Positions 1 through 64,000 of a stretch of 64,000 bases of DNA are shown piece by piece (position 1 is the first letter of the stretch; every line of letters begins with the position of its first letter). Where the stretch lies: positions 17,501-81,500 of the forward strand of contig CACYBB010000009.1 in the NCBI GenBank assembly GCA_902772585.1, written 5' to 3'. A program made the translations under genes and the position numbers. Source of the DNA: an uncultured Bacteroidales bacterium (GTDB lineage: Bacteria > Bacteroidota > Bacteroidia > Bacteroidales > Bacteroidaceae). The notes below the pieces were generated by a model that saw nothing but the letters and a program-made list of their open reading frames with translations, had not been told where the DNA came from and made no database searches.

Positions 1-769
1 GCAGCAGACACTGGAGCAATGGATGAATGACAAGCAGTGGACGGAGTTGCAGTTTCAGCAGAATGAGCGCATCAACGTCAACTTTAACATCACCGTACAG
101 AAATATGACAAGAGCAACAACCGTTTTACGTGTACTGCGATGATACAGGCCAACAGACCCGTATATAACTCTGCCTACACCACCACCTTATATAATAATA
201 AGGATGGGGACTTCAATTTCGACTATGTGCAGTTTGACCAGTTGAACTTCATGGAAGAGAATATCGACAACCAGTTGACCGCCCTGATGGCGTATTATGC
301 CTACCTAATCATCGGTCTGGACCTGGATAGTTTTGGACCTATGGCTGGAACGGAAGTGCTGAGACGCTGTATGAATCTGACGAATAACGCCCAGGACATG
401 GGTTTCCCCGGTTGGAAAGCCTTTGAGGACTCACGCAACCGTTTTGCCATTATCAACGACTACCTGGACGAAGCCATGAAGCCTTTCCGCCAGATGCAGT
501 ATGACTACTATCGCAAGGGACTGGATGAGATGAGCAACAATGCTGAGCGCGGGCGTGGCAATATCTCGGAGGCCTTGGAACTGTTGAAGCAGGCCCACCA
601 GGACAAGCCCTTGAGTCTGTTACCCCAGATATGGACGGACTATAAGCGTGATGAGTTGGCGAATATCTATAAAGGCAAGGGTACGCAGAAAGAGAAAGAG
701 GCGGTGTATAATATCCTGTTTAACCTCAATGCATCGCAGAGCGAGGCGTGGAACAAGATAAAGGAGTGA
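1..769 (+). CDS. porD: PorD-like (DUF4835) protein, 5' end missing
   Basis: The reading frame is already open at base 2, so the N-terminus with its expected signal peptide lies outside the window; an internal ATG sits at 23. About 255 residues are visible. The sequence matches my memory of the DUF4835 family, now usually named type IX secretion protein PorD, by the segment WTELQFQQNERIN and the later YYAYLIIGLDLDSF. The protein is expected in the periplasm or envelope. It lies just upstream of recN, an order I know from other Bacteroidales. Function is assigned by family resemblance only; the exact role in type IX secretion is not visible here. Confidence 0.75.
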   Translation, partial: QQTLEQWMNDKQWTELQFQQNERINVNFNITVQKYDKSNNRFTCTAMIQANRPVYNSAYTTTLYNNKDGDFNFDYVQFDQLNFMEENIDNQLTALMAYYAYLIIGLDLDSFGPMAGTEVLRRCMNLTNNAQDMGFPGWKAFEDSRNRFAIINDYLDEAMKPFRQMQYDYYRKGLDEMSNNAERGRGNISEALELLKQAHQDKPLSLLPQIWTDYKRDELANIYKGKGTQKEKEAVYNILFNLNASQSEAWNKIKE

Positions 770-779
770 ACGTGTTCAC
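766..779. repeat. 14-bp perfect palindrome over the porD stop codon
   Basis: GTGAACGTGTTCAC is its own reverse complement and contains the TGA stop (767-769) of the upstream gene. It could form a short hairpin or be a protein site; no U-tract follows, so it is not a clear terminator. Confidence 0.5.
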
Positions 780-780
780 T

Positions 781-803
781 AATTGAGAATTGAGAATTGA
801 GAA
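781..803. repeat. heptamer tandem repeat AATTGAG x3
   Basis: Three copies of AATTGAG and a partial fourth fill the gap between the porD stop and the recN start at 810. It belongs to the class of short 7-8 base tandem repeats seen at many gene junctions in this window. Confidence 0.8.
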
Positions 804-809
804 TTATTC

Positions 810-2465
810 ATGCTGAAGAAATTATATATTAAGAATTATGCGCTGATAGACCTGCTGGATATAGAGTTGTATTCAGGGTTCTCGGTGTTGACTGGTGAGA
901 CGGGTGCGGGAAAGAGTATTATTCTGGGCGCTATCGGTCTGCTGCTGGGTCAACGTGCTGATTCTAAGAGTATTAAGACTGGGGCTGAGCGGTGTACCAT
1001 CGAGGCGCATTTTGATTTGTCGCGATATGATTTGCAACCGTTCTTTACGGACAACGATATAGACTACGATGCAGAGGACACCATCATCCGCAGAGAGATA
1101 ACTGCCACCAAGAGTCGCGCGTTTATCAACGATACCCCCGTGGCGCTGTCGATGCTGAAAGAACTGGGTGAGCAACTGGTGGACATCCATTCGCAGCACC
1201 AGAACTTGTTGCTGAACAAGCAAGACTTCCAGTTGAGTGTGGTGGATATCATTGCACAAAACCAGGGGCTGTTGGCTGACTATCAGGAGAGTTATAGTCA
1301 ATTGCAAACCGCCAAGAACCAATTGCAAGCGCTGAAGGAAGATATTGAGCGCAACCGTCAGCAGGCAGACTTTATGCAGTTTCAGTTTGAGGAGTTGCAA
1401 CAGGCCAACCTCGTGGATGGTGAGCAAGAAGAGTTGGAGCAACAGAGCGACATGCTGTCGCATGCGGAAGATATCAAGGGAGCATTGTATGAGGCTGATG
1501 GTCATTTGAATGGTGAGCAGCAAGGTGCTGTGGACCATGTCAGACAGTCGTTCCAGACCCTGCGAAATATCTCTCGCGTGCTGCCTGCAGCCAGTGAGTT
1601 GGCTGAACGCCTGGAGAGTTGTCATATTGAACTGAAGGATATTGCCGATGAGGTGAGCAGTCTGTTGGAGCGTACTGATTTCGACCCTGCAGAACTGGAC
1701 CGACTAAACAATCGTCTGGACCTGCTCTACGATCTGGAGAAGAAATACCATGTGGACAGCGTGGAGGAGCTTATTGCCCAGCGCGACCTGTTGGGTAAAC
1801 AGCTGAATGCCATTGAGAACAGTGATGAAGCCGTGGCAGAGCTTGAGGCCAAATGCCAACAGTTGACAGCCAAGAGCCAGCAAATGGCAGATAAGCTGAC
1901 CAAGCAACGCGAGAAAGCCGCGAAAGCTATTGAGAAGCAAATGCAACAGCGTCTGGTGCCCCTAGGTATGCCCCATGTGCGCTTCGAGGTCAGCATCACA
2001 CCGTCAGCCCTGGGCAAGAGTGGTCAGGACCAGGTGGCTTTCCTCTTCTCCGCCAACACCTCCACCCCACTCCAACCCGTCAGTCAGGTGGCCTCCGGTG
2101 GTGAGATAGCCCGTGTGATGCTGTCGCTGAAGGCAATGATTAGTGGTGCCGTGAAGTTGCCCACCATCATCTTCGACGAGATAGATACTGGTGTGAGTGG
2201 TAAGATTGCTGAGAAGATGGCAGAGATGATGCGCGAGATGGGTCAGGCAGAGCGCCAGGTAATCAGTATTACCCATCTGCCACAGATTGCTGCCATGGGT
2301 AGTCACCACTATCGCGTCTCCAAGGAAGAGACAGTACAGGGAACCACCAGCAGCATGCACCTGCTCAGCGATGAGGAACGCATCAGGGAGATAGCACAAA
2401 TGGTGAGCGGAAGCGACGTGTCAGAAGCAGCGATTGCTAATGCGAAAGCGCTGCTGAAACAATAA
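810..2465 (+). CDS. recN: DNA repair ATPase RecN
   Basis: 551-residue SMC-like protein of double-strand break repair. Walker A GETGAGKS is near residues 28-35. The middle is a long coiled coil rich in Q, E and L (about 150-380). The C-terminal ABC half has the signature region QVASGGEIARVMLS and Walker B IIFDEIDTGVSG. Length is normal for the family. The start ATG at 810 follows heptamer repeats, 40 bases after the upstream gene. RecN holds or tethers broken DNA ends for RecA-dependent repair. The gene converges on dnaB, and a hairpin array lies between them. Confidence 0.95.
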   Translation: MLKKLYIKNYALIDLLDIELYSGFSVLTGETGAGKSIILGAIGLLLGQRADSKSIKTGAERCTIEAHFDLSRYDLQPFFTDNDIDYDAEDTIIRREITATKSRAFINDTPVALSMLKELGEQLVDIHSQHQNLLLNKQDFQLSVVDIIAQNQGLLADYQESYSQLQTAKNQLQALKEDIERNRQQADFMQFQFEELQQANLVDGEQEELEQQSDMLSHAEDIKGALYEADGHLNGEQQGAVDHVRQSFQTLRNISRVLPAASELAERLESCHIELKDIADEVSSLLERTDFDPAELDRLNNRLDLLYDLEKKYHVDSVEELIAQRDLLGKQLNAIENSDEAVAELEAKCQQLTAKSQQMADKLTKQREKAAKAIEKQMQQRLVPLGMPHVRFEVSITPSALGKSGQDQVAFLFSANTSTPLQPVSQVASGGEIARVMLSLKAMISGAVKLPTIIFDEIDTGVSGKIAEKMAEMMREMGQAERQVISITHLPQIAAMGSHHYRVSKEETVQGTTSSMHLLSDEERIREIAQMVSGSDVSEAAIANAKALLKQ

Positions 2466-2640
2466 AGAAAGCAGCGGGAAACCCGCTGCTCGCAGGAAAA
2501 CAAAAGGCAAGAGGAAGCAGCGGGAAAACCGCTGCTCGCAGGCATAGCAATAAAGACAACAACGAAGCAGCGGGAAACCCGCTGCACACAGGCATAGCAA
2601 TAAAGACAACAACGAAGCAGCGGGAAACCCGCTGCTCGCT
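2466..2640. repeat. four-hairpin array with 50-bp tandem unit
   Basis: Four near-identical hairpins lie between the recN stop and the dnaB stop. Stems are GCAGCGGG/CCCGCTGC with an AAA loop at 2471-2489, 2567-2585 and 2617-2635, and a 7-8 bp version with loop GAAAA at 2517-2535. Hairpins 2, 3 and 4 are exactly 50 bp apart, and 2541-2590 is nearly identical to 2591-2640. The place between convergent genes fits a terminator or REP-like role. Spacers and repeats are too short and too alike for CRISPR. Confidence 0.85.
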
Positions 2641-2643
2641 GGA

Positions 2644-4173
2644 TTAGAACGGTGCAGGACCAGCGGGATCACCGGGTTCGAAAGGTGAGGCATTGGGATC
2701 AGCCGGCATACCACCATTCATCTTACTACCCAGGATTTCGCCACCGCCATCATCTGTGTGCTTGGTGCTGCGCAGTTGTTTGTCCTCCGGATTCTCGAAG
2801 CGCGTGAACTCACCACGGAACGTCAGCAGGACATCGCCCGTAGCACCCTTACGGTGCTTGGCAATGATGATTTGTGCCATGCCGTGCAGGTCGCGCCCCT
2901 TGTCATCCTCAAAGATATGGTAGTACTCCGGACGGTGCACAAACAGCACCATGTCCGCATCCTGCTCGATGGCTCCCGACTCACGCAGGTCGCTCAGCTG
3001 CGGGCGCTTACCCTCCAAACCATCACGACTCTCCACGCCACGGTTCAGCTGTGAGAGTGCCAGGATGGGAATATCCAACTCCTTGGCCAATCCCTTCAGC
3101 GAACGCGAGATAACAGAGACCTCCTCCTGACGTGACGAGAAGCGCATACCGTTGGCATTCATCAGCTGCAGGTAGTCAATCATGATGATTTTCACCCCGT
3201 GCTCACGAACCAAGCGACGTGCCTTGGTGCGCAGTTCGAAGACCGACAAACCTGGCGTATCATCCACATACAACGGTGCACCCAACAGGTTGTTCAGGCG
3301 CTTGTCCAAGCGGTCCCACTCGTCGGGCTGCAGCTGACCATTCAGAATCTTTGAACCCTGAATCTCGCAGACGTTTGATATCAGACGGTTGACCAGTTGC
3401 ACGTTCGACATCTCCAGCGAGAAGAATGCCATCGGCACCTGATAGTCTGCCGCGATATTCTTGGCCATAGACAGTGCAAACGACGTCTTACCCATGGCCG
3501 GACGTCCAGCGATAATCACCAGGTCAGATGGTTGCCAACCCGAGGTGATTTCGTCCAACTTATGATAACCCGTAGGTACACCCGTCAAGCCGTCCTTGTT
3601 GGCTGCCGCCTTCTGGATGACATCCACCGCATTCTTGATGACCGGATCTATCTGCGTGTAGTCCTTCTTCATGTTACGCTGTCCCAGTTCGAACAGCGAA
3701 CCCTCTGCCTCCTGCATCAGGTCGTCTACATCCACCGTCTCGTCGAAGGCTTTCGTCTGGATGTTGCTAGAGAAGGAAATCAACTGACGCGCCAGTGACT
3801 TCTGAGCAATGATGCGCGCATGATACTCGATATTGGCTGATGAAGCCACACGCGACGACAGTTCCGTGATGTATCCCGGACCACCCACCATCTCCAGGTC
3901 GCCTTGTTTGGCCAACTGTTCCGTCACCGTCCAGATATCCACAGGACGCTCCTTCAGGGACAGTTCCATGATGGCCTGATAGACCTTCTGGTTGCGTGGT
4001 TCATAGAAGCTTTCCGGTGTCAGCGACTCACAAACCACGGCATAGGCATCCTTGTCAATCATCAAGGCGCCCAGCACGGCCCGTTCTATCTCTGTTGCCT
4101 GGGGTTGTACGTGTGCGTAAGTGTTATCCACAGGTTGCTGCCTGCGTCTGGTAGTGTTCTTCTGTTCAGCCAT
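2644..4173 (-). CDS. dnaB: replicative DNA helicase DnaB
   Basis: 509-residue ring helicase that unwinds DNA at the replication fork. The N-terminal primase-interacting domain covers about 20-125 (IERAVLGALMIDKDAY). The RecA-like C-terminal domain has Walker A GRPAMGKTSFA near 218-228 and the DnaB motifs IIMIDYLQLM and LSQLNRGVE. The last 40 residues are a Gly/Pro-rich tail (GGEILGSKMNGGMPADP), common in Bacteroidales. The start is ATG at 4173, two bases after the stop of the GldB-like gene, so the two genes are probably co-transcribed from the promoter near 5001-5028. Confidence 0.96.
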   Translation of the reverse strand: MAEQKNTTRRRQQPVDNTYAHVQPQATEIERAVLGALMIDKDAYAVVCESLTPESFYEPRNQKVYQAIMELSLKERPVDIWTVTEQLAKQGDLEMVGGPGYITELSSRVASSANIEYHARIIAQKSLARQLISFSSNIQTKAFDETVDVDDLMQEAEGSLFELGQRNMKKDYTQIDPVIKNAVDVIQKAAANKDGLTGVPTGYHKLDEITSGWQPSDLVIIAGRPAMGKTSFALSMAKNIAADYQVPMAFFSLEMSNVQLVNRLISNVCEIQGSKILNGQLQPDEWDRLDKRLNNLLGAPLYVDDTPGLSVFELRTKARRLVREHGVKIIMIDYLQLMNANGMRFSSRQEEVSVISRSLKGLAKELDIPILALSQLNRGVESRDGLEGKRPQLSDLRESGAIEQDADMVLFVHRPEYYHIFEDDKGRDLHGMAQIIIAKHRKGATGDVLLTFRGEFTRFENPEDKQLRSTKHTDDGGGEILGSKMNGGMPADPNASPFEPGDPAGPAPF

Positions 4174-4175
4174 AA

Positions 4176-4958
4176 TCAGTCTTTTCTGTCTTTTAGGAAA
4201 TCGTGTAAAGAAGTGTGTGGATGATGGTTCATGAAGGTTGCTGCCTCATCCACATAGTCGTTTTCGAACACCTGTTTCTGCATCAGACGGTTGACCACCC
4301 ACATGATGCGCCCCATGTGCTTGTCGCGATCTGTCTGCACATTCCCCTTGGGCAAGGGATAGATGCTCAGCAGGTAGAAGCTCAGGCAGTCTGGCACGAT
4401 CATTCCGCGGTGCATCTGCTGGCGCTCCTGTTCGCTGTAGTGGTCTGCATAGAACGGATAGTCAGTGCCCAGGTACTTGTCCAGGCTGACCCCCAGCGAA
4501 CCACCCGACACGATGATGCTCTGGTCGAAGGAACCTATCTGCGTATAGACCGTCGGTACGGCAATGTCCGGCAGGTCATCCTTCAGTCGCTTGAACGCCA
4601 GCGACAGCTGTTCATCCACATCGTCCATGTTGGCATACTGCTGTTGCACATCGTTGAGCATCTGCTGCAGCGTGGAGTCCTGAAAGAAGAACAGGAACTT
4701 CGTATTGATGGCCGGGTCATCGACCTGTCCCAGGTGCAGCATATCCTCGATGAGCATGCGCGTCTCCGTAGGGAAATAGGTGTTCATCTGTTGCAATGCA
4801 GAATAGTCGCCCGTGGTGAGATAGAGCATCTCGATACGGTCGAAACGCTGGATACCGATACGCTTGCCTGCAGCATCCGTATCAGCGGGTTTCAACTGCC
4901 ACTGACAACCGACGCAGACCAACATCAGCATGACCAATATTCCGTAGACTTTCTGCAC
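4176..4958 (-). CDS. gldB: GldB-like lipoprotein
   Basis: About 260 residues if the GTG at 4958 is used. A longer frame would begin at a TTG inside the -7 box at 5001-5008, upstream of any transcript start, so I reject it. From the GTG the protein begins with a lipoprotein signal ending LMLVCVGC, which fits acylation on the Cys. The rest resembles GldB, a lipoprotein linked to gliding and type IX secretion in Bacteroidetes: an IQRFDRIEMLYLTTGD start, the centre YTQIGSFDQSIIVSGGSLGVSLDKYLGTDYPFY read in parts, and the MVPDCLSFYLLS region. The role in a probably non-gliding species is not known. It is the first gene of a unit with dnaB. Confidence 0.75.
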   Translation of the reverse strand: MQKVYGILVMLMLVCVGCQWQLKPADTDAAGKRIGIQRFDRIEMLYLTTGDYSALQQMNTYFPTETRMLIEDMLHLGQVDDPAINTKFLFFFQDSTLQQMLNDVQQQYANMDDVDEQLSLAFKRLKDDLPDIAVPTVYTQIGSFDQSIIVSGGSLGVSLDKYLGTDYPFYADHYSEQERQQMHRGMIVPDCLSFYLLSIYPLPKGNVQTDRDKHMGRIMWVVNRLMQKQVFENDYVDEAATFMNHHPHTSLHDFLKDRKD

Positions 4959-5000
4959 GTTACTAACAGGGAAAACATTAATTTTATTAAAAATACGATG

Positions 5001-5032
5001 CAAAATTACTAAAAAATATTTTTAATAGCAAA
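5001..5032 (-). promoter_or_regulatory. promoter for the gldB-dnaB unit
   Basis: On the minus strand the -7 box TAATTTTG (5001-5008) has TTTG exactly 20 bases upstream. This matches the Bacteroidetes consensus and places the transcript start near 4994. Confidence 0.7.
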
Positions 5033-5071
5033 TTTTTTGCTAAAAAGATAAAAAATGGTGCGGGAATTTAG

Positions 5072-5079
5072 TAAATTTG
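5072..5079 (+). promoter_or_regulatory. -7 box for the DUF4861 gene
   Basis: TAAATTTG matches TAnnTTTG and lies 25 bases before the chosen ATG at 5104. No TTTG is seen at the usual distance upstream, so the promoter is weaker on paper. Confidence 0.5.
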
Positions 5080-5103
5080 TGGCTGTTATCGACTATCCGT
5101 AGC

Positions 5104-6345
5104 ATGAAAAGTACAATTCTCTTCTGGCTGTTGACACTTGCAGCATTACCCTTGATGGCTCAGAAAACCATCGAGGTTAGTGTCACGAATCCGTCTGCAC
5201 AGGTACGGATGGACCAGCCTGTGGTATTACAGCTGAAAGACCATGGACAGGATATTCTTTCGGCACTGGTCATGTGTGAGGGCAAGGAGATTCCATGTCA
5301 GTTGGATGACCTGGACCAGGACGAGACCTTCGACGAGCTGTGTTTCCTGGCAGACCTGGGCAAGAAGGAGCAGAAGCGCTATACGGTAACGCTCTATACC
5401 GAAGGCGAGCCACGACCCTACCCTGCCCGCGTCTTTGCAGAGATGGTGATGGCCAACACGAAGGACAAGAAATTGAAGAAAAACCAGCAGAACAACTATA
5501 TCGAGTCGATTACCGCCCGTGGCGATGCCGCCTATACCTATAATCTGCAGCACCATCACGGTGTGGACTTCGAAAGTGAGCTCAACGGCATCCGCATCTA
5601 CTTCGATGCCCGCCAGACGCTGGACCTCTATGGCAAGTACCAGAAGCGCCTGGAACTGAAGGAGACGCAGTTCTATACCGACGATGAGCAGAAAAAGCAA
5701 GGTTATGGTGACGATGTGTTGTGGGTGGGTCAGACCTTCGGACTTGGTGCCTTCCGTGGCTGGGATGGTCAGCAGCCTACGCTCGTAGAACCTGTTCGCA
5801 GTCGTACCCAGCGCATCATCAGCTACGGCCCGCTGCGCACCATCGTCGAACTCGTGGACCGCGGGTGGCAAGCGCCATCACCCATCACCCATCACCCATC
5901 ACCCATCAACATGACCCTCCGCTACACCCAATATGCGGGTCACAGGGACACCGATGTGGATGTGCTCTTCAACAAGGACGTCAGCGACTACCGCTTCTCC
6001 ACCGGCATCATCAACGTGAAGGGTTCTGAGGAGTTCAGCGACAAGAAGGGTCTGCGCGCCTGCTGGGGTACCGACTACCCCTCCACCGATACGCTGAAGT
6101 GGAAACGCGAAACGGTGGGTCTGGCCGTGCTGGTACCCAGAGAGAACATCGTCAGCGAGGAGCCTGCCAACAAGGACAACTACGCGTATATAATAAAGGT
6201 GGCAGGCCGCGAGATGCACTACAAGGTGACGTACACCTCCGCCAACGAGACCTTCGGGTATCATTCGGCCAAAGAGTGGTTTGACTACCTGAAAGCGTGG
6301 AGAAAGGAAGTGGAGCAGCCAGTTGAAGTGAGAATATCGAGATAA
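5104..6345 (+). CDS. secreted DUF4861 protein
   Basis: 413 residues with a clear signal peptide (MKSTILFWLLTLAALPLMAQ) if translation starts at ATG 5104. An upstream start at 5077 would overlap the -7 box. The body matches my memory of DUF4861, a family of exported Bacteroidetes proteins often found near polysaccharide-use genes; visible landmarks are NNYIESITARGDAAYTYN, HHHGVDFESELNGIRIYFD and GLRACWGTDYPS. No catalytic role can be read. Residues about 258-269 (PSPITHHPSPIN) are encoded by five heptamers CCATCAC. The stop codon lies inside the first unit of an octamer repeat. A broken fucose isomerase gene follows. Confidence 0.75.
   Translation: MKSTILFWLLTLAALPLMAQKTIEVSVTNPSAQVRMDQPVVLQLKDHGQDILSALVMCEGKEIPCQLDDLDQDETFDELCFLADLGKKEQKRYTVTLYTEGEPRPYPARVFAEMVMANTKDKKLKKNQQNNYIESITARGDAAYTYNLQHHHGVDFESELNGIRIYFDARQTLDLYGKYQKRLELKETQFYTDDEQKKQGYGDDVLWVGQTFGLGAFRGWDGQQPTLVEPVRSRTQRIISYGPLRTIVELVDRGWQAPSPITHHPSPINMTLRYTQYAGHRDTDVDVLFNKDVSDYRFSTGIINVKGSEEFSDKKGLRACWGTDYPSTDTLKWKRETVGLAVLVPRENIVSEEPANKDNYAYIIKVAGREMHYKVTYTSANETFGYHSAKEWFDYLKAWRKEVEQPVEVRISR
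5875..5909 (+). repeat. in-frame heptamer repeat CCATCAC x5 inside the DUF4861 gene
   Basis: Five consecutive 7-bp units (last one CCATCAA). Because 7 is not a multiple of 3, the peptide changes register through the repeat. Thirty-five bases add or replace roughly 12 residues. Confidence 0.9.
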
Positions 6346-6410
6346 CGAGATTTCGGAATAACGAGATAACGAAACAACGAGATAACGAAACAACGTAATA
6401 ACGAGAATAA
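6338..6410. repeat. octamer tandem repeat, CGAGATAA type
   Basis: About nine 8-bp units of the form CGnnATAA (CGAGATAA, CGAAACAA, CGTAATAA). The first unit supplies the stop codon (6343-6345) of the DUF4861 gene. Related units occur at 12587, 16464 and 17087. Confidence 0.9.
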
Positions 6411-6450
6411 TTTTCTAACAATTAAACAATTACTTTAAACAAAGATTAAC

Positions 6451-7883
6451 ATGAACAATGTACCTGTAATTAAGATCGGTATCGTGGCTGTTAGCCGCGA
6501 CTGTTTCCCCGAGTCACTGGCCGTTAACCGCCGCAAGGCCGTTATCGCCGAGTATGAAAAGAAGTTCGGTAAGGAAGGCATCTACGAGTGCCCCATCTGC
6601 ATCGTTGAGAGCGAGATTCACGCTCAGCAGGCTTTGGCTGATGTGCAGAAGGCTGGCTGTAACGCGCTGTGCGTTTACCTGGGCAACTTCGGTCCTGAGA
6701 TTTCTGAGACCATGATTGCTGACTGGTTCCAGGGTCCCACCATGTTCTGCGCTGCTGCTGAGGAGACTCAGAACGACCTGAGACCCGCGCTTACATCCCC
6801 GAGGAGCCCGTTGGTGATGCTGGCCAGTGCGCTGAGATGATTCACGAGTTCCTGCCCATCGCCCGCGCTATCGTAGGTCTGCAGAACCTGAAGATCATCA
6901 GCTTCGGTCCCCGTCCTAACAACTTCCTGGCTTGTAACGCTCCTATCCGCGCCCTCTATGACCTGGATGTTGAGATTGAGGAGAACTCAGAGCTCGACCT
7001 GTTGGAGGCCTTCCAGAAGCACGCTAACGACCCACGTATCGACGAGGTTGTAGCTGACATGGCTAAGGAGCTTGGTCACGGCAACAAGATTCCTCAGGTG
7101 CTGCCTAAGCTCGCTCAGTATGAGCTGACACTGCTCGACTGGATTGAGGGTCACAAGGGTTCTCGTCAGTTTGTGGCTATGGCCAACAAGTGCTGGCCCG
7201 CTTTCCAGACCATGTTCGGTTTCGTACCTTGCTACGTCAACAGCCGTCTGACCAGCCGTGGTATCCCCGTAGCTTGCGAGGTTGACATCTATGGCGCTCT
7301 GTCAGAGTATATCGGAACCTGCATCAGTCAGGACGCTGTTACCCTGCTCGACATCAACAACACCGTACCTACCGATATGTACGAGGAGAGCATCAAGGGT
7401 AAGAAGTTTGCTTGCGATACATACACAGAGAAGGAGATCTTCATGGGCTTCCACTGTGGTAACACCGCTTCAAGCAAGGTTTGCAACTGCCAGATGTGCT
7501 TCCAGCGCATTATGGCCCGCGCTCTGCCTGTTGAGGTTACCAACGGTACCCTCGAGGGTGACATCCAGCCAGGTCTGGCTACAGTTTATCGTCTGCAGTC
7601 TACTGCCGACACCAAGCTCCGCGCTTACATCGCTCAGGGCGAGGTTATTCCTGTAGCTACCCGCTCATTCGGTTCTATCGGTATCTTCGGTATCAAGAAC
7701 ATGAGCCGCTTCTATCGTCACGTCCTCATTGAGAAGCACTACCCACACCACTGCGCTGTTATGTTCGGCCACCAGGGTAAGTATCTGTGGGAGGTTCTGA
7801 AGTACATGGGTATCCCCGTGGACGAGATCGACTACAACTTCCCGAAGGGTGACTTCTATCCCACCGAGAATCCGTTCGCATAA
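6451..7883 (+). pseudogene. L-fucose isomerase-like gene, frameshifted
   Basis: Two frames overlap by four bases: 6451-6840 (129 residues) and 6837-7883 (348 residues). Homology is continuous across them. The first frame is good until QNDL (about 6780) and then becomes nonsense; the proper frame resumes at RAYIPEEPVGDAGQ (about 6786). From memory of the family, about 25 residues (the RGDAYCGMLNASYN-type segment) are missing at the junction, so a deletion plus frame change is likely. The second part keeps the fucose/arabinose isomerase pattern of metal ligands: E in EVDIYGAL, D in LLDINNTV, H in FGHQGKY. The product would interconvert an aldose and a ketose. It may be a true lesion or an assembly error. 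Confidence 0.8.
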
Positions 7884-7902
7884 ATCTGTGCGACAGACTT
7901 CA

Positions 7903-7949
7903 ATAGCTACGAGCCGTAACCCAGAAAGTTACGGCTCTCGCTATTTTTA
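7903..7949 (+). terminator. terminator after the fucose isomerase gene
   Basis: GAGCCGTAAC (7911-7920) pairs with GTTACGGCTC (7928-7937), extended by ATAGC/GCTAT, and is followed by TTTTT. Confidence 0.85.
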
Positions 7950-7959
7950 GAGGAGTTTC

Positions 7960-7991
7960 TTTGTCGTTTAGAAATATTTTTTGTACCTTTG
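7960..7991 (+). promoter_or_regulatory. promoter for the phoH-purM unit
   Basis: TTTG at 7960-7963, a 20-base spacer, then TACCTTTG at 7984-7991: a full match to the Bacteroidetes promoter form. Confidence 0.8.
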
Positions 7992-8026
7992 CGCCGTAAT
8001 TGTAGAGAAAAGAAAACGTTCAGAGC

Positions 8027-9028
8027 GTGATAGAGAAGCACATAGTACTTGAGGACATTGATCCCGTGGTGTTCTACGGGACCGGTAATCAGCACCTCCA
8101 AATGATTCGCGCCTTGTACCCCAAGCTGCGCATCGTGGCCCGCGACAACGTCATTCGCGTCCTGGGCGACGAGGAACAGATGGCTGCCTTCGAGGAAAGC
8201 ACCGAGCGCATGCGTCAGCACGTGCTGAAGTTCAACTCGCTGAACGAAGAGAATATCCTAGACATTGTAAAAGGCCGTCGCACCACCGATGACATCCCCG
8301 ACGACGTGGTCTGCTACTCCATGTCTGGTCGCGCCATCAAGGCCCGTAGCCAGAACCAGCAGCAGCTCATCGATGCCTACCAGCAGAACGACATGGTATT
8401 TGCCGTCGGTCCTGCCGGTACGGGTAAGACCTACCTATCAATAGCCCTGGCGGTGAAAGCCCTGAAGGACAAGACCGCCAAGAAGATCATCCTCTCACGC
8501 CCTGCCGTGGAGGCTGGCGAGAAGCTGGGATTCCTGCCTGGTGACATGAAGGAGAAGATAGACCCCTATCTGCAGCCGCTCTACGACGCCCTGGAGGACA
8601 TGTTGCCACAGGTGAAGTTGCAGGACATGATGGAGAAGAACATCATCCAGATAGCCCCGCTGGCGTTTATGCGCGGTCGCACACTCAGCGATGCCGTGGT
8701 CATCCTGGACGAGGCCCAGAACACCACACCTGCCCAGATCCGCATGTTCCTGACGCGTATGGGTTGGAATACGAAGATGATTATCACCGGTGACATGACG
8801 CAGATAGACCTGCCCAAGTCGCAGAAGAGCGGACTGGTCGAGGCACTGCATATATTAAAAGATGTAGAAGGCATCGGTATCGTCAACCTGACCGGCAAGG
8901 ACATTGTGCGCCATAAGCTCGTCACCCGCATCGTCAACGCTTACGATAAATTCGACAAGCAAACAAATAGTGAAATAGTAAAATCGTCAAATAGTCAAAT
9001 AAAAGATGAAAGCATTAACAAAGACTGA
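8027..9028 (+). CDS. phoH: PhoH family ATPase
   Basis: 333 residues, starting at a GTG (8027) that reads [14 protein letters not shown] as in relatives. Walker A is [11 protein letters not shown] (about 129-139) and Walker B is [10 protein letters not shown] (about 224-233). PhoH proteins are cytoplasmic ATPases tied to RNA metabolism and phosphate starvation; the substrate is not known. The last 20 or so residues (after KFDKQ) are encoded by octamer repeats and have low-complexity Ser/Asn/Lys content, and the frame runs 23 bases into purC. The repeat seems to have removed or moved the original stop. First gene of a probable seven-gene unit. Confidence 0.9.
8965..9004. repeat. octamer repeat AAATAGTC at the phoH/purC junction
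   Basis: Five units: AAATAGTG, AAATAGTA, AAATCGTC, AAATAGTC, AAATAAAA. It codes for the phoH C-terminus and ends just before the purC ATG. Bases 8976-9001 are identical to the reverse complement of 30534-30559. Confidence 0.92.
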
Positions 9029-9959
9029 TTTCCACTTTGAGGGACAGAAGAGCGTGTACCACGGAAAGGTACGCGATGTGTACAACATCAACGACGACCT
9101 GATGGTGATGGTGGCTACCGACCGCATCTCCGCTTTCGACGTCGTACTGCCAAAGGGCATCCCCTTCAAGGGTCAGGTGCTGAACCAGATTGCCGCGAAG
9201 TTCCTGGATGCCACTACCGACATCTGTCCGAACTGGAAACTGGCTACCCCCGACCCCATGGTCACCGTGGGTCTGAAGTGCGAGGGTTTCCGTGTGGAGA
9301 TGATTATCCGCTCTATCCTCACCGGCTCTGCCTGGCGTGAGTACAAGAATGGCTGTCGTGAGTTGTGTGGTGTGAAGCTGCCCGACGGCATGAAGGAGAA
9401 TGAGCGTTTCCCCGAGCCCATCATCACCCCGACCACCAAGGCTGACGAGGGTCACGACATGAACATCTCGAAGGAAGAGATCATTGCCCAGGGCATCGTT
9501 TCTGCCGAGGACTACGCCATCATGGAGGACTACACCCGCAAGATCTTTGCCCGTGGTCAGGAGATCGCTGCCAAGCGCGGTCTCATCCTCGTCGATACCA
9601 AGTATGAGTTTGGCAAGCGCGATGGTAAGGTCTATCTCATCGACGAAATCCACACCCCCGACAGCAGCCGCTACTTCTATGCCGACGGCTACGAAGAGAA
9701 ACTGGCCAAGGGTGAGCCCCAGCGCCAGCTGTCTAAGGAGTTCGTGCGCCAGTGGCTCATTGAGCACGACTTCATGAACGAGCCCGGACAGGTGATGCCA
9801 GAGATTACCGACGAGTATGCCGAGAGCGTTTCAGACCGCTACATCGAGCTCTATGAGCACATCGTAGGCGAGAAGTTCGATAAGGCTACGGAGGAAGGCG
9901 ATATTGCCCAGCGCATTGAAAAGAACGTCAGCGAATGGCTTACCAACAGGAACAAATAA
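9006..9959 (+). CDS. purC: SAICAR synthetase
   Basis: 317 residues; phosphoribosylaminoimidazole-succinocarboxamide synthase joins aspartate to CAIR with ATP in purine synthesis. Family landmarks are the N-terminal [11 protein letters not shown], the IISTRK-like [18 protein letters not shown] and the [13 protein letters not shown] and [11 protein letters not shown] segments. Length fits the longer bacterial form. It overlaps phoH by 23 bases at the 5' end and menG by 25 bases at the 3' end. Another purine gene, purM, closes the same unit. Confidence 0.95.
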
Positions 9960-10669
9960 CCCCCTATACCTGCGGAGATAAAGCACAGCAGGTGGAGGCG
10001 ATGTTTGACAACATTGCCCCTACCTATGATACACTCAATCACCGACTATCCTGGAACATCGACAAGGGGTGGCGCCGCAAGGCCATCAAGGCCCTGGCAC
10101 CCTATCAGCCCCAGTCGTTGCTCGACATAGCCACTGGCACAGGCGACTTTGCCATCCTTGCCACCCAGATGTTGCACCCCCAGCGCGTGGTTGGTGCTGA
10201 CATCAGCGAAGGCATGATGCAGATTGGTCGCGAGAAGGTGAAGGCCCTCGGACTCGACAACGTGGTAACATTCGAGAAGGAGGACTGCACACACCTTTCT
10301 TATCATGATGACACCTTTGACGCCGTGACCGCTGCCTTCGGCATCCGCAACTTTGCCGACCTCGACGCAGGACTGCGCGAGATGTGCCGCGTGCTACGGC
10401 CTGGTGGACACCTGAGCATCGTGGAACTGACCACACCCGTGAAGTTCCCCATGCGACAGTTGTTCCACATCTATTCCCATACGGTGCTGCCCGTCTATGG
10501 ACGACTCATCTCCAAGGACACCAGCGCCTACTCTTACCTCACCAAGACCATCGAGGCGTTCCCACAGGGTGAGCGCATGGTGGACATCTTGAAGAAGGCT
10601 GGCTTCCGCGAGGCATCGTTCAAACGACTGACCTTCGGCATCTGCACAATGTATTTCGCAACAAAATAG
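9935..10669 (+). CDS. menG: demethylmenaquinone methyltransferase
   Basis: 244-residue UbiE/MenG SAM-dependent methyltransferase, the last step of menaquinone synthesis. The SAM motif I is [13 protein letters not shown] and later motifs are [11 protein letters not shown] and [14 protein letters not shown]; the C-terminal YFATK is typical. The start at 9935 ([19 protein letters not shown]) overlaps the purC end by 25 bases, consistent with translational coupling. In an anaerobe with Rnf and fumarate respiration, menaquinone is expected. Confidence 0.93.
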
Positions 10670-10680
10670 GTATTAGAATT

Positions 10681-11427
10681 ATGGACAAGTACGGACTTAT
10701 CGGTTACCCATTGGGCCACTCATTCTCCATCAGCTACTTCAACCAGCGATTCCAGGATGAGGGCATCGATGCTGTGTATGAGAACTTCGAGATTCCCTCC
10801 ATCGAGGCACTCGACGAGGTGATTGGTGCCAACCCAGAGTTGAAAGGTCTCAACGTGACCATTCCCTATAAGGAGAAGGTCATTCCCTATCTGGACAGCA
10901 TCACGCCAGAGGCCAGATCCATTGGCGCCGTCAACGTCATCAAGGTCACTCACGAGGGCAGGAACACCAAACTGAAGGGCTATAACAGCGATGTCATTGG
11001 CTTCACCAAGAGCATTGAACCCATGCTCGACAAGAAGTGGCATAAGAAGGCGCTTATCCTTGGTACAGGCGGTGCATCGAAAGCTATCAATTTCGGACTG
11101 CACCATTTGGGACTGGAGACCGTCTTCGTCAGTCGCTACGAGCGTCCTGACACCATCCAGTATCCCAGCATTACGCCTGACGTCATCAAGGAATACAACG
11201 TCATCGTGAACTGCACCCCGCTGGGAATGTATCCGAAGACCGAGGAGTGTCCGCTGCTGCCCTACGAGGCTATGGATAGCCATACCATCCTCTACGACCT
11301 TATCTACAATCCCGATGAGACGCTCTTCATGAAGCGTGGAGCACAGTACGGTGCACAGACCAAGAACGGTCTGGAGATGCTTCTTCTGCAGGCCTTTGCC
11401 TCTTGGGAATTCTGGAATGAGAAATAA
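10681..11427 (+). CDS. aroE: shikimate dehydrogenase
   Basis: 248 residues; reduces 3-dehydroshikimate with NADPH in aromatic amino acid synthesis. The substrate pocket GYPLGHSFSISYFN and catalytic Lys in LNVTIPYKEKV are present, as is the NADP-binding ALILGTGGASKA and the conserved NCTPLGMYP. Slightly shorter than E. coli AroE, normal for Bacteroidales. It starts 11 bases after menG and precedes the TPM-domain gene by 25 bases. Confidence 0.94.
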   Translation: MDKYGLIGYPLGHSFSISYFNQRFQDEGIDAVYENFEIPSIEALDEVIGANPELKGLNVTIPYKEKVIPYLDSITPEARSIGAVNVIKVTHEGRNTKLKGYNSDVIGFTKSIEPMLDKKWHKKALILGTGGASKAINFGLHHLGLETVFVSRYERPDTIQYPSITPDVIKEYNVIVNCTPLGMYPKTEECPLLPYEAMDSHTILYDLIYNPDETLFMKRGAQYGAQTKNGLEMLLLQAFASWEFWNEK

Positions 11428-11452
11428 GCTGTTCTTGCACAAGAAATAAGCA

Positions 11453-12577
11453 ATGGAAGAATACAAAACATCACTCGATAAGCTGACCAAGCAGTACAAT
11501 CAGGCCATCCAAGCCCTGGAGAGTGCCTTTGAACTGGAGAAGGGACAGGTAGGTCGTGTCAGCAAACTCAGGGAACAGTACTCCGTACGCTATATGCAAC
11601 TGGCGCAGGAATACAAGACGAAGCGCCAGGTCATCATTGAGGAGTACAAGCAGAGCCACCCCGAATGGACCAAGGCCCGCAAGATGTGGGGCTGGATTTT
11701 CGTGGTAGGCATCCTGACGGCCATGACCTGTTGCACCATGGCACTGCCCGACAGTCCCGAGTCCGAGGCCATCGTGGAAACAGTGGAAGGCAGCGCCAGT
11801 GCGCTCAGCGATTCTCCCGCTGAGGTCACCTATTGGAATGCTGACAACATCCCCATTCCCTACCTGCAGGACTCCACACAGTACGTCTCCAACCCCGACC
11901 ACGTGCTCTCTCAGCAAACCGTTGACAATATGAATGCTACCCTGCAACGACTGAATCTCGACCTGGGGGTACAGTCAGCAGTCATCGTGGTCAATCATAT
12001 CGAGAACGACGACCCCTTCCGCTTGGCACAGGATGTGGGCAACAAATATGGCGTAGGCTATGGTGACCGCGGTCTTATGGTGGTTTGCGGTTATCAGGAC
12101 CACTCACTCAATATCTCGCCGGGACGCTCTCTGGAGGGTGACCTCACCGATGTAGAGTGCCGTCGCTTGGAGCAACAATATGCCGTTCCGTTCATGAAGC
12201 GCGAGCAGCCCGACAGTGCCATGTACTATCTCACCGAGGCCATCTATTCCACCTTGGAGAAGAAGCAGTTACCTACAGCATCGTCACTGATGGCTGAAGA
12301 GGCAGAGGATGACGAAGCTGAAACAGTCATCTTAACCACCCTCATCGCTATCATTGGCTGGTGTATCTTCTTCCTTTATAAGAATAGCAAATACCACTGG
12401 ATGGGACTTATGGGCATGGTACCCCTGCTGGCCAATCCGTTCTATGTGGCTCCACGCAGTAGCGGTGGTAGCGGTTTCGGAGGTTTTGGCGGTGGTGGCC
12501 ATAGTGGTGGTGGCTTTAGCGGAGGTTCCTTCGGTGGCGGAAGCTTTGGTGGCGGTGGTGCCACATCAAGGTGGTGA
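11453..12577 (+). CDS. membrane TPM-domain protein with Gly-rich tail
   Basis: 374 residues. An N-terminal helical, coiled-coil-like stretch (about 1-75) is followed by a first membrane segment (WGWIFVVGILTAMTCCTM, about 80-97). A TPM domain (about 125-265) carries the typical VLSQQTVDNMNATLQRL, YGVGYGDRGLMVVCGY and GRSLEGDLTD pieces. A second membrane segment (about 283-300) and a Gly/Ser-rich tail end the protein. TPM proteins are of uncertain function; some act in photosystem repair or as acid phosphatases. The unusual cytoplasm-side N-terminus is not part of the usual TPM layout. It is next to lemA, a common pairing. Confidence 0.8.
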   Translation: MEEYKTSLDKLTKQYNQAIQALESAFELEKGQVGRVSKLREQYSVRYMQLAQEYKTKRQVIIEEYKQSHPEWTKARKMWGWIFVVGILTAMTCCTMALPDSPESEAIVETVEGSASALSDSPAEVTYWNADNIPIPYLQDSTQYVSNPDHVLSQQTVDNMNATLQRLNLDLGVQSAVIVVNHIENDDPFRLAQDVGNKYGVGYGDRGLMVVCGYQDHSLNISPGRSLEGDLTDVECRRLEQQYAVPFMKREQPDSAMYYLTEAIYSTLEKKQLPTASSLMAEEAEDDEAETVILTTLIAIIGWCIFFLYKNSKYHWMGLMGMVPLLANPFYVAPRSSGGSGFGGFGGGGHSGGGFSGGSFGGGSFGGGGATSRW

Positions 12578-12586
12578 TAACATCCT

Positions 12587-12666
12587 CGTGATAACGTGAT
12601 AACGTGATAACGTGATAACGTGATAACGTGATAACGTAATAACGAAATAACGAAATAACGTGATAA
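12587..12666. repeat. octamer tandem repeat, CGTGATAA x10
   Basis: Ten consecutive 8-bp units: six CGTGATAA, then CGTAATAA, CGAAATAA twice and CGTGATAA. It begins 10 bases after the TPM gene stop and fills most of the gap to lemA. Confidence 0.95.
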
Positions 12667-12682
12667 CGAAAAACAATAAATT

Positions 12683-13270
12683 ATGAAACTGAGTAAATCT
12701 ACAATCGGAATTATCGCAGCCGTTGTCATCATCTGCATGTGGGCTGCCAGTGCTTACAACTCAATGGTCAGCGAACAGGAGAAGGCCACTACCGCTTTCG
12801 CCAATGTGCAGTCGGCCTACCAGCGTCGTGCCGACCTCATCCCCAACCTGGTGGAGGTTGTCAAGGGTTATGCCGCTCATGAGAAAGAGACTTTCGAGAG
12901 TGTTGTTGCCGCACGTGCCAAGGCCACACAGATTACCGTTGACCCTTCGAACCTCACTGCTGACAAGCTGAAGGAGTTCCAGAAGGCTCAGGGTGAACTG
13001 GGTAGCGCACTCGGTCGTCTGCTTGCCGTTCAGGAAAACTATCCCGAACTGAAGGCCAACGAGAACTTCCGCGACCTGCAGGCTCAGCTGGAGGGTACTG
13101 AGAACCGCATCAACGAGGCCCGCAACAAGTTCAACGGCGTCGTTCAACAGTACAACATCGTCATCCGCAAGTTCCCGAAGAATATCCTTGCCGGCATTTT
13201 CGGTTTCAACACCATGGATAAGTTCGAGGCTGAGGCAGGTGCCGAGAATGCTCCCAAAGTAAAGTTCTAA
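12683..13270 (+). CDS. lemA: LemA family protein
   Basis: 195 residues: one N-terminal membrane helix (STIGIIAAVVIICMWAASAYN, in part) then a helical LemA domain with the family marks QRRADLIPNLVEVVKGYA, LAVQENYPELKANENF and EARNKFNGVVQQYN. LemA proteins are of unclear function and are often placed beside TPM or YgcG-type genes, as here. Start ATG at 12683 follows an A-rich stretch. Confidence 0.93.
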   Translation: MKLSKSTIGIIAAVVIICMWAASAYNSMVSEQEKATTAFANVQSAYQRRADLIPNLVEVVKGYAAHEKETFESVVAARAKATQITVDPSNLTADKLKEFQKAQGELGSALGRLLAVQENYPELKANENFRDLQAQLEGTENRINEARNKFNGVVQQYNIVIRKFPKNILAGIFGFNTMDKFEAEAGAENAPKVKF

Positions 13271-13279
13271 GCCAAGGAT

Positions 13280-13297
13280 GTTGCTGTGCACAGCAAC
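13280..13297. repeat. 18-bp perfect palindrome before purM
   Basis: GTTGCTGTGCACAGCAAC lies in the lemA-purM gap. It can form a hairpin in the transcript or be a dimeric protein site; it sits 15 bases before the purM ATG and could affect its translation. Confidence 0.6.
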
Positions 13298-13312
13298 AAA
13301 CATAACAAAAAT

Positions 13313-14476
13313 ATGGACAACAGATATATGATGCGCGGTGTGAGTGCCGCCAAAGAAGACGTTCACGCAGCCATCAAGAACATCGACAAGGGTATCTTCC
13401 CGCAGGCCTTCTGCAAGATCATCCCCGACATTCTGGGTGGTGACCCTGAGTACTGTAACATCATGCATGCCGATGGTGCCGGCACTAAGTCTGCCCTCGC
13501 CTACATGTATTGGAAGGAGACAGGTGACCTCTCCGTATGGAAAGGTATTGCTCAGGACGCCATCGTCATGAATACCGACGACCTGCTCTGCGTAGGTGCT
13601 GTAGATAACATCCTTGTTTCGAGTACTATCGGCCGCAACAAGATGCTCATCCCTGGCGAGGTTATCTCTGCCATCATCAATGGTACTGACGAACTGCTGG
13701 CCGAGCTCCGCGAGATGGGTATCGGTATCTATCCCACAGGTGGAGAGACAGCAGATGTGGGCGACCTTGTTCGCACCATTATCGTAGATAGCACCGTTAC
13801 CTGTCGTATGAAGCGCAGCGACGTTATCGACAATGCCAACATCCGTCCAGGCGACGTTATCGTTGGTCTGTCATCAACAGGTCAGGCCACCTACGAGAAG
13901 CGCTACAACGGCGGTATGGGCTCCAACGGTCTGACCTCTGCCCGCCACGATGTCTTCGCCAAGTATCTAGCTGAGAACTATCCCGAGAGCTACGATCACG
14001 CTGTGCCCGACGAACTGGTGTATAGTGGCAAGTACCGCCTTACTGATGCAGTAGAGGGTTCGCCCATCGACGCTGGTCAACTAGTGCTCTCGCCCACCCG
14101 CACCTACGCACCCGTCATCAAGAAGTTACTCGACGAGCTCCGTCCTGAGATTCACGGTATGGTACACTGCACGGGTGGCGCCCAGACCAAGGTGCTGCAC
14201 TTCGTCAACGACAACTGCAAGGTCGTCAAGGACAACATGTTCCCCGTGCCACCCTTGTTCCGTGCCATCCACGAGTGTTCAGGCACCGACTGGAAGGAGA
14301 TGTACCAGGTGTTCAACATGGGACACCGCATGGAGATTTACGTTCGTCCTGAGGTTGCCCAGCAGGTCATCGACCTCTCGAAGTCTTTCAACATCGATGC
14401 GCAGATTGTCGGTCACATCGAAGAAGGCAAGAAGAGCCTGACCATCAAGAGCGAGTTCGGTACCTTTGAGTACTAA
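13313..14476 (+). CDS. purM: AIR synthetase PurM
   Basis: 387 residues; phosphoribosylformylglycinamidine cyclo-ligase closes the imidazole ring of purines. I use ATG 13313 (MDNRYMMRGVSAAKEDVH) because an in-frame GTG at 13286 lies within the palindrome and adds unrelated residues. Landmarks: MHADGAGTKSALAYMYW, DAIVMNTDDLLCVGA, GGETADVGD and PGDVIVGLSSTG. Length and start are typical of the Bacteroidales form. Last gene before a strong terminator. Confidence 0.94.
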   Translation: MDNRYMMRGVSAAKEDVHAAIKNIDKGIFPQAFCKIIPDILGGDPEYCNIMHADGAGTKSALAYMYWKETGDLSVWKGIAQDAIVMNTDDLLCVGAVDNILVSSTIGRNKMLIPGEVISAIINGTDELLAELREMGIGIYPTGGETADVGDLVRTIIVDSTVTCRMKRSDVIDNANIRPGDVIVGLSSTGQATYEKRYNGGMGSNGLTSARHDVFAKYLAENYPESYDHAVPDELVYSGKYRLTDAVEGSPIDAGQLVLSPTRTYAPVIKKLLDELRPEIHGMVHCTGGAQTKVLHFVNDNCKVVKDNMFPVPPLFRAIHECSGTDWKEMYQVFNMGHRMEIYVRPEVAQQVIDLSKSFNIDAQIVGHIEEGKKSLTIKSEFGTFEY

Positions 14477-14501
14477 ATTACCCCTCTCATACACTAATAA
14501 G

Positions 14502-14526
14502 CCCCTCCAATCGGAGGGGTTTTTGT
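14502..14526 (+). terminator. terminator after purM
   Basis: CCCCTCC (14502-14508) pairs with GGAGGGG (14513-14519) across an AATC loop, then TTTTT. Confidence 0.9.
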
Positions 14527-14552
14527 GTTAAAAATGGCTCCAAAATAGCAAT

Positions 14553-14570
14553 ATACCAAACGTTTGGTAT
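14553..14570. promoter_or_regulatory. 18-bp perfect palindrome upstream of the cysK promoter
   Basis: ATACCAAACGTTTGGTAT has full two-fold symmetry and sits about 20 bases upstream of the -33 element of cysK. It looks like a site for a dimeric regulator. Confidence 0.6.
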
Positions 14571-14589
14571 GCAAATGACATGCTCGTGG

Positions 14590-14622
14590 TATTGTGAATA
14601 TGCGGAAAACACCGTAACTTTG
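14590..14622 (+). promoter_or_regulatory. promoter for cysK
   Basis: TATTG at 14590-14594, a 20-base spacer and TAACTTTG at 14615-14622. The transcript would start near 14629, giving a leader of about 165 bases. Confidence 0.7.
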
Positions 14623-14626
14623 CAGC

Positions 14627-14795
14627 GTGATTAAAATCACACTGCGAGCTCAGGCGGCGCCTCAGCAATGCAACGCCACACTCTGTACCTTCAGGTCAGA
14701 GAATTCGAATAAATTCGATTGCGTTCGGCTTGCACTGACCTTGCACCAAACAAAAAGACAATAAACATTTTATTAATTTAATAAGGATAAGGATT
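14627..14795 (+). other. long, probably structured cysK leader
   Basis: No open frame of note. It contains a terminal hairpin GTGATT/AATCAC (14627-14640), a possible long-range pairing of AGGTCAG (14693-14699) with CTGACCT (14735-14741) enclosing AATTCGAATAAATTCGATT, and an A/T-rich end before the ATG. No known riboswitch was recognised. The part GGCTTGCACTGACCTTGCA also resembles a degenerate second promoter. Confidence 0.4.
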
Positions 14796-15743
14796 ATGAC
14801 AAAGATTGCAAAACAGCTGACCGAGCTCGTCGGCAACACCCCACTTTTGGAGCTCAACAAGTATTCACAGGCAAAGGGTCTGGAGACACCAGTCATTGCC
14901 AAAGTAGAGTTTTTCAACCCCGGCGGTAGCGTGAAGGACCGTATCGCGCTGGCCATGATTGAGGATGCAGAGCAGAAGGGCATCTTGAAGCCCGGCGCCA
15001 CCATCATCGAACCCACCAGCGGAAATACGGGCGTAGGACTGGCACTGGTCAGCGCCGTCAAGGGCTATCACCTTATCCTTACCATGCCTGAAACCATGAG
15101 CGTGGAGCGCAGAAACCTTGTGAAGGCCTACGGCGCTGAGGTGCGCTTAACCTCTGGCAAGGACGGTATGCCTGGTGCCATCCGCGCTGCCGAGGAGTTG
15201 CGCGACTCTATTCCCGGTGCCGTCATCCTGCAGCAGTTTGAGAACGCTGCCAACCCTGCCAAGCACTACGCTACCACGGGTCCTGAGATTTGGCGCGACA
15301 CTGACGGACAGGTAGATATCTTCATCGGTGGTGTGGGTACCGGTGGTACCATCAGCGGTACGGGTAAATATCTGAAAGAGCAGAACCCCAACGTAAAAGT
15401 CATTGCTGTAGAACCTAAGTCGAGTGCCGTACTGAACGGTCAGCCCAGCGGTCCCCACAAGATTCAGGGTATTGGTGCAGGCTTCATCCCCAAGACCTAT
15501 AATGCCAACTTTATCGACGAGGTGTTCGATGTAGAGAACGATGACGCCATCCGTACTGGTCGTGAGATTGCTCAGTCAGAAGGTCTGCTGGTAGGTATCT
15601 CTGCAGGTGCAGCCCTCTATGCCGCTATCCAAGTTGCCAAGCGTCCGGAGAACAAGGGTAAGAAGATTGTGGTACTGCTGCCTGATACTGGTGAGCGTTA
15701 TCTGAGCACCGTGCTCTACGCCTTCGAGGACTACCCCCTGTAA
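14796..15743 (+). CDS. cysK: cysteine synthase A
   Basis: 315-residue PLP enzyme making cysteine from O-acetylserine and sulfide. The PLP lysine is in PGGSVKDRIALAM (about 45-57), the substrate loop is PTSGNTGVGLA, and the phosphate loop is GVGTGGTISGTGKYL; the C-terminal GISAGAALYAA is present. Length is typical. Stands alone between the purM terminator and the convergent rnf unit, with its own promoter, a palindrome and a long leader, which suggests specific control. Confidence 0.95.
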   Translation: MTKIAKQLTELVGNTPLLELNKYSQAKGLETPVIAKVEFFNPGGSVKDRIALAMIEDAEQKGILKPGATIIEPTSGNTGVGLALVSAVKGYHLILTMPETMSVERRNLVKAYGAEVRLTSGKDGMPGAIRAAEELRDSIPGAVILQQFENAANPAKHYATTGPEIWRDTDGQVDIFIGGVGTGGTISGTGKYLKEQNPNVKVIAVEPKSSAVLNGQPSGPHKIQGIGAGFIPKTYNANFIDEVFDVENDDAIRTGREIAQSEGLLVGISAGAALYAAIQVAKRPENKGKKIVVLLPDTGERYLSTVLYAFEDYPL

Positions 15744-15755
15744 AGGCATAAACGG

Positions 15756-15807
15756 AAACAATAAACAATAATCATTAAACATTAAACAATAAACAATAAT
15801 CATTAAA
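15756..15807. repeat. heptamer repeat, AAACAAT type, in the cysK/rnfA gap
   Basis: Seven-base units in order AAACAAT, AAACAAT, AATCATT, AAACATT, AAACAAT, AAACAAT, AATCATT. A 24-base block (15756-15779) recurs exactly at 15784-15807. Confidence 0.9.
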
Positions 15808-15853
15808 AAAGTGGGGACTGGTCTTGGTTGACCGGTCCCCACTGCTTCTTTCT
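15805..15853. terminator. bidirectional terminator between cysK and rnfA
   Basis: A 13-bp stem, GTGGGGACTGGTC (15811-15823) with GACCGGTCCCCAC (15830-15842, one G-T pair), flanked by A6 on the left and a T-rich run on the right, so it can serve both converging units. Confidence 0.85.
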
Positions 15854-15860
15854 AAAAAAA

Positions 15861-16463
15861 TCAATCCAGTCCGAAGAGAACCTTCAGGCCTCCGTCAACT
15901 CCCGAGAAACCCATGAAGGCCAGCGAGAGCAGACCGGCAGAGAGCATGACGATAGCCATACCGCGCATGCCCTTGGGAATGGTGCAGAGCTCCAGCTGTT
16001 CACGCATACCGGCAAAGACCGTCAATGCCAATCCGAAGCCAATGGCTGTTGAGAAGGCGTAAACGACTGACTGCAGCAGGTTAAAGTCTTTCTGAATAAC
16101 CAGAATGGCTACACCCAGCACAGCACAGTTGGTAGTGATGAGTGGCAGGAAAATGCCCAGTGCCTGATAGAGTGCCGGAGACACCTTCTTGAGGATAATC
16201 TCAACCATCTGCACCAACGAGGCGATAACCAGAATGAAAGCAATGGTCTGCAGATACTGCAAGCCAAAGGCATCAAGCACAAATTTCTGTACACACCACG
16301 TCACGATGGTAGCCAATGTCAACACGAAAGCTACTGCTGCCGACATACCCAGCGAGGTATCTACCTTCTTCGACACGCCGAGGAACGGACAGATGCCGAG
16401 GAACTGCGACAGAATGATATTGTTGACGAATATCGCGCTAATGAAAATCAAAATATACTCCAT
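15861..16463 (-). CDS. rnfA: Rnf complex subunit A
   Basis: 200-residue integral membrane protein with about six helices, homologous to RnfA/NqrE (IFVNNIILSQFLGICPFLGVSK, in part, and TTNCAVLGVA). Part of the ion-pumping ferredoxin:NAD oxidoreductase. Last gene of rseC-rnfBCDGEA. The ATG directly abuts the octamer repeat that fills the gap to rnfE. Confidence 0.94.
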   Translation of the reverse strand: MEYILIFISAIFVNNIILSQFLGICPFLGVSKKVDTSLGMSAAVAFVLTLATIVTWCVQKFVLDAFGLQYLQTIAFILVIASLVQMVEIILKKVSPALYQALGIFLPLITTNCAVLGVAILVIQKDFNLLQSVVYAFSTAIGFGLALTVFAGMREQLELCTIPKGMRGMAIVMLSAGLLSLAFMGFSGVDGGLKVLFGLD

Positions 16464-16503
16464 AGTTGTCGTTATTTCGTTATTACGTTATTTCGTTATT
16501 ACG
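16464..16503. repeat. octamer repeat filling the rnfE-rnfA gap
   Basis: On the minus strand five 8-bp units CGTAATAA, CGAAATAA, CGTAATAA, CGAAATAA, CGACAACT run from the rnfE stop codon to the rnfA ATG. The first unit contains the TAA of rnfE. Confidence 0.92.
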
Positions 16504-17080
16504 ACCTTAACTTATTAACAATCGCGATGAGGAATCCCAGCATGATGAAAGCACCCGGAGGGAGAACAAAGAGCAGGATGTTGTAAGTCTCGGGCAGCAG
16601 TGTGAAACCAAAGATAGAGCCAGAACCCAGCAGTTCGCGACAGATGCCCAGCAGCGTCAGACCGATGGTAAAGCCAAGACCGATACCAATACCATCGAAC
16701 AGCGAGGCAACAGGAGAATTCTTGCTGGCAAAACCCTCAGCACGTCCGAGGATGATACAGTTCACAACAATCAGGGGAATAAATAGTCCCAGTGCAGCAT
16801 CGATGTCAGGCAGATAGGCCTTGATGACGAGCTGCAGGATAGTGACGAAGGCTGCAATGACCACGATGAATACGGGGATGCGTACCTTATCGGGCGTAAC
16901 GCTCTTCAAGCATGAAATCACAACATTGGTGCAGATGAGCACGGCCATCGTGGCCAAGCCCATCGACATACCGTTCATGGCAGAAGTGGTAGTGGCCAGC
17001 GTAGGACACATACCCAGCATCAGAACAAACGTGGGGTTCTCCTTGACGATGCCATTTTTGATGATACTTATATAATTCAT
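16499..17080 (-). CDS. rnfE: Rnf complex subunit E
   Basis: 193-residue membrane protein of the RnfE/NqrD family with about six helices; landmarks ENPTFVLMLGMCPTLA, IPLIVVNCIILGRAEGFA and GSGSIFG. It pairs with RnfA in the membrane core. Its stop codon lies in an octamer repeat unit. Confidence 0.94.
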   Translation of the reverse strand: MNYISIIKNGIVKENPTFVLMLGMCPTLATTTSAMNGMSMGLATMAVLICTNVVISCLKSVTPDKVRIPVFIVVIAAFVTILQLVIKAYLPDIDAALGLFIPLIVVNCIILGRAEGFASKNSPVASLFDGIGIGLGFTIGLTLLGICRELLGSGSIFGFTLLPETYNILLFVLPPGAFIMLGFLIAIVNKLRS

Positions 17081-17086
17081 GTTCTT

Positions 17087-17130
17087 TTCGTTATTACGTT
17101 ATTATAATATTTCGATATAACGAGATATTA
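17087..17130. repeat. degenerate octamer repeat in the rnfG-rnfE gap
   Basis: Minus-strand units TAATATCT, CGTTATAT, CGAAATAT, TATAATAA, CGTAATAA, starting at the rnfG stop codon. Same family as at 16464 but more diverged. Confidence 0.75.
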
Positions 17131-17742
17131 TTCTTGTTTCGTTGCACCAGTCTCACCGTCAGTCGGCGTAACTTTATAGGCATTGTAAGCATTGTTGACA
17201 GCCTTCAGGAAGGCACGCGAAGTAATCGTCGAGGCGGTGATGGCATCTACCTGTCCACCGTCTTTCGAAACAGTCAATGGTTCAGCGGGAGACTTACCGA
17301 TGATGTCACCCTTCTGTCCCTTCTGGAACCACTGGTCAGCCTTGGCACCCAGTCCTGGTGTCTCAGCATGCTCCAGTAATGTGTAGCCAAGGATGTTGCC
17401 TTCGGTATCGAAACCAACGAGCACCTTCAGATCGCCACCAAAGCCCATCGTCGAACTCTGGACAGCAGCACCAAGATTCTTGCCCTGAGCGTCCTTCACA
17501 TTATATATAATAAAGGTTTGTTCCTTGCCATCGACGTTCTGTTTCACCTCAACGGGGGCTGCAACGACTAAATCGTTGCACACCATGACGGTCTTGATAC
17601 CGTCTGCCAAGGCTTTCTCTTTCTGTTCCTGGATAGGACCTTCTGTGAGATGATTTACAAAGGCGAGGATGCCACCCATGATGACCGCTACTAATGTCAG
17701 TACCAGCACCATATTTAAAAGTGATGATTCAAGCTTCTTCAT
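17128..17742 (-). CDS. rnfG: Rnf complex subunit G (FMN-binding)
   Basis: 204 residues: one N-terminal membrane helix (LLNMVLVLTLVAVIMGGIL, in part) and a periplasmic FMN domain. The conserved EHAETPGLGAK is at about 124-134. The flavinylation motif reads DAITASTITS with the FMN-accepting Thr at 172. Its start overlaps the rnfD stop by four bases. RnfG passes electrons within the complex. Confidence 0.93.
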   Translation of the reverse strand: MKKLESSLLNMVLVLTLVAVIMGGILAFVNHLTEGPIQEQKEKALADGIKTVMVCNDLVVAAPVEVKQNVDGKEQTFIIYNVKDAQGKNLGAAVQSSTMGFGGDLKVLVGFDTEGNILGYTLLEHAETPGLGAKADQWFQKGQKGDIIGKSPAEPLTVSKDGGQVDAITASTITSRAFLKAVNNAYNAYKVTPTDGETGATKQE

Positions 17743-18731
17743 TTTGCAACCTCCCCGAAACGTTTTGGTTTGACATAAGTGTTGATGAGCGGTGTGAACG
17801 CATTCATAATCAGGATAGCGAACGACATACCCTCGGGATATGCGCCCCAGTTACGGATGACTACCGTCAGGAAACCAATGCAGACACCATAGATAATCTG
17901 TCCTTTGGCGGTCATTGGTGACGTCACATAATCAGTAGCCATGAAGATAGCACCCAGCATCAGACCACCCGAGAAGATAACACTGAATGGGTCTGCATAA
18001 GCAGGGCTGGCCAGATGGCAAAGACCACTGAACACAAATACCGTAGCGATGATGCTGACAGGAATGTGCCACGTGATAATCTTCTTCCAGAGCATGTAAG
18101 CCAGACCTAACAATAGAGCCAGCGCACAAATCTCACCCATTGCGCCAGCACCATCAGGATGGTTACCGAGGAAAAGGTCAATCGATGATGGCAGCTTGTC
18201 CAAAATACTGGCATCACCATGCTTGATAGCATCCTGCATAATGGTCAGCGGTGTGGCACCTGTCTCTGCATCCAGATAAGCCCAATGTTGTCCGACCTTT
18301 GGCCACGTTGTCATCTGGGCAGGGAAGGCTACCAACAAGGCACAACGGCCTACCAATGCGGGGTTAAAGAGATTATTGCCCAGACCGCCGAACGTCATCT
18401 TAGCCACACCGATGGCAAACAGGGCACCAATGATGATGATCCAGATGGGGAGGTTTGAGGGCAGATTCATACCGAGCAGCAGACCTGTGAGGGCAGCAGA
18501 GCCGTCCATAATGGTATTGCGCTCGTTTTTCAGCATAAACTTATTGATGGCCCACTCGAAGAAAACACAGGCCACAACGCTCGTAGCACAGACAATGGCC
18601 GAACCAAGACCAAAGTAGTAGAACGACACGAGCAGCGCAGGCACGAGGGCGATGATGACCCCGTACATGTTCTTCTCAACGGTGTCTGTTCCGTGTGCGT
18701 GAGGCGAAAGTGATACAATTAATTTTCCCAT
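17739..18731 (-). CDS. rnfD: Rnf complex subunit D
   Basis: 330-residue membrane protein of the RnfD/NqrB family. It has several helices, the covalent FMN motif ETGATPLT with Thr near 160, and FGGLGNNLFNPALVGR. It lies between rnfC (36-base gap filled with octamer repeats) and rnfG (4-base overlap). Confidence 0.94.
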   Translation of the reverse strand: MGKLIVSLSPHAHGTDTVEKNMYGVIIALVPALLVSFYYFGLGSAIVCATSVVACVFFEWAINKFMLKNERNTIMDGSAALTGLLLGMNLPSNLPIWIIIIGALFAIGVAKMTFGGLGNNLFNPALVGRCALLVAFPAQMTTWPKVGQHWAYLDAETGATPLTIMQDAIKHGDASILDKLPSSIDLFLGNHPDGAGAMGEICALALLLGLAYMLWKKIITWHIPVSIIATVFVFSGLCHLASPAYADPFSVIFSGGLMLGAIFMATDYVTSPMTAKGQIIYGVCIGFLTVVIRNWGAYPEGMSFAILIMNAFTPLINTYVKPKRFGEVAK

Positions 18732-18733
18732 TG

Positions 18734-18770
18734 TTTTATTTCACAATTTGACTATTTCACAATTTGACTA
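18734..18770. repeat. octamer repeat in the rnfC-rnfD gap
   Basis: Minus-strand units AAATAGTC, AAATTGTG, AAATAGTC, AAATTGTG, AAATAAAA. The first unit contains the TAG of rnfC, and the last ends a few bases before the rnfD ATG. The unit type and the final AAATAAAA match those at the phoH/purC junction. Confidence 0.92.
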
Positions 18771-20135
18771 TTTTTTAGCCGCACGAGCGCGGATGATTCC
18801 CATGACGGTAGCCTTGGCCTGACGGATGTTGTCAAGCAGTGGACGGTGGGCGGGACAAGTAAACTGGCACGAGCCACACTCGATACAGCTGACAACCTCT
18901 TCCTTCTCGGCACGCTCCCAGTTCTTGACAGCAGCAAGCTTAGCCAACAAGTAGGGCTCCAAGCCCATCGGACAAGCGCTGACACACTTGGCACAGCGGA
19001 TGCAGGGATTGGGCTCCTTGCGATAAGCTTCCTCGTCAGAAATGATGGTCACAGAGTTGGTACCTTTGCAGATGGGTACCTCGACGCTAGTCAGCGCCTT
19101 ACCCATCATCGGACCGCCAGCCAACAACTTGTTGTCACCCTCGGGCATACCACCACAAGCCTCAATCAGGTCCTTCATCGGTGTACCCATACGAACGAGG
19201 AAGTTGCCTGGATGAGCCAATTTCTTGCCCGTTACGGTGGTATAGCGCTCGAACAAAGGCTTGCGCTTCATGACAGCCTCGTAAACGGCAAAGGCCGTAC
19301 CTACGTTCTGTACAATGGCACCCACGTTGACAGGAATAGCGGGAGGCGCAGGCACCTGACGATTGATGACAGCATCAACGAGTTGCTTCTCACCACCTTG
19401 CGGATAGCGCTGCTTCAGGGGCACTACCTCTACGCTGTATTCTGAGGAGCCAAACACCTCAGCACACTTTTTCGTCAGCAGTTCGATGGCGGGCATCTTG
19501 TTGGTCTCAATACCAATGTAGCCCTTGGTGACCTTAGCACCCTTCATCAGCAGTTCCAAACCAACGAGAATTTCGTCGGCATGTTCCATCATCAGACGGA
19601 AGTCGGCAGTGATATAAGGCTCACACTCAACGGCGTTGATAATCACGCACTCAGCCTTGGCCGTAGGTGGCGGACAGAGTTTGATGAAGGTGGGGAAACA
19701 GGCACCACCCATACCAACGACACCAGCGGTTTTGATACGCTCAACGATCTCTTCGGGAGTCAGTTCAGGATGGTCCTTTACCAGTTCCAGTTTGTCAGAG
19801 CGGTCAATGCTCTCTTCCCATTCGTCGCCCTCTACATTGATTATAATAACGGGCTTGCGATAACCGGTAGCATCAATGGCGGTATCAATCTTGAAAACGG
19901 TACCGCTAACCGATGAATAAATAGGAGCCGACACAAAGCCACCAGCCTCAGCAATCATGGTTCCCACTTTCACCTTGTCACCCTTAGCGACAACGGGTTT
20001 AGCAGGTGCACCGATGTGCTGACCAAGTGGGAAAATAGCCTGCTTAGGCAGTGCAGCCACCTTGGTTTCAACATCGTGGGTCAGCTTATTCTCTTCGGGG
20101 TGTACACCACCGATACTAAATGTCTTTATCTTCAT
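18768..20135 (-). CDS. rnfC: Rnf complex subunit C
   Basis: 455 residues. The N-terminal RnfC domain is followed by the NADH/FMN-binding SLBB-type region (VGMGGACFPTFIK) and a C-terminal domain with two 4Fe-4S motifs: CIRCAKCVSACPMG and CIECGSCQFTCP. RnfC is the peripheral NADH-handling subunit. Overlaps rnfB by four bases. Confidence 0.95.
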   Translation of the reverse strand: MKIKTFSIGGVHPEENKLTHDVETKVAALPKQAIFPLGQHIGAPAKPVVAKGDKVKVGTMIAEAGGFVSAPIYSSVSGTVFKIDTAIDATGYRKPVIIINVEGDEWEESIDRSDKLELVKDHPELTPEEIVERIKTAGVVGMGGACFPTFIKLCPPPTAKAECVIINAVECEPYITADFRLMMEHADEILVGLELLMKGAKVTKGYIGIETNKMPAIELLTKKCAEVFGSSEYSVEVVPLKQRYPQGGEKQLVDAVINRQVPAPPAIPVNVGAIVQNVGTAFAVYEAVMKRKPLFERYTTVTGKKLAHPGNFLVRMGTPMKDLIEACGGMPEGDNKLLAGGPMMGKALTSVEVPICKGTNSVTIISDEEAYRKEPNPCIRCAKCVSACPMGLEPYLLAKLAAVKNWERAEKEEVVSCIECGSCQFTCPAHRPLLDNIRQAKATVMGIIRARAAKK

Positions 20136-21025
20136 GCTTCGGCCTCCTTTTCTTTAGTGGGTTTATCCTCAGCGACAGAATCGCTGGGCACAGTCTTAGG
20201 TGCTGGGAAATTCACGGCGTGGATAGAACCAGTAGGACAAACAGCCACACACTTACGGCACAGACGGCACTTGGTGTGGTCGATGTACGACACGTTATTC
20301 TCAACAGTGATAGCACCAAACGGGCACTCTTTCTCACACTTGCTACAACCGATACAAGCAGCCTTACAAGCCTTCATAGCCACAGGTCCCTTGTCCTTGT
20401 TGACACAAGAAACGAAGACTCTCCTACCCTTCGGACCCTTCTTACGGAGCTCAATGATGTTGCGCGGACAAGCCTTGACGCAAGCACCACAAGCCACACA
20501 CTTCTCTTCATCTACCTCGGGAAGTCCTGTTTCTGCGTTCATGTGGATGGCATCAAACTGACAAGCAGCCACACAGTCGCCACAACCCAGACAACCAAAA
20601 CCACAGGCCGTCTCGCCAGCACCACAAGCGTTCATCGCTGCACATGTGCGCAGACCACTGTACTCTGCAATCTTCGGACGCAGGGCACATGTTCCGTTAC
20701 AACGCACAACAGCCACTTTGGGTTCACCATTGGCAATGGCCATTCCCAACAGGTCAGCCACCTTACCCATCACTTCTTGTCCACCCACGGGACACATCAG
20801 TCCCTCAAGGCTACCCGCATCGGCACCCTTGACAAGGGCATCAGCCAAGCCGCCACATCCAGCGAAGCCACATCCACCGCAGTTGGCACCTGGCAGTTGC
20901 TCAGTGACCTGGGCTATGCGAGGGTCTTCGTAGACATAGAACTTCTTGGAGCAGACATACAGCACGAGGGCGGCAATCAGTCCGATGGCGCCCAGTACTA
21001 ATACTGCAATCAACATAAAATCCAT
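20132..21025 (-). CDS. rnfB: Rnf complex subunit B (ferredoxin)
   Basis: 297 residues. One N-terminal helix (MLIAVLVLGAIGLIAALVLY) is followed by the RnfB-type cluster motif GANCGGCGFAGCGG, then several ferredoxin CxxCxxCxxxCP motifs (GCGDCVAAC, CVACGACVKACP, CIGCSKCEKECP, CRLCRKCVAVCP). This is the long multi-cluster form usual in anaerobes; it accepts electrons from ferredoxin. The Ala/Pro/Glu-rich tail is low in complexity. Confidence 0.95.
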   Translation of the reverse strand: MDFMLIAVLVLGAIGLIAALVLYVCSKKFYVYEDPRIAQVTEQLPGANCGGCGFAGCGGLADALVKGADAGSLEGLMCPVGGQEVMGKVADLLGMAIANGEPKVAVVRCNGTCALRPKIAEYSGLRTCAAMNACGAGETACGFGCLGCGDCVAACQFDAIHMNAETGLPEVDEEKCVACGACVKACPRNIIELRKKGPKGRRVFVSCVNKDKGPVAMKACKAACIGCSKCEKECPFGAITVENNVSYIDHTKCRLCRKCVAVCPTGSIHAVNFPAPKTVPSDSVAEDKPTKEKEAEA

Positions 21026-21044
21026 AAATCTATAAATATTTGTT

Positions 21045-21467
21045 TTAGTTTGTTATTTGTTCAATCCGAAAGGCCAGTTGCTCGCGCATCCTATCGCGCA
21101 ACAGCCATAACATTATATAATAAGGTACAAGCGCTACCAATGCGCTCAGCGCAGCCCATCCCTCATGACCCGTCAGCAGCAATACCAGCACCAACACCAC
21201 CATCAACAGGATAAAAGGTACGCCAAAAGCCCACAGCAGCGCCTTGGCAGCCACCTGTCCAGAGGTCGATACGGTGACCTGCTGACCGACTTTATATGCT
21301 GCGACGGAATCGCAGAACACATCAATCATCTTCTCTTTCGACTCGGCGGCATTGCAGTAGCTGGCAACCTTACAGGCTGCACAAGCAGATGTCTGGACGA
21401 TACGAACATGTATGCAACCGTCCTCAACGCTGTCAACTACCCCCGAATGAGTGATTCTTTGATTCAT
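21045..21467 (-). CDS. rseC: RseC-like protein (SoxR-reducing system)
   Basis: 140 residues with an N-terminal soluble part carrying a four-Cys pattern (SACAACKVASYCNAAES) and two membrane helices (about 76-97 and 101-118). Homologous to RseC, which joins Rnf-like complexes in the SoxR-reducing system of E. coli; in Bacteroidales it is the regular first gene of the rnf unit. It is first after the promoter here, 19 bases before rnfB. Confidence 0.88.
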   Translation of the reverse strand: MNQRITHSGVVDSVEDGCIHVRIVQTSACAACKVASYCNAAESKEKMIDVFCDSVAAYKVGQQVTVSTSGQVAAKALLWAFGVPFILLMVVLVLVLLLTGHEGWAALSALVALVPYYIMLWLLRDRMREQLAFRIEQITN

Positions 21468-21485
21468 TAGTATTGCAATCTCGAG

Positions 21486-21503
21486 TTTGCAATTGCAAAG
21501 ATA
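21486..21503 (-). promoter_or_regulatory. rnf promoter -7 box with overlapping palindrome
   Basis: The minus-strand -7 box TATCTTTG is at 21496-21503. The perfect palindrome TTTGCAATTGCAAA (21486-21499) starts inside the box and covers the expected transcript start, a good place for a repressor. Confidence 0.6.
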
Positions 21504-21564
21504 CGAATAAATAACGAATAATGAATTACGATTTTCGAAAAATATGAAAAAAAAGTCGTAATCG

Positions 21565-21596
21565 TTTGCAATTATCCACTAATTTGTGTACTTTTG
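21565..21596 (+). promoter_or_regulatory. promoter for the 21621 gene
   Basis: TTTG at 21565-21568, 20-base spacer, TACTTTTG at 21589-21596. Confidence 0.75.
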
Positions 21597-21620
21597 TATC
21601 GTCTAAACAATCCAAAGCTC

Positions 21621-22061
21621 ATGAAAGCAACCGAACAAACACTTCAACAGGCAGAACGTGCCATCCGTAAGACCATCGAGAAATTTCCTCCCGCAGAGGA
21701 AGCTAGTCAGCTGACCGATATCCATTTGCGCGTCAGTCAGGATACGGGTGAACTGATTACCTTTGACGATGATGACAACGAGATAACGCGTTGTGTCGTA
21801 GAGCAATGGATAGACAACAAGGATGACAATTTCTATCAGGAGATTGCTGCCACGCTGCGCACCACCCTTCACAAGCAGAAGGACAAGATTGAGCAGATGT
21901 CGATACTGAAGCCTTTCTCGTTTGTATTGGAAGACGATGACAAGGAAAGCATTGAGGAGCTCTACCTCGTAGATGACGACACAGCAATCTTGCACGAAGA
22001 CCTGATGGTCGACCTCGACAAAGATCTCAACGACTTCCTTGACAAGTTGCTCAAGGACTAG
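21621..22061 (+). CDS. conserved acidic protein of unknown function
   Basis: 146 residues from ATG 21621; a TTG at 21594 lies in the -7 box and is not used. The protein is very acidic (FDDDDNE, LEDDDKES, VDDDTAI) and mostly helical, ending DLDKDLNDFLDKLLKD. No signal peptide, no membrane helix and no known domain recognised. It has its own promoter and converges on the glucosaminidase gene with an 11-base gap. Confidence 0.75.
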   Translation: MKATEQTLQQAERAIRKTIEKFPPAEEASQLTDIHLRVSQDTGELITFDDDDNEITRCVVEQWIDNKDDNFYQEIAATLRTTLHKQKDKIEQMSILKPFSFVLEDDDKESIEELYLVDDDTAILHEDLMVDLDKDLNDFLDKLLKD

Positions 22062-22072
22062 TTAATTCCTTC

Positions 22073-22993
22073 TTATCTGATTCTTAACGGATCGCCAACC
22101 TGTATGATGTAGTCAGGCGAGAGGTCGTTCATCTTATACAGGTTCTTCAGTCTGATGCCAAAGCGCTGGGCAATGCTGTACATCGATTCGCCAGCCTCTA
22201 CCCTATAGACATATCCCTTGTATTCCTTAGGGGCATGACGGCGCTTTTTCTTCAGCCAGACATACTCGCCCTCTTCCAGAACATCATCCTTATCACGCTC
22301 ATTGAACTTAGCCAATCGGCGATAGTCAACACTCACATCGGCACCTATAGAACGGAAAGTATCTCCCTGACGAGCAATTACATAGAAGTTATCATTAAAC
22401 TGATTCACCTTATGCAATGTCGCTTGTTGGAAAGGCTGATGAGACTTTGATGAGGCGACATATACCGAGCCACCACCTCCCTTGTCAAACTTGTCCAAAC
22501 CGTAGAGTTCGATAATCTCTATCAGACGAGAAGCATAAGTCGGACTGGTAGCATAGCCACAAGCCTTCAGGCCCTTAGCCCATCCTTTGTAGTCTGTCTT
22601 CTTCAACTGAAACAGACGACTATAGCGTTGGCTATTCTTCAGAAACAACGAATGGTCCAGATAGCTGTCCAACGGATTATCATAGGCACGGAAGCACTCT
22701 CCGCGAGCATCGTCGTCATGATAGACTCTGCCTCCCGACCATCCGTTATTACACTTGATGCCAAAATGGTTATTGCTTTTTCTTGCCAGTTCACTCATGC
22801 CTGCACCAGACTCCAGCACACCCTGTGCCAATGTGATGCTGGCAGGAATGCCATATTGTTGCATCTGACTGATGGCAATATCCTTATAGGTGTCAAAATA
22901 GTCCTGATAAGTTTTGTTCCAGGAAATAGCATGAGAAAAGGCCGGGAATAGGGCCAAAACGAACGAGCAAACAAAAAATATAGTGCGATTCAT
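22073..22993 (-). CDS. secreted glucosaminidase with two LysM domains
   Basis: 306 residues from ATG 22993; the 15-base extension begins with TTG and is doubtful. A signal peptide (RTIFFVCSFVLALFPAFSHA, in part) leads to a glucosaminidase (GH73-type) domain with ITLAQGVLESGAGMSELA and NNHFGIKC, about 40-165. Two LysM modules follow (about 205-250 and 260-305, the second YRVEAGESMYSIAQRFG). It likely cuts the glycan strands of peptidoglycan in the periplasm during growth or division. Confidence 0.9.
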   Translation of the reverse strand: MNRTIFFVCSFVLALFPAFSHAISWNKTYQDYFDTYKDIAISQMQQYGIPASITLAQGVLESGAGMSELARKSNNHFGIKCNNGWSGGRVYHDDDARGECFRAYDNPLDSYLDHSLFLKNSQRYSRLFQLKKTDYKGWAKGLKACGYATSPTYASRLIEIIELYGLDKFDKGGGGSVYVASSKSHQPFQQATLHKVNQFNDNFYVIARQGDTFRSIGADVSVDYRRLAKFNERDKDDVLEEGEYVWLKKKRRHAPKEYKGYVYRVEAGESMYSIAQRFGIRLKNLYKMNDLSPDYIIQVGDPLRIR

Positions 22994-23010
22994 GCTTTTT
23001 TTCTTCAATT

Positions 23011-23048
23011 TTTGTGCAAAAATAAAGAAAAATAATTATATTTGCAAC
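23011..23048. promoter_or_regulatory. overlapping divergent promoters (glucosaminidase and cdd)
   Basis: Plus strand: TTTG 23011-23014 and TATATTTG 23037-23044 for cdd. Minus strand: TATTTTTG 23017-23024 with GTTG at 23045-23048 for the glucosaminidase. Both fit the consensus and share the same DNA. Confidence 0.65.
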
Positions 23049-23063
23049 AAAAATCGAAATATT

Positions 23064-23537
23064 ATGAAAGAACTAGCCCTAAAATCCACTATCTACGCAG
23101 TAGATTTCTCTGAACTAACCGATCAGGAACGTGAGCTCATCGAACAGGCTAAGGCCTCGACCTATAATTCCTATGCCCCCTATTCTCACTTCCACGTGGG
23201 TGCTGCTCTTCTTTTGAAGAACGGTGTCATCGTTCCAGGATGTAATCAGGAGAATGCTGCTTTTCCTGCTGGCATCTGTGCCGAGCGTAGTGCTTTGTTT
23301 GCTGCTGGTGCGCAGTATCCAGACCAGCCTGTCATGATGCTGGCCATTGCCGTCCGTAACAGCAAGGGAGAGTTCTTGTCCGAGCCTGCCAGTCCGTGTG
23401 GTCCCTGTCGTCAGGTTCTCATTGAGACGGAGACACGCTTCAAGCAGCCCGTACGCATTCTGCTTTACGGTACAGACCACACCTACGTGATGGATGGCAT
23501 CAAGGAACTGATGCCCTTGTCGTTTACTCAGATTTAG
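23064..23537 (+). CDS. cdd: cytidine deaminase
   Basis: 157 residues from ATG 23064 (MKELALKSTIYAVDFSEL); a longer frame runs back through the promoter. Zinc site HAE-type motif appears as CAERSALFAA and PCGPCRQVL, giving the three Cys ligands of the tetrameric short form. It deaminates cytidine and deoxycytidine for pyrimidine salvage. Its end overlaps the convergent TetR gene by 14 bases. Confidence 0.93.
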   Translation: MKELALKSTIYAVDFSELTDQERELIEQAKASTYNSYAPYSHFHVGAALLLKNGVIVPGCNQENAAFPAGICAERSALFAAGAQYPDQPVMMLAIAVRNSKGEFLSEPASPCGPCRQVLIETETRFKQPVRILLYGTDHTYVMDGIKELMPLSFTQI

Positions 23538-24159
23538 CCTTCTCCATCAAGTCATCGATGGTGTGCAAGCCCTTGTCGGTACAGAAGCCGCGCAAGGCTA
23601 TCAGAAAACCGTTGGAGAACAGTTCTTCAACGGAATACTGCTGTATCAGGCTGTTGGAGAGGATATACTGTCCCAGCGCATCGAAGATGTGGGGCACCAA
23701 TTCGTAGTTAACATCTGGACGGAAATAGCCATCATCAACTCCACGCTTCATGAACGCCAGGAATCCCTCGCGTGAACGTTTCTGTGACTCCTTCATGTGT
23801 TCTGACAATTTAGGATATTTCGTCAGGTCAAGATAGAAGTTAGGATTTACCGACCGCACCTCCTCCAACTTCATGCGATAGGCCTCCATGATGATGTCAA
23901 TCACGTCGTGACCTTCTTCTGCATAGTTTTGTATGTACTCTCGCTTGCGGTCGGCAAAAACCTTGATACCCTCGAAGAGCAACGTTTCCTTGTCTTCAAA
24001 GAGTTCATACATGGTACGCTTCGAGATTTTGAGTTCCTTGGCCAACGTATCCATCTTTACGGCACGGATGCCATGCATTGAGAAATCGTGCATGGCTTTC
24101 TCAATGATGCGGTCCCGTAAAGAGGCCCGATAGGCTGTTGTTTCTCTCAAAACTTGCAT
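23524..24159 (-). CDS. TetR family regulator
   Basis: 211 residues from ATG 24159. The N-terminal helix-turn-helix reads RIIEKAMHDFSMHGIR and VKMDTLAKELKISKRTMYELFEDKE. The C-terminal part is an unspecified TetR ligand domain. It is divergent from maeB and shares a 136-base gap with it. The target is not known; it may control itself, maeB or something elsewhere. Confidence 0.88.
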   Translation of the reverse strand: MQVLRETTAYRASLRDRIIEKAMHDFSMHGIRAVKMDTLAKELKISKRTMYELFEDKETLLFEGIKVFADRKREYIQNYAEEGHDVIDIIMEAYRMKLEEVRSVNPNFYLDLTKYPKLSEHMKESQKRSREGFLAFMKRGVDDGYFRPDVNYELVPHIFDALGQYILSNSLIQQYSVEELFSNGFLIALRGFCTDKGLHTIDDLMEKAKSE

Positions 24160-24178
24160 AAATATCAATTTCTGGGTG

Positions 24179-24236
24179 CAAAGATACTAAAAAGATTAAA
24201 AAACCGCACGTTTTTGCAGAGTTTTTATTACTTTTG
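24179..24236. promoter_or_regulatory. divergent promoters for TetR gene and maeB
   Basis: Minus strand TATCTTTG (24179-24186) serves the TetR gene; plus strand TACTTTTG (24229-24236) serves maeB. No clear palindromic operator was seen between them. Confidence 0.65.
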
Positions 24237-24295
24237 CGGAAAATTTTCTGAATTGTATCAAAACTACAGTAATAATACACACATAACAACACAAA

Positions 24296-26599
<2,304 letters not shown>

Positions 26600-26663
26600 A
26601 GAAATCGTAGAAACCTACGAATGATACACTTTTCTTGATGCTTTAGAGAGGTATCATAAACAA

Positions 26664-26697
26664 GAGAAGCTCCCCTGTGTGAGGGGAGCTTCTTTCT
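26664..26697 (+). terminator. terminator after maeB
   Basis: GAAGCTCCCCT (26666-26676) pairs with AGGGGAGCTTC (26682-26692) around GTGTG, followed by TTTCTATTT. Confidence 0.88.
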
Positions 26698-26708
26698 ATT
26701 TGGCCTTC

Positions 26709-26772
26709 AGTCCGAAGCAACCGAACCGGCAGTTAGGTCGCTTCGGACTATCAGTTAGGAGCATCCGGACTA
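26709..26772. repeat. inverted and tandem repeat cluster after maeB
   Basis: AGTCCGAAGCAACC (26709-26722) pairs with GGTCGCTTCGGACT (26736-26749) with one mismatch. In addition CAGTTAGG-n-GC-n-TC-GGACTA occurs at 26730-26750 and again at 26752-26772, a 22-base period. Confidence 0.7.
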
Positions 26773-26823
26773 ATGACAGAAAAAGTATCTCTCATCGCCC
26801 TCGATACTTGTGTGCAAAGTTCT

Positions 26824-27798
26824 CTATGCATTTACTGCACCGCAGTGGGGACAGCGGCCTTTGTGCTGCAGCTTAGCACCACACTGGCCACAATGGTAGT
26901 GATAGTGGGGATGGCGCTGGTAACAACGGACAGCAAAGGCGATGTAGGCTATCAAAAGGAGATAGCCGATGTAGTAGAGAGTGAAGATGCTGAACACCAC
27001 ATAGATGACGGAACAGACGGCAGCAAGACCAGAGAGGTAAAGCAGGGCATCAAGGGTGGACAACTGGTGACGGACATCGTCGAGGGCTGCGACACCAACA
27101 ATGACAATAGCCCAGACGGAGGCAACAAACAAGCCTAGATGGAACGGCAGTGCGAAGGGGTTCAGCGAGGGATGGAAATAGTAGTGTCGCCACGACTCAG
27201 CACCAAACATCTGGATGGAGGCATAGAGCGTTGCCGACATAGCGATAAGCACACACAGCAAGGTGGGATACAGGGAGTCGATGTCGTGGAAATGGACGAT
27301 GTACGCATTGCGACGCAACAGCTTGCGCATGGCATAGGCGCTACCCACCAAGACGCAGATGGCAAGGAAGACGAGCAGGTGGGTATCAGAGAACTCATCG
27401 ATGAACTGGGAGATGGGGTCATCGGGCGAGACACCCTCCAGAAGCTCACTCTCACGAATCCAGCCCTGCGTAATCTGGTCGCGCGCCACCTTGACCCACA
27501 CAGAGTCGATGGTGTCGGTAGGCACCTTCTGGATGTCGGCCACCACAATGCGCTCGCCACGCACCACATACAACGTGTCGAACGCCATATCAGGCAAGGC
27601 ATCGGCCAAAGGCAGGCGCTCGGCATTGACCATGAAGTTGTAGTTCTGTGTATAGTGGTGTGTCGTGGAGAAAGAGATGGAGTCTATCTGGTGCTCCGTC
27701 AAGTCCCAGGCATCGGGCGACTGCTGACCACGATTGTAGCACGCCGTCAGCAACAGACACAAGACAATATATAGCACACTCCTACTCCGCATAGACAT
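26824..27798 (-). CDS. lipoprotein with membrane helices and C-terminal zinc ribbon
   Basis: 324 residues. A lipoprotein signal ends LLLTAC (Cys near 20). A periplasmic part (about 21-135) is followed by about four or five hydrophobic helices (about 142-300) and a terminal zinc ribbon CGQCGAKL...CPHCGA. A ribbon at the end of a multi-helix lipoprotein would face the cytoplasm or the membrane surface. No family recognised. It overlaps the U32 gene by 17 bases and is the last gene of the long unit that begins with other zinc-ribbon proteins, which may be its partners. Confidence 0.72.
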   Translation of the reverse strand: MSMRSRSVLYIVLCLLLTACYNRGQQSPDAWDLTEHQIDSISFSTTHHYTQNYNFMVNAERLPLADALPDMAFDTLYVVRGERIVVADIQKVPTDTIDSVWVKVARDQITQGWIRESELLEGVSPDDPISQFIDEFSDTHLLVFLAICVLVGSAYAMRKLLRRNAYIVHFHDIDSLYPTLLCVLIAMSATLYASIQMFGAESWRHYYFHPSLNPFALPFHLGLFVASVWAIVIVGVAALDDVRHQLSTLDALLYLSGLAAVCSVIYVVFSIFTLYYIGYLLLIAYIAFAVRCYQRHPHYHYHCGQCGAKLQHKGRCPHCGAVNA

Positions 27799-29602
27799 TC
27801 ATCTGACAATGTTTGCAATCAAACTCCAAACGGAAGCGACGGCCGTCGCCCAAGCGCAGGAATAACGGATACTTGTATGTTGGCTTCTTTCCACCATGCT
27901 TAACGCAATAGCCCATAGCATATTGCAGACAATGACGACACTGCATCAAGGGACCATCGCCACCTTTGATTTCGAAAGCTGTCAAATCCTTGGTGCCATA
28001 GAAGTCGGCAGCCAAGCGATTGGCGATGTTATAAAGATATGGATGGGCGTAGGTCGGACTTGGATCATGGGGACGGTTCTCCTGTGTCATAGGCATGACA
28101 CAGCGAGAACCATCCCCGTTGAGTGCTGCCACCAGTTGGCGACGCAGTTCAGCCAGCATACTGCTGGGTATGAAGGCGTTGAAGTCGGAGGGCATCTCTA
28201 CCCCACTACATTCGTAAGGTGTGCCACCCAACTTAGACAATTGGCGGATGATATTGTCGCGCTGAGGCTTCTCGGCCTGCTGATGCTCACACTGGATGGT
28301 AGCCGTGACACCCTCGGCAGAAAGTGAATAGCCATCAGCAGTCTGCAACAGATGCATCACGATGGGTATTCTGCGCACACTACTCTGACGCGACAGTTGG
28401 CGCTCGAACTCCATATCGTTGTTACGATAGAGCGCCATGCCTGGGCGCAAGTTGCGTGGCATCTGCTGAGGATAGAGACGATTGCCCTCCGCACGATTCA
28501 CACGAAAACCCTCCAATTCGTGTTCCTGATTGATGAAGCACAATCCGTCGCCATTGGCAAAGGCTGCCGTACCCGCCACATTGAACGAGTCGCGCCGCAA
28601 CTCCTTGACAGTTCCCACAAACTCACCCATTGCCTTGGGGGTGTCTGGCGAGAATATATCCGGCTGACGACCATGCAGGAAATAGGTTGTGAAGCCGCGA
28701 TTGAACGTCTTCTTGAGGTTGGGGGTAAAGGAATAGGTGCAATGGCCACGCGACGCACGACAGTACTCATCAGGATGACTGGCTATGATGCTGTCGAGGC
28801 GCTGACTATAGGCTGCCACCACGTTCTTGACATAGGAGGCATCCTTCAGGCGACCCTCAATCTTAAACGACACAGCACCCGCCTGGGCGAGTTCCTCAAG
28901 ATGTGAATACTGGTTTAAGTCCTTGAGCGACAAGAGATAACGCTGATGTTCCAACTCACGGCCATCAGCATCGATGAGGTCGAACTTCATGCGACACACC
29001 TGTGCACAGGCACCACGATTGGCAGAGCGTCCGAAGCAATACTGCGAGGCATAGCACTGACCGCTATAGCTGACACAGAGAGCACCATGCACGAAGACCT
29101 CCAATTCCACGTCGGGCACTTGTGCGTGTATCTCGGCAATCTCCTCAACAGACAATTCTCGAGCCAGCACTACCCTCTTGAAACCAAGACCAGCCAACCA
29201 GCGCACCTTCTCTACGGTACGATTATCCGTCTGCGTACTGGCATGGAAAGGAATTCGTAATTCGTAATTCGTAATTCGCAATAGTCCCATGTCCTGAACG
29301 AGGATGGCATCGACACCTGCATCAGACAGCTCGGCAATCAACTGACGGGTTGCCTCCAACTCATTGTCGTAGATGATCGTATTGACCGTAACATATACCT
29401 TGGCCGAGAACTGGTGAGCATAAGTACAGAGCTGACGAATGTCATCGACGCTATTGCCTGCTGCCACACGGGCACCAAACTTCTGGGCACCGATATAGAC
29501 AGCATCTGCACCGTGGTCAATGGCCGCGATGCCACACTCCAAATTCTTGGCAGGTGCCAGCAACTCCAGTTGTCTCATTCGCAGTTCTCTTCCATCTTCC
29601 AT
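27782..29602 (-). CDS. U32 family peptidase-like protein
   Basis: 606 residues (598 if the second ATG at 29578 is used; relatives start near MRQLELLAPAKN). The U32 core has GADAVYIGAQKFGAR, VFVHGALCVSYSGQCY and the Cys-rich CFGRSANRGACAQVCR, followed by a C-terminal extension with four Cys (CRHC...CKHC). U32 proteins such as RlhA and TrhP modify RNA in E. coli, so RNA hydroxylation is as likely as proteolysis. Residues about 107-117 (LRITNYELRI) come from a heptamer repeat. It starts eight bases after metA. Confidence 0.88.
   Translation of the reverse strand: MEDGRELRMRQLELLAPAKNLECGIAAIDHGADAVYIGAQKFGARVAAGNSVDDIRQLCTYAHQFSAKVYVTVNTIIYDNELEATRQLIAELSDAGVDAILVQDMGLLRITNYELRIPFHASTQTDNRTVEKVRWLAGLGFKRVVLARELSVEEIAEIHAQVPDVELEVFVHGALCVSYSGQCYASQYCFGRSANRGACAQVCRMKFDLIDADGRELEHQRYLLSLKDLNQYSHLEELAQAGAVSFKIEGRLKDASYVKNVVAAYSQRLDSIIASHPDEYCRASRGHCTYSFTPNLKKTFNRGFTTYFLHGRQPDIFSPDTPKAMGEFVGTVKELRRDSFNVAGTAAFANGDGLCFINQEHELEGFRVNRAEGNRLYPQQMPRNLRPGMALYRNNDMEFERQLSRQSSVRRIPIVMHLLQTADGYSLSAEGVTATIQCEHQQAEKPQRDNIIRQLSKLGGTPYECSGVEMPSDFNAFIPSSMLAELRRQLVAALNGDGSRCVMPMTQENRPHDPSPTYAHPYLYNIANRLAADFYGTKDLTAFEIKGGDGPLMQCRHCLQYAMGYCVKHGGKKPTYKYPLFLRLGDGRRFRLEFDCKHCQMNVYAE
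29252..29279. repeat. in-frame heptamer repeat AATTCGT x4 inside the U32 gene
   Basis: Three AATTCGT and one AATTCGC. On the coding strand this gives the peptide ITNYELRI, at a place where relatives have an unrelated short loop before HASTQTDNR. Confidence 0.88.
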
Positions 29603-29610
29603 CAGACATA

Positions 29611-30528
29611 TTAACCAATCTGGTTAATATCGTATGGTGTCTCCTGATAGACGTAATAGTTTATCCAGTTGCTATACAGCAAGTTAGCATGTGCACGCCA
29701 TGTCACCTTCGGACCTTGCGAGGGGTCGTCATTCTTATAGTAGTTGATGGGCAGATCAACATCATCACGTACATCCTTGTCGCGACGATACTCCTTATCC
29801 AAGGTGTCTGGTGCATACTCCAGGTGTCCCGTGATGAAGAACTCACGACCACCACGCGCCATTACCATGCTGACGCCACACTCCGGCGACTCAGCAATCA
29901 ACTGCAGATCGGGATTGGCCAGAATGTCCTCACGATGCAACTCCGTATGACGGCTGTGGGGCATCTGGAACACATCATCAAAGCCACGGAAGATGGGCAA
30001 CTGTGGATTCAGCGTATATTGCGGGAAGATGCCAAACATCTTCTTAGGCAACGGATATTTGGGAATGCCGTAGTGATAATAGAGTCCTGCCTGAGCAGCC
30101 CAACATATATATAAGGTACTCGTCACGTGCGTACGCGCCCACGCGAAGATGTCGGAAACCTCAGCCCAGTAGCTGACGTCCTCGTACTCCAGTTGCTCGA
30201 CAGGGGCACCCGTGATAATCATGCCGTCGTACTTCTCATTGCGCATCTGCTCGAAGTCGCGATAGAACATCATCATGTGTTCGATAGGCGTATTCTTGGG
30301 CGTATGACTCTTCAGCTTCATGAAGCTGACCTCCAACTGCAAGGGGGTGTTCGACAAGAGACGGATGAGGTCTGTCTCTGTCGTAATCTTCAGCGGCATG
30401 AGGTTGAGAATGGCAATCTTCAGCGGACGGATATCCTGCATGTGGGCACGAGAGTCGTCCATGACGAAGATGTTCTCATGCTTCAGCAGTTCAATGGCCG
30501 GCAAGCGGTCGGGTAATCTTAAAGGCAT
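29611..30528 (-). CDS. metA: homoserine O-acyltransferase MetA
   Basis: 305 residues; acylates homoserine at the start of methionine synthesis. The catalytic Cys is at 142 (LYICWAAQAGLYYHYG), His and Glu of the triad fit FFITGHLEYAPDTL. Residue 111 is Glu (GAPVEQLEYED). In studied MetA proteins Glu at this position goes with acetyl-CoA and Gly with succinyl-CoA, so I predict an O-acetyltransferase despite the usual succinyl name. It follows the PP2C gene with a repeat-filled gap. Confidence 0.92.
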   Translation of the reverse strand: MPLRLPDRLPAIELLKHENIFVMDDSRAHMQDIRPLKIAILNLMPLKITTETDLIRLLSNTPLQLEVSFMKLKSHTPKNTPIEHMMMFYRDFEQMRNEKYDGMIITGAPVEQLEYEDVSYWAEVSDIFAWARTHVTSTLYICWAAQAGLYYHYGIPKYPLPKKMFGIFPQYTLNPQLPIFRGFDDVFQMPHSRHTELHREDILANPDLQLIAESPECGVSMVMARGGREFFITGHLEYAPDTLDKEYRRDKDVRDDVDLPINYYKNDDPSQGPKVTWRAHANLLYSNWINYYVYQETPYDINQIG

Positions 30529-30533
30529 CGAAG

Positions 30534-30581
30534 TATTTGACTATTTGACGATTTTACTAGTAGACCATTTACTATTATTAT
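30534..30581. repeat. octamer repeat in the PP2C-metA gap
   Basis: Minus-strand units AAATGGTC, TACTAGTA, AAATCGTC, AAATAGTC, AAATACTT fill the gap from the phosphatase stop to the metA ATG. Bases 30534-30559 are the exact reverse complement of 8976-9001 at phoH/purC. Confidence 0.92.
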
Positions 30582-31327
30582 TCCTCTACGCGGAGCACGC
30601 AGACTGATACATTGTCAAAGCCACCAGCGGCAATAGCCTCCTCGCAAAGGTCGTTGGCAGTGGCACCATCCTGCAGCATTCTAGAGATGATGATGTCAGG
30701 CACCATATCGTTCAAACCGTCTGAGCAAAGCACATAGGTATCGCCTGCCTTGAAGTCGTCAGTAATCTCCGTCATATCGATGAACGTTTCGCTGGCACCA
30801 GCACCAATACAGTTGGTGATGACATTCGAGTGTTTCTTCTCTTCATTTTCATTGACGAGCGAGTGGTCGGTGGTCAACTGCTCCAACCATCCCTCGCGCT
30901 GACGATAGAGACGACTGTCGCCACAGTTCAGCCAAAAGTAGCGCTGGCCATAGTACAACAGACCTACTAACGTCGTTCCCATCTCAGCCTGTGCCTTGTT
31001 GACACGGCCTCGGCCATTGACCGTCTGATGGATGGACTGCAACCAGTCGTTGATGGCCTCTTCCAGTTCACCAGAACTCAGTCCCTTGGGCAGGTCATTA
31101 ACATAGAACTTCAGGTTCTGCATAACCATTTCACTGGCTACCTCGCCAGCATTATGTCCACCCATACCGTCGGCTACGGCCACTATGAAGCGGTCGAGAT
31201 TGTCTGGGGCCAACACTGTCTGATAGATATCGCTTCTAACAAAACGGTCGAAAGCCAATATCATATCCTCGTTATTACTTCTAATATTGCCGACACGACT
31301 GGCGGCTGTCAATACAATCTTACTCAT
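30578..31327 (-). CDS. PP2C-type Ser/Thr phosphatase
   Basis: 249 residues with all PP2C metal motifs: RSNNEDMIL, VADGMGGHNAGEVAS, GTTLVGLLYYG, NCGDSRLYRQ and LCSDGLNDMV. It is the soluble, single-domain Stp/PppA type. It would reverse phosphorylation by the membrane kinase encoded two genes upstream. It starts 15 bases after the FHA gene. Confidence 0.92.
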   Translation of the reverse strand: MSKIVLTAASRVGNIRSNNEDMILAFDRFVRSDIYQTVLAPDNLDRFIVAVADGMGGHNAGEVASEMVMQNLKFYVNDLPKGLSSGELEEAINDWLQSIHQTVNGRGRVNKAQAEMGTTLVGLLYYGQRYFWLNCGDSRLYRQREGWLEQLTTDHSLVNENEEKKHSNVITNCIGAGASETFIDMTEITDDFKAGDTYVLCSDGLNDMVPDIIISRMLQDGATANDLCEEAIAAGGFDNVSVCVLRVEE

Positions 31328-31342
31328 CTATGCTTTCCTTTA

Positions 31343-31933
31343 TTAACTAATACTAACCTGCAAATTTATGTTTGCCAGCGTTACAATGTCACCAGACTTC
31401 AGTGACATGGGAACATCAGGCAACAAGTCGCGCTGGTTCAACTTGGTACCGTTAGAGGAATGTTTATCAATGATGCACCAACCCGTATCCGGCTTATAGA
31501 TAAGCTGGGCGTGCAATCCGGAGATATACATATTATCCACGAACAACGACTGGTATGGGCCCTGCTTACGGCCTATCACCGCACCATTGACACCCACCAT
31601 ACGGATATCCAACGTGGGGTTATAAAGCGTCAAGGTAGGTATACCATTCATCACGGGCATATCGTGACCTTCGGGCTTTCGCTGAGATTGCTGGAGATCG
31701 TTCACGAGAGATACGGCAAGGTCGCTGGCACGCATGGATATTGAGACCTGACGAGAGTGCTGCATCTTCTGCTGTGCTTCCTCAGCACTAATCATCAGAC
31801 CACCACACTGCGTACAGCGTCGTCCCATACCAACCCGACCACAGTTGCTACAGTAAACAAGTTCCTGTCCACACTGGTCGCAATAGTGTGAATTCTCCTC
31901 TATCTCTTCTCTGCAACTTGGACAAATTATCAT
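31343..31933 (-). CDS. zinc-ribbon and FHA domain protein
   Basis: 196 residues. Two zinc ribbons at the N-terminus (CPSCREEI...CDQCGQE; CSNCG...CTQCGG, residues 4-45), a linker, then an FHA domain (about 98-196) with the phosphothreonine-binding marks GRKQG, SGLHAQL and SNGTKL. It should bind phosphorylated Thr made by the adjacent kinase and could bring the phosphatase or AAA protein to it. Overlaps the AAA gene by four bases. Confidence 0.88.
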   Translation of the reverse strand: MIICPSCREEIEENSHYCDQCGQELVYCSNCGRVGMGRRCTQCGGLMISAEEAQQKMQHSRQVSISMRASDLAVSLVNDLQQSQRKPEGHDMPVMNGIPTLTLYNPTLDIRMVGVNGAVIGRKQGPYQSLFVDNMYISGLHAQLIYKPDTGWCIIDKHSSNGTKLNQRDLLPDVPMSLKSGDIVTLANINLQVSIS

Positions 31934-34900
31934 AGTTCTTCCTTAATATCTTCTGGCATTATCAACTGATAGGTTTCCTGCGTAATGGCATCCTGCGGGA
32001 GGTTGCTAACACGCATTGACAACTGCTGGATGGTGGCATCGAGCATGTTGCGCATCTCACGGGCATTACCAAACGACTCGTTCTTGTTGATGACTTTACG
32101 GCAGATGAGATCCATCAACTTGAACTCTGCCTCAGGCGACAACTTATAGTTGTCCTTCTGGGCCATCTTCTTGTAGATAGCCAACAGCTCGTCCTCGTTA
32201 TAGTCATCAATGTGCATCTTGTGGCTGAAACGACTGGCCAGTCCGGGATTGACAGAGAGGAAGGTTTCCATCTCATCTTTATAGCCTGCAGCAATAACCA
32301 CAAACTTACCGCGATCGTCCTCCATGCGCTTCATCAGCGTATCGATGGCCTCCTTGCCGTACATATCGTTATCTGACGATAGCGTGTAGGCCTCGTCGAT
32401 GAACAGGATACCACCCATGGCCTTGTCGCACATATTGTTGACAATCTTCGGTGTCTCACCCATATACTTACCAACAAGTGTAGCACGGCTGGCCTCGATG
32501 ACACGACTGGTGGGCAGGATATCCATAGCCTGCAGCACCTCGCCCATCTTGCGGGCCACAGTGGTCTTACCTGTACCAGGATTACCCGTAAGGATGAAGT
32601 TCATAGCCATCTGCTGCACACTACCAGCACCCATAGCAGCACGCTGCTTCATGAACATGCTCTGTACGGCCAGACGGCGTATCATGTTCTTCACTGAGCG
32701 CATGCCGATGAAGTCGTCGAGCTCGTTGAGTACCTCGTCGAGCGGACGTGCCTTTGCTGCAGTCTCCACTTCGAGGTCGGCAGAAGTAATGCGATACATA
32801 TCCTCGTCCTTGAAGTCGGGATTGCCCATCATGGTAACCAGACGCTGACTCTGCTTCTCGATAGCCTGATCGAAGATGCGGCGTGCCTCACGAGCGTTGC
32901 CGAAGTTCTTGTCACGACGTAGGTAGAGTTGTTCGAACTGGCGATGAATGGTACCCTTCGTCTCCTCGTCAACAGTAAAGTTCTTGCCTTTGGCAAGGTT
33001 GAGGAATATCTGTGTCAGTTCGTCTGGCGTATAGTCGTCGAAATGGATGGTCTGTGTGAAGCGACTCTTCAGACCTGGGTTCGTATCAATGAAGTCGTGC
33101 ATGTTGTCTGTATAACCGGCAACAATACAGATGAACTTACCACGATCGTCCTCCAAGCGCTTCAACAGCGTATCAATAGCCTCAGCACCGAAGGAATCCT
33201 GGTCGTTAGACTTCAAGGTGTAAGCCTCGTCGATGAAGAGAACGCCACCCATAGCCGAGTCAATCAGCTGGTTGGTCTTGATAGCGGTCTGGCCCGCAAA
33301 GCCTGCCACCAGTTTCGAGCGGTCGGCTTCCACCAGTTGTCCACGTGACAGGATGCCTAGTGTACGGAATACATCGGCCATGATGCGAGCAACAGTGGTC
33401 TTACCAGTACCAGGATTACCTGTAAAGACATAGTGCTTGCCCTGGAACGTGTTGGTCTCGCCACGACGTATCTGGAGATTGAGGAAGGCTGCGAGATTCG
33501 AGATTTCCTTCTTGACAGCAGCCAGACCGACCATGCCGTTGAGCTTGGCCAGACACTCGGTGTAGTCGACAGCCTGAGGAGCATTGTAGGGAATATCCTT
33601 GACGTCAATCATCATCAGCTGCTCGTTAGAGAGCGTAGAGATGTCGACATTCTGCAAGCGCTCAGCCTGCTTGGCGCAAATCTTGTCGAAGAGCTGACGC
33701 ATGGTACGTCCGTTGGCGAAATCCTTGTCGCGCGAGTTGTACAGTTCGGTGACCATCTTCTGCGTCAGTTCCTGAGCCTCCTGCGTGAACTGGTACTTCT
33801 TCTCCTTCGCGAAGACCATCATAATCTGGAACAACTGGTCTGGCGTATAGTCGTCGATGTTCAGGAAATAGCTGAAGCGACTGCGTACACCAGGATTGAT
33901 GCGGAACAGGTTCTCCATCTCCTGACGATAGCCTGCAGCGATGACAACAAACTTGCCTCGATCGTCCTCCATGCGTTTCATCAACTGCTCCAAAGCCTGT
34001 GTACCCTGCTGGTCTTTCTCACCACCACTGCTCAGCGGAGCAAGTGTGTAAGCCTCGTCGACAAACAGGATGCCACCCATGGCCTTGTCGCACAGGCGGT
34101 CCACTACCTTGGGAGTCTCGCCCTGATAGGGGCTGACCATCTTTGAACGGTCTACCTCAACGACGTGTCCACTGTCCAGATAACCGATAGACTCCAGAAT
34201 TTCGCCCAACTTACGAGCGATAGTGGTCTTACCCGTACCAGGATTACCTGTCAGCACGATATGAATACCGACCTTCTCCTGTTCACCCAGTCCGCGTTGC
34301 GCGCGCTGTATATTATTATGTACAGTAAAGGCAATCTCCTTGACAGCCGACTTGACTTCATCCATACCGATATAACGGTCGAGGTCGCTGAGGATATCCT
34401 CCAGCGTGCGTTCCTCGGGTACGTAACCTCTGATGTCATGCTCCTCAATCATCACTGCCGCAGAGCCACGACTGATGAACGAGGTAAAGATATCCTCTGC
34501 TGTCTTGATGGCGACATGGGCATAGCCAAATGTGTCGTCCTTGATCTTGACCTGATACTGGAAATAGCGCAACAGCTTACGGTCAGCCTCCTGAGAAAAG
34601 GCAGTAATACCATACTTCGCACGAAGTTCCATCTTACAGATATCACACAGTTCCTGATAGCCTGGTGCTGGCAGACGGAAGGTGTACTTGAAACGGTTCT
34701 GTGCTGCAGGGTTAGCAGCCAAGAAGTCGTCCAAGCCCTTGGGCAGACCTGCCATGATGACGATGGGATCTTCGTCCCATTTGTCCATCTCGACAAACAG
34801 CTTATCCAACGGATTTACCTGGTTGGAATAGCGGTCCGGCAACAGCTTCTGGACATTGTCGAAGAAGAGGATCCCGCCCTTGGCGTTCTGCACATTCTCG

Positions 34901-35247
34901 TCCCACTTGTCCACAAAGCGTTGATAGTCGACGGCATCGACCATCGTCAACTTAGGTTTCGGTATGATTTTATGCTGATGGAAATAGTCTCGGATAACCT
35001 CTGCCAAAGCGGTCTTACCTGTACCCGTCTCACCAATGATAATGGTGTTCACGCTGAGACGGACATTCACAACGTCCCTGCGCGAATGGAGATAGGTATA
35101 GGTATCGACGACTGTCTTCAGCTGCTGCTTGACATCGTCGAGACCAACTAGGCGGTCCAAAATATTCTGTGACACCAGCGGGTGTCCACAATATTTACAG
35201 AACTTGGCTATCGAGCGGTTTTCCTTTTGACAATGCTCACAAACCAT
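31930..35247 (-). CDS. four-domain AAA+ protein of the CbxX/EccA type
   Basis: 1105 residues. A zinc ribbon (CEHC...CKYC, 3-20) precedes four AAA+ modules. Walker A / Walker B are at 72-79 / 126-131 (GETGTGKT, ILFFDN), 334-341 / 395-400, 610-617 / 671-676 and 888-895 / 949-954 (each GNPGTGKT and F(V/I)DEAY). Module 1 has Asn in place of the catalytic Glu and is likely a non-hydrolysing or divergent module. Modules 2-4 are close to CbbX/CfxQ and EccA ATPases, which remodel Rubisco or act in ESX secretion. Four modules in one chain is unusual. The substrate is unknown; the neighbours suggest control by phosphorylation. Confidence 0.88.
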   Translation of the reverse strand: MVCEHCQKENRSIAKFCKYCGHPLVSQNILDRLVGLDDVKQQLKTVVDTYTYLHSRRDVVNVRLSVNTIIIGETGTGKTALAEVIRDYFHQHKIIPKPKLTMVDAVDYQRFVDKWDENVQNAKGGILFFDNVQKLLPDRYSNQVNPLDKLFVEMDKWDEDPIVIMAGLPKGLDDFLAANPAAQNRFKYTFRLPAPGYQELCDICKMELRAKYGITAFSQEADRKLLRYFQYQVKIKDDTFGYAHVAIKTAEDIFTSFISRGSAAVMIEEHDIRGYVPEERTLEDILSDLDRYIGMDEVKSAVKEIAFTVHNNIQRAQRGLGEQEKVGIHIVLTGNPGTGKTTIARKLGEILESIGYLDSGHVVEVDRSKMVSPYQGETPKVVDRLCDKAMGGILFVDEAYTLAPLSSGGEKDQQGTQALEQLMKRMEDDRGKFVVIAAGYRQEMENLFRINPGVRSRFSYFLNIDDYTPDQLFQIMMVFAKEKKYQFTQEAQELTQKMVTELYNSRDKDFANGRTMRQLFDKICAKQAERLQNVDISTLSNEQLMMIDVKDIPYNAPQAVDYTECLAKLNGMVGLAAVKKEISNLAAFLNLQIRRGETNTFQGKHYVFTGNPGTGKTTVARIMADVFRTLGILSRGQLVEADRSKLVAGFAGQTAIKTNQLIDSAMGGVLFIDEAYTLKSNDQDSFGAEAIDTLLKRLEDDRGKFICIVAGYTDNMHDFIDTNPGLKSRFTQTIHFDDYTPDELTQIFLNLAKGKNFTVDEETKGTIHRQFEQLYLRRDKNFGNAREARRIFDQAIEKQSQRLVTMMGNPDFKDEDMYRITSADLEVETAAKARPLDEVLNELDDFIGMRSVKNMIRRLAVQSMFMKQRAAMGAGSVQQMAMNFILTGNPGTGKTTVARKMGEVLQAMDILPTSRVIEASRATLVGKYMGETPKIVNNMCDKAMGGILFIDEAYTLSSDNDMYGKEAIDTLMKRMEDDRGKFVVIAAGYKDEMETFLSVNPGLASRFSHKMHIDDYNEDELLAIYKKMAQKDNYKLSPEAEFKLMDLICRKVINKNESFGNAREMRNMLDATIQQLSMRVSNLPQDAITQETYQLIMPEDIKEEL

Positions 35248-35249
35248 AT

Positions 35250-38225
35250 TTATTCAACGTCCTTTTGTAATTGTTCAATGACTTTATTTGGAGAAAGACT
35301 TATCTTGTCTTTTTCTGGAATCTTAAAATTCATCAGCTTGGGGTTGAAGAGAATCATCTCTGCCAACAACAGAACCACCATTAGCGTCCATACCCTATAG
35401 TGCAGCACCGATTCGCCACTGATGGAGCGTACCTGATTGGTAACATCGTCAAGCATAGAGAACTTAGAACCCTTGAACTTGAACGACTTCTGCTTGAAGG
35501 TGTAGATGAGTGGTTCCATCAGACTAGTCTTCACATCGGTCTCCATCACCTCGTTGATGAACTGGTTCTCCATCTTCGAGTCTCTGCGGTAATCCGTGAG
35601 ATGACAGATAAGCATATAGATGAGCGTGATGATGATAATGGCAGGAACGAACATGCCTGGATGCGTATTATAGACATATTTCATCGTAACGATAGGTATC
35701 ATTGACGAAAGCAGTCCGAGAACACCCCACAGAGCACTCAGCACCACACCATAGCCGCGGAAGAAAGCTCTCAGACCCACGATGAGTGCTGACACACCAC
35801 CCACAGGAAGCAGAATCATCAGCGAGGTGTGCATCATCACATCATCACGATTGCTGACACCGAAGATGGCCAGCAGGGCTATCCATAATCCACAGAGTCC
35901 GTAGAACATGGTGCGCCAACGGTGCTCCTTGAATTTCGCCTTGCTATATTCTTTTTTGACGCTCTTGTATTTGCGGACGGTCTCCTCCTTGGCTGTCGTG
36001 AGACGCTTGTAGTATATCTGGTTCTGGTCCACCTCACCAAGGTTCATCACCCACTCTTCCAGTCGATGCTCATAGCTGTAGGGCTCTTCGAAGTTCTTAT
36101 GCGGGTCTTCGTGGAAGAAGACAGACATCCACTGACTCAATGCACCACGTCGCATGGCACCCAACAAGATGGGACGTCGTGTCTGTTTCTCGAAATTAGT
36201 GCCATCGGTCAGTTCCGTACCATCTTCCAATACATAGACTGGAATGGCACCCAGAATACGACAGAAACGATAGGCTGCCGTACGCAGGTCGTAAGCACCC
36301 AGACGTTCTTTGTTCTCGTCGCTCTTCAGGTCGAAGCAAGCCTTGGCCTGTGCCAGCTGTTCATACCAACCATGAAGCTGGGCGAAATAGTAGAAGCGTC
36401 CGCTGGGGTCTGCAAACTCACCCACCTGTTCCTCAAATTCCTCTGGTGTCAGATTCTGCCACGTCTTCAACTCGTCGCGCATAATCTCACCTACCTTATA
36501 AGGGTTGTCAGCATCGCGCAGGTCGTAAGCGGCCTCACGGTCAAGGTTATAGAGAATCTTATAACCCAAAGAACGTGTAGGTTGCTGATTCTCTGTCATG
36601 ATACGCAGTGCCTCGCAGGCCATCAGGTCCTCGTGGCTATACATCCACGACAACAGACGACCGTCGCTCAGGCTGACCCACTCGTCTTCTGAGCAGTTTT
36701 CGTAACCGAAGGAGTGGACGATATCCTGCACGTTGCCAGAGGGATATTTCACCAGGAATGGAATCTCCGGATCAATCTCATAGACCAGTCGCAGAATGGC
36801 TACACGTTGCGTCAACGTGGTATCTGGCGCGAAATAACTACGCAGGCGATTGACATCTGCCTTCGTATGTGCCTCAATATAAAGGAATACATTATCATTG
36901 GGATTTCTCAGTGCAAAGGCATATTCCTCCATATAACTGAGAATAGAAATAGCTACGCTATGGATATCGTCACACTTGTTGCCACGCAAATCCGTATAGG
37001 GATAAGTGGGTTCCATGACATAAACCGATGCCATGAGACCTGCACGTTGGTCTGCAGGATAACGATTAACGATGATGTCCTTGACAGCAGAACTCAGCTT
37101 GACATTACCGCACTGCTCCAACCACCCAGGGATACGTCCGTTATACAGATAGCTGGTCGCCAGTCGCTCGTTGTCCATCAGCAATGGTATCAGCTCATGG
37201 ACATTATCTGCTACGAGGTTACGCTCTGGGTCAACAATGAAACTACGGTACTTCAGCAGAGGTGACGAGATATCAACCTTGACATCCTCACCCAGGAACC
37301 AGCGTTCTACCTCATTATAGCCCCAACGACTGGCTGGATTGACCGCTGTCAGACCCTGCACAATCATCTTCACACGGTCTGGGAGTTCGTTGATGCGCGG
37401 CAGACGACCCTCGTTCTTCTTACGCATCATGATGCGCTCATTCTGAATCAGCGGGTTCTCACCCAACCAAAGGGTCATCAGCGTGATACCCAGCGAATAG
37501 AAGTCGGCAGCAGGAGTAATCTCCACCTCACCATCGATGACGTCATTGTACATCTCCGGTGCGGCATATACTGGTGTGCGGGCCTGAGTGGTCTTGTGCA
37601 GACGACCTTCTTCCTCCATGATACTGGAGATACCGAAGTCACCCAACACTATCTCCTTATGCGCCTCATCACGGAAGAAATAGTTACCTGGCTTGATATC
37701 CTTGTGGATGATGTTGTTGTTATGACAGTAAGCCAATGCAGCAGCACACTGCAGGGCAATACGGCGGAACTGGTTGTAGTCACCGTTAAGGTCGTAGTCT
37801 GCAAGTGTACCACCTCGGAGATACTCCATGAGTTCGTAATCACGGTTCTTACCCTCCACATAGGTCTTACCATAGTCGGTAATCTTGACCACCATCTCCA
37901 GATTGAAATTCTGGATGATGCGCATCAAGCCCTTCTTAATGGTAAAGTTGGGGTAATACACTTTCAGCACACGCTCACCCTCGTCTCCTTCTACCAGAAA
38001 CACCTGAGCCTCACCTGAGTTGTCGCTCAGACATTTGATACCACGGTAAAATCTGCCTTTCAGCACAAAGTCGCCATCGCGGAACTCATCATCGCTACCG
38101 GTCTGCATCTTAGCGCCAGGTCTGACGGTAATGTCAGAAGCACCAGCCTGTGCAGCCTGTGGTGCATTCACCCTGATGGTAGCCTCTGTATTGATGGGGC
38201 CTGCCGGTCGATTGGTCACATCCAT
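35250..38225 (-). CDS. membrane Ser/Thr protein kinase
   Basis: 991 residues. An N-terminal linker (1-50) leads to a Hanks-type kinase domain (about 55-320): ATP Lys 88 (RVLKVYY), catalytic loop HKDIKPGN (174-181, Lys where Arg is usual), DFG 196-198, APE 222-224. The long middle (about 330-770) has no recognised domain and looks helical, perhaps a sensor or scaffold. About five membrane helices lie between 775 and 960, so the C-terminus anchors the protein. The HKD form removes the Arg of RD kinases, so activation-loop phosphorylation may not be needed. Gaps of two and three bases to its neighbours. Confidence 0.88.
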   Translation of the reverse strand: MDVTNRPAGPINTEATIRVNAPQAAQAGASDITVRPGAKMQTGSDDEFRDGDFVLKGRFYRGIKCLSDNSGEAQVFLVEGDEGERVLKVYYPNFTIKKGLMRIIQNFNLEMVVKITDYGKTYVEGKNRDYELMEYLRGGTLADYDLNGDYNQFRRIALQCAAALAYCHNNNIIHKDIKPGNYFFRDEAHKEIVLGDFGISSIMEEEGRLHKTTQARTPVYAAPEMYNDVIDGEVEITPAADFYSLGITLMTLWLGENPLIQNERIMMRKKNEGRLPRINELPDRVKMIVQGLTAVNPASRWGYNEVERWFLGEDVKVDISSPLLKYRSFIVDPERNLVADNVHELIPLLMDNERLATSYLYNGRIPGWLEQCGNVKLSSAVKDIIVNRYPADQRAGLMASVYVMEPTYPYTDLRGNKCDDIHSVAISILSYMEEYAFALRNPNDNVFLYIEAHTKADVNRLRSYFAPDTTLTQRVAILRLVYEIDPEIPFLVKYPSGNVQDIVHSFGYENCSEDEWVSLSDGRLLSWMYSHEDLMACEALRIMTENQQPTRSLGYKILYNLDREAAYDLRDADNPYKVGEIMRDELKTWQNLTPEEFEEQVGEFADPSGRFYYFAQLHGWYEQLAQAKACFDLKSDENKERLGAYDLRTAAYRFCRILGAIPVYVLEDGTELTDGTNFEKQTRRPILLGAMRRGALSQWMSVFFHEDPHKNFEEPYSYEHRLEEWVMNLGEVDQNQIYYKRLTTAKEETVRKYKSVKKEYSKAKFKEHRWRTMFYGLCGLWIALLAIFGVSNRDDVMMHTSLMILLPVGGVSALIVGLRAFFRGYGVVLSALWGVLGLLSSMIPIVTMKYVYNTHPGMFVPAIIIITLIYMLICHLTDYRRDSKMENQFINEVMETDVKTSLMEPLIYTFKQKSFKFKGSKFSMLDDVTNQVRSISGESVLHYRVWTLMVVLLLAEMILFNPKLMNFKIPEKDKISLSPNKVIEQLQKDVE

Positions 38226-38228
38226 ATA

Positions 38229-39188
38229 TTACTTGTCGTCTTTAATTTCGTCCGTACTATTCTTTCCTAAAATAACCCATTTTCCACCCAGATGAGGCTT
38301 AGCACATCCACAGGGACTGCTATGCATGGCGTGCTTATAGTTGCACACCCACGCCAAACGCACGCCAACGGGTTTGCTCGCCATAGCGAAATTGCGAGCC
38401 TGAACGGGTGATGTCGTGGGGGGAACGGCGAGCTTATCGAGAATGGTCGACAGCATCTTAATTTTCACGGCTTTCATCTCCTCCAATTCATCACGGGTCA
38501 TGCGCTTCGACTCAACCTTGGGAATAACGGGGACTTCCACGCCTTCATCCTTCTGCAACAAAGCAAGCACACGCTCACGCAACTTTGCATTGGCTTGTTC
38601 CTTGACAATGTCACGCTCCGAGTTGTAGGGCAGTGCATTCTCCAGATTAGAGTAGTCTCTGACTATTTCCAACAGTTGTTGGTAGTCAGGATTTTGCTGC
38701 AACTGCTTCACCAACTGACGAGCCTCCTTGGTCAGTGCCGTACCACACTTCTTGCAGAACGCAAAGTCGTTCAGCGTATGACATGTGGGACACACCATAC
38801 CGCCTCGTGGACTACCACACTCAGGACAGTAAGCCTCGTTACCTTCCAGATGGGCACCACAATAAGAGCACACATCTTTGCGGATATAATGATGGCAGAC
38901 CTCACAGAAGTCTGCGTCTGGATCTATCTCGGCTCCACAATGTGGACAAGTAGCCTTACTGATAGGCTGACCACACTGTGCACAGAACATGGCCTCAGGG
39001 TCGTTGATGGCACCGCAATATGGGCAAGCCTTGCCTGCAGCCTGACGCTGTTGGGCCTGATACATAGGCTGCTGGGGCGAATAAGACTGCTGTTGCGGTT
39101 CCTGTGATTGCATGGGTCTATTGAGCGTCTGCTGGGGTCTTACCGTGCGTTCAAAGACACTTGACTGGGAGTTATTTTCGTCTATCAT
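38229..39188 (-). CDS. multi-zinc-ribbon protein, first gene of the kinase unit
   Basis: 319 residues from ATG 39188 (MIDENNSQSSVFERTVRPQQ); a longer frame runs through the promoter. After a Gln/Pro-rich linker (about 10-55) come four double-Cys zinc ribbons (CPYC..CAQC, CPHC..CEVC, CSYC..CPEC, CPTC..CKKC). A helical part and a Cys/His-rich end (CNYKHAMHSSPCGCAKPH) follow. Zinc ribbons of this double type are often protein-binding. The linker contains TVRPQQT-like Thr sites similar to the kinase's own N-terminus (IRVNAPQ, TVRPGAK), possible phosphorylation targets for FHA binding. Confidence 0.8.
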   Translation of the reverse strand: MIDENNSQSSVFERTVRPQQTLNRPMQSQEPQQQSYSPQQPMYQAQQRQAAGKACPYCGAINDPEAMFCAQCGQPISKATCPHCGAEIDPDADFCEVCHHYIRKDVCSYCGAHLEGNEAYCPECGSPRGGMVCPTCHTLNDFAFCKKCGTALTKEARQLVKQLQQNPDYQQLLEIVRDYSNLENALPYNSERDIVKEQANAKLRERVLALLQKDEGVEVPVIPKVESKRMTRDELEEMKAVKIKMLSTILDKLAVPPTTSPVQARNFAMASKPVGVRLAWVCNYKHAMHSSPCGCAKPHLGGKWVILGKNSTDEIKDDK

Positions 39189-39214
39189 TCTGTTGTAGTT
39201 AAAAATGTCAGTTG

Positions 39215-39246
39215 CAAAGATAGCAAAAAAAATATAAACGCACAAA
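39215..39246 (-). promoter_or_regulatory. promoter for the kinase/AAA/FHA/phosphatase unit
   Basis: Minus strand TATCTTTG at 39215-39222 with TTTG 20 bases upstream (39243-39246). Confidence 0.78.
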
Positions 39247-39280
39247 AAAAACCGCCGTAAATTTATTTACGACGGCATTT
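39247..39280 (-). terminator. terminator after the M13 peptidase gene
   Basis: On the minus strand a stem of about ten pairs with one mismatch (39252-39275) around an A/T loop is followed by a run of T, overlapping the -33 area of the next promoter. Confidence 0.7.
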
Positions 39281-39301
39281 TTCTTGTTTTTGTCGATAAT
39301 A

Positions 39302-41332
39302 TTACCAAAGTGGCAGGCGTTCAGACTTGGGCAAATACATCTTGCTACCCTCTTTCACACCAAAAGCTTCATACCAAGCATCAATGTGTGGCAGGGCACC
39401 ATTGACACGCCAACGACCCAGTGAATGAGGATCGCTCTTAGTACGGTTACGGATTTCGGCCTCCGTAATGTTTCCTGCCCAAACGCCTGCATAAGCAATA
39501 AAGAAGCGCTGAGCCGCCGTCAGTCCATCAATAACGGGTAATGGCTGACGTTTTGTCGCATTCTGGAAAGCAGCAAAAGCTACCTGAAGACCACCGTGGT
39601 CAGCCAGGTTCTCACCCAACGTCAGACGACCATTGGCATTCAGGTCGGGTAACACCTTTATCTTAGAGAAGAACTCAGCATATTTGTCCGTACGTTCAGT
39701 AAAGTTTTTTGCATCCTCATTCTTCCACCAATCATGCATATTTCCATCCTTATCATACTGACGTCCCTGATCATCAAAACCATGCGTCATCTCGTGTCCG
39801 ATTACAACGCCAATAGCGCCATAGTTAAAGGCGTCATCTGCAGTTGGATCAAAGAATGGAACTTGCAGAATACCAGCAGGAAAACAAATTTCGTTCGTGG
39901 TAGGGTTATAGTAAGCATTCACCGTCTGAGGAGTCATGTGCCAGTCGTCTCTATCGACAGGCTTACCAGCAGTATGATTGATACGCCAAGCAGTCCAGAA
40001 ACGACTACATTCCTTCATATTATCAAAGTATGATTTTTTCGCATCAATCTTCAATGCTGACAGATCCGTCCAGCGATCAGGATAGCCAATCTTTACATAA
40101 AAGGTATTGAGCTTCAACAATGCATTTACCTTCGTCGAGTCATCCATCCAGTCCTGCGCAGCAATACGCTCACCCAAGGCTATACGCAGATTCTCCACGA
40201 GGGTCTTCATACGTTCCTTAGACGATGCAGGGAAGTATTTCTTCACATAGATACGTCCGAGCGCCTCACCCATAACGCCTTGTACCTGACTGGTAGAACG
40301 GCGCCACAAAGGATGATCCTCCTTACGACCAGAGAACACCTTGCCATAGAAATCGAAATTGGCAGCACGCACCTCATCGTTCAGATAACCAGTAGAGCCA
40401 TCTATCTGCCCCCACTCCATCACATCGCGATACTCAGCAGCTGTCATTGTATCGAAAATCTTGTCTGCAGCCTGCATGAACTGAGGCTGACCGACTACCA
40501 CCTCCTGCATATATTGACTCTTAATGCCCTTAGCATTCATCTGGCGTTCAATCTGCAAATGCGGACACAAAGCATCAAGTTCCTTCAGTGTCATCTTGTT
40601 GTAATTGGCAATGGGATCACGCATCTCCGTACGCGATTTTGACACCTTAGCCAGCGCAGTTTCAATCTTCAGGATGTTCTTCATCTTCTTCTCAGCAACA
40701 CCCTTTTTGAATCCAAACAATTGGAACATACGCACGATGTGTTTCTTGTAGGCTTCACGAATTTTTACGGTAGCCTCATCATTTTCCACATAATAGTCTT
40801 TCTGTCCCAACGTCAGGCCACCCTGATAGAAGTTCAGGATATTCTGCGTAGCATTCTTCTCGTCAGCACCTATATAGGCACCAAATAACTCCGAATCGCC
40901 ATAAGGCATCATCTCCAACTGGATAGCAAAAAGTTGCTCCTTGGTTTTGGCTGCCTCCATTCGCTTGATAATAGGCATAACAGGAGCCAGTCCATCCTTT
41001 TCTCTACGAGCTGAGTCCATTGCCAACTTGTAGAGGTCGCTGAGTTTCTGCTCTACCGTTCCCTCAGGATAGGTATTTTCCTGCAATTCTTTCAGAATAC
41101 CATTGATGCGCTTGTTGTTATCCTCGGCCAGACGGTCGAAGCTGCCATAGCGTGAATAAGCGGCAGGCAGTGGGTTGGCTTTCATCCATCCACCACATGC
41201 ATACTCATAGAAATCGTCAGCAGGACGCACGCTCGTATCCAAATCTGCCAGATTGATACCTGAGCGCAATTGCTGTGCTGCCCCCGTAATGGTCATTGTT
41301 GCTAATGCCATGATAATCAATAATTTCTTCAT
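39302..41332 (-). CDS. pepO: M13 family metallopeptidase
   Basis: 676 residues with a signal peptide (KKLLIIMALATMTITGAAQQ in part). The zinc site is HEMTH in VIGHEMTHGFDDQGRQYD with the third ligand in GENLADHGG, both typical of neprilysin-like PepO. The conserved NAYYNPTTNEICFPAGILQ is seen in parts. It is a periplasmic or surface endopeptidase that cuts oligopeptides. It follows the ABC-F gene by 14 bases and may be co-transcribed. Confidence 0.93.
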   Translation of the reverse strand: MKKLLIIMALATMTITGAAQQLRSGINLADLDTSVRPADDFYEYACGGWMKANPLPAAYSRYGSFDRLAEDNNKRINGILKELQENTYPEGTVEQKLSDLYKLAMDSARREKDGLAPVMPIIKRMEAAKTKEQLFAIQLEMMPYGDSELFGAYIGADEKNATQNILNFYQGGLTLGQKDYYVENDEATVKIREAYKKHIVRMFQLFGFKKGVAEKKMKNILKIETALAKVSKSRTEMRDPIANYNKMTLKELDALCPHLQIERQMNAKGIKSQYMQEVVVGQPQFMQAADKIFDTMTAAEYRDVMEWGQIDGSTGYLNDEVRAANFDFYGKVFSGRKEDHPLWRRSTSQVQGVMGEALGRIYVKKYFPASSKERMKTLVENLRIALGERIAAQDWMDDSTKVNALLKLNTFYVKIGYPDRWTDLSALKIDAKKSYFDNMKECSRFWTAWRINHTAGKPVDRDDWHMTPQTVNAYYNPTTNEICFPAGILQVPFFDPTADDAFNYGAIGVVIGHEMTHGFDDQGRQYDKDGNMHDWWKNEDAKNFTERTDKYAEFFSKIKVLPDLNANGRLTLGENLADHGGLQVAFAAFQNATKRQPLPVIDGLTAAQRFFIAYAGVWAGNITEAEIRNRTKSDPHSLGRWRVNGALPHIDAWYEAFGVKEGSKMYLPKSERLPLW

Positions 41333-41346
41333 TGTTCTATATGTTT

Positions 41347-43308
41347 TTAATTCGTTAATTGTTCCAATTCTTCTGAGAGTTTTTCCCAGCGTTCTACCTC
41401 TTCGTCGAGGGCTTTCTTCGTCGATGTGTACTCCGTCACAAACTCCATGTTCGACGCATTTTCTGGTTTCATCAGCAGATCGTCGAGTTCCTTAAGGCGT
41501 TTTTCCATATCACTAATTCTGCGCTCCGACTGCTCGACAGCTTTCTCGACCTTGCGCAACTGCTTCTGCTGTTCCTTGTGCTCGGCATACGACTGATTCT
41601 TTACTACCTGCTGAGTTTTTGTTCCCGGCCTGGGAATGCTTTGTTCCCGGCCTGGGAATGTTTTGTTCCCAGCCTGGGAATTTTCGAGCTCTCGGAACTC
41701 TGAAATCTGTTTGCTCCTGAGGAAGTCGTAGATACCTCCCAGATGCTCGCGAACCTTACCGCCACCAAACTCGTAAACCTTTGTCACCAGCCCGTCGAGA
41801 AATTCACGGTCGTGCGACACAACGATAGCTGTTCCATCGAAGGCCTTAATAGCTTCCTTCAGCACATCTTTCGATGCCATATCGAGGTGATTGGTAGGCT
41901 CGTCAAGGATAAGCAGATTGACAGGTTCCAAGAGCAGACGAATCATTGCCAGACGACTACGTTCACCACCACTAAGAACTTTCACCTTCTTATCTGAAGC
42001 CTCGCCACCAAACATAAAGGCACCAAGTATATCATTTATTCTTAGACGAATCTCACCTTTCGCTACGTTGTCGATAGTCTGGAACACAGTAAGTTCTTCA
42101 TCTAACAGTTGGGCCTGGTTTTGGGCAAAATAGCCTATCTGTATATTATGACCTATCTTTAAATGGCCATCGAAGGGAATCTCGCCCATGATACATTTCA
42201 CCAACGTAGACTTACCCTCACCGTTTTTACCTACAAAAGCTACTTTCTCGCCACGCTTGATAGTCAAATTCACGTGATCAAAGACCACATGCGCACCATA
42301 GGCTTTTCTAACATCCTCGCAGATGACGGGATAATCCCCAGAACGCAGACAAGGAGGAAACTTCAGGCGTAGGGCAGAATTATCAACCTCATCAACTTCG
42401 ATGGGCACCATCTTTTCTAACTGTTTGATTTTCTGCTGTACCTGCACAGCCTTAGTAGCCTGATAGCGGAAGCGCTCTATAAACTGACGCATCTCCTGCA
42501 TCTCTTTCTGTTGGTTCTCATAGGCACGCAATTGTTGCTCGCGACGCTCCTTGCGTAGCACAACGTACTCGTCGTATTTTACTTTATAGTCAACAATCTG
42601 TCCACACGAAATCTCCAGTGTACGATTGCAGACATGGTTGATGAAGGCTCGGTCGTGAGATACCAGCACGACAGCCTTGGCAGACTGTGCCAAGAATTGT
42701 TCCAGCCATTGAATAGACTCGATATCCAAGTGATTAGTAGGCTCGTCGAGTAATAACACGTCAGGACGTTGCAAAAGGATTTTAGCCAATTCTATACGCA
42801 TACGCCAACCTCCAGAGAACTCACTGGTGGGGCGTTCCAGATCATCGCGGGTAAAACCCAGACCTGCTAACGTACGTTCTATCTCAGCCTCACAGTTGTC
42901 AGCACCCATCATCATATATCTGTCGTGCTCCTGGGTAAATTTCTCCACCAGTGCCAGATAACTGTCACTTTCATAATCAGTACGCTCAGCCAACTCTTGC
43001 TGCAGACTGTCAACACGCTCTGCCATCTTTGCAACATCAGCAAAGGCTTTCTGAGCCTCTTGACGCACAGTGGTGTCATCCTGCAGGATCATCACCTGCG
43101 GCAAGTAGCCAATAGTGGTGTCGCTAGGCGTGCTCACATTGCCGCCTGTAGGTTTCTGTTGCCCACAGAGTATCTTCAGCAACGTTGACTTACCCGCACC
43201 GTTCTTACCCACAAGGGCTATACGGTCACGGTCATTTACAACGAAGCTGGCATCTTTGAACAGCGGCTTCACACCGAATTCTACATGCAGTGATTCTACT
43301 GATATCAT
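41347..43308 (-). CDS. ABC-F ATPase
   Basis: 653 residues from ATG 43308 (MISVESLHVEFG); the longer frame starts inside the -7 box at 43342-43349. Two ABC domains: Walker A GKNGAGKSTLL and GKNGEGKSTLV, signatures FSGGWRM and LSGGERSR, Walker B LLLDEPTNHLD and LILDEPTNHLD. A linker with coiled coil lies between them and a C-terminal coiled coil ends the protein. ABC-F proteins act on ribosomes to free stalled complexes. Residues about 542-564, between the second ABC domain and the coiled coil, are encoded by a 22-bp palindromic triplet. Confidence 0.93.
   Translation of the reverse strand: MISVESLHVEFGVKPLFKDASFVVNDRDRIALVGKNGAGKSTLLKILCGQQKPTGGNVSTPSDTTIGYLPQVMILQDDTTVRQEAQKAFADVAKMAERVDSLQQELAERTDYESDSYLALVEKFTQEHDRYMMMGADNCEAEIERTLAGLGFTRDDLERPTSEFSGGWRMRIELAKILLQRPDVLLLDEPTNHLDIESIQWLEQFLAQSAKAVVLVSHDRAFINHVCNRTLEISCGQIVDYKVKYDEYVVLRKERREQQLRAYENQQKEMQEMRQFIERFRYQATKAVQVQQKIKQLEKMVPIEVDEVDNSALRLKFPPCLRSGDYPVICEDVRKAYGAHVVFDHVNLTIKRGEKVAFVGKNGEGKSTLVKCIMGEIPFDGHLKIGHNIQIGYFAQNQAQLLDEELTVFQTIDNVAKGEIRLRINDILGAFMFGGEASDKKVKVLSGGERSRLAMIRLLLEPVNLLILDEPTNHLDMASKDVLKEAIKAFDGTAIVVSHDREFLDGLVTKVYEFGGGKVREHLGGIYDFLRSKQISEFRELENSQAGNKTFPGREQSIPRPGTKTQQVVKNQSYAEHKEQQKQLRKVEKAVEQSERRISDMEKRLKELDDLLMKPENASNMEFVTEYTSTKKALDEEVERWEKLSEELEQLTN
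41619..41684. repeat. 22-bp palindromic repeat x3 inside the ABC-F gene
   Basis: Three copies, about 22 bp each, of TTTGTTCCCGGCCTGGGAAT-type units; the third has one change (CAG for CGG). The core TTCCC-n5-GGGAA is an inverted repeat. Sixty-six bases keep the frame, and the register shift gives three different peptides (ENSQAGNK, FPGREQ, IPRPGTK). Confidence 0.93.
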
Positions 43309-43341
43309 CGTTTTTCTTCTGCTCTTTGTGATTTGAACGGA

Positions 43342-43349
43342 CAAAGGTA
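43342..43349 (-). promoter_or_regulatory. -7 box for the ABC-F gene
   Basis: Minus-strand TACCTTTG, 34 bases before the chosen ATG. Confidence 0.7.
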
Positions 43350-43389
43350 CGAAGAAAAAATGATATACGGATATTTTTTCAGAAAAAAC

Positions 43390-43950
43390 TCACTTTTCGA
43401 AATGCTGATAGTCCTTCAGCGAACGCCACGCTCCACCCCAACGAAAACCATGCTGGATAAACAAACGGTAGCAAAGGTCATCCTTCGTAATCTTGTATTT
43501 AAAGCGTTTAGAACGGTCTACATAGGGTTTCCCCGTTGTGGGCTGAACGAGCAATGTACCATCTTTTTTCCGTTTCACACAAGGGTTATAAAGTGGATTG
43601 ATATCGATAGCCAGTCCTTGGGCGTGTTTTGACAATTTCGTACTTCCCTCCACCGTACGATAGCAATAGCATGACGTATTATTTGCCTGCATCGAACGTT
43701 CATCATCGTTGCCATATTCCGAGATGGGACGAATTCTTTCTATAGGATATTTAGCCTTATAAAGTTCTGCAAAGATTTCCCTTAAATCGTTCGTTATCTG
43801 AACATTACAGATCAAAACACCTTTCTGAGTTTTGTTCTGAAAGTCAACGTACTGTACCTGTAGTGTATCCAACTTCACTTGCTGTCCATACACTCCTACG
43901 GTCATCAGCAACATGAGCCAAAACAGTCCCCAATATTTCATTATCATCAT
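43390..43950 (-). CDS. secreted M15 family peptidase
   Basis: 186 residues from ATG 43950 (a further ATG at 43941 also fits). Signal peptide YWGLFWLMLLMTVGVYGQ, then an M15 (VanY-like) domain with the zinc site HAQGLAIDINPLYNPC and the last ligand in DYQHFEK. Relatives cut peptide bonds in peptidoglycan stems. It follows malQ by 15 bases, with no clear link in function. A short A/T-rich hairpin (43354-43380) may end transcription. Confidence 0.82.
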   Translation of the reverse strand: MMIMKYWGLFWLMLLMTVGVYGQQVKLDTLQVQYVDFQNKTQKGVLICNVQITNDLREIFAELYKAKYPIERIRPISEYGNDDERSMQANNTSCYCYRTVEGSTKLSKHAQGLAIDINPLYNPCVKRKKDGTLLVQPTTGKPYVDRSKRFKYKITKDDLCYRLFIQHGFRWGGAWRSLKDYQHFEK

Positions 43951-43965
43951 TGACAAATTGATTAA

Positions 43966-46554
43966 CTAACGGCGCGAACGCTGAATCATAGTGCGCAACT
44001 TATTATTAAACTTCGTAGCCTGAAGGAGTTCCTCGATAGTCAGATGCATACGATACTGCCAGCGGTTATAGGCATCGCTAGGGGTATTGACACGTTCTTC
44101 GTCAGGATGCTTCGAACGCAATTCACTATCCATCGCCAACCAGTCTTGCAACTGCAGAATACAGAGCATAGAGGGACAATAGAGATGACGAGCGATGATT
44201 TCCTCAGCCAGGTGGGCAGGCAATTGTTCCGGCGCCCTACCCTCCTTTTGCAACATAGTGACGTAATAGCGCTGTCGACGCTCTGGCTGCTGTTGCCACC
44301 AGAGACGCAAGGGCGTCATATCGTGAGTTGCAATGGTACATACCGAACGGATGGGATTTGCCTCCAGATGAGTGTATTCAAACCCCTGCTGCTTGGGCAT
44401 CTGCTGGATTTCGAGTGTCAATATGCGCAACTGATCGAGAACGGGTTCCACACAGTCGGGCAACATACCCAAGTCTTCCGCACAGAACAGCATGCGTGAA
44501 TCACCCATCATTGCAGGCAGACGATGCAATGCCTGCTGTCCCCAGAAGAACGAGTGGCGCTGATAGAAGTAGTTATTATAGAGCCGCAGATAAGCATCGC
44601 GCTCTGTATCACTCAATGCCTCGAAGACTGACTCCTGTGTGGCACCGATGCGAGGGTGGTACATCTCTGTCTGATGTGGGTCTTCCAAAAAGAGTACATT
44701 GCTGGCCAATCGCATCAGTCCGTCGCGTATCCACAGGCTATTCTCGTCACGACGGTCAGCAAAGAGTGTGGCAATACGTCGTTGGGTAGCACATTGTTCA
44801 GCAAGGTCATAGAGGTTGTAAGCCTTGCGCACAAGGAAGTTATCACGCACATAGGCTGCATGGATACCAAACAAGCGATCAACGATTCTGTCATTGATAA
44901 ATGGCTTGGTAAACAGTTCTTTACGAAAGGTCAGCCCAAAGTATTCTATCTCGTCAACTGTCAGCGGCAATGCTGGCGAGAAATGGCCCAATACACCATC
45001 AACAGCCTCAGCAGGAATCTCCCAGATACGGAAGTATCCCAATATATGATCTATACGCAGAGCGTCAAAATACTGCGAGAGACGGCTGAGGCGCTTCCTC
45101 AACATACGAGGAAGGTTCTCGTTCCAATCATAGGTTGGGAAGCCCCAATTGTGACCATGTTGAGAGAAAGCGTCGGGCGGCGAACCTGCCTGTGCGTCAA
45201 GATGGAATAATTCTGGATGCTTACGTGTCTCTACACTATCGGAATTCACACCAATGGGCAGGTCACCTTTCAGTACTACCCCTTTCTCACGGGCATAGTC
45301 CGCTGCAGCTCGCAACTGCTGGTGTAACAAATACTGCACAAAATTCACATAATCGAGTGTTTCACCACGATATTCGGCATAGTCAGGAAGCCAGTCAGCA
45401 TTGACCTCACAGAAAGCCTTACATTCTTTAGTGGTCAACACATTCTTACCCTGCTCATCAAATAGTTCACGCAAATATTCTGACTTCACACGATCTACAG
45501 CCTCGTAGTCACTATAATGTAAGGCATTGAGTTCCTGACGACGTCGCATATACTGTGTCATTTTTTCCTTAGAACGTAGTGTTCCTGCAGCCTCCAAATC
45601 AACATAGTGCGGATGCAGCGCAAAAAAACTGACAATATTATAAGGGCACGAGTCAGACCACTGATGGTTTGTCGTAGTATCATTGACCGGTAACAACTGT
45701 ATAACTTTCATGCCCGTTGCTATTGCCCAATCAACGAAACGCTTCAAGTCACCAAAATCACCTACTCCATAGCTATGTTCACTACGCAGGGCAAAGACGG
45801 GCACACTGACACCTGCCAGTCGCCACGATGTCTCGCAAAGGCGCAAGGGCTCACCATAGAGCGCCAACACCTGACCATCAGCAAGTTCATCAGATATAAT
45901 GCGGTTGTCGCCTTCCTCCCATGCCACAAGGGCATGTGTCGTGGTATCCACCACCACATATTTATATTCGATGGGCATCAACCAGCCCAAGGCATCAACA
46001 GACAGTATCCACTCGCCATTCCCCACATAGTGCATTTGCTGATAGCGCGATGTGTTCCACGAACCGATGGCAGGATGACTGCCACAGACAGCCACAGCCT
46101 GGCCCTTCAGCAGTTGTGGTGCCGAAACTCGAAAAAGGACTGTACGTCGGAATAAAGGCACACGAGTAGCCTCAACCTTCTCGCCATGCGGTATATGCTG
46201 AGTAGTACGATAAGCATCACTATAAAGATGATAAGGCAATGGACGATCACGCCACTGGTCTGGGAAGATATAGTTCTGAGAGGCATCAAAATAATAAACT
46301 CTGGGCACCATATCCCACTCCTGTCGCAACACCTCTCCATCGCCATTCTCCACCTGATAGCGATAGCTGATGTGCGACAGCGGATGATGCCTGCTGACAA
46401 GCGCTGCCGTTTCCAGTGTCCAAAGCTGTCCATCCTCTGTCAGCATAACGAGGTCCTGCTGTCGCTGTGTACCATCTTGACTATGATAGCAGATGACTAC
46501 ATGCATGCTTTCACCCCATGCTGTATTATAGTTTATCGTGAATTTCAGTTTCAT
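43966..46554 (-). CDS. malQ: 4-alpha-glucanotransferase with N-terminal starch-binding domains
   Basis: 862 residues from ATG 46554; the upstream TTG lies in the -7 box. Two CBM20-like modules (about 1-115 and 125-230, e.g. VFRVSAPQLLKGQAVAVCG in part) precede the GH77 amylomaltase domain with VPVFALRSEHSYGVGDFGDL, ALRIDHILGYFRIWEIP and CAEDLGMLPDCV, which hold the catalytic Asp and Glu. It moves maltosyl units between glucans in glycogen or maltodextrin use. No signal peptide, so it is cytoplasmic. Confidence 0.94.
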   Translation of the reverse strand: MKLKFTINYNTAWGESMHVVICYHSQDGTQRQQDLVMLTEDGQLWTLETAALVSRHHPLSHISYRYQVENGDGEVLRQEWDMVPRVYYFDASQNYIFPDQWRDRPLPYHLYSDAYRTTQHIPHGEKVEATRVPLFRRTVLFRVSAPQLLKGQAVAVCGSHPAIGSWNTSRYQQMHYVGNGEWILSVDALGWLMPIEYKYVVVDTTTHALVAWEEGDNRIISDELADGQVLALYGEPLRLCETSWRLAGVSVPVFALRSEHSYGVGDFGDLKRFVDWAIATGMKVIQLLPVNDTTTNHQWSDSCPYNIVSFFALHPHYVDLEAAGTLRSKEKMTQYMRRRQELNALHYSDYEAVDRVKSEYLRELFDEQGKNVLTTKECKAFCEVNADWLPDYAEYRGETLDYVNFVQYLLHQQLRAAADYAREKGVVLKGDLPIGVNSDSVETRKHPELFHLDAQAGSPPDAFSQHGHNWGFPTYDWNENLPRMLRKRLSRLSQYFDALRIDHILGYFRIWEIPAEAVDGVLGHFSPALPLTVDEIEYFGLTFRKELFTKPFINDRIVDRLFGIHAAYVRDNFLVRKAYNLYDLAEQCATQRRIATLFADRRDENSLWIRDGLMRLASNVLFLEDPHQTEMYHPRIGATQESVFEALSDTERDAYLRLYNNYFYQRHSFFWGQQALHRLPAMMGDSRMLFCAEDLGMLPDCVEPVLDQLRILTLEIQQMPKQQGFEYTHLEANPIRSVCTIATHDMTPLRLWWQQQPERRQRYYVTMLQKEGRAPEQLPAHLAEEIIARHLYCPSMLCILQLQDWLAMDSELRSKHPDEERVNTPSDAYNRWQYRMHLTIEELLQATKFNNKLRTMIQRSRR

Positions 46555-46571
46555 GGTTTGCAAACTTTTCT

Positions 46572-46633
46572 GCAAAAGTACAAAATAATTATGAAATATG
46601 CACTATTTATTATGCATTATTTTGTACCTTTGC
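46572..46633. promoter_or_regulatory. symmetric divergent promoters of malQ and mltG
   Basis: Minus-strand TACTTTTG (46573-46580) and plus-strand TACCTTTG (46625-46632) sit at the two ends of an inverted repeat: GTACAAAATAAT (46578-46589) and ATTATTTTGTAC (46616-46627). Confidence 0.72.
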
Positions 46634-46654
46634 AGCGGAAAAATACCAAGAAAG

Positions 46655-47680
46655 ATGAAAAAGTTTGATACACGCACCTATTTATATATTGCCGCTGCAG
46701 GAATGATTATCATTCTCGCACTTGTAATTATCTATATGCTTACTCCCGTTTCCAAGGCCGAAACAACGCAATATGTTTATATCGACGATAACGACACCCA
46801 AGACTCAGTCATCGCCAAAGTAGGTGTTTTCAGTCACACCGCCGGCATGACAGGACTGGCCACCCTGATTCGCCATAGCAACTATAGCGAACACATCCGC
46901 ACAGGACGTTACGCCATTGAGCCCAACGAGGGCGCTTTTGTAGTATTTCGTCACCTGAAGCAGGGACGCCAGACCAGTATGATGCTCACCATCCCAGAGG
47001 TACGTACAATGGATCGTTTGGCTGCTATATTATCACGCAAGTTGATGCTCGACAGCGCCACCATAGCCACAGCACTCTACGACCAGGAGACATGCCAGAA
47101 GCTGGGCTACGACACTTGTACCATTGCGGCAATGTTTGTACCCAACAGCTACGACATCTACTGGAACGTTTCTATTGATAAATTCCTGCTGCGAATGCAA
47201 CGCGAACACGACCGTTTCTGGAAAGGTAATCGTGAACAGAAGGCTGCCCGTATGCAACTGACACCCACCGAGGTGTGTACACTAGCCAGCATCATCGACG
47301 AGGAGACAGCCAACAACGCTGAGAAGCCCATGATTGCAGGTATGTACCTGAATCGTCTGCACGAGCCCATGCCATTGCAGGCTGATCCAACCATTAAGTT
47401 TGCACTGAAACAGTTTGAGCTAAAGCGTATCTACAATAAGCTATTGGACGTAGAAAGTCCTTACAACACCTATCGCAATGAGGGATTGCCTCCTGGTCCT
47501 ATTAAGATTGCTTCCGTGAAGGGTATTGATGCTGTACTCAACTACGTACACCACGACTATCTCTACATGTGTGCCAAGGAAGACTTTTCGGGCACCCACA
47601 ACTTTGCACGTACCTATCAGGAACACCTGAAGAATGCTGCTCGCTATACTAAAGCGCTCAACGAAAGAGACATAAAATAA
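46655..47680 (+). CDS. mltG: endolytic murein transglycosylase MltG
   Basis: 341 residues from ATG 46655 (MKKFDTRTYLYIAAAG). One N-terminal membrane helix (LYIAAAGMIIILALVIIYML), then the YceG/MltG domain with MTIPEVRTMDRLAAILSRKL in part and the catalytic Glu in SIIDEETANNAEKP followed by MYLNRLHEPMPLQADPT and the NTYRNEGLPPGPI end. It cuts growing glycan strands at the inner membrane and sets their length. Confidence 0.93.
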   Translation: MKKFDTRTYLYIAAAGMIIILALVIIYMLTPVSKAETTQYVYIDDNDTQDSVIAKVGVFSHTAGMTGLATLIRHSNYSEHIRTGRYAIEPNEGAFVVFRHLKQGRQTSMMLTIPEVRTMDRLAAILSRKLMLDSATIATALYDQETCQKLGYDTCTIAAMFVPNSYDIYWNVSIDKFLLRMQREHDRFWKGNREQKAARMQLTPTEVCTLASIIDEETANNAEKPMIAGMYLNRLHEPMPLQADPTIKFALKQFELKRIYNKLLDVESPYNTYRNEGLPPGPIKIASVKGIDAVLNYVHHDYLYMCAKEDFSGTHNFARTYQEHLKNAARYTKALNERDIK

Positions 47681-47686
47681 AGAAAA

Positions 47687-47753
47687 TGTCCCCTACTTCA
47701 CAGTGGAGGACATCCTATCTCATTTAGGTATTAGTCTTTTTAAGGTAAAAAGA
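47687..47753 (+). terminator. two hairpins after mltG
   Basis: TGTCCCCTAC (47687-47696) pairs with GTGGAGGACA (47703-47712) with one mismatch. A second, A/T-rich hairpin TCTTTTTA/TAAAAAGA lies at 47735-47753. The rest of the gap to 47896 is A/T-rich with nothing recognised. Confidence 0.5.
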
Positions 47754-47896
47754 TTGTATTCAGGATAACGAGTGCAAATATAATTGATTTATATCAATCC
47801 TCCAAGCGTTTTTATAATTTTAACACTATAAAATTGAAAAAATCGAAAACAATTCACGGTCAACGGATAAATACTCACAGAAAATACACAAATTCT

Positions 47897-47928
47897 TTTG
47901 GTGTTTCCTCTGACATTTCGTACCTTTG
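47897..47928 (+). promoter_or_regulatory. promoter for glnS
   Basis: TTTG 47897-47900, 20-base spacer, TACCTTTG 47921-47928. Confidence 0.8.
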
Positions 47929-47955
47929 CACTCAAATTACACATTATTTATAAAT

Positions 47956-49716
47956 ATGGAAGAAAAAATCATCAATAATGGCGAGGAACGTAAAAGCCTC
48001 AGTTTTGTAGAACAGTTCGTAAAAGAAGACCTGGAAGCAGGTAAGAATGGCAGTCGGCTGCAGACCCGCTTTCCACCAGAGCCCAACGGATATATTCACA
48101 TCGGACACGCTAAGGCCATCTGCATGGACTTCGGTGTTGCAGAGGAGTTTAGTGGTGTTTGTAACCTACGTTTCGACGACACCAACCCCACAAAGGAGAA
48201 TACAGAGTATGTGGAGAACATCATGAGCGACATTCAGTGGCTGGGATTCAAGTGGGGAAACATCTACTACGCCTCAGACTACTTTGAGAAGTTATGGGAC
48301 TTTGCCACCTGGCTCATCAAAAAAGGACTAGCCTATGTTGATGAGCAGACCTCAGAGCAGATTGCCGAGCAAAAGGGAACGCCCACACAGCCAGGTACTG
48401 CCAGTCCATTCCGCGATCGTCCTATTGAGGAGAACCTGCGCTTGTTTGAGCAGATGAATACCCCAGAGGCTGTTGAGGGTTCAATGGTGCTGCGTGCCAA
48501 ACTGGATATGGCTAACCCCAACATGCACTTCCGCGACCCCATCATCTATCGTATCATTCAGATCCCACACCATCGCACAGGTACCAAGTGGCATGCTTAC
48601 CCAATGTATGACTTTGCCCACGGTCAGAGCGACTATTTCGAGGGTGTCACCCACTCCATCTGTACGTTGGAGTTCGTACCTCACCGTCCACTCTACGACA
48701 AATTCGTCGACCTGTTGCGTGAATATATCAAAGAGCAGAAGGCCAATGGTGCCGACCTCAGCGACTATAACCCTGACATCCTCGATGAGAAATACGACGG
48801 CACTCGTCAGATAGAGTTCAACCGCCTGAATCTCACCTATAACGTTATGTCGAAGCGTAAGTTGAAGGCACTGGTTGACGAGCATTTGGTCAACGGATGG
48901 GACGACCCCCGTATGCCAACTGTTTGTGGTATGCGTCGTCGCGGCTATTCGTCACAAAGCATACGCAATTTCATTGATAGCATTGGCTACACCAAGTTCG
49001 ATGCCCTCAACGACTATGCCCTATTGGAGGCTAGCGTACGTGACGACCTGAACAAGAAAGCCACCCGTGTCAGTGCTGTCATTGACCCCATCAAGCTGGT
49101 CATTACCAACTATCCAGAGGACAAGAGCGAGGAACTGACAGCCATCAACAATCCTGAGAACGAGGCAGAGGGCACGCATACTGTCACCTTCAGCCGTGAG
49201 TTGTGGATTGAGCGCGATGACTTCATGGAGGTTGCTGAGAAGAAGTTCCAGCGCCTAGCACCAGGCAAGGAGGTTCGCCTGAAGAACGCCTATATCATCA
49301 AGTGCGACGAGGAGCACCCCTGTGACAAGGACGCAGAGGGTAACATCACCACTGTTTATGCCACCTATGACCCAGAGACACGCAGCGGTATGCCAGGTGC
49401 AGACCGTAAAATCAAGGGTAAGACACTGCATTGGGTAGATTGTCGCACAGCCCTGCCTGCTGAAGTTCGTCTCTATGACCGTCTCTTTGCCATCGAGAAT
49501 CCTGCCGCTGACGAGCGCGATTTCCGCGAACTACTCAATCCGCAGTCTCTCGTGGTTCGCACCAACTGCTATGTCGAGCAGTACCTCAAGGAGAAGAAGG
49601 CTGGTGATTTCCTGCAGTTCCAGCGCATCGGCTACTTCACCATCGACCTCGACTCAACAGCCGACCACCTGGTGTTCAACAAGACCGTAGGTCTGAAGGA
49701 CTCGTGGAAGAAATAA
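47956..49716 (+). CDS. glnS: glutaminyl-tRNA synthetase
   Basis: 586 residues from ATG 47956. Class I synthetase motifs: HIGH-type PNGYIHIGHAKA and KMSKS-type VMSKRKLKALV. The FDDTNPTKE and HRTGTKWHAYPMYDFAHG blocks are specific for GlnRS. It charges tRNA-Gln directly. The TPR gene begins right after its stop codon, so the two are linked in translation. Confidence 0.96.
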   Translation: MEEKIINNGEERKSLSFVEQFVKEDLEAGKNGSRLQTRFPPEPNGYIHIGHAKAICMDFGVAEEFSGVCNLRFDDTNPTKENTEYVENIMSDIQWLGFKWGNIYYASDYFEKLWDFATWLIKKGLAYVDEQTSEQIAEQKGTPTQPGTASPFRDRPIEENLRLFEQMNTPEAVEGSMVLRAKLDMANPNMHFRDPIIYRIIQIPHHRTGTKWHAYPMYDFAHGQSDYFEGVTHSICTLEFVPHRPLYDKFVDLLREYIKEQKANGADLSDYNPDILDEKYDGTRQIEFNRLNLTYNVMSKRKLKALVDEHLVNGWDDPRMPTVCGMRRRGYSSQSIRNFIDSIGYTKFDALNDYALLEASVRDDLNKKATRVSAVIDPIKLVITNYPEDKSEELTAINNPENEAEGTHTVTFSRELWIERDDFMEVAEKKFQRLAPGKEVRLKNAYIIKCDEEHPCDKDAEGNITTVYATYDPETRSGMPGADRKIKGKTLHWVDCRTALPAEVRLYDRLFAIENPAADERDFRELLNPQSLVVRTNCYVEQYLKEKKAGDFLQFQRIGYFTIDLDSTADHLVFNKTVGLKDSWKK

Positions 49717-51144
49717 ATGCAATATAACGAAGAATATTTCAATTCAGAAGACTTCAAAGAGTTGCTCGACAGCTACGAGACAGCACTCCTGGCAGGAGAG
49801 CAACCCTTTATGGATGCCGACGACCTTGTCGACCTAGCCGATTACTATAATTATAACGGTGAGGGTGACAAGGCCGCCGAGGCTATAGACCATGCTTTAG
49901 ACTTATACCCCAACGCCACACTGCCCAACGTCTTCAAGGCCCGCGAGGCACTGATGATGGGCGATTTCGAGTTGGCCCACCACTATGCAGACTGTATTAG
50001 TGAGCACGATGACCCCGATTTCCATTACCTGACAGCGGAGATTATGATTGCCGAGGGAAGTATTGAGGAGGCAGACCGCTACCTGCGCCAGTATGCCAAG
50101 ACTGTCGACGAAGACGAGTGGGAAGACTTCATCAAGGACTGTGCCAACCTCTATGTCGACTATGGTGTCAACGACAAGGCTTACCAATGGATGATGCGCT
50201 CAAAGGGTGACGACAGTACCGACTTCAAGGAACTCATGGCTCGTACCCTCTTCGGATTGGGCAAATACAAAGATTCTGAGCGATTATTCAACGAGCTTAT
50301 AGACCGCGACCCCTACTCTTCTCACTACTGGAATGCACTGGCCTCGGCCCAATTCATGGACGAGGACTACAGCAATGCCATCACCAGTTCTGAATATGCT
50401 ATTGCCATCAATCCTAACGACCCTGACGGACTGGCCAGCAAGGCCAATGGGTTATTTCGACTGGGCAATTACGAAGAGGCACTGGAATACTTCCGTCGTT
50501 TGGAGAAGCTCATGCCCGATGACGACATCGTCCTACTTGACGAAGGTGTCTGTTTGGTCAACATGGGTCGTCACGAGGAAGCCATCAGTTACTTGGAGCA
50601 GGCGCTCAGCGTTACTGAAGAAGACTCAGAAGTATTGCCGCAGATATACTTGGAACTGGCTTTCTGCTATAGCAGCATGAAGCAACCTTCCAAAGCACTC
50701 GAGATGATTGATGCTGCGATGGAATTGCCTGGCGACACCACCGACCTGCAGGTCATCCGTGGACACATCCTCCTGGAAAACGGCATGCTGGAAGAAGCCG
50801 AAGAAACTTTCAAAGATGCTATCCGACAGTCAGACAATTCCCCATCAGTACTGCTGCGCATCATCGTGTCGCTCTATGACAATCGTTATATCAACAGCAG
50901 CTACGAGATGTTTAAGAAATTCTTCGAGGTTGTCAACACCTACACTCCTGATTTCAACAAGGGTCATGCCTATATGGCGCTATGCTGTCATGACCTGGGC
51001 AAGAACGATGAATTCATGGAGTATCTGCGCAAAAGCGTCGAAATCAATCCTCGCGAGGCTCACCTTGTATTGGGTTTTCTCTTCCCTGAAGGTATGGAGC
51101 CCAGCGAATACGTCAAATATATGGAACAACGTTTAAGAAAATGA
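49717..51144 (+). CDS. TPR-repeat protein
   Basis: 475 residues built almost entirely of tetratricopeptide-like helical pairs (for example NAITSSEYAIAINPNDPDGLA, in part, and EEALEYFRRLEKLMPDDD). No signal peptide. TPR proteins act as binding scaffolds; the partner is not visible. The ATG starts directly after the glnS TAA, and the stop overlaps the DedA ATG by four bases. Confidence 0.88.
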   Translation: MQYNEEYFNSEDFKELLDSYETALLAGEQPFMDADDLVDLADYYNYNGEGDKAAEAIDHALDLYPNATLPNVFKAREALMMGDFELAHHYADCISEHDDPDFHYLTAEIMIAEGSIEEADRYLRQYAKTVDEDEWEDFIKDCANLYVDYGVNDKAYQWMMRSKGDDSTDFKELMARTLFGLGKYKDSERLFNELIDRDPYSSHYWNALASAQFMDEDYSNAITSSEYAIAINPNDPDGLASKANGLFRLGNYEEALEYFRRLEKLMPDDDIVLLDEGVCLVNMGRHEEAISYLEQALSVTEEDSEVLPQIYLELAFCYSSMKQPSKALEMIDAAMELPGDTTDLQVIRGHILLENGMLEEAEETFKDAIRQSDNSPSVLLRIIVSLYDNRYINSSYEMFKKFFEVVNTYTPDFNKGHAYMALCCHDLGKNDEFMEYLRKSVEINPREAHLVLGFLFPEGMEPSEYVKYMEQRLRK

Positions 51145-51773
51145 ATTTTATAACCTCCCTTTTAGGAAATCTGAATTACGGCACTATTCTGTTTCTGATG
51201 CTCCTCGAGAGTACTGTCGTGCCCGTACCCTCTGAGTTTGTCGTTACCCCTGCAGCCTATCATGCTGCCAGCGGACAACTCGACGTGTGGCTCGTCATCC
51301 TCTTTGCCACTATTGGTGCAGACCTCGGCGCTTCCATCAACTACTTCGTAGCCCTCTACGTCGGACGTCCCGTTATCTATAAGTTTGCTAACAGCAAGTG
51401 GGGCAAGATGTGCCTGTTGAATCAGGAAAAAGTCGAGAAGTCGGAGCGTTACTTCGACGACCACGGCATTGTCGCTACGCTGACAGGGCGACTCATCCCT
51501 GGCATCCGTCACCTTATTTCGATACCTGCCGGACTGGCACGCATGCACTACGGCAAGTTCCTGCTCTACACCACCATTGGTGCAGGTTGCTGGCACGCCA
51601 TCCTTGCTGGACTGGGTTGGTATCTGCATACCATCGTCCCTGAAGAACAGCTCAACGACAAGATTGAAGAGTATGCCGAATACATCAAGATAGCCATCGT
51701 CGCACTGGTTGTCATCGCTATCGTGTGGTTTGTCGTCAAACAACTGATGAAGAAAAAGACGGAAGAAAATTAG
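51141..51773 (+). CDS. DedA family membrane protein
   Basis: 210 residues with about four or five helices. Marks of the family: ESTVVPVPSEFV near the N-terminus and the GRLIPGIRHLISIPAGLARM motif in the middle (shown as GRLIPGIRHLISIPAG). DedA/SNARE-associated proteins act in lipid carrier recycling and proton-motive-force-linked envelope upkeep. Ends with a Lys-rich cytoplasmic tail. Confidence 0.92.
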   Translation: MNFITSLLGNLNYGTILFLMLLESTVVPVPSEFVVTPAAYHAASGQLDVWLVILFATIGADLGASINYFVALYVGRPVIYKFANSKWGKMCLLNQEKVEKSERYFDDHGIVATLTGRLIPGIRHLISIPAGLARMHYGKFLLYTTIGAGCWHAILAGLGWYLHTIVPEEQLNDKIEEYAEYIKIAIVALVVIAIVWFVVKQLMKKKTEEN

Positions 51774-51793
51774 TATATTTCAAAATTATTCTA

Positions 51794-51801
51794 TATCTTT
51801 G
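51794..51801 (+). promoter_or_regulatory. -7 box for manC-gmd-fcl
   Basis: TATCTTTG 29 bases before the manC ATG; it lies just after the dedA stop. Confidence 0.7.
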
Positions 51802-51829
51802 CAGGATAAACAGCTTAGTAACTAACATT

Positions 51830-52900
51830 ATGGCAAGAATCAACAATCACTTGGTCATTATGGCAGGCGGCGTAGGAAGCCGTTTCTGGCCTATGAGTAC
51901 GGCTGAGAAGCCCAAACAGTTTATCGATGTGCTGGGCATCGGCAAGTCACTGTTGCAGCTCACCGTAGAGCGCTTTGCAGGCATCGTAGATGCGGAGAAC
52001 GTATGGGTAGTCACCAACAAGAACTATGCAGCCACCGTTGCTGAACAGTTGCCCGACATGCCCAAGGACCATATCCTCTGTGAGCCCTGTCGTCGCAATA
52101 CAGCACCTTGCATCGCCTATGTGTCGTGGCGCATCAAGTCTCGCGACCCCAAGGCCAATATCGTGGTGTCACCCAGTGACCATGTGGTGATGAATATTGA
52201 GGAATTCCGTCGCATCATCACGGCTTGCATGAAGTTTACCAGTGACAGCGATGCCATCGTTACACTGGGTATGAAACCTACACGTCCTGAGACGGGATAT
52301 GGATATATCGAGGCTAACCTCTCAGCCAATTCCCTGCGCAACAAGGGCATCTTCCGCGTAGACTCCTTCCGTGAGAAGCCCGATTTGGAGACGGCTTTGC
52401 GCTATATTCAGAAGAACAACTACTTCTGGAATGCAGGCATCTTCATCTGGAACGTGTCCACCATCGTCAATGCCTTCCGTATCTACCAGCCAGCCATGTC
52501 GAAGATTTTCGAGGGACTGCTTCCCATCTATGGCACGCCTCAAGAGCAGGAGAAGATTGACCAACTGTTCCCAGAGTGCGAGAACATCAGCGTTGACTAT
52601 GCCATTATGGAGAAGGCGGAGGAGATCTTCGTCTGTCCTGCCGATTTCGGATGGAGTGACCTGGGCACATGGGGTTCCCTGCAACAGCAGTCGAAGAAAG
52701 ACCTCTACGGCAATGCCTGCATCGGACAGGAGATATCACTCTTCGAGACCTCCAACTGCATCGTGCATACCACGCAAGAGAAGAAAGTGGTCATCCAGGG
52801 TCTCGACGGATACATCGTTGCAGAAAATGACGACACCTTACTCATCTGCAAGCTATCCGAAGAACAGCGTATTAAACAATTTAGCGGACAAGACAAATGA
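51830..52900 (+). CDS. manC: mannose-1-phosphate guanylyltransferase
   Basis: 356 residues from ATG 51830; a longer frame would run back through the promoter into dedA. Nucleotidyltransferase signature [14 protein letters not shown] and [10 protein letters not shown], with NAGIFIWN and [10 protein letters not shown]. It lacks the isomerase domain of the long bifunctional form. Makes GDP-mannose from mannose-1-phosphate and GTP. Its stop overlaps gmd by four bases. Confidence 0.94.
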
Positions 52901-53991
52901 AGAAAGTCGCTTTGATTACCGGTATCACGGGTCAGGACGGTTCCTATCTGGCCGAGTTCTTGATTGAAAAAGGCTATGAGGTGCACGGACTGCTGCGCCG
53001 TAGCTCGTCATTCAACACCGGACGTATAGAACACCTCTATCTCGACGAGTGGGTACGCGACATGAAGAAAGCCCGTCTGGTCAACCTGCATTGGGCTGAT
53101 ATGACCGACTCCTCGTCACTCATCCGCGTCATTGGCGAGGTGAAACCTACAGAGATTTATAATCTGGCTGCTCAGAGCCACGTAAAGGTATCGTTCGACG
53201 TGCCCGAATATACAGCAGATGTAGATGCTGATGGCGTATTGCGCCTGTTGGAGGCTGTACGTATCTGCGGACTCGACAAGACATGTCGTATCTATCAGGC
53301 ATCGACCTCTGAGCTCTATGGTAAGGTACAAGAGGTGCCACAAAGCGAGACCACTCCTTTCTATCCCCGTTCACCCTATGCCGTTGCCAAGCTCTATGGT
53401 TTCTGGATTATGAAGAACTATCGTGAGTCGTATGGCATGTTCTGCTGTAATGGTATTTTGTTCAACCACGAGAGTGAACGTCGTGGTGAGAACTTCGTAA
53501 CACGTAAGATTACGTTGGCTGCCGCCCGCATTGCCCAAGGTTATCAGGACAAGCTCTACTTAGGTAACCTGAACTCCCTGCGCGACTGGGGTTATGCCAA
53601 GGACTATATCGAGTGTATGTGGCTCATCCTGCAGCAGCCCGAGCCTGATGATTTCGTCATTGCCACTGGCGAATACCATACTGTTCGCGAGTTTACCACG
53701 CTTGCCTTCAAGGAGGTAGGCATCGAACTGGAATGGCGTGGCGATGGAGTTGACGAGAAAGGTTACGATAAAGCGACAGGCAAGGCATTGGTCGAGGTTG
53801 ATCCCAAATACTTCCGTCCTGCTGAAGTGGACCAGTTGTTGGGTAATCCTGCTAAGGCAAAGGCCAAATTGGGTTGGAACCCGCAGAAGACTTCGTTCCC
53901 TGAGCTTGTCAAAATCATGGTGAAGCACGATATGAAGTTCGTGAAGAAGCTGTTTTTAAAGGCGCAAATGGACAAAGAAGATGAAGCTTGA
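52897..53991 (+). CDS. gmd: GDP-mannose 4,6-dehydratase
   Basis: 364 residues; short-chain dehydrogenase with the NADP site [14 protein letters not shown], catalytic STSELYGKV and YxxxK in YAVAKLYG, and the family segment [18 protein letters not shown]. Converts GDP-mannose to GDP-4-keto-6-deoxymannose. Overlaps fcl by 11 bases. Confidence 0.96.
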
Positions 53992-54922
53992 TTCAAAGAT
54001 ATATGTCGCAGGCCATCGTGGCATGGTAGGTAGCGCCATTGTGCGTGAACTACATCGCCAGGGCTATACTAATATTATTACGCGCACGCATAAGGAACTG
54101 GACCTGACCCGTCAGGAGGCTGTCGAGGCCTTCTTTGCTCAGGAAAAGCCCGAATACGTATTCCTCGCTGCAGCGAAGGTTGGTGGCATCATTGCCAACC
54201 AGAGTGCGCTGGCCGACTTCATGTACGACAACATGATACTGGAGATGAATGTCATCCATGCTGCTTGGAAGAACGGTTGTAAGAAACTGGAGTTCCTGGG
54301 CAGCAGCTGCATCTATCCACGAATGGCCCCACAGCCTATGCCTGAGAGTTGTCTGCTGACCAGCGAACTGGAGAAGACCAACGAGGCTTATGCATTGGCA
54401 AAAATCAGTGGACTGAAATACTGCGAGTTCCTGAATCGCCAGTATGGCACAGACTATATCTCCGTCATGCCTACCAACCTCTATGGTCCTAACGACAACT
54501 ACCATCCTGAGCACAGCCACGTGCTGCCAGCCCTCATCCGTCGTTTCCACGAAGCAAAGGAAGCTGGTCTGGAGAGTGTTACCTGCTGGGGCGATGGCTC
54601 ACCCTTGCGTGAGTTCCTGTATGTTGATGACCTCGCCAACCTCTGCGTGTTCCTGATGAACAACTACTCAGGCAACGAGACAGTGAATGCTGGCACAGGT
54701 AAAGAGCTGACCATCAAGGCATTGACAGAACTTGTCGCTAAAGTCGTTGGCTATCAGGGACGCATCGAATGGGACACCACACGTCCTAATGGCACCCCTC
54801 GCAAACTCCTCGACGTCAGCAAGGCTGCCAAGCTCGGCTGGACCTACAAGACCGAACTCGAAGACGGCATCCGACTGGCCTACGACGATTTCCTGAATAA
54901 CCCCATGCGAGCCGAACGTTAA
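53981..54922 (+). CDS. fcl: GDP-L-fucose synthase
   Basis: 313 residues; epimerase-reductase with NADP site [29 protein letters not shown] and catalytic [13 protein letters not shown]. It finishes GDP-L-fucose, the donor for fucosylated capsule, O-glycan or LPS. No fucosyltransferase and no phosphomannomutase gene is in the window. A conserved hairpin element follows the stop. Confidence 0.96.
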
Positions 54923-54924
54923 TT

Positions 54925-54949
54925 GTGGTCGACGGTTTTGCCGTCGACG
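54925..54949 (+). repeat. variable-arm hairpin element after fcl
   Basis: GTG, then arm GTCGACGG (54928-54935), loop TTTTG, arm CCGTCGAC (54941-54948). Shares the GTG flank, the CGG/CCG stem base and the loop with two elements inside recQ, but the four outer variable pairs differ. No T-run follows, so it is a poor terminator. Confidence 0.8.
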
Positions 54950-54965
54950 TTAACCCCAAATAACT

Positions 54966-55802
54966 ATGAAACCAATACGAACCCTTAACGACATGATTGT
55001 CTTCCTGCAAGAGCGGGGAGACCGCAAACGTGTGGCTGTGGTCTGTGCCAACGATGCCAGCACGCGCTATGCAGTAGAGAAAGGCAAGGAGATGGGATTC
55101 ATCGAACCCATCTACGTGGACGGCGACGACAAGGACGAATGTGCTCGTCGTGCTGTAGCAATGTGTAAGAATGGTGAGGCCGACATCCTGATGAAGGGAC
55201 TCATCAATACCGATGTCCTGTTGCGTGCCATTCTCGACAAGGAGAACGGTATCCTCCGCAAGGGACATGTGCTGACACATGTCGCTATGGCCGAGATTCC
55301 CAAGTACGAGAAACTGTTGTTCTTCACCGATGCTGCCGTTATCCCTGTCCCCACCCCTACACAGCGTCGCCAGCAGATTCGTTACATGAACTACGTCTGT
55401 CATGCCCTGGGCATTGACGAGCCACGCATCTCGCTCATCCACTGTGCTGAGAAAGTCAGCGCCAAGGCTTTCCCCTATACCGTTGACTACCTCGAAATCA
55501 TTGCCGAGGCCCAGCGTGGACAGTTTGGGCGATGCATCATCGATGGTCCCCTTGACCTGAAGACATCCCTCGACAGCGTGTCGTTGCACGAGAAAGGTAT
55601 CAAAAGTGTCATCGACGGACAAGCCGATGCCCTCATCTTCCCCGATATTGTTGCTGGTAACGTGTTCTACAAGACGATAACACTCTTCGGCTACGCCAAG
55701 ACCGCAGGTGTCCTGCAGGGCACCCAATGCTGTTGCGTGCTTCCCTCGCGTGCCGATAGTCCTGATTCCAAATACTACTCTTTAGCCCTCGCTGCAATAT
55801 GA
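54966..55802 (+). CDS. ptb: phosphate butyryltransferase
   Basis: 278 residues of the phosphate acetyl/butyryltransferase family (MKGLINTDVLLRAIL, DAAVIPVPTPTQRR, FPDIVAGNVFYKTITLF in parts). With the kinase next door it would turn acyl-CoA into acyl-phosphate and then acid plus ATP. Branched or straight C4-C5 acyl groups are the likely substrates. Start overlaps nothing; the stop overlaps buk by four bases. Confidence 0.9.
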   Translation: MKPIRTLNDMIVFLQERGDRKRVAVVCANDASTRYAVEKGKEMGFIEPIYVDGDDKDECARRAVAMCKNGEADILMKGLINTDVLLRAILDKENGILRKGHVLTHVAMAEIPKYEKLLFFTDAAVIPVPTPTQRRQQIRYMNYVCHALGIDEPRISLIHCAEKVSAKAFPYTVDYLEIIAEAQRGQFGRCIIDGPLDLKTSLDSVSLHEKGIKSVIDGQADALIFPDIVAGNVFYKTITLFGYAKTAGVLQGTQCCCVLPSRADSPDSKYYSLALAAI

Positions 55803-56863
55803 AAATCCTTGTCATCAATCCTGGTTCTACGAGTACAAAGATGGCCGTCTATGAAGACGAGCAACCCATTCTTCTGCGTAATATCACCCATACCGCTGAA
55901 GAGTTGGCGCCTTTCGACGCCATCACTGAACAGCAGAATTTCCGCAAGCAACTAGTGCTCGACGAACTGGCTGCTGCCGATATTCCATTGGAGTTTGATG
56001 CCGTCATCGGACGTGGTGGACTGGTTAAGCCCATTGCTGGTGGTGTATATGAAATTAACCAACAAATGATTGATGATACCCTGCATGGTTGTGTCATGCA
56101 CAACCACGCTTGCAATCTCGGTTGCCTTATCGCCCACGAAATCGCAAAAGAGATAGGATGTCGCTCCTTCATTGCCGACCCGGGTGTCGTCGACGAGTTG
56201 TCACCCTTGGCGCGCATCAGCGGTTCGCCCCTCATGCCTCGTATCGCCATCTGGCACGCCCTCAACCAGCGCGCCATCGCCCGTCGCTATGCTCGTGGCA
56301 TTGGCAAGGAGTATGAAGACCTGAACCTCATCATCTGTCACCTGGGAGGCGGCATCTCTGTGGCAGCCCACGAACATGGTCGTGCCATCGATGCCAACAA
56401 CGCCCTGGATGGCGAAGGTCCCTTCTCGCCCGAGCGTGCAGGTTCGTTGCCTGCTGCTGACCTCATCCGTCTCTGTTTCAGTGGCAAATATTCTGAGAAG
56501 CAACTGCTGAAACGCATTGCTGGCAAGGCAGGACTCAATGCCCATCTGGGCACCAACAACATGCGCGAGATTCAAGAGCGCATCAAGAACGGTGACGAGC
56601 ACGCCCGACTCATCGTCGATGCAATGCTCTACCACGTTGCCAAGAATATTGCTGCCGAGGCCGCTGTGCTCTGTGGCCATATTGACGCCATTCTGCTCAC
56701 GGGCGGCATGGCCCATTCTGAATATATCGTCAACGAATTGCGTCGTCGCATTGGCTTCCTCGCACCCGTCTATACCTTCCCTGGCGAAGACGAGATGCAA
56801 GCCCTCGCTCTCAACGCCCTTGCCGTGCTTCAAGGTAAACGTGACGTCAAAATTTACAGTTAA
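55799..56863 (+). CDS. buk: butyrate kinase
   Basis: 354 residues of the acetate/butyrate kinase family: VINPGSTSTKMAVYED, VIGRGGLVKPIAGGVYEI and ICHLGGGISVAAHEHGRAID, in parts. Makes acid and ATP from acyl-phosphate. Coupled to ptb. In Bacteroidales such pairs may serve branched-chain fatty acid exchange; butyrate as an end product is not proven by these two genes. Confidence 0.93.
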   Translation: MKILVINPGSTSTKMAVYEDEQPILLRNITHTAEELAPFDAITEQQNFRKQLVLDELAAADIPLEFDAVIGRGGLVKPIAGGVYEINQQMIDDTLHGCVMHNHACNLGCLIAHEIAKEIGCRSFIADPGVVDELSPLARISGSPLMPRIAIWHALNQRAIARRYARGIGKEYEDLNLIICHLGGGISVAAHEHGRAIDANNALDGEGPFSPERAGSLPAADLIRLCFSGKYSEKQLLKRIAGKAGLNAHLGTNNMREIQERIKNGDEHARLIVDAMLYHVAKNIAAEAAVLCGHIDAILLTGGMAHSEYIVNELRRRIGFLAPVYTFPGEDEMQALALNALAVLQGKRDVKIYS

Positions 56864-56920
56864 ATCATCAAATTCTGTTAAAAAATCAGTCAGCATTTCC
56901 ATTTATTTGTTTTTTCTTCG

Positions 56921-56928
56921 TAACTTTG
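56921..56928 (+). promoter_or_regulatory. -7 box for recJ-recQ
   Basis: TAACTTTG, 68 bases before the recJ ATG. The leader can form an imperfect hairpin at about 56933-56963 (GTATAC and GCATAC areas). Confidence 0.6.
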
Positions 56929-56995
56929 AAGGCGTATTGTATACCTATGGCATACGATACCCCTGTTTAAGACAAGAAAATAAATAAAAACATAA

Positions 56996-58720
56996 ATGCA
57001 ATTTAAATGGAATTACGAACCACTGACACCAGAAAGACAGCAAGCAGCTAAGGAGCTGGCCGAGAAGATCGGGATGAGTCCCGTGATGGCCGGCCTCCTA
57101 ATACAGCGTGGCATCAAGACGGAGAGTGCAGCAAAGCGCTTCTTCCGTCCTATGCTGAACGAGCTGATTGACCCGTTCCTGATGAACGACATGGACGTGG
57201 CAGTGGACAGACTGAACGACGCCATGGGGCGCAAAGAGCGTATCATGGTTTATGGCGACTACGATGTCGACGGATGTACGGCGGTAGCGCTTGTCTACAA
57301 GTTCCTGCAGCAGTTCTATTCCAACATTGACTACTATATCCCCAACCGCGAGGAAGAGGGTTATGGCGTCAGCAAAAAGGGAATAGACTATGCGGCAGAG
57401 ACAGGGGTAAAACTTATTATCGTCCTCGACTGTGGCATCAAGGCCGTCGAGGAGATAGCGTATGCCAAGGAGTTGGGCGTAGATTTCATCATCTGCGACC
57501 ACCACGTGCCTGACGAAGTGATGCCACCCGCTGTGGCCATTCTCAATCCCAAGCGCGACGACTCCACCTATCCTTTCAAGCACCTCTGCGGATGTGGTGT
57601 GGGCTTCAAGTTCATGCAGGCCTTTGCCAAGAACAACGGTATCCCGTTCTCACGCCTCATTCCCCTACTCGACTTCTGTGCCGTCAGCATTGCTGCCGAC
57701 CTGGTACCTGTAGAGGGTGAGAACCGCACGTTGGCTTTCCACGGACTGAAGCAGTTGAACCAGGCTCCCTCGACAGGCCTGAAGGCGATTATCGAGATTT
57801 GCGGACTTACCAATCGCGAACTCACCATGAGCGACATCGTCTTTAAGATTGGTCCGCGCATCAACGCCTCTGGTCGTATGATGAATGGTCGCGAGGCTGT
57901 GGACCTGCTCGTAGAGCGTGATCTGCAGCGCAGTCTGACGATGGCTACGCGCATCAACGAATACAACGAACAGCGCAAGGATGTCGACAAGCAGATGACT
58001 GTCGAGGCCAACGAGATTGTGGAACGCCTGGAGAGTCAGCAGCACCAACAGTCCATCGTGCTCTATGACGAGGGCTGGAAGAAAGGTGTGGTAGGCATTG
58101 TGGCATCCCGACTCACCGAGCTTTATTTCCGTCCCACGGTGGTACTCACCGTCATCGATGGTATGGCCTCTGGTTCTGCACGTTCCGTGGCAGGCTTCGA
58201 CGTCTATGATGCCGTTAAGTCGTGTCGCGACCTGCTGGAGAACTTCGGTGGTCACACCTATGCCGTAGGTCTCACCATGCGTCAGGAGAATATCCCTGAG
58301 TTCCGTCGTCGTTTCCAGGAGTATGTCAGCCACCACATCCTGCCCGAGCAGACCCAACAGACGCTCGACATCGATATGGAACTCGACTTCCAGCAAATCA
58401 GCAAGCGCCTGCTCAATGAGTTGAAGCGTCTGGCACCTCACGGACCAGGCAATGCCAAACCGCTCTTCATCACGCGCAACGTCTATGACTTTGGCACGTC
58501 GAAGGTGGTGGGTCGCCATCAGGAGCATATCAAGTTGGAACTCGTCGATTCCAAGTCGGCAGTGGTCATGAACGGCATTGCCTTCGGACAGTCGGCATCA
58601 GCACGCTATATCAAGTCAAAGCGTTCCTTCGACATCGTCTATACCATCGAGGAGAACACCTACAAGCGTGGCGAGGTACAACTGCAGATAGAGGGCATCC
58701 GTCCGTCGGAGGATGAGTAA
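56996..58720 (+). CDS. recJ: single-strand exonuclease RecJ
   Basis: 574 residues. DHH motifs VYGDYDVDGCTA (motif I), LDCGI (II) and CDHHVPD (III), then the DHHA1 part with GRINASGRM-like PRINASGRMMNG and GSARSVAGFDVYDAV. It degrades single-stranded DNA 5' to 3' in recombination and repair. The recQ start overlaps its stop by eight bases; the RecJ-RecQ pair resects broken or stalled DNA together. Confidence 0.95.
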   Translation: MQFKWNYEPLTPERQQAAKELAEKIGMSPVMAGLLIQRGIKTESAAKRFFRPMLNELIDPFLMNDMDVAVDRLNDAMGRKERIMVYGDYDVDGCTAVALVYKFLQQFYSNIDYYIPNREEEGYGVSKKGIDYAAETGVKLIIVLDCGIKAVEEIAYAKELGVDFIICDHHVPDEVMPPAVAILNPKRDDSTYPFKHLCGCGVGFKFMQAFAKNNGIPFSRLIPLLDFCAVSIAADLVPVEGENRTLAFHGLKQLNQAPSTGLKAIIEICGLTNRELTMSDIVFKIGPRINASGRMMNGREAVDLLVERDLQRSLTMATRINEYNEQRKDVDKQMTVEANEIVERLESQQHQQSIVLYDEGWKKGVVGIVASRLTELYFRPTVVLTVIDGMASGSARSVAGFDVYDAVKSCRDLLENFGGHTYAVGLTMRQENIPEFRRRFQEYVSHHILPEQTQQTLDIDMELDFQQISKRLLNELKRLAPHGPGNAKPLFITRNVYDFGTSKVVGRHQEHIKLELVDSKSAVVMNGIAFGQSASARYIKSKRSFDIVYTIEENTYKRGEVQLQIEGIRPSEDE

Positions 58721-60680
58721 CTACAAAGAGATACTGAAGCACTATTGGGGCTACGACGACTTTCGTGGCATCCAACAGCAGATTATCGAGTCAATAGGAC
58801 TGGGACGCGACACGCTGGGGCTCATGCCCACAGGAGGCGGCAAGTCGCTGACCTTCCAAGTGCCTGCTATGGCACTCGATGGGGTGTGCATTGTCGTCAC
58901 CCCACTCATCGCCCTGATGAAAGACCAAGTCATGCACCTCCGCCAGAAGGGCATCCTCGCAGCAGCCGTCTATAGCGGTATGTCGCACGACGACATCCTG
59001 CGCGTGCTGGAGAACTGCATCCTGGGGCGCACCAAGTTCCTCTATGTATCGCCCGAACGACTCTCCAGCGACCTCTTCGTCACCAAGTTGCGCCACATGC
59101 ACGTGTCGTTCATCACCGTTGACGAGGCACACTGCATCTCCCAGTGGGGCTATGATTTTCGCCCCTCCTACCTGGAGATTGCCAACATCCGCGCCATCCT
59201 GCCCGACATTCCCGTTCTGGCCTTGACAGCTACCGCCACGCCCCAAGTCGTAGAGGATATCTGCGCTAAGCTTTCATCAAACAGCCAACACCCAACACCT
59301 AACAGCCAACACCCAGAATCCGGCAAAACCGGATTCCACAGTGTGGAACACGGTTTTGCCGTGTTCCGCATGTCCTTCGAACGCAAGAATCTCACCTACT
59401 TCGTCAAGGACTGTCCTGACAAGATGCAGGAACTCATCCACACCTTTCAGCACACCCAGGGCTCGGCCATTGTCTATGTGCGCAGTCGTCGTCGCACCAA
59501 GGAGATTGCCCAGGCACTCTGTCTGGCTGGTCTCAGCGCCACCTTCTATCATGCCGGACTGGACCACGAGGTGAAAGACCAGCGCCAGCGCGACTGGCAG
59601 CAAGACGGTGTGCGCATCATCGTCTGCACCAACGCCTTTGGCATGGGCATCGACAAGCCCGACGTGCGTTTGGTCATGCACTACGACTGTCCCGACTCCA
59701 TCGAGGCCTACTTCCAGGAGGCAGGTCGTGCTGGTCGTGACGGACAGCCTGCTCAGGCCATCCTGCTTTATAATAATGGTGATAATGCCAAACTCGCCAA
59801 GCGCATCGACGACACCTTCCCACCGAAGGACGAGATTCGTCAGGTCTATGAGCACCTGGCCTACTTCTTCCAGATAGCCACGGGCGATGGTTTCGGCATC
59901 ACTCGCGAGTTCAACATCGACGTCTTCTGTCAGCGTTTCCATCATTTCCCTGTACGCGTCCATTCCGCCCTGCAGATTCTGCAGCGTGCAGGCTATATAG
60001 AATACGATGCTGCCCCCGACTTGCAGACGCGTGTGCGCTTCCTCTTGGAGCGCCACGAACTCTATCGGCTCAACGACCTCTCCGACCATGAGGACCGCCT
60101 CATCGTCACCCTCCTGCGCAACTATGGTGGACTCTTTGCCGACTTCGGTTACATCGACGAGGCACTCATCAGTCAGCAGTGTGGTTTGCGCCCTGCCGAC
60201 CTCCACGAAGTGCTGAAGTCGCTGGCCCACAAACACATCATCCAGTATATCCCACGCTCTCAGGTGCCCACCATCCGCTATATGCAGCGTCGCGAAGACC
60301 CTGAGCACGTCCAACTCTCTGCCGACGTCTATGAACGACGCCTGGAGCAGTACCGCCAGCGCATCCACGCCATGCTGAACTACATGCAGGACAACGCCCA
60401 TTGTCGTTCGCGCCTGTTGCTGGAATACTTTGGTGAAAAAGACACCCACGACTGTGGCCACTGCGATGTCTGTCTCACCAATCAGAGTCAGACTGCTGCC
60501 CATCAGCAGTCACTCGATGCCGCTCAGTCCATCCTCCAGTTGCTCAGCGATGGCAAGCGCCATCATCTCAGCGAACTTCATCGGCTTCCCTTCCCTACCG
60601 AAGCCCTCGATACCGCTCTTCACAGCCTGCTTAGCGAAGAGCGCATCCTTCAGAACGACGGATTCATCGAAAGTCGCTGA
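58713..60680 (+). CDS. recQ: RecQ helicase with an in-frame repeat insertion
   Basis: 655 residues. Helicase motifs: PTGGGKSLTFQVPA (I), VDEAHCISQWGYDFRP (II plus the RecQ loop), LALTATAT (III), AFGMGIDKPDVR (V) and QEAGRAGRDG (VI). The zinc-binding part ends in CGHCDVC; no clear HRDC domain. Residues about 189-217, between the two RecA-like lobes, do not look like RecQ: they are coded by heptamers AACAGCC/AACACCC and two hairpin elements. The frame is kept, so the protein is probably made with a loop of low-complexity sequence. Converges on the SpoIIE-type phosphatase gene. Confidence 0.94.
   Translation: MSNYKEILKHYWGYDDFRGIQQQIIESIGLGRDTLGLMPTGGGKSLTFQVPAMALDGVCIVVTPLIALMKDQVMHLRQKGILAAAVYSGMSHDDILRVLENCILGRTKFLYVSPERLSSDLFVTKLRHMHVSFITVDEAHCISQWGYDFRPSYLEIANIRAILPDIPVLALTATATPQVVEDICAKLSSNSQHPTPNSQHPESGKTGFHSVEHGFAVFRMSFERKNLTYFVKDCPDKMQELIHTFQHTQGSAIVYVRSRRRTKEIAQALCLAGLSATFYHAGLDHEVKDQRQRDWQQDGVRIIVCTNAFGMGIDKPDVRLVMHYDCPDSIEAYFQEAGRAGRDGQPAQAILLYNNGDNAKLAKRIDDTFPPKDEIRQVYEHLAYFFQIATGDGFGITREFNIDVFCQRFHHFPVRVHSALQILQRAGYIEYDAAPDLQTRVRFLLERHELYRLNDLSDHEDRLIVTLLRNYGGLFADFGYIDEALISQQCGLRPADLHEVLKSLAHKHIIQYIPRSQVPTIRYMQRREDPEHVQLSADVYERRLEQYRQRIHAMLNYMQDNAHCRSRLLLEYFGEKDTHDCGHCDVCLTNQSQTAAHQQSLDAAQSILQLLSDGKRHHLSELHRLPFPTEALDTALHSLLSEERILQNDGFIESR
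59280..59314 (+). repeat. in-frame heptamer repeat inside recQ
   Basis: Five units AACAGCC, AACACCC, AACACCT, AACAGCC, AACACCC, coding for the SNSQHPTPNSQHP stretch. Confidence 0.93.
59315..59368. repeat. two head-to-head hairpin elements inside recQ
   Basis: First: arms GAATCCGG (59316-59323) and CCGGATTC (59329-59336), loop CAAAA, i.e. TTTTG on the other strand. Second: GGAACACGG (59345-59353) and CCGTGTTCC (59359-59367), loop TTTTG. Their GTG ends face each other across AGT (CAC-AGT-GTG). Confidence 0.93.
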
Positions 60681-60687
60681 CAGTCCC

Positions 60688-62697
60688 CTACTGTGTGACG
60701 CACCGCAGACACATCATCGTGAGGTCGTCATTAGGTTCAGCCCCGTTACGATGCTTCTCTACCTCAGCCTTCAGCGTGTCAACGACCTGCTGGGCTGAGT
60801 CAAAATGAGTATTGCGCAGCATGTCGAGCAGTCGCTTGTCGCCAAACTGTTCCTGCTGCGGGTTCTCAGCCTCGTTCAGACCATCAGTATAGATAAACAG
60901 CGGACGACCCTTGATGGTGTCAATCTCCTCGCCCACATACTTCAAGTCAGGCCACAGGCCGATGGGCGCGTTAGCCTCCATTTTAAGGAATTCACCCTTG
61001 CTGTCACCACCACCGATGACAGGAGGATTATGGCCTGCGTTACAGAAGTCGAGATGTCCCGTCTGCAGGTCTAGCATACCCAGCCAGAACGTGACGAACA
61101 TACCGTTCTCATTGTCCGCACCACTGAGTGCATCGTTCATGTGAGTACATATCTCAGCAGGTTTCATACCCTGCTTGGCCAGCGTCAGGAACAGGCGCGT
61201 AGCCTGTGCCATGAACAGCGAGGCAGGCACACCCTTACCCGACACGTCGCCTACAGCGAAGTAGAGTTGGTCACCCTGCATCAAGTAGCCGTACAGGTCG
61301 CCTCCCACCTCTTTGGCAGGAGTCATCGAGGCATACATGTCCAGTCCTTCACGCTCTGGGAAGATGCTGGGAACCATCGACATCTGAATGTCGCGGGCAA
61401 TGCGCAACTCACTCTCTATACGCTCCTGGGCAGCCTTGACCTCAGCCAGACGGGCTGCAGCACGGTGCCTTATCAGCATATAAATGATAAAGAAGATGAA
61501 GAGCGCCACAACGGCAATAAACAGTCCAATGATGCGCTGCTGCGACAGTTCAGCCTGCTGCTGGGCTATCTGTGCCTCTTTCTGCTGCGTCTCGTAGATG
61601 GTGGCCAGTTCGGCAGCCTTGTCTCTCTGCGCTACCGCAATGGCTGAGTCCAGCATCTGGCAGAGATCGCGCCCCACGGCAATGGTCTTTGCCGTTTGTC
61701 CTGCATTGGCACACGACAGATAGCGTGGCACCATCCATTCCTGGATATTCTCTAAGGTGGCATTCATGTTACGGTGGGTGAAGAAGCTGTCCACATATTC
61801 ATAGTGGTCAGCAGCCTTGTCCCATTGCTTTGAATTATATAGATACTCCGCACCACCCAATTTGCCCGTCTCCGTCTGATAGAGGAGAGACTGCTGATAG
61901 TCAGCAAACGACTTCTCAGCCTCCTCATTCTTGCCCTTTTTGTAGAGCAGGAGGGCTTTCTGCAGTTGCAGATACCCTCTTCTGATGGCCTCCTGTTCAC
62001 CATAGGAAGTGGGCTGATTCTTATAGTAGTCCAGTGCCTCTTCACTACGTTTCAGCCAGATCATTGCCGTGTCCACATTATCTTTGGCGTCGTAACAGGC
62101 AGCCGCCATGTTAAAACACACCTCCATCGCGGTCAGCGCATTAAATCCTGTAGTGTCAGCACGCATCAGTTTCGTTTTCAGCGCGTAGCCTTTCTCCAGA
62201 TTCTTGGCAGCTTCGGCCTTCTGTCCCAACTTATACTGGCACTCACCCAGCGTAAACAGCATCGTAGAGTATTCCTCCGGAGAATTGATGACTCCGTCTT
62301 CCACCATCTTGATGGCAGGTAGCAGCACTCTCAGCGCCTCCTCGTATTCGTATTTCACCTTCAGGATGTCGCTCAGGCTCTGGGCTGCACTAAAGTGGTT
62401 CAGCTTGTCTTCTTTCGTCACTGGCTTTATCTTGTAAGCCTCGCGAAAGCAGTATTCCGCCTTTTTCGGATTGTCCAGATACAAGTAGCAGGCTCCTCTG
62501 CTGCGATTGGCACGAATGGCATTAAAGACTCCTGCCTGTTCCAGACTGTCAATGACCCGCAGTGCACCCTCAAAGTCACCCTTGTGCGAGTACGTTGCCA
62601 ACAGCTCGTCCGCATCACTTCTGGTTCCTGCTTGTTGTTGATGACCATGACATCCTGCTATCAGCATGACAACGGCCAGCAATAAGAGTTGTCTCAT
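60688..62697 (-). CDS. lipoprotein with TPRs and a SpoIIE/RsbU phosphatase domain
   Basis: 669 residues from ATG 62697; a longer frame runs through the promoter. Lipoprotein signal LLLLAVVMLIAGC, a helical TPR region (about 30-370), a membrane helix (about 401-421: IIGLFIAVVALFIFFIIYML), a short coiled coil, then a PP2C domain of the SpoIIE/RsbU type with GGDLYGYLMQGDQLYFAVGDVSGKGVPASL in parts and FIYTDGLNEAENP. Such phosphatases often activate an anti-anti-sigma factor or another phosphorylated target; none is in the window. Confidence 0.9.
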   Translation of the reverse strand: MRQLLLLAVVMLIAGCHGHQQQAGTRSDADELLATYSHKGDFEGALRVIDSLEQAGVFNAIRANRSRGACYLYLDNPKKAEYCFREAYKIKPVTKEDKLNHFSAAQSLSDILKVKYEYEEALRVLLPAIKMVEDGVINSPEEYSTMLFTLGECQYKLGQKAEAAKNLEKGYALKTKLMRADTTGFNALTAMEVCFNMAAACYDAKDNVDTAMIWLKRSEEALDYYKNQPTSYGEQEAIRRGYLQLQKALLLYKKGKNEEAEKSFADYQQSLLYQTETGKLGGAEYLYNSKQWDKAADHYEYVDSFFTHRNMNATLENIQEWMVPRYLSCANAGQTAKTIAVGRDLCQMLDSAIAVAQRDKAAELATIYETQQKEAQIAQQQAELSQQRIIGLFIAVVALFIFFIIYMLIRHRAAARLAEVKAAQERIESELRIARDIQMSMVPSIFPEREGLDMYASMTPAKEVGGDLYGYLMQGDQLYFAVGDVSGKGVPASLFMAQATRLFLTLAKQGMKPAEICTHMNDALSGADNENGMFVTFWLGMLDLQTGHLDFCNAGHNPPVIGGGDSKGEFLKMEANAPIGLWPDLKYVGEEIDTIKGRPLFIYTDGLNEAENPQQEQFGDKRLLDMLRNTHFDSAQQVVDTLKAEVEKHRNGAEPNDDLTMMCLRCVTQ

Positions 62698-62729
62698 CTT
62701 TCTTCCATTTTTAATGATTATACCTGCTG

Positions 62730-62737
62730 CAAAAGTA
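62730..62737 (-). promoter_or_regulatory. -7 box for the SpoIIE-type phosphatase gene
   Basis: Minus-strand TACTTTTG followed directly by CAGCAGGTATAAT. The GCAGCAGGTAT piece also follows the -7 box of the WYL gene. Confidence 0.68.
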
Positions 62738-62796
62738 CAAAAAAGAAAGCGAACCACCAACGATTCGCTCACTTTTCTTCTATTCCGCCCTTGTCA

Positions 62797-62895
62797 TCAC
62801 CTACATACTTTTGCGCTTTTCACATACTCACTTGCCAGACTGATAACCACAGCCAGAATTACAAACAGAAAAAATGCACCTTCCATAACTATCAT
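62797..62895 (-). CDS. possible 32-residue membrane micro-protein
   Basis: Too short for standard calling. ATG at 62895, TGA at 62797. The peptide is MIVMEGAFF, then a strongly hydrophobic FLFVILAVVISLA, then SEYVKSAKVCR: one membrane helix with a positive end, a common micro-protein layout. A near-consensus -7 (TTACTTTG) lies about 40 bases upstream, behind the WYL terminator, in a gap otherwise without genes. Chance cannot be excluded. Confidence 0.4.
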   Translation of the reverse strand: MIVMEGAFFLFVILAVVISLASEYVKSAKVCR

Positions 62896-62944
62896 ATTTT
62901 TTTAAGTTAGACAATTAAGTTATCGGGTGCAAAGTAAAAAGAAG

Positions 62945-62967
62945 GGTGTACCAGAAGTCGGTACACC
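62945..62967 (-). terminator. terminator after the WYL gene
   Basis: GGTGTACC (62945-62952) pairs with GGTACACC (62960-62967), loop of seven; on the minus strand CTTCTTTTTAC follows. Confidence 0.85.
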
Positions 62968-62977
62968 TCACCAAATT

Positions 62978-63868
62978 TTAATATCTTTTAAGACTTTCGG
63001 CTATTATTTGCCGCATTTTCTCGCGAAGTTCCAGTGGTTCGAGCACTTCTATGCCGTCGCCGTGCGAGAGTAACTGACCCAGAAAGTCGGCAGTGGGACG
63101 AATATCAAACGAGAAGTCGGCATAATGTTCAGTGCTACCTATTTCGCGCTGCGAGGGGTGCAGGGGCAGCGTGCGCAGGTAGTTGGGCGTCTTGTTGTAG
63201 GCACGCAGCACAACGTGGGCCATGGGCGTGCCGTCTGTCAGCACACCATAATACTCTGAGAAATACTCCTGTGGCGAGAAGTCGGCAGGCATCTCGAACG
63301 TCGCATCCGTCAGTTCCACCATCGTCACGCGGTCCAAGGCATAGACGCGCATCTGGTCCTCGTCGGTTCTGGCCAACAGATACCAGCGCCGCTGCGACAG
63401 TTTAAGGGCATACGGACAAACGGTTTTCTCGTAGCCCTCAGTCTGAAACTTCTGGTAGCCTATGCGCAGGCGGTGATTGGTGTGTATGGCACTGATGATG
63501 GTATTGAGATATTGTTCACCGACAGGAGCATTCTCCAGCACCAGACGCTCCTTCACGGCAGCACTGTCGGCCAGCACGCCATGTACGGTCAGCGTAGAGA
63601 ACAGCCAACTCTCTATGCTGTCGTCGCTGAGCACCTCCTCGTTGCTGATGTAGTACTTATACGTACGTGGCTCGCAGTCGATGATAATGCCAAACATGTC
63701 CTGAATGGCGTCACGATGGCGATTGAACGACGTGCGTGGCAAGGGATTACCGTCGGTCACACGGTCCTCCCGCCACTTCTGGTTCAGTTCCTCAAGGTTC
63801 AGTTTTCGAAACGCCCTGAGCGTATTGATAATCCAGATGTACTGTTGAAATATCTGAGCTGGTTTCAT
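62978..63868 (-). CDS. WYL-domain regulator
   Basis: 296 residues. An N-terminal helix-turn-helix-like part (about 1-75: LNLEELNQKWRED, PLPRTSFNRHRDAIQDMFG) precedes a WYL domain (about 120-200) with HRLRIGYQKF, RRWYLLARTDEDQMRVYALDR in parts, and a WCX-like end. WYL proteins sense nucleotides or nucleic acid ends and control DNA repair or phage defence genes. Target unknown; no defence genes are beside it here. Confidence 0.88.
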   Translation of the reverse strand: MKPAQIFQQYIWIINTLRAFRKLNLEELNQKWREDRVTDGNPLPRTSFNRHRDAIQDMFGIIIDCEPRTYKYYISNEEVLSDDSIESWLFSTLTVHGVLADSAAVKERLVLENAPVGEQYLNTIISAIHTNHRLRIGYQKFQTEGYEKTVCPYALKLSQRRWYLLARTDEDQMRVYALDRVTMVELTDATFEMPADFSPQEYFSEYYGVLTDGTPMAHVVLRAYNKTPNYLRTLPLHPSQREIGSTEHYADFSFDIRPTADFLGQLLSHGDGIEVLEPLELREKMRQIIAESLKRY

Positions 63869-63876
63869 ACCTGCTG

Positions 63877-63884
63877 CGAAGGTA
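63877..63884 (-). promoter_or_regulatory. -7-like box for the WYL gene
   Basis: Minus-strand TACCTTCG, one base off TAnnTTTG, followed by CAGCAGGTATG that includes the start codon. The transcript would be nearly leaderless. Confidence 0.5.
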
Positions 63885-63885
63885 C

Positions 63886-63918
63886 AAAAAATCCCACACC
63901 TTTCAGCAGGTATGGGAT
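63886..63918 (-). terminator. terminator of the gene at the right edge
   Basis: On the minus strand ATCCCATACCT pairs with AGGTGTGGGAT (63891-63918, one G-T pair), then TTTTTTG. It also forms an 11-bp inverted repeat with the WYL start (CATACCTGCTG 63866-63876 and CAGCAGGTATG 63904-63914). Confidence 0.75.
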
Positions 63919-63923
63919 AGATA

Positions 63924-64000
63924 TTAAGAGAATTTAGGAAATCGAAACATCGTCAGCTCGACCTCGCCATCTCCCACCCTCGCAACATGGCGAACCAGTC
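63924..64000 (-). CDS. 3' end of an unidentified gene
   Basis: Only the last 24 codons are in the window, reading ...GDGEVELTMFRFPKFS and TAA at 63924. This frame is chosen because it looks protein-like and ends six bases before the terminator. Another frame ends at 63953. The product cannot be named. Confidence 0.45.
   Translation of the reverse strand, partial: LVRHVARVGDGEVELTMFRFPKFS

Follow-up and report, generated by a model that had tools for sequence, protein, structure and literature searches.

A dispersed family of hairpins with covarying arms and its association with a tyrosine transposase subfamily in rumen Prevotella

Short palindromes with a near-constant foot, tip and loop are scattered through rumen Prevotella genomes, often within genes, and probably belong, as REP-like palindromes, to a system of the RAYT type (REP-associated tyrosine transposase). 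They were noticed in a stretch of 64,000 nucleotides, referred to below as the window, in which a sequence-only reading had described three hairpins and had suggested selection on structure or a copying mechanism that writes palindromes. The observation is confirmed and is larger than first described, while the interpretation is partly supported.

Hairpins of the window and the form of the family

The window contains seven hairpins consisting of GTG, an 8-bp stem and a TTYNN loop. Four of them are perfect and three have seven of eight pairs. They are given here with the features next to them.

17560..17583, minus strand: perfect hairpin, GTG TGCAACGA TTTAG TCGTTGCA
19442..19465, minus strand: hairpin with 7/8 pairs, GTG CTGAGGTG TTTGG CTCCTCAG
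20168..20191, minus strand: hairpin with 7/8 pairs, GTG CCCAGCGA TTCTG TCGCTGAG
21297..21320, minus strand: hairpin with 7/8 pairs, GTG TTCTGCGA TTCCG TCGCAGCA
54925..54948, plus strand: hairpin 1, GTG GTCGACGG TTTTG CCGTCGAC, free arm TCGA, perfect 8-bp stem
58713..60680, plus strand: ORF of what we take to be a recQ-like helicase, with hairpins 2 and 3 in its variable linker
59280..59314, plus strand: five heptamers (AACAGCC/AACACCC/AACACCT), immediately ahead of hairpin 2
59316..59339, minus strand: hairpin 2, GTG GAATCCGG TTTTG CCGGATTC, free arm AATC, perfect 8-bp stem
59343..59366, plus strand: hairpin 3, GTG GAACACGG TTTTG CCGTGTTC, free arm AACA, perfect 8-bp stem

Hairpins 1 to 3 are the elements first described, and all are present with the GTG, perfect stem, TTTTG loop and arms attributed to them, one between two ORFs and two in a coding sequence. 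The positions 54925 and 59316-59339 were correct, but hairpin 3 had been placed one base early, at 59342. The other four hairpins were missed because the loop is TTYNN and not always TTTTG. Hairpin 1 is intergenic, directly 3' of the stop codon of ORF 53981-54922 (presumably fcl-like) and ahead of ORF 54966-55802. Within the recQ-like ORF, hairpin 2 is antisense (plus-strand translation ESGKTGFH) and hairpin 3 is sense with its GTG in frame, its right arm overlapping the codons GTG TTC (V-F of V-F-R-M-S-F). The linker segment measures 58 aa in the window and 35-36 aa in 19 of the 31 distinct segments compared. Stretches resembling the heptamers were also found in other genomes of the genus. 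On the minus strand, the hairpin at 17560 is sense and in frame within the open frame 17131-17850, and that at 20168 is sense and in frame close to the C-terminus of frame 20135-21052, which is ferredoxin-like by eye and coincides with a plus-strand frame of similar length. The hairpin at 21297 is in frame within 21048-21578, the longer of two open frames, and that at 19442 is sense but out of frame (frame 18771-20153); at the equivalent of this last site, genome G182 carries a different hairpin on the opposite strand, with the length unchanged.

That the hairpins are inverted repeats arisen by chance, or ordinary intrinsic terminators, could be argued from the commonness of short inverted repeats and from a few hairpins that follow stop codons. 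This explanation is refuted by shuffles and controls, and has practically no prospect of being correct. None of 300 dinucleotide-preserving shuffles contained a perfect hairpin (four in the window), and hairpins with at least 7/8 pairs, of which the window has seven, reached a mean of 0.05 and a maximum of 1 in the same shuffles. Reversed-pattern controls gave no match in the pattern scans, including those of the host genome (G000) and of 299 genus genomes. In the named-genome scan (80 of 118 stretches), Bacteroidales matches differ from chance, with the closing pair in 70/73 and the TTY loop in 63/73, whereas non-Bacteroidales matches are chance-like (2/9 and 0/9).

The family unit is a 24-letter palindrome whose near-constant parts are the foot GTG, the tip CGR/YCG and the loop TTY; the lower stem varies in sequence while its pairing is kept. 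Contrary to the first description, the loop is not constant, being TTY plus two free bases, and the outermost G is not fixed: GTGG occurs in the commonest arm class, and other copies have GTGC or GTGT with the fourth base paired. The 5' foot is one-sided and conserved, as judged by comparing GTG with ten other feet in pooled loci, scans from which fifteen loci titled outside Bacteroidales (one only "bacterium") were left out.

A search with the literal TTTTG pattern and free arms returned 30 copies in 19 of the 299 genus genomes. The host genome yielded only the three known copies, and the pattern was rejected as too narrow a definition of the family. By eye, all four N4 pairs are complementary in 23 of the 30 matches, or in 20 of 27 once the window's own three are removed, against a chance of 1/256 per match. 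These 23 matches show 11 different N4, and the commonest arm is TCAG (11/30). The remaining seven are not fully complementary. Pair counting on alignment A1 was not used as evidence, being circular because palindromes had been chosen for that alignment. With a hairpin model, the host genome has 58 matches at E<=0.2, and at least 66 of 150 genus genomes have one or more at E<=0.02, the per-genome counts being lower bounds with at most 50 candidates scored in each. The family is accordingly dispersed. Sequence records of the Prevotella isolates HUN156, MN60 and tc2-28 contain such hairpins too.

Association with a transposase subfamily

The sequence-only reading had advised looking for an associated transposase or recombinase, and a transposase was found.

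G000:C4:140370-141653: host C4 transposase gene, HUH/tyrosine type, 428 aa

Four tandem hairpin repeats of about 40 bp lie directly upstream of this gene, three hairpins lie in the linker between its HUH and Tyr motifs, and one more hairpin with half-elements follows directly downstream; the preceding gene also holds one hairpin. Half-elements (foot and left arm only) occur next to the transposase and in tandem. Many isolated left halves resemble background, and consequently they were not used for any mechanism.

Across the C4 subfamily, whose boundary the author placed where identity drops from 46% to 36%, 8 of 13 loci carry a total of 24 strict GTG/TTY hairpins. Strict hairpins are absent from the 17 loci at which the search found other subfamilies (p 2.2e-4 against C4) and from 32 further Y1-type loci, giving 0/49 overall (p 3.8e-7 against C4) for what are 47 distinct genes (L190 = L260, L191 = L259). 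Fifteen of the 24 are inside the gene, spread over 7/13 loci and not all in the linker, and nine are outside it, at three loci. With looser feet, hairpins occur at 11/13 C4 loci and 4/17 loci of other subfamilies. The association extends to whole genomes: model hairpins occur in 13/13 genomes with the C4 subfamily and in 53/137 others (p 1.1e-5), although all p-values given here are optimistic, since the genomes, being from one genus, do not count as independent.

Two other candidates were rejected as the direct partner. The wider family of alignment A2 (a 439-aa protein in the host) co-occurs with the hairpins by genome: 41 genomes with the gene have at least three hairpins and 40 have fewer, compared with 3 and 66 genomes without it (p 7e-11). 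Its loci are free of strict GTG hairpins (20/20), and the C4 subfamily was preferred for this reason. The loci that a PF01797 search gave likewise had no strict hairpin (12/12).

Some observations count against a RAYT system. Five of the 13 C4 loci carry no strict hairpin, and a full subfamily member was not found in several hairpin-rich genomes (at least 45 hairpins in G121, 38 in G072, 36 in G074, 28 each in G129 and G101, and 25 in G022), the subfamily being present in G074 only as a 56-residue fragment. These genomes have an estimated completeness of 73-93%, so that gene loss or missed assembly is possible.

The HUH motif (P[DE]H[LV]H) and the tyrosine are invariant in the 14 proteins of alignment A3, from which L330 and L333 were left out for want of a frame passing the filter or of a Tyr motif; L333 has no Tyr motif by the pattern used. 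The Tyr motif of several members is YIxNNP, e.g. YIHNNPR or YIRNNPR, and about 200 residues follow the tyrosine. The NCBIfam model NF047646 (REP_Tyr_transpos) recognises all 14 at E<=0.01, with a best value of 4e-11. However, the host protein scores 21.9 bits, below the curated cut-off of 80 bits, which also counts against the RAYT assignment; three other Y1-type proteins score 28-63.8 bits. The protein profile matches IS200-type transposase structures weakly (E 0.14).

From this anatomy we infer binding, cleavage and enzyme-driven spread, as well as the cause of the maintained arm complementarity. The C4-type HUH/tyrosine transposase would bind the single-stranded hairpin at the GTG foot and at CGR-TTYNN-YCG, the tip with the loop. 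Full pairing of the stem would be required but nearly any lower-stem sequence accepted, so that the arms could drift or be rewritten pairwise. For two group-3 TnpA_REP enzymes in vitro, PMC8266576 describes the foot and certain loop bases as essential, a change of stem sequence as mild and a stem mismatch as harmful. According to the same paper, the E. coli enzyme departs from the proposed recognition rule in requiring a bulge and lacking loop specificity.

Placement in genes and the origin of the hairpins

In a sample of 181 hairpins from the pooled loci (the same fifteen being left out), partly chosen by searches and with orthologous copies counted separately, 131 are clearly in coding sequence, 18 are in noncoding or short contexts and 32 are ambiguous. 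REPs are mainly extragenic, and the sampled hairpins, which are not, count against a RAYT system in this respect. The 131 coding copies comprise 109 sense and 22 antisense, and GTG is a codon in 97 of the 109. A role at the RNA level, with selection for an mRNA hairpin that would act on stability, on pausing or through protein binding and with the transposase as a passenger, would account for the sense orientation and in-frame position, and five of the six in-gene copies of the window follow the gene strand, on both strands. Nevertheless, antisense copies exist, hairpin 2 among them, the genes concerned are unrelated housekeeping genes, and copies cluster at one transposase subfamily. The frame bias may come from protein tolerance itself, and an Rfam scan of the window and L314 returned no family at the gathering score. 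Such a role is considered unlikely.

Several hairpins lie in native codons. In DPP4, the hairpin falls in conserved residues, VVYGSAVH aligning ungapped to the dipeptidyl aminopeptidase IV structure 2z3w; the host's own ortholog has an imperfect hairpin without the GTG foot. A LolD-type ATPase carries one in native conserved residues with the length unchanged, as does the transposase gene itself at two places in native residues, and a dihydrolipoamide-dehydrogenase-like protein (L152) is ungapped at its hairpin relative to mercuric reductase. Simple transposition does not account for native-codon hairpins without insertion, which speaks against the RAYT reading. Orthologs may also carry different paired arms at the same site (ClpB; L249 compared with L006 of the host).

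Both observations favour writing in place, in which one arm is overwritten with a copy of the other by template switching during replication, so that imperfect coding inverted repeats become perfect, while selection or the transposase favours the GTG foot and TTY loop. PMC8794818 describes template switching as creating and maintaining hairpins. However, it would not write the foot and loop by itself, and in ClpB (8 and 7 aa), UvrA (4 aa) and FolK (3 aa) the hairpins fall at insertions, as judged against solved homologs. The L152 protein has small gaps at its hairpin against its best match, 1ebd, and the comparison, being one of present-day sequences, does not always separate creation from decay. 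This origin is possible, though doubtful. Still, a copying mechanism of the kind first suggested may exist, an idea kept alive by the native-codon hairpins without insertion. A combined and rather unlikely form is that the system converts near-palindromic native coding DNA in place into hairpins with GTG foot and TTY loop, with the arms copied from local sequence either under transposase guidance or by template switching; the genome would thereby gain sequence-free sites in conserved genes without insertion.

Relation to known systems and significance

The REP/RAYT assignment rests on a short, tagged and dispersed palindrome flanking an HUH/Tyr transposase gene, as in REPtrons and the GTAG families, and on alternative complementary stem residues within families, both described in PMC3733652. 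Here the gene is flanked by its own palindromes at the host locus, with the hairpins elsewhere mostly inside it, and the protein has the HUH and catalytic Tyr motifs. Intragenic REPs are also on record, including two sites in uvrA (PMC3733652) and copies within the transposase gene itself (PMC3733652 and PMC6006769). The Prevotella foot, in contrast, is GTG plus any base, five of the eight stem pairs vary widely inside one genome, and the sampled copies are mostly coding, in the sense direction and in frame, with some occupying native codons.

As described in PMC6006769, TnpA_REP subclass 2.4 shares in-frame REPs between HUH and Tyr within the transposase gene, the Tyr motif YIxNNP of several Prevotella members and occurrence in Bacteroidetes. 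Its foot is GT[AG]G, which the GTGG of the commonest Prevotella arm class fits. Its HUH motif is NH[IFV]H, unlike P[DE]H[LV]H here, and the Prevotella proteins have about 200 extra residues after the tyrosine. Rickettsia palindromic elements also form in-frame palindromes within genes; in PMC3733652, RPE-4 and RPE-6 are equated with CGTC repeats and RPE-1 is described as longer. Nematomorph mitochondria have perfect inverted repeats in coding sequence, with conserved protein encoded by the arms, but these palindromes reach 284 bp, and a constant foot, loop or transposase goes unmentioned in the abstract of PMC6649704. No name for the Prevotella family was found among the papers that the literature searches listed, some of these lists covering only the best matches; the statement that no named family of this form is known in Bacteroidales is only partly right, the anatomy being that of REP/RAYT systems.

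Arm diversity inside one genome, coding, sense and in-frame location, and native-codon hairpins are unusual for RAYT/REP systems. REP elements are usually fixed-sequence families. Within one genome, the near-constant foot and tip, together with the free remaining stem, naturally dissect the features that a RAYT-type enzyme might read. For the old question of how stems stay paired as both sides change, a natural data set comes from the arm swaps at shared sites and from the native-codon hairpins.

Occurrence of the hairpins in the window and across the genus

The sequence-only reading had claimed three hairpins with a constant core and matched but variable arms, and all three are present. Each consists of a GTG foot and an 8-bp stem with free arms (N4), closed by a CGR/YCG tip. 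When the loop is relaxed from TTTTG to TTY followed by any two bases, four more appear:

54925-54948, plus strand, hairpin (sequence pattern)
59316-59339, minus strand, hairpin (sequence pattern)
59343-59366, plus strand, hairpin (sequence pattern)
17560-17583, further hairpin with all eight pairs (relaxed loop)
19442, further hairpin with seven pairs (relaxed loop)
20168, further hairpin with seven pairs (relaxed loop)
21297, further hairpin with seven pairs (relaxed loop)

Compared with 300 dinucleotide shuffles, the window contains 4 perfect hairpins (shuffle mean 0, maximum 0) and 7 with at least seven pairs (mean 0.05, maximum 1), while the same TTY-loop scan found none with exactly six. 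Tandem heptamers (AACAGCC/AACACCC) at 59280-59314 lie ahead of the hairpins in the recQ-like frame and recur elsewhere in the genus; a query from this region gave 29 matches in genome G056, those listed all to the heptamer stretch. Hairpins at loci L066, L111, L114 and L161 lie directly 3' of GACAACR-type repeats.

The pattern GTGGNNNNCGGTTTTGCCGNNNNC, with arms left free, gave 30 matches in 19 of 299 genus genomes, and its reversed control gave 0 in all 299. The complementarity of the arms, which the earlier reading had proposed to examine in related genomes, is seen in most of the matches: all four free pairs are complementary in 23 of the 30 matches (not in 7), with 11 different N4 among the 23, and in 20 of 27 when the window's three hairpins are omitted. 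Another pattern fixed the arm at its commonest sequence and left the loop free. It was run on 24 chosen genomes, 19 positive and 5 negative with the arm-free pattern, and matched in 16 of them but in none of the 5 (control 0); here the loop and closing pair covary. In a scan of named genomes, at least 118 stretches matched, 103 of them assigned by title to Prevotella, Prevotellaceae, Bacteroidaceae or Bacteroidales, many of those listed having been sampled in the rumen or another fore-stomach; the other 15 belong to taxa such as Actinomycetes, Sphingomonas and Pseudomonas. Among the first 80 stretches, the closing pair, which was not part of the search pattern, is Watson-Crick in 70/73 Bacteroidales matches and the loop starts with TTY in 63/73; the corresponding values elsewhere are 2/9 and 0/9, and the non-Bacteroidales matches therefore look like chance.

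A covariance model of the hairpin (R1) found 58 matches in the host genome at E<=0.2. At E<=0.02, where about three of 150 genomes would match by chance, 66 of 150 genus genomes have at least one match, with at least 693 altogether, both being lower bounds because at most 50 candidates were scored per genome. The foot-and-tip pattern exceeds its reversed control in the host (35 to 1) and in G081 (72 to 3) and is level with it in the hairpin-poor genomes G024 (0 to 2) and G016 (3 to 4). In pooled loci, chosen partly through palindrome searches, non-master copies with a GTG foot and CGR-TTY-YCG tip have all five outer pairs in 66 cases, four in 20 and fewer in 11; among ten alternative feet, all five pairs occur with GCG (6), GTT (5), GTA (3) and ATG (one), and with no others.

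The transposase gene and the specificity of its link to the hairpins

The search for an associated transposase, also proposed from the sequence, was successful: 9 of the 58 host R1 matches lie at or near a single gene, C4:140370-141653 (428 aa). Directly upstream are four tandem units of ~40 bp, each containing AGTG-CCCAGCGG-TTCAC-CCGCTGG; three hairpins lie within the variable linker between the HUH (PEHLH) and Tyr (YIKGNPR) motifs; one hairpin and several foot-plus-left-arm fragments follow directly downstream, and the preceding gene carries one hairpin. The C4 protein is REP-transposase-like. The NCBIfam model of such enzymes, NF047646, is matched by 14/14 aligned relatives at E<=0.01, the host copy scoring far below its cut-off, and the HUH and Tyr motifs are invariant among these 14. 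In the transposase family at L325-L335, a conserved C-terminal region of ~200 residues lies beyond the Tyr; searches of Pfam and PDB gave no convincing match to it. Tandem half-elements at L103, L165, L086 and L314:5155-5270, in which foot and left arm are repeated and the right arm occurs in the last unit only, adjoin full hairpins.

A protein search with the host C4 protein found its subfamily (at least 46% identity; next matches at 36%) in 13 of 150 genus genomes. R1 hairpins occur in 13/13 of these genomes versus 53/137 others (medians 21 and 0). Strict hairpins number 24 at 8/13 C4-subfamily loci (48.5 kb; 15 within the gene, 9 outside) and 0 in 171.6 kb at 17 other-subfamily, 20 A2-family (a wider transposase family) and 12 PF01797 loci. 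The difference gives p 2.2e-4 against the 17 other-subfamily loci and p 3.8e-7 against all 49, two of which each repeat another of the set. Weighing against a partnership are the 5/13 C4-subfamily loci without any strict hairpin, the hairpin-rich genomes G121, G072, G129, G101 and G022, in which no member was found, and hairpin-rich G074, with a fragment only. At L265, L268, L271, L272, L273, L276 and L277, a different palindrome, with TGTTG arms and a 3-nt loop, lies in or near a transposase-family gene; each transposase subfamily may have a hairpin type of its own. The variable linker of the A2-family gene at G000:C8 (L190, L260) and G022:C50 (L191, L259), a repeated peptide varying from genome to genome, contains palindromes of the form CAGCGGCG-TTCT-CGCCGCTG.

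Position within genes and origin of the hairpins

The compared loci contain 181 distinct perfect hairpins if each orthologous copy is counted: 131 lie clearly in open frames, 32 are ambiguous and 18 fall in noncoding sequence or short frames. The 131 comprise 109 sense and 22 antisense copies, and the GTG foot is a codon in 97/109 sense hairpins. Host hairpins occur in frames named by eye as recQ, uvrA (two), clpB (two), a LolD-type ATPase, folK and a SufB-like gene; matches to solved structures were obtained for LolD, FolK and ClpB and, of the UvrA sites, for one. An earlier publication describes REPs within repair genes, two sites in uvrA among them (PMC3733652). Since hairpin orientation matches the gene strand, on both strands, in 5/6 in-gene window copies, the preference for sense, in-frame copies is hard to attribute to lagging-strand insertion. 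It may stem from the coding strand being exposed as the gene is transcribed, from a role of the RNA or from what the protein tolerates.

Sequence comparisons suggest that hairpins arise with insertion at some sites and without it at others. The recQ linker segment of the window is 58 aa long, against 46 aa in two relatives that have hairpins and 35-36 aa in 19/31 distinct segments. ClpB hairpins coincide with insertions of 8 and 7 residues relative to solved ClpB (4hse), a UvrA hairpin with one of 4 relative to its solved homolog and the FolK hairpin with one of 3. The right arm of 59343-59366 overlaps native recQ codons GTG TTC; recQ of G007 has GTG TTT there, with the matching left arm and no GTG foot. 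Hairpin-coded residues are ungapped relative to solved homologs in DPP4 (L129) and host LolD, and relative to mercuric reductase in a dihydrolipoamide-dehydrogenase-like protein (L152), whose best match has small gaps. At the DPP4 site, the host ortholog (L004) has the same length, an imperfect palindrome and no GTG foot. At the site of window hairpin 19442, G182 carries a different hairpin on the opposite strand, the coding sequence being ungapped. At one ClpB site, one ortholog has TCCGCCGA, two have TCCGGCGA and two have TCCAGCGG; pairing is perfect in four of these five and reaches seven pairs in the other, and a sixth ortholog lacks the hairpin. The counterparts of the host LolD-type hairpin in L107, L086 and L156 are other palindromes, with 3-nt loops, for example GTGTCGAT-GGC-ATCGACAC and GTGTTGAT-GAC-ATCAACAC.

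Proposed mechanism and relation to known systems

In vitro, two group-3 REP transposases from other bacteria depend on the foot, on certain bases of the loop and on a stem without interruptions, the stem sequence being of lesser importance; the E. coli enzyme requires a bulge and is not loop-specific (PMC8266576). By analogy, the Prevotella enzyme may read its hairpins like the group-3 enzymes; if so, foot and tip should be fixed, and the arms free in sequence as long as they pair perfectly. Arm matching may be kept by compensatory change under selection, fresh variant insertions, gene conversion or template switching, the last described in PMC8794818 as a process that creates and maintains hairpins.

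A literature search, limited in part to the best-ranked matches and covering subscription journals sparsely, found no publication on REPs in Prevotella. From the sequences, the system most likely works like a REPtron (short palindromes with a REP-associated tyrosine transposase), closest to TnpA_REP subclass 2.4, which PMC6006769 describes as the class with in-frame REPs inside the transposase gene, between HUH and Tyr. The likeness lies in the hairpins within the transposase gene between these motifs; however, the HUH motif does not fit, and membership fails. Because of this motif and a score below the NF047646 cut-off, we call the Prevotella system a variant within the REP/RAYT kind rather than a member of subclass 2.4.
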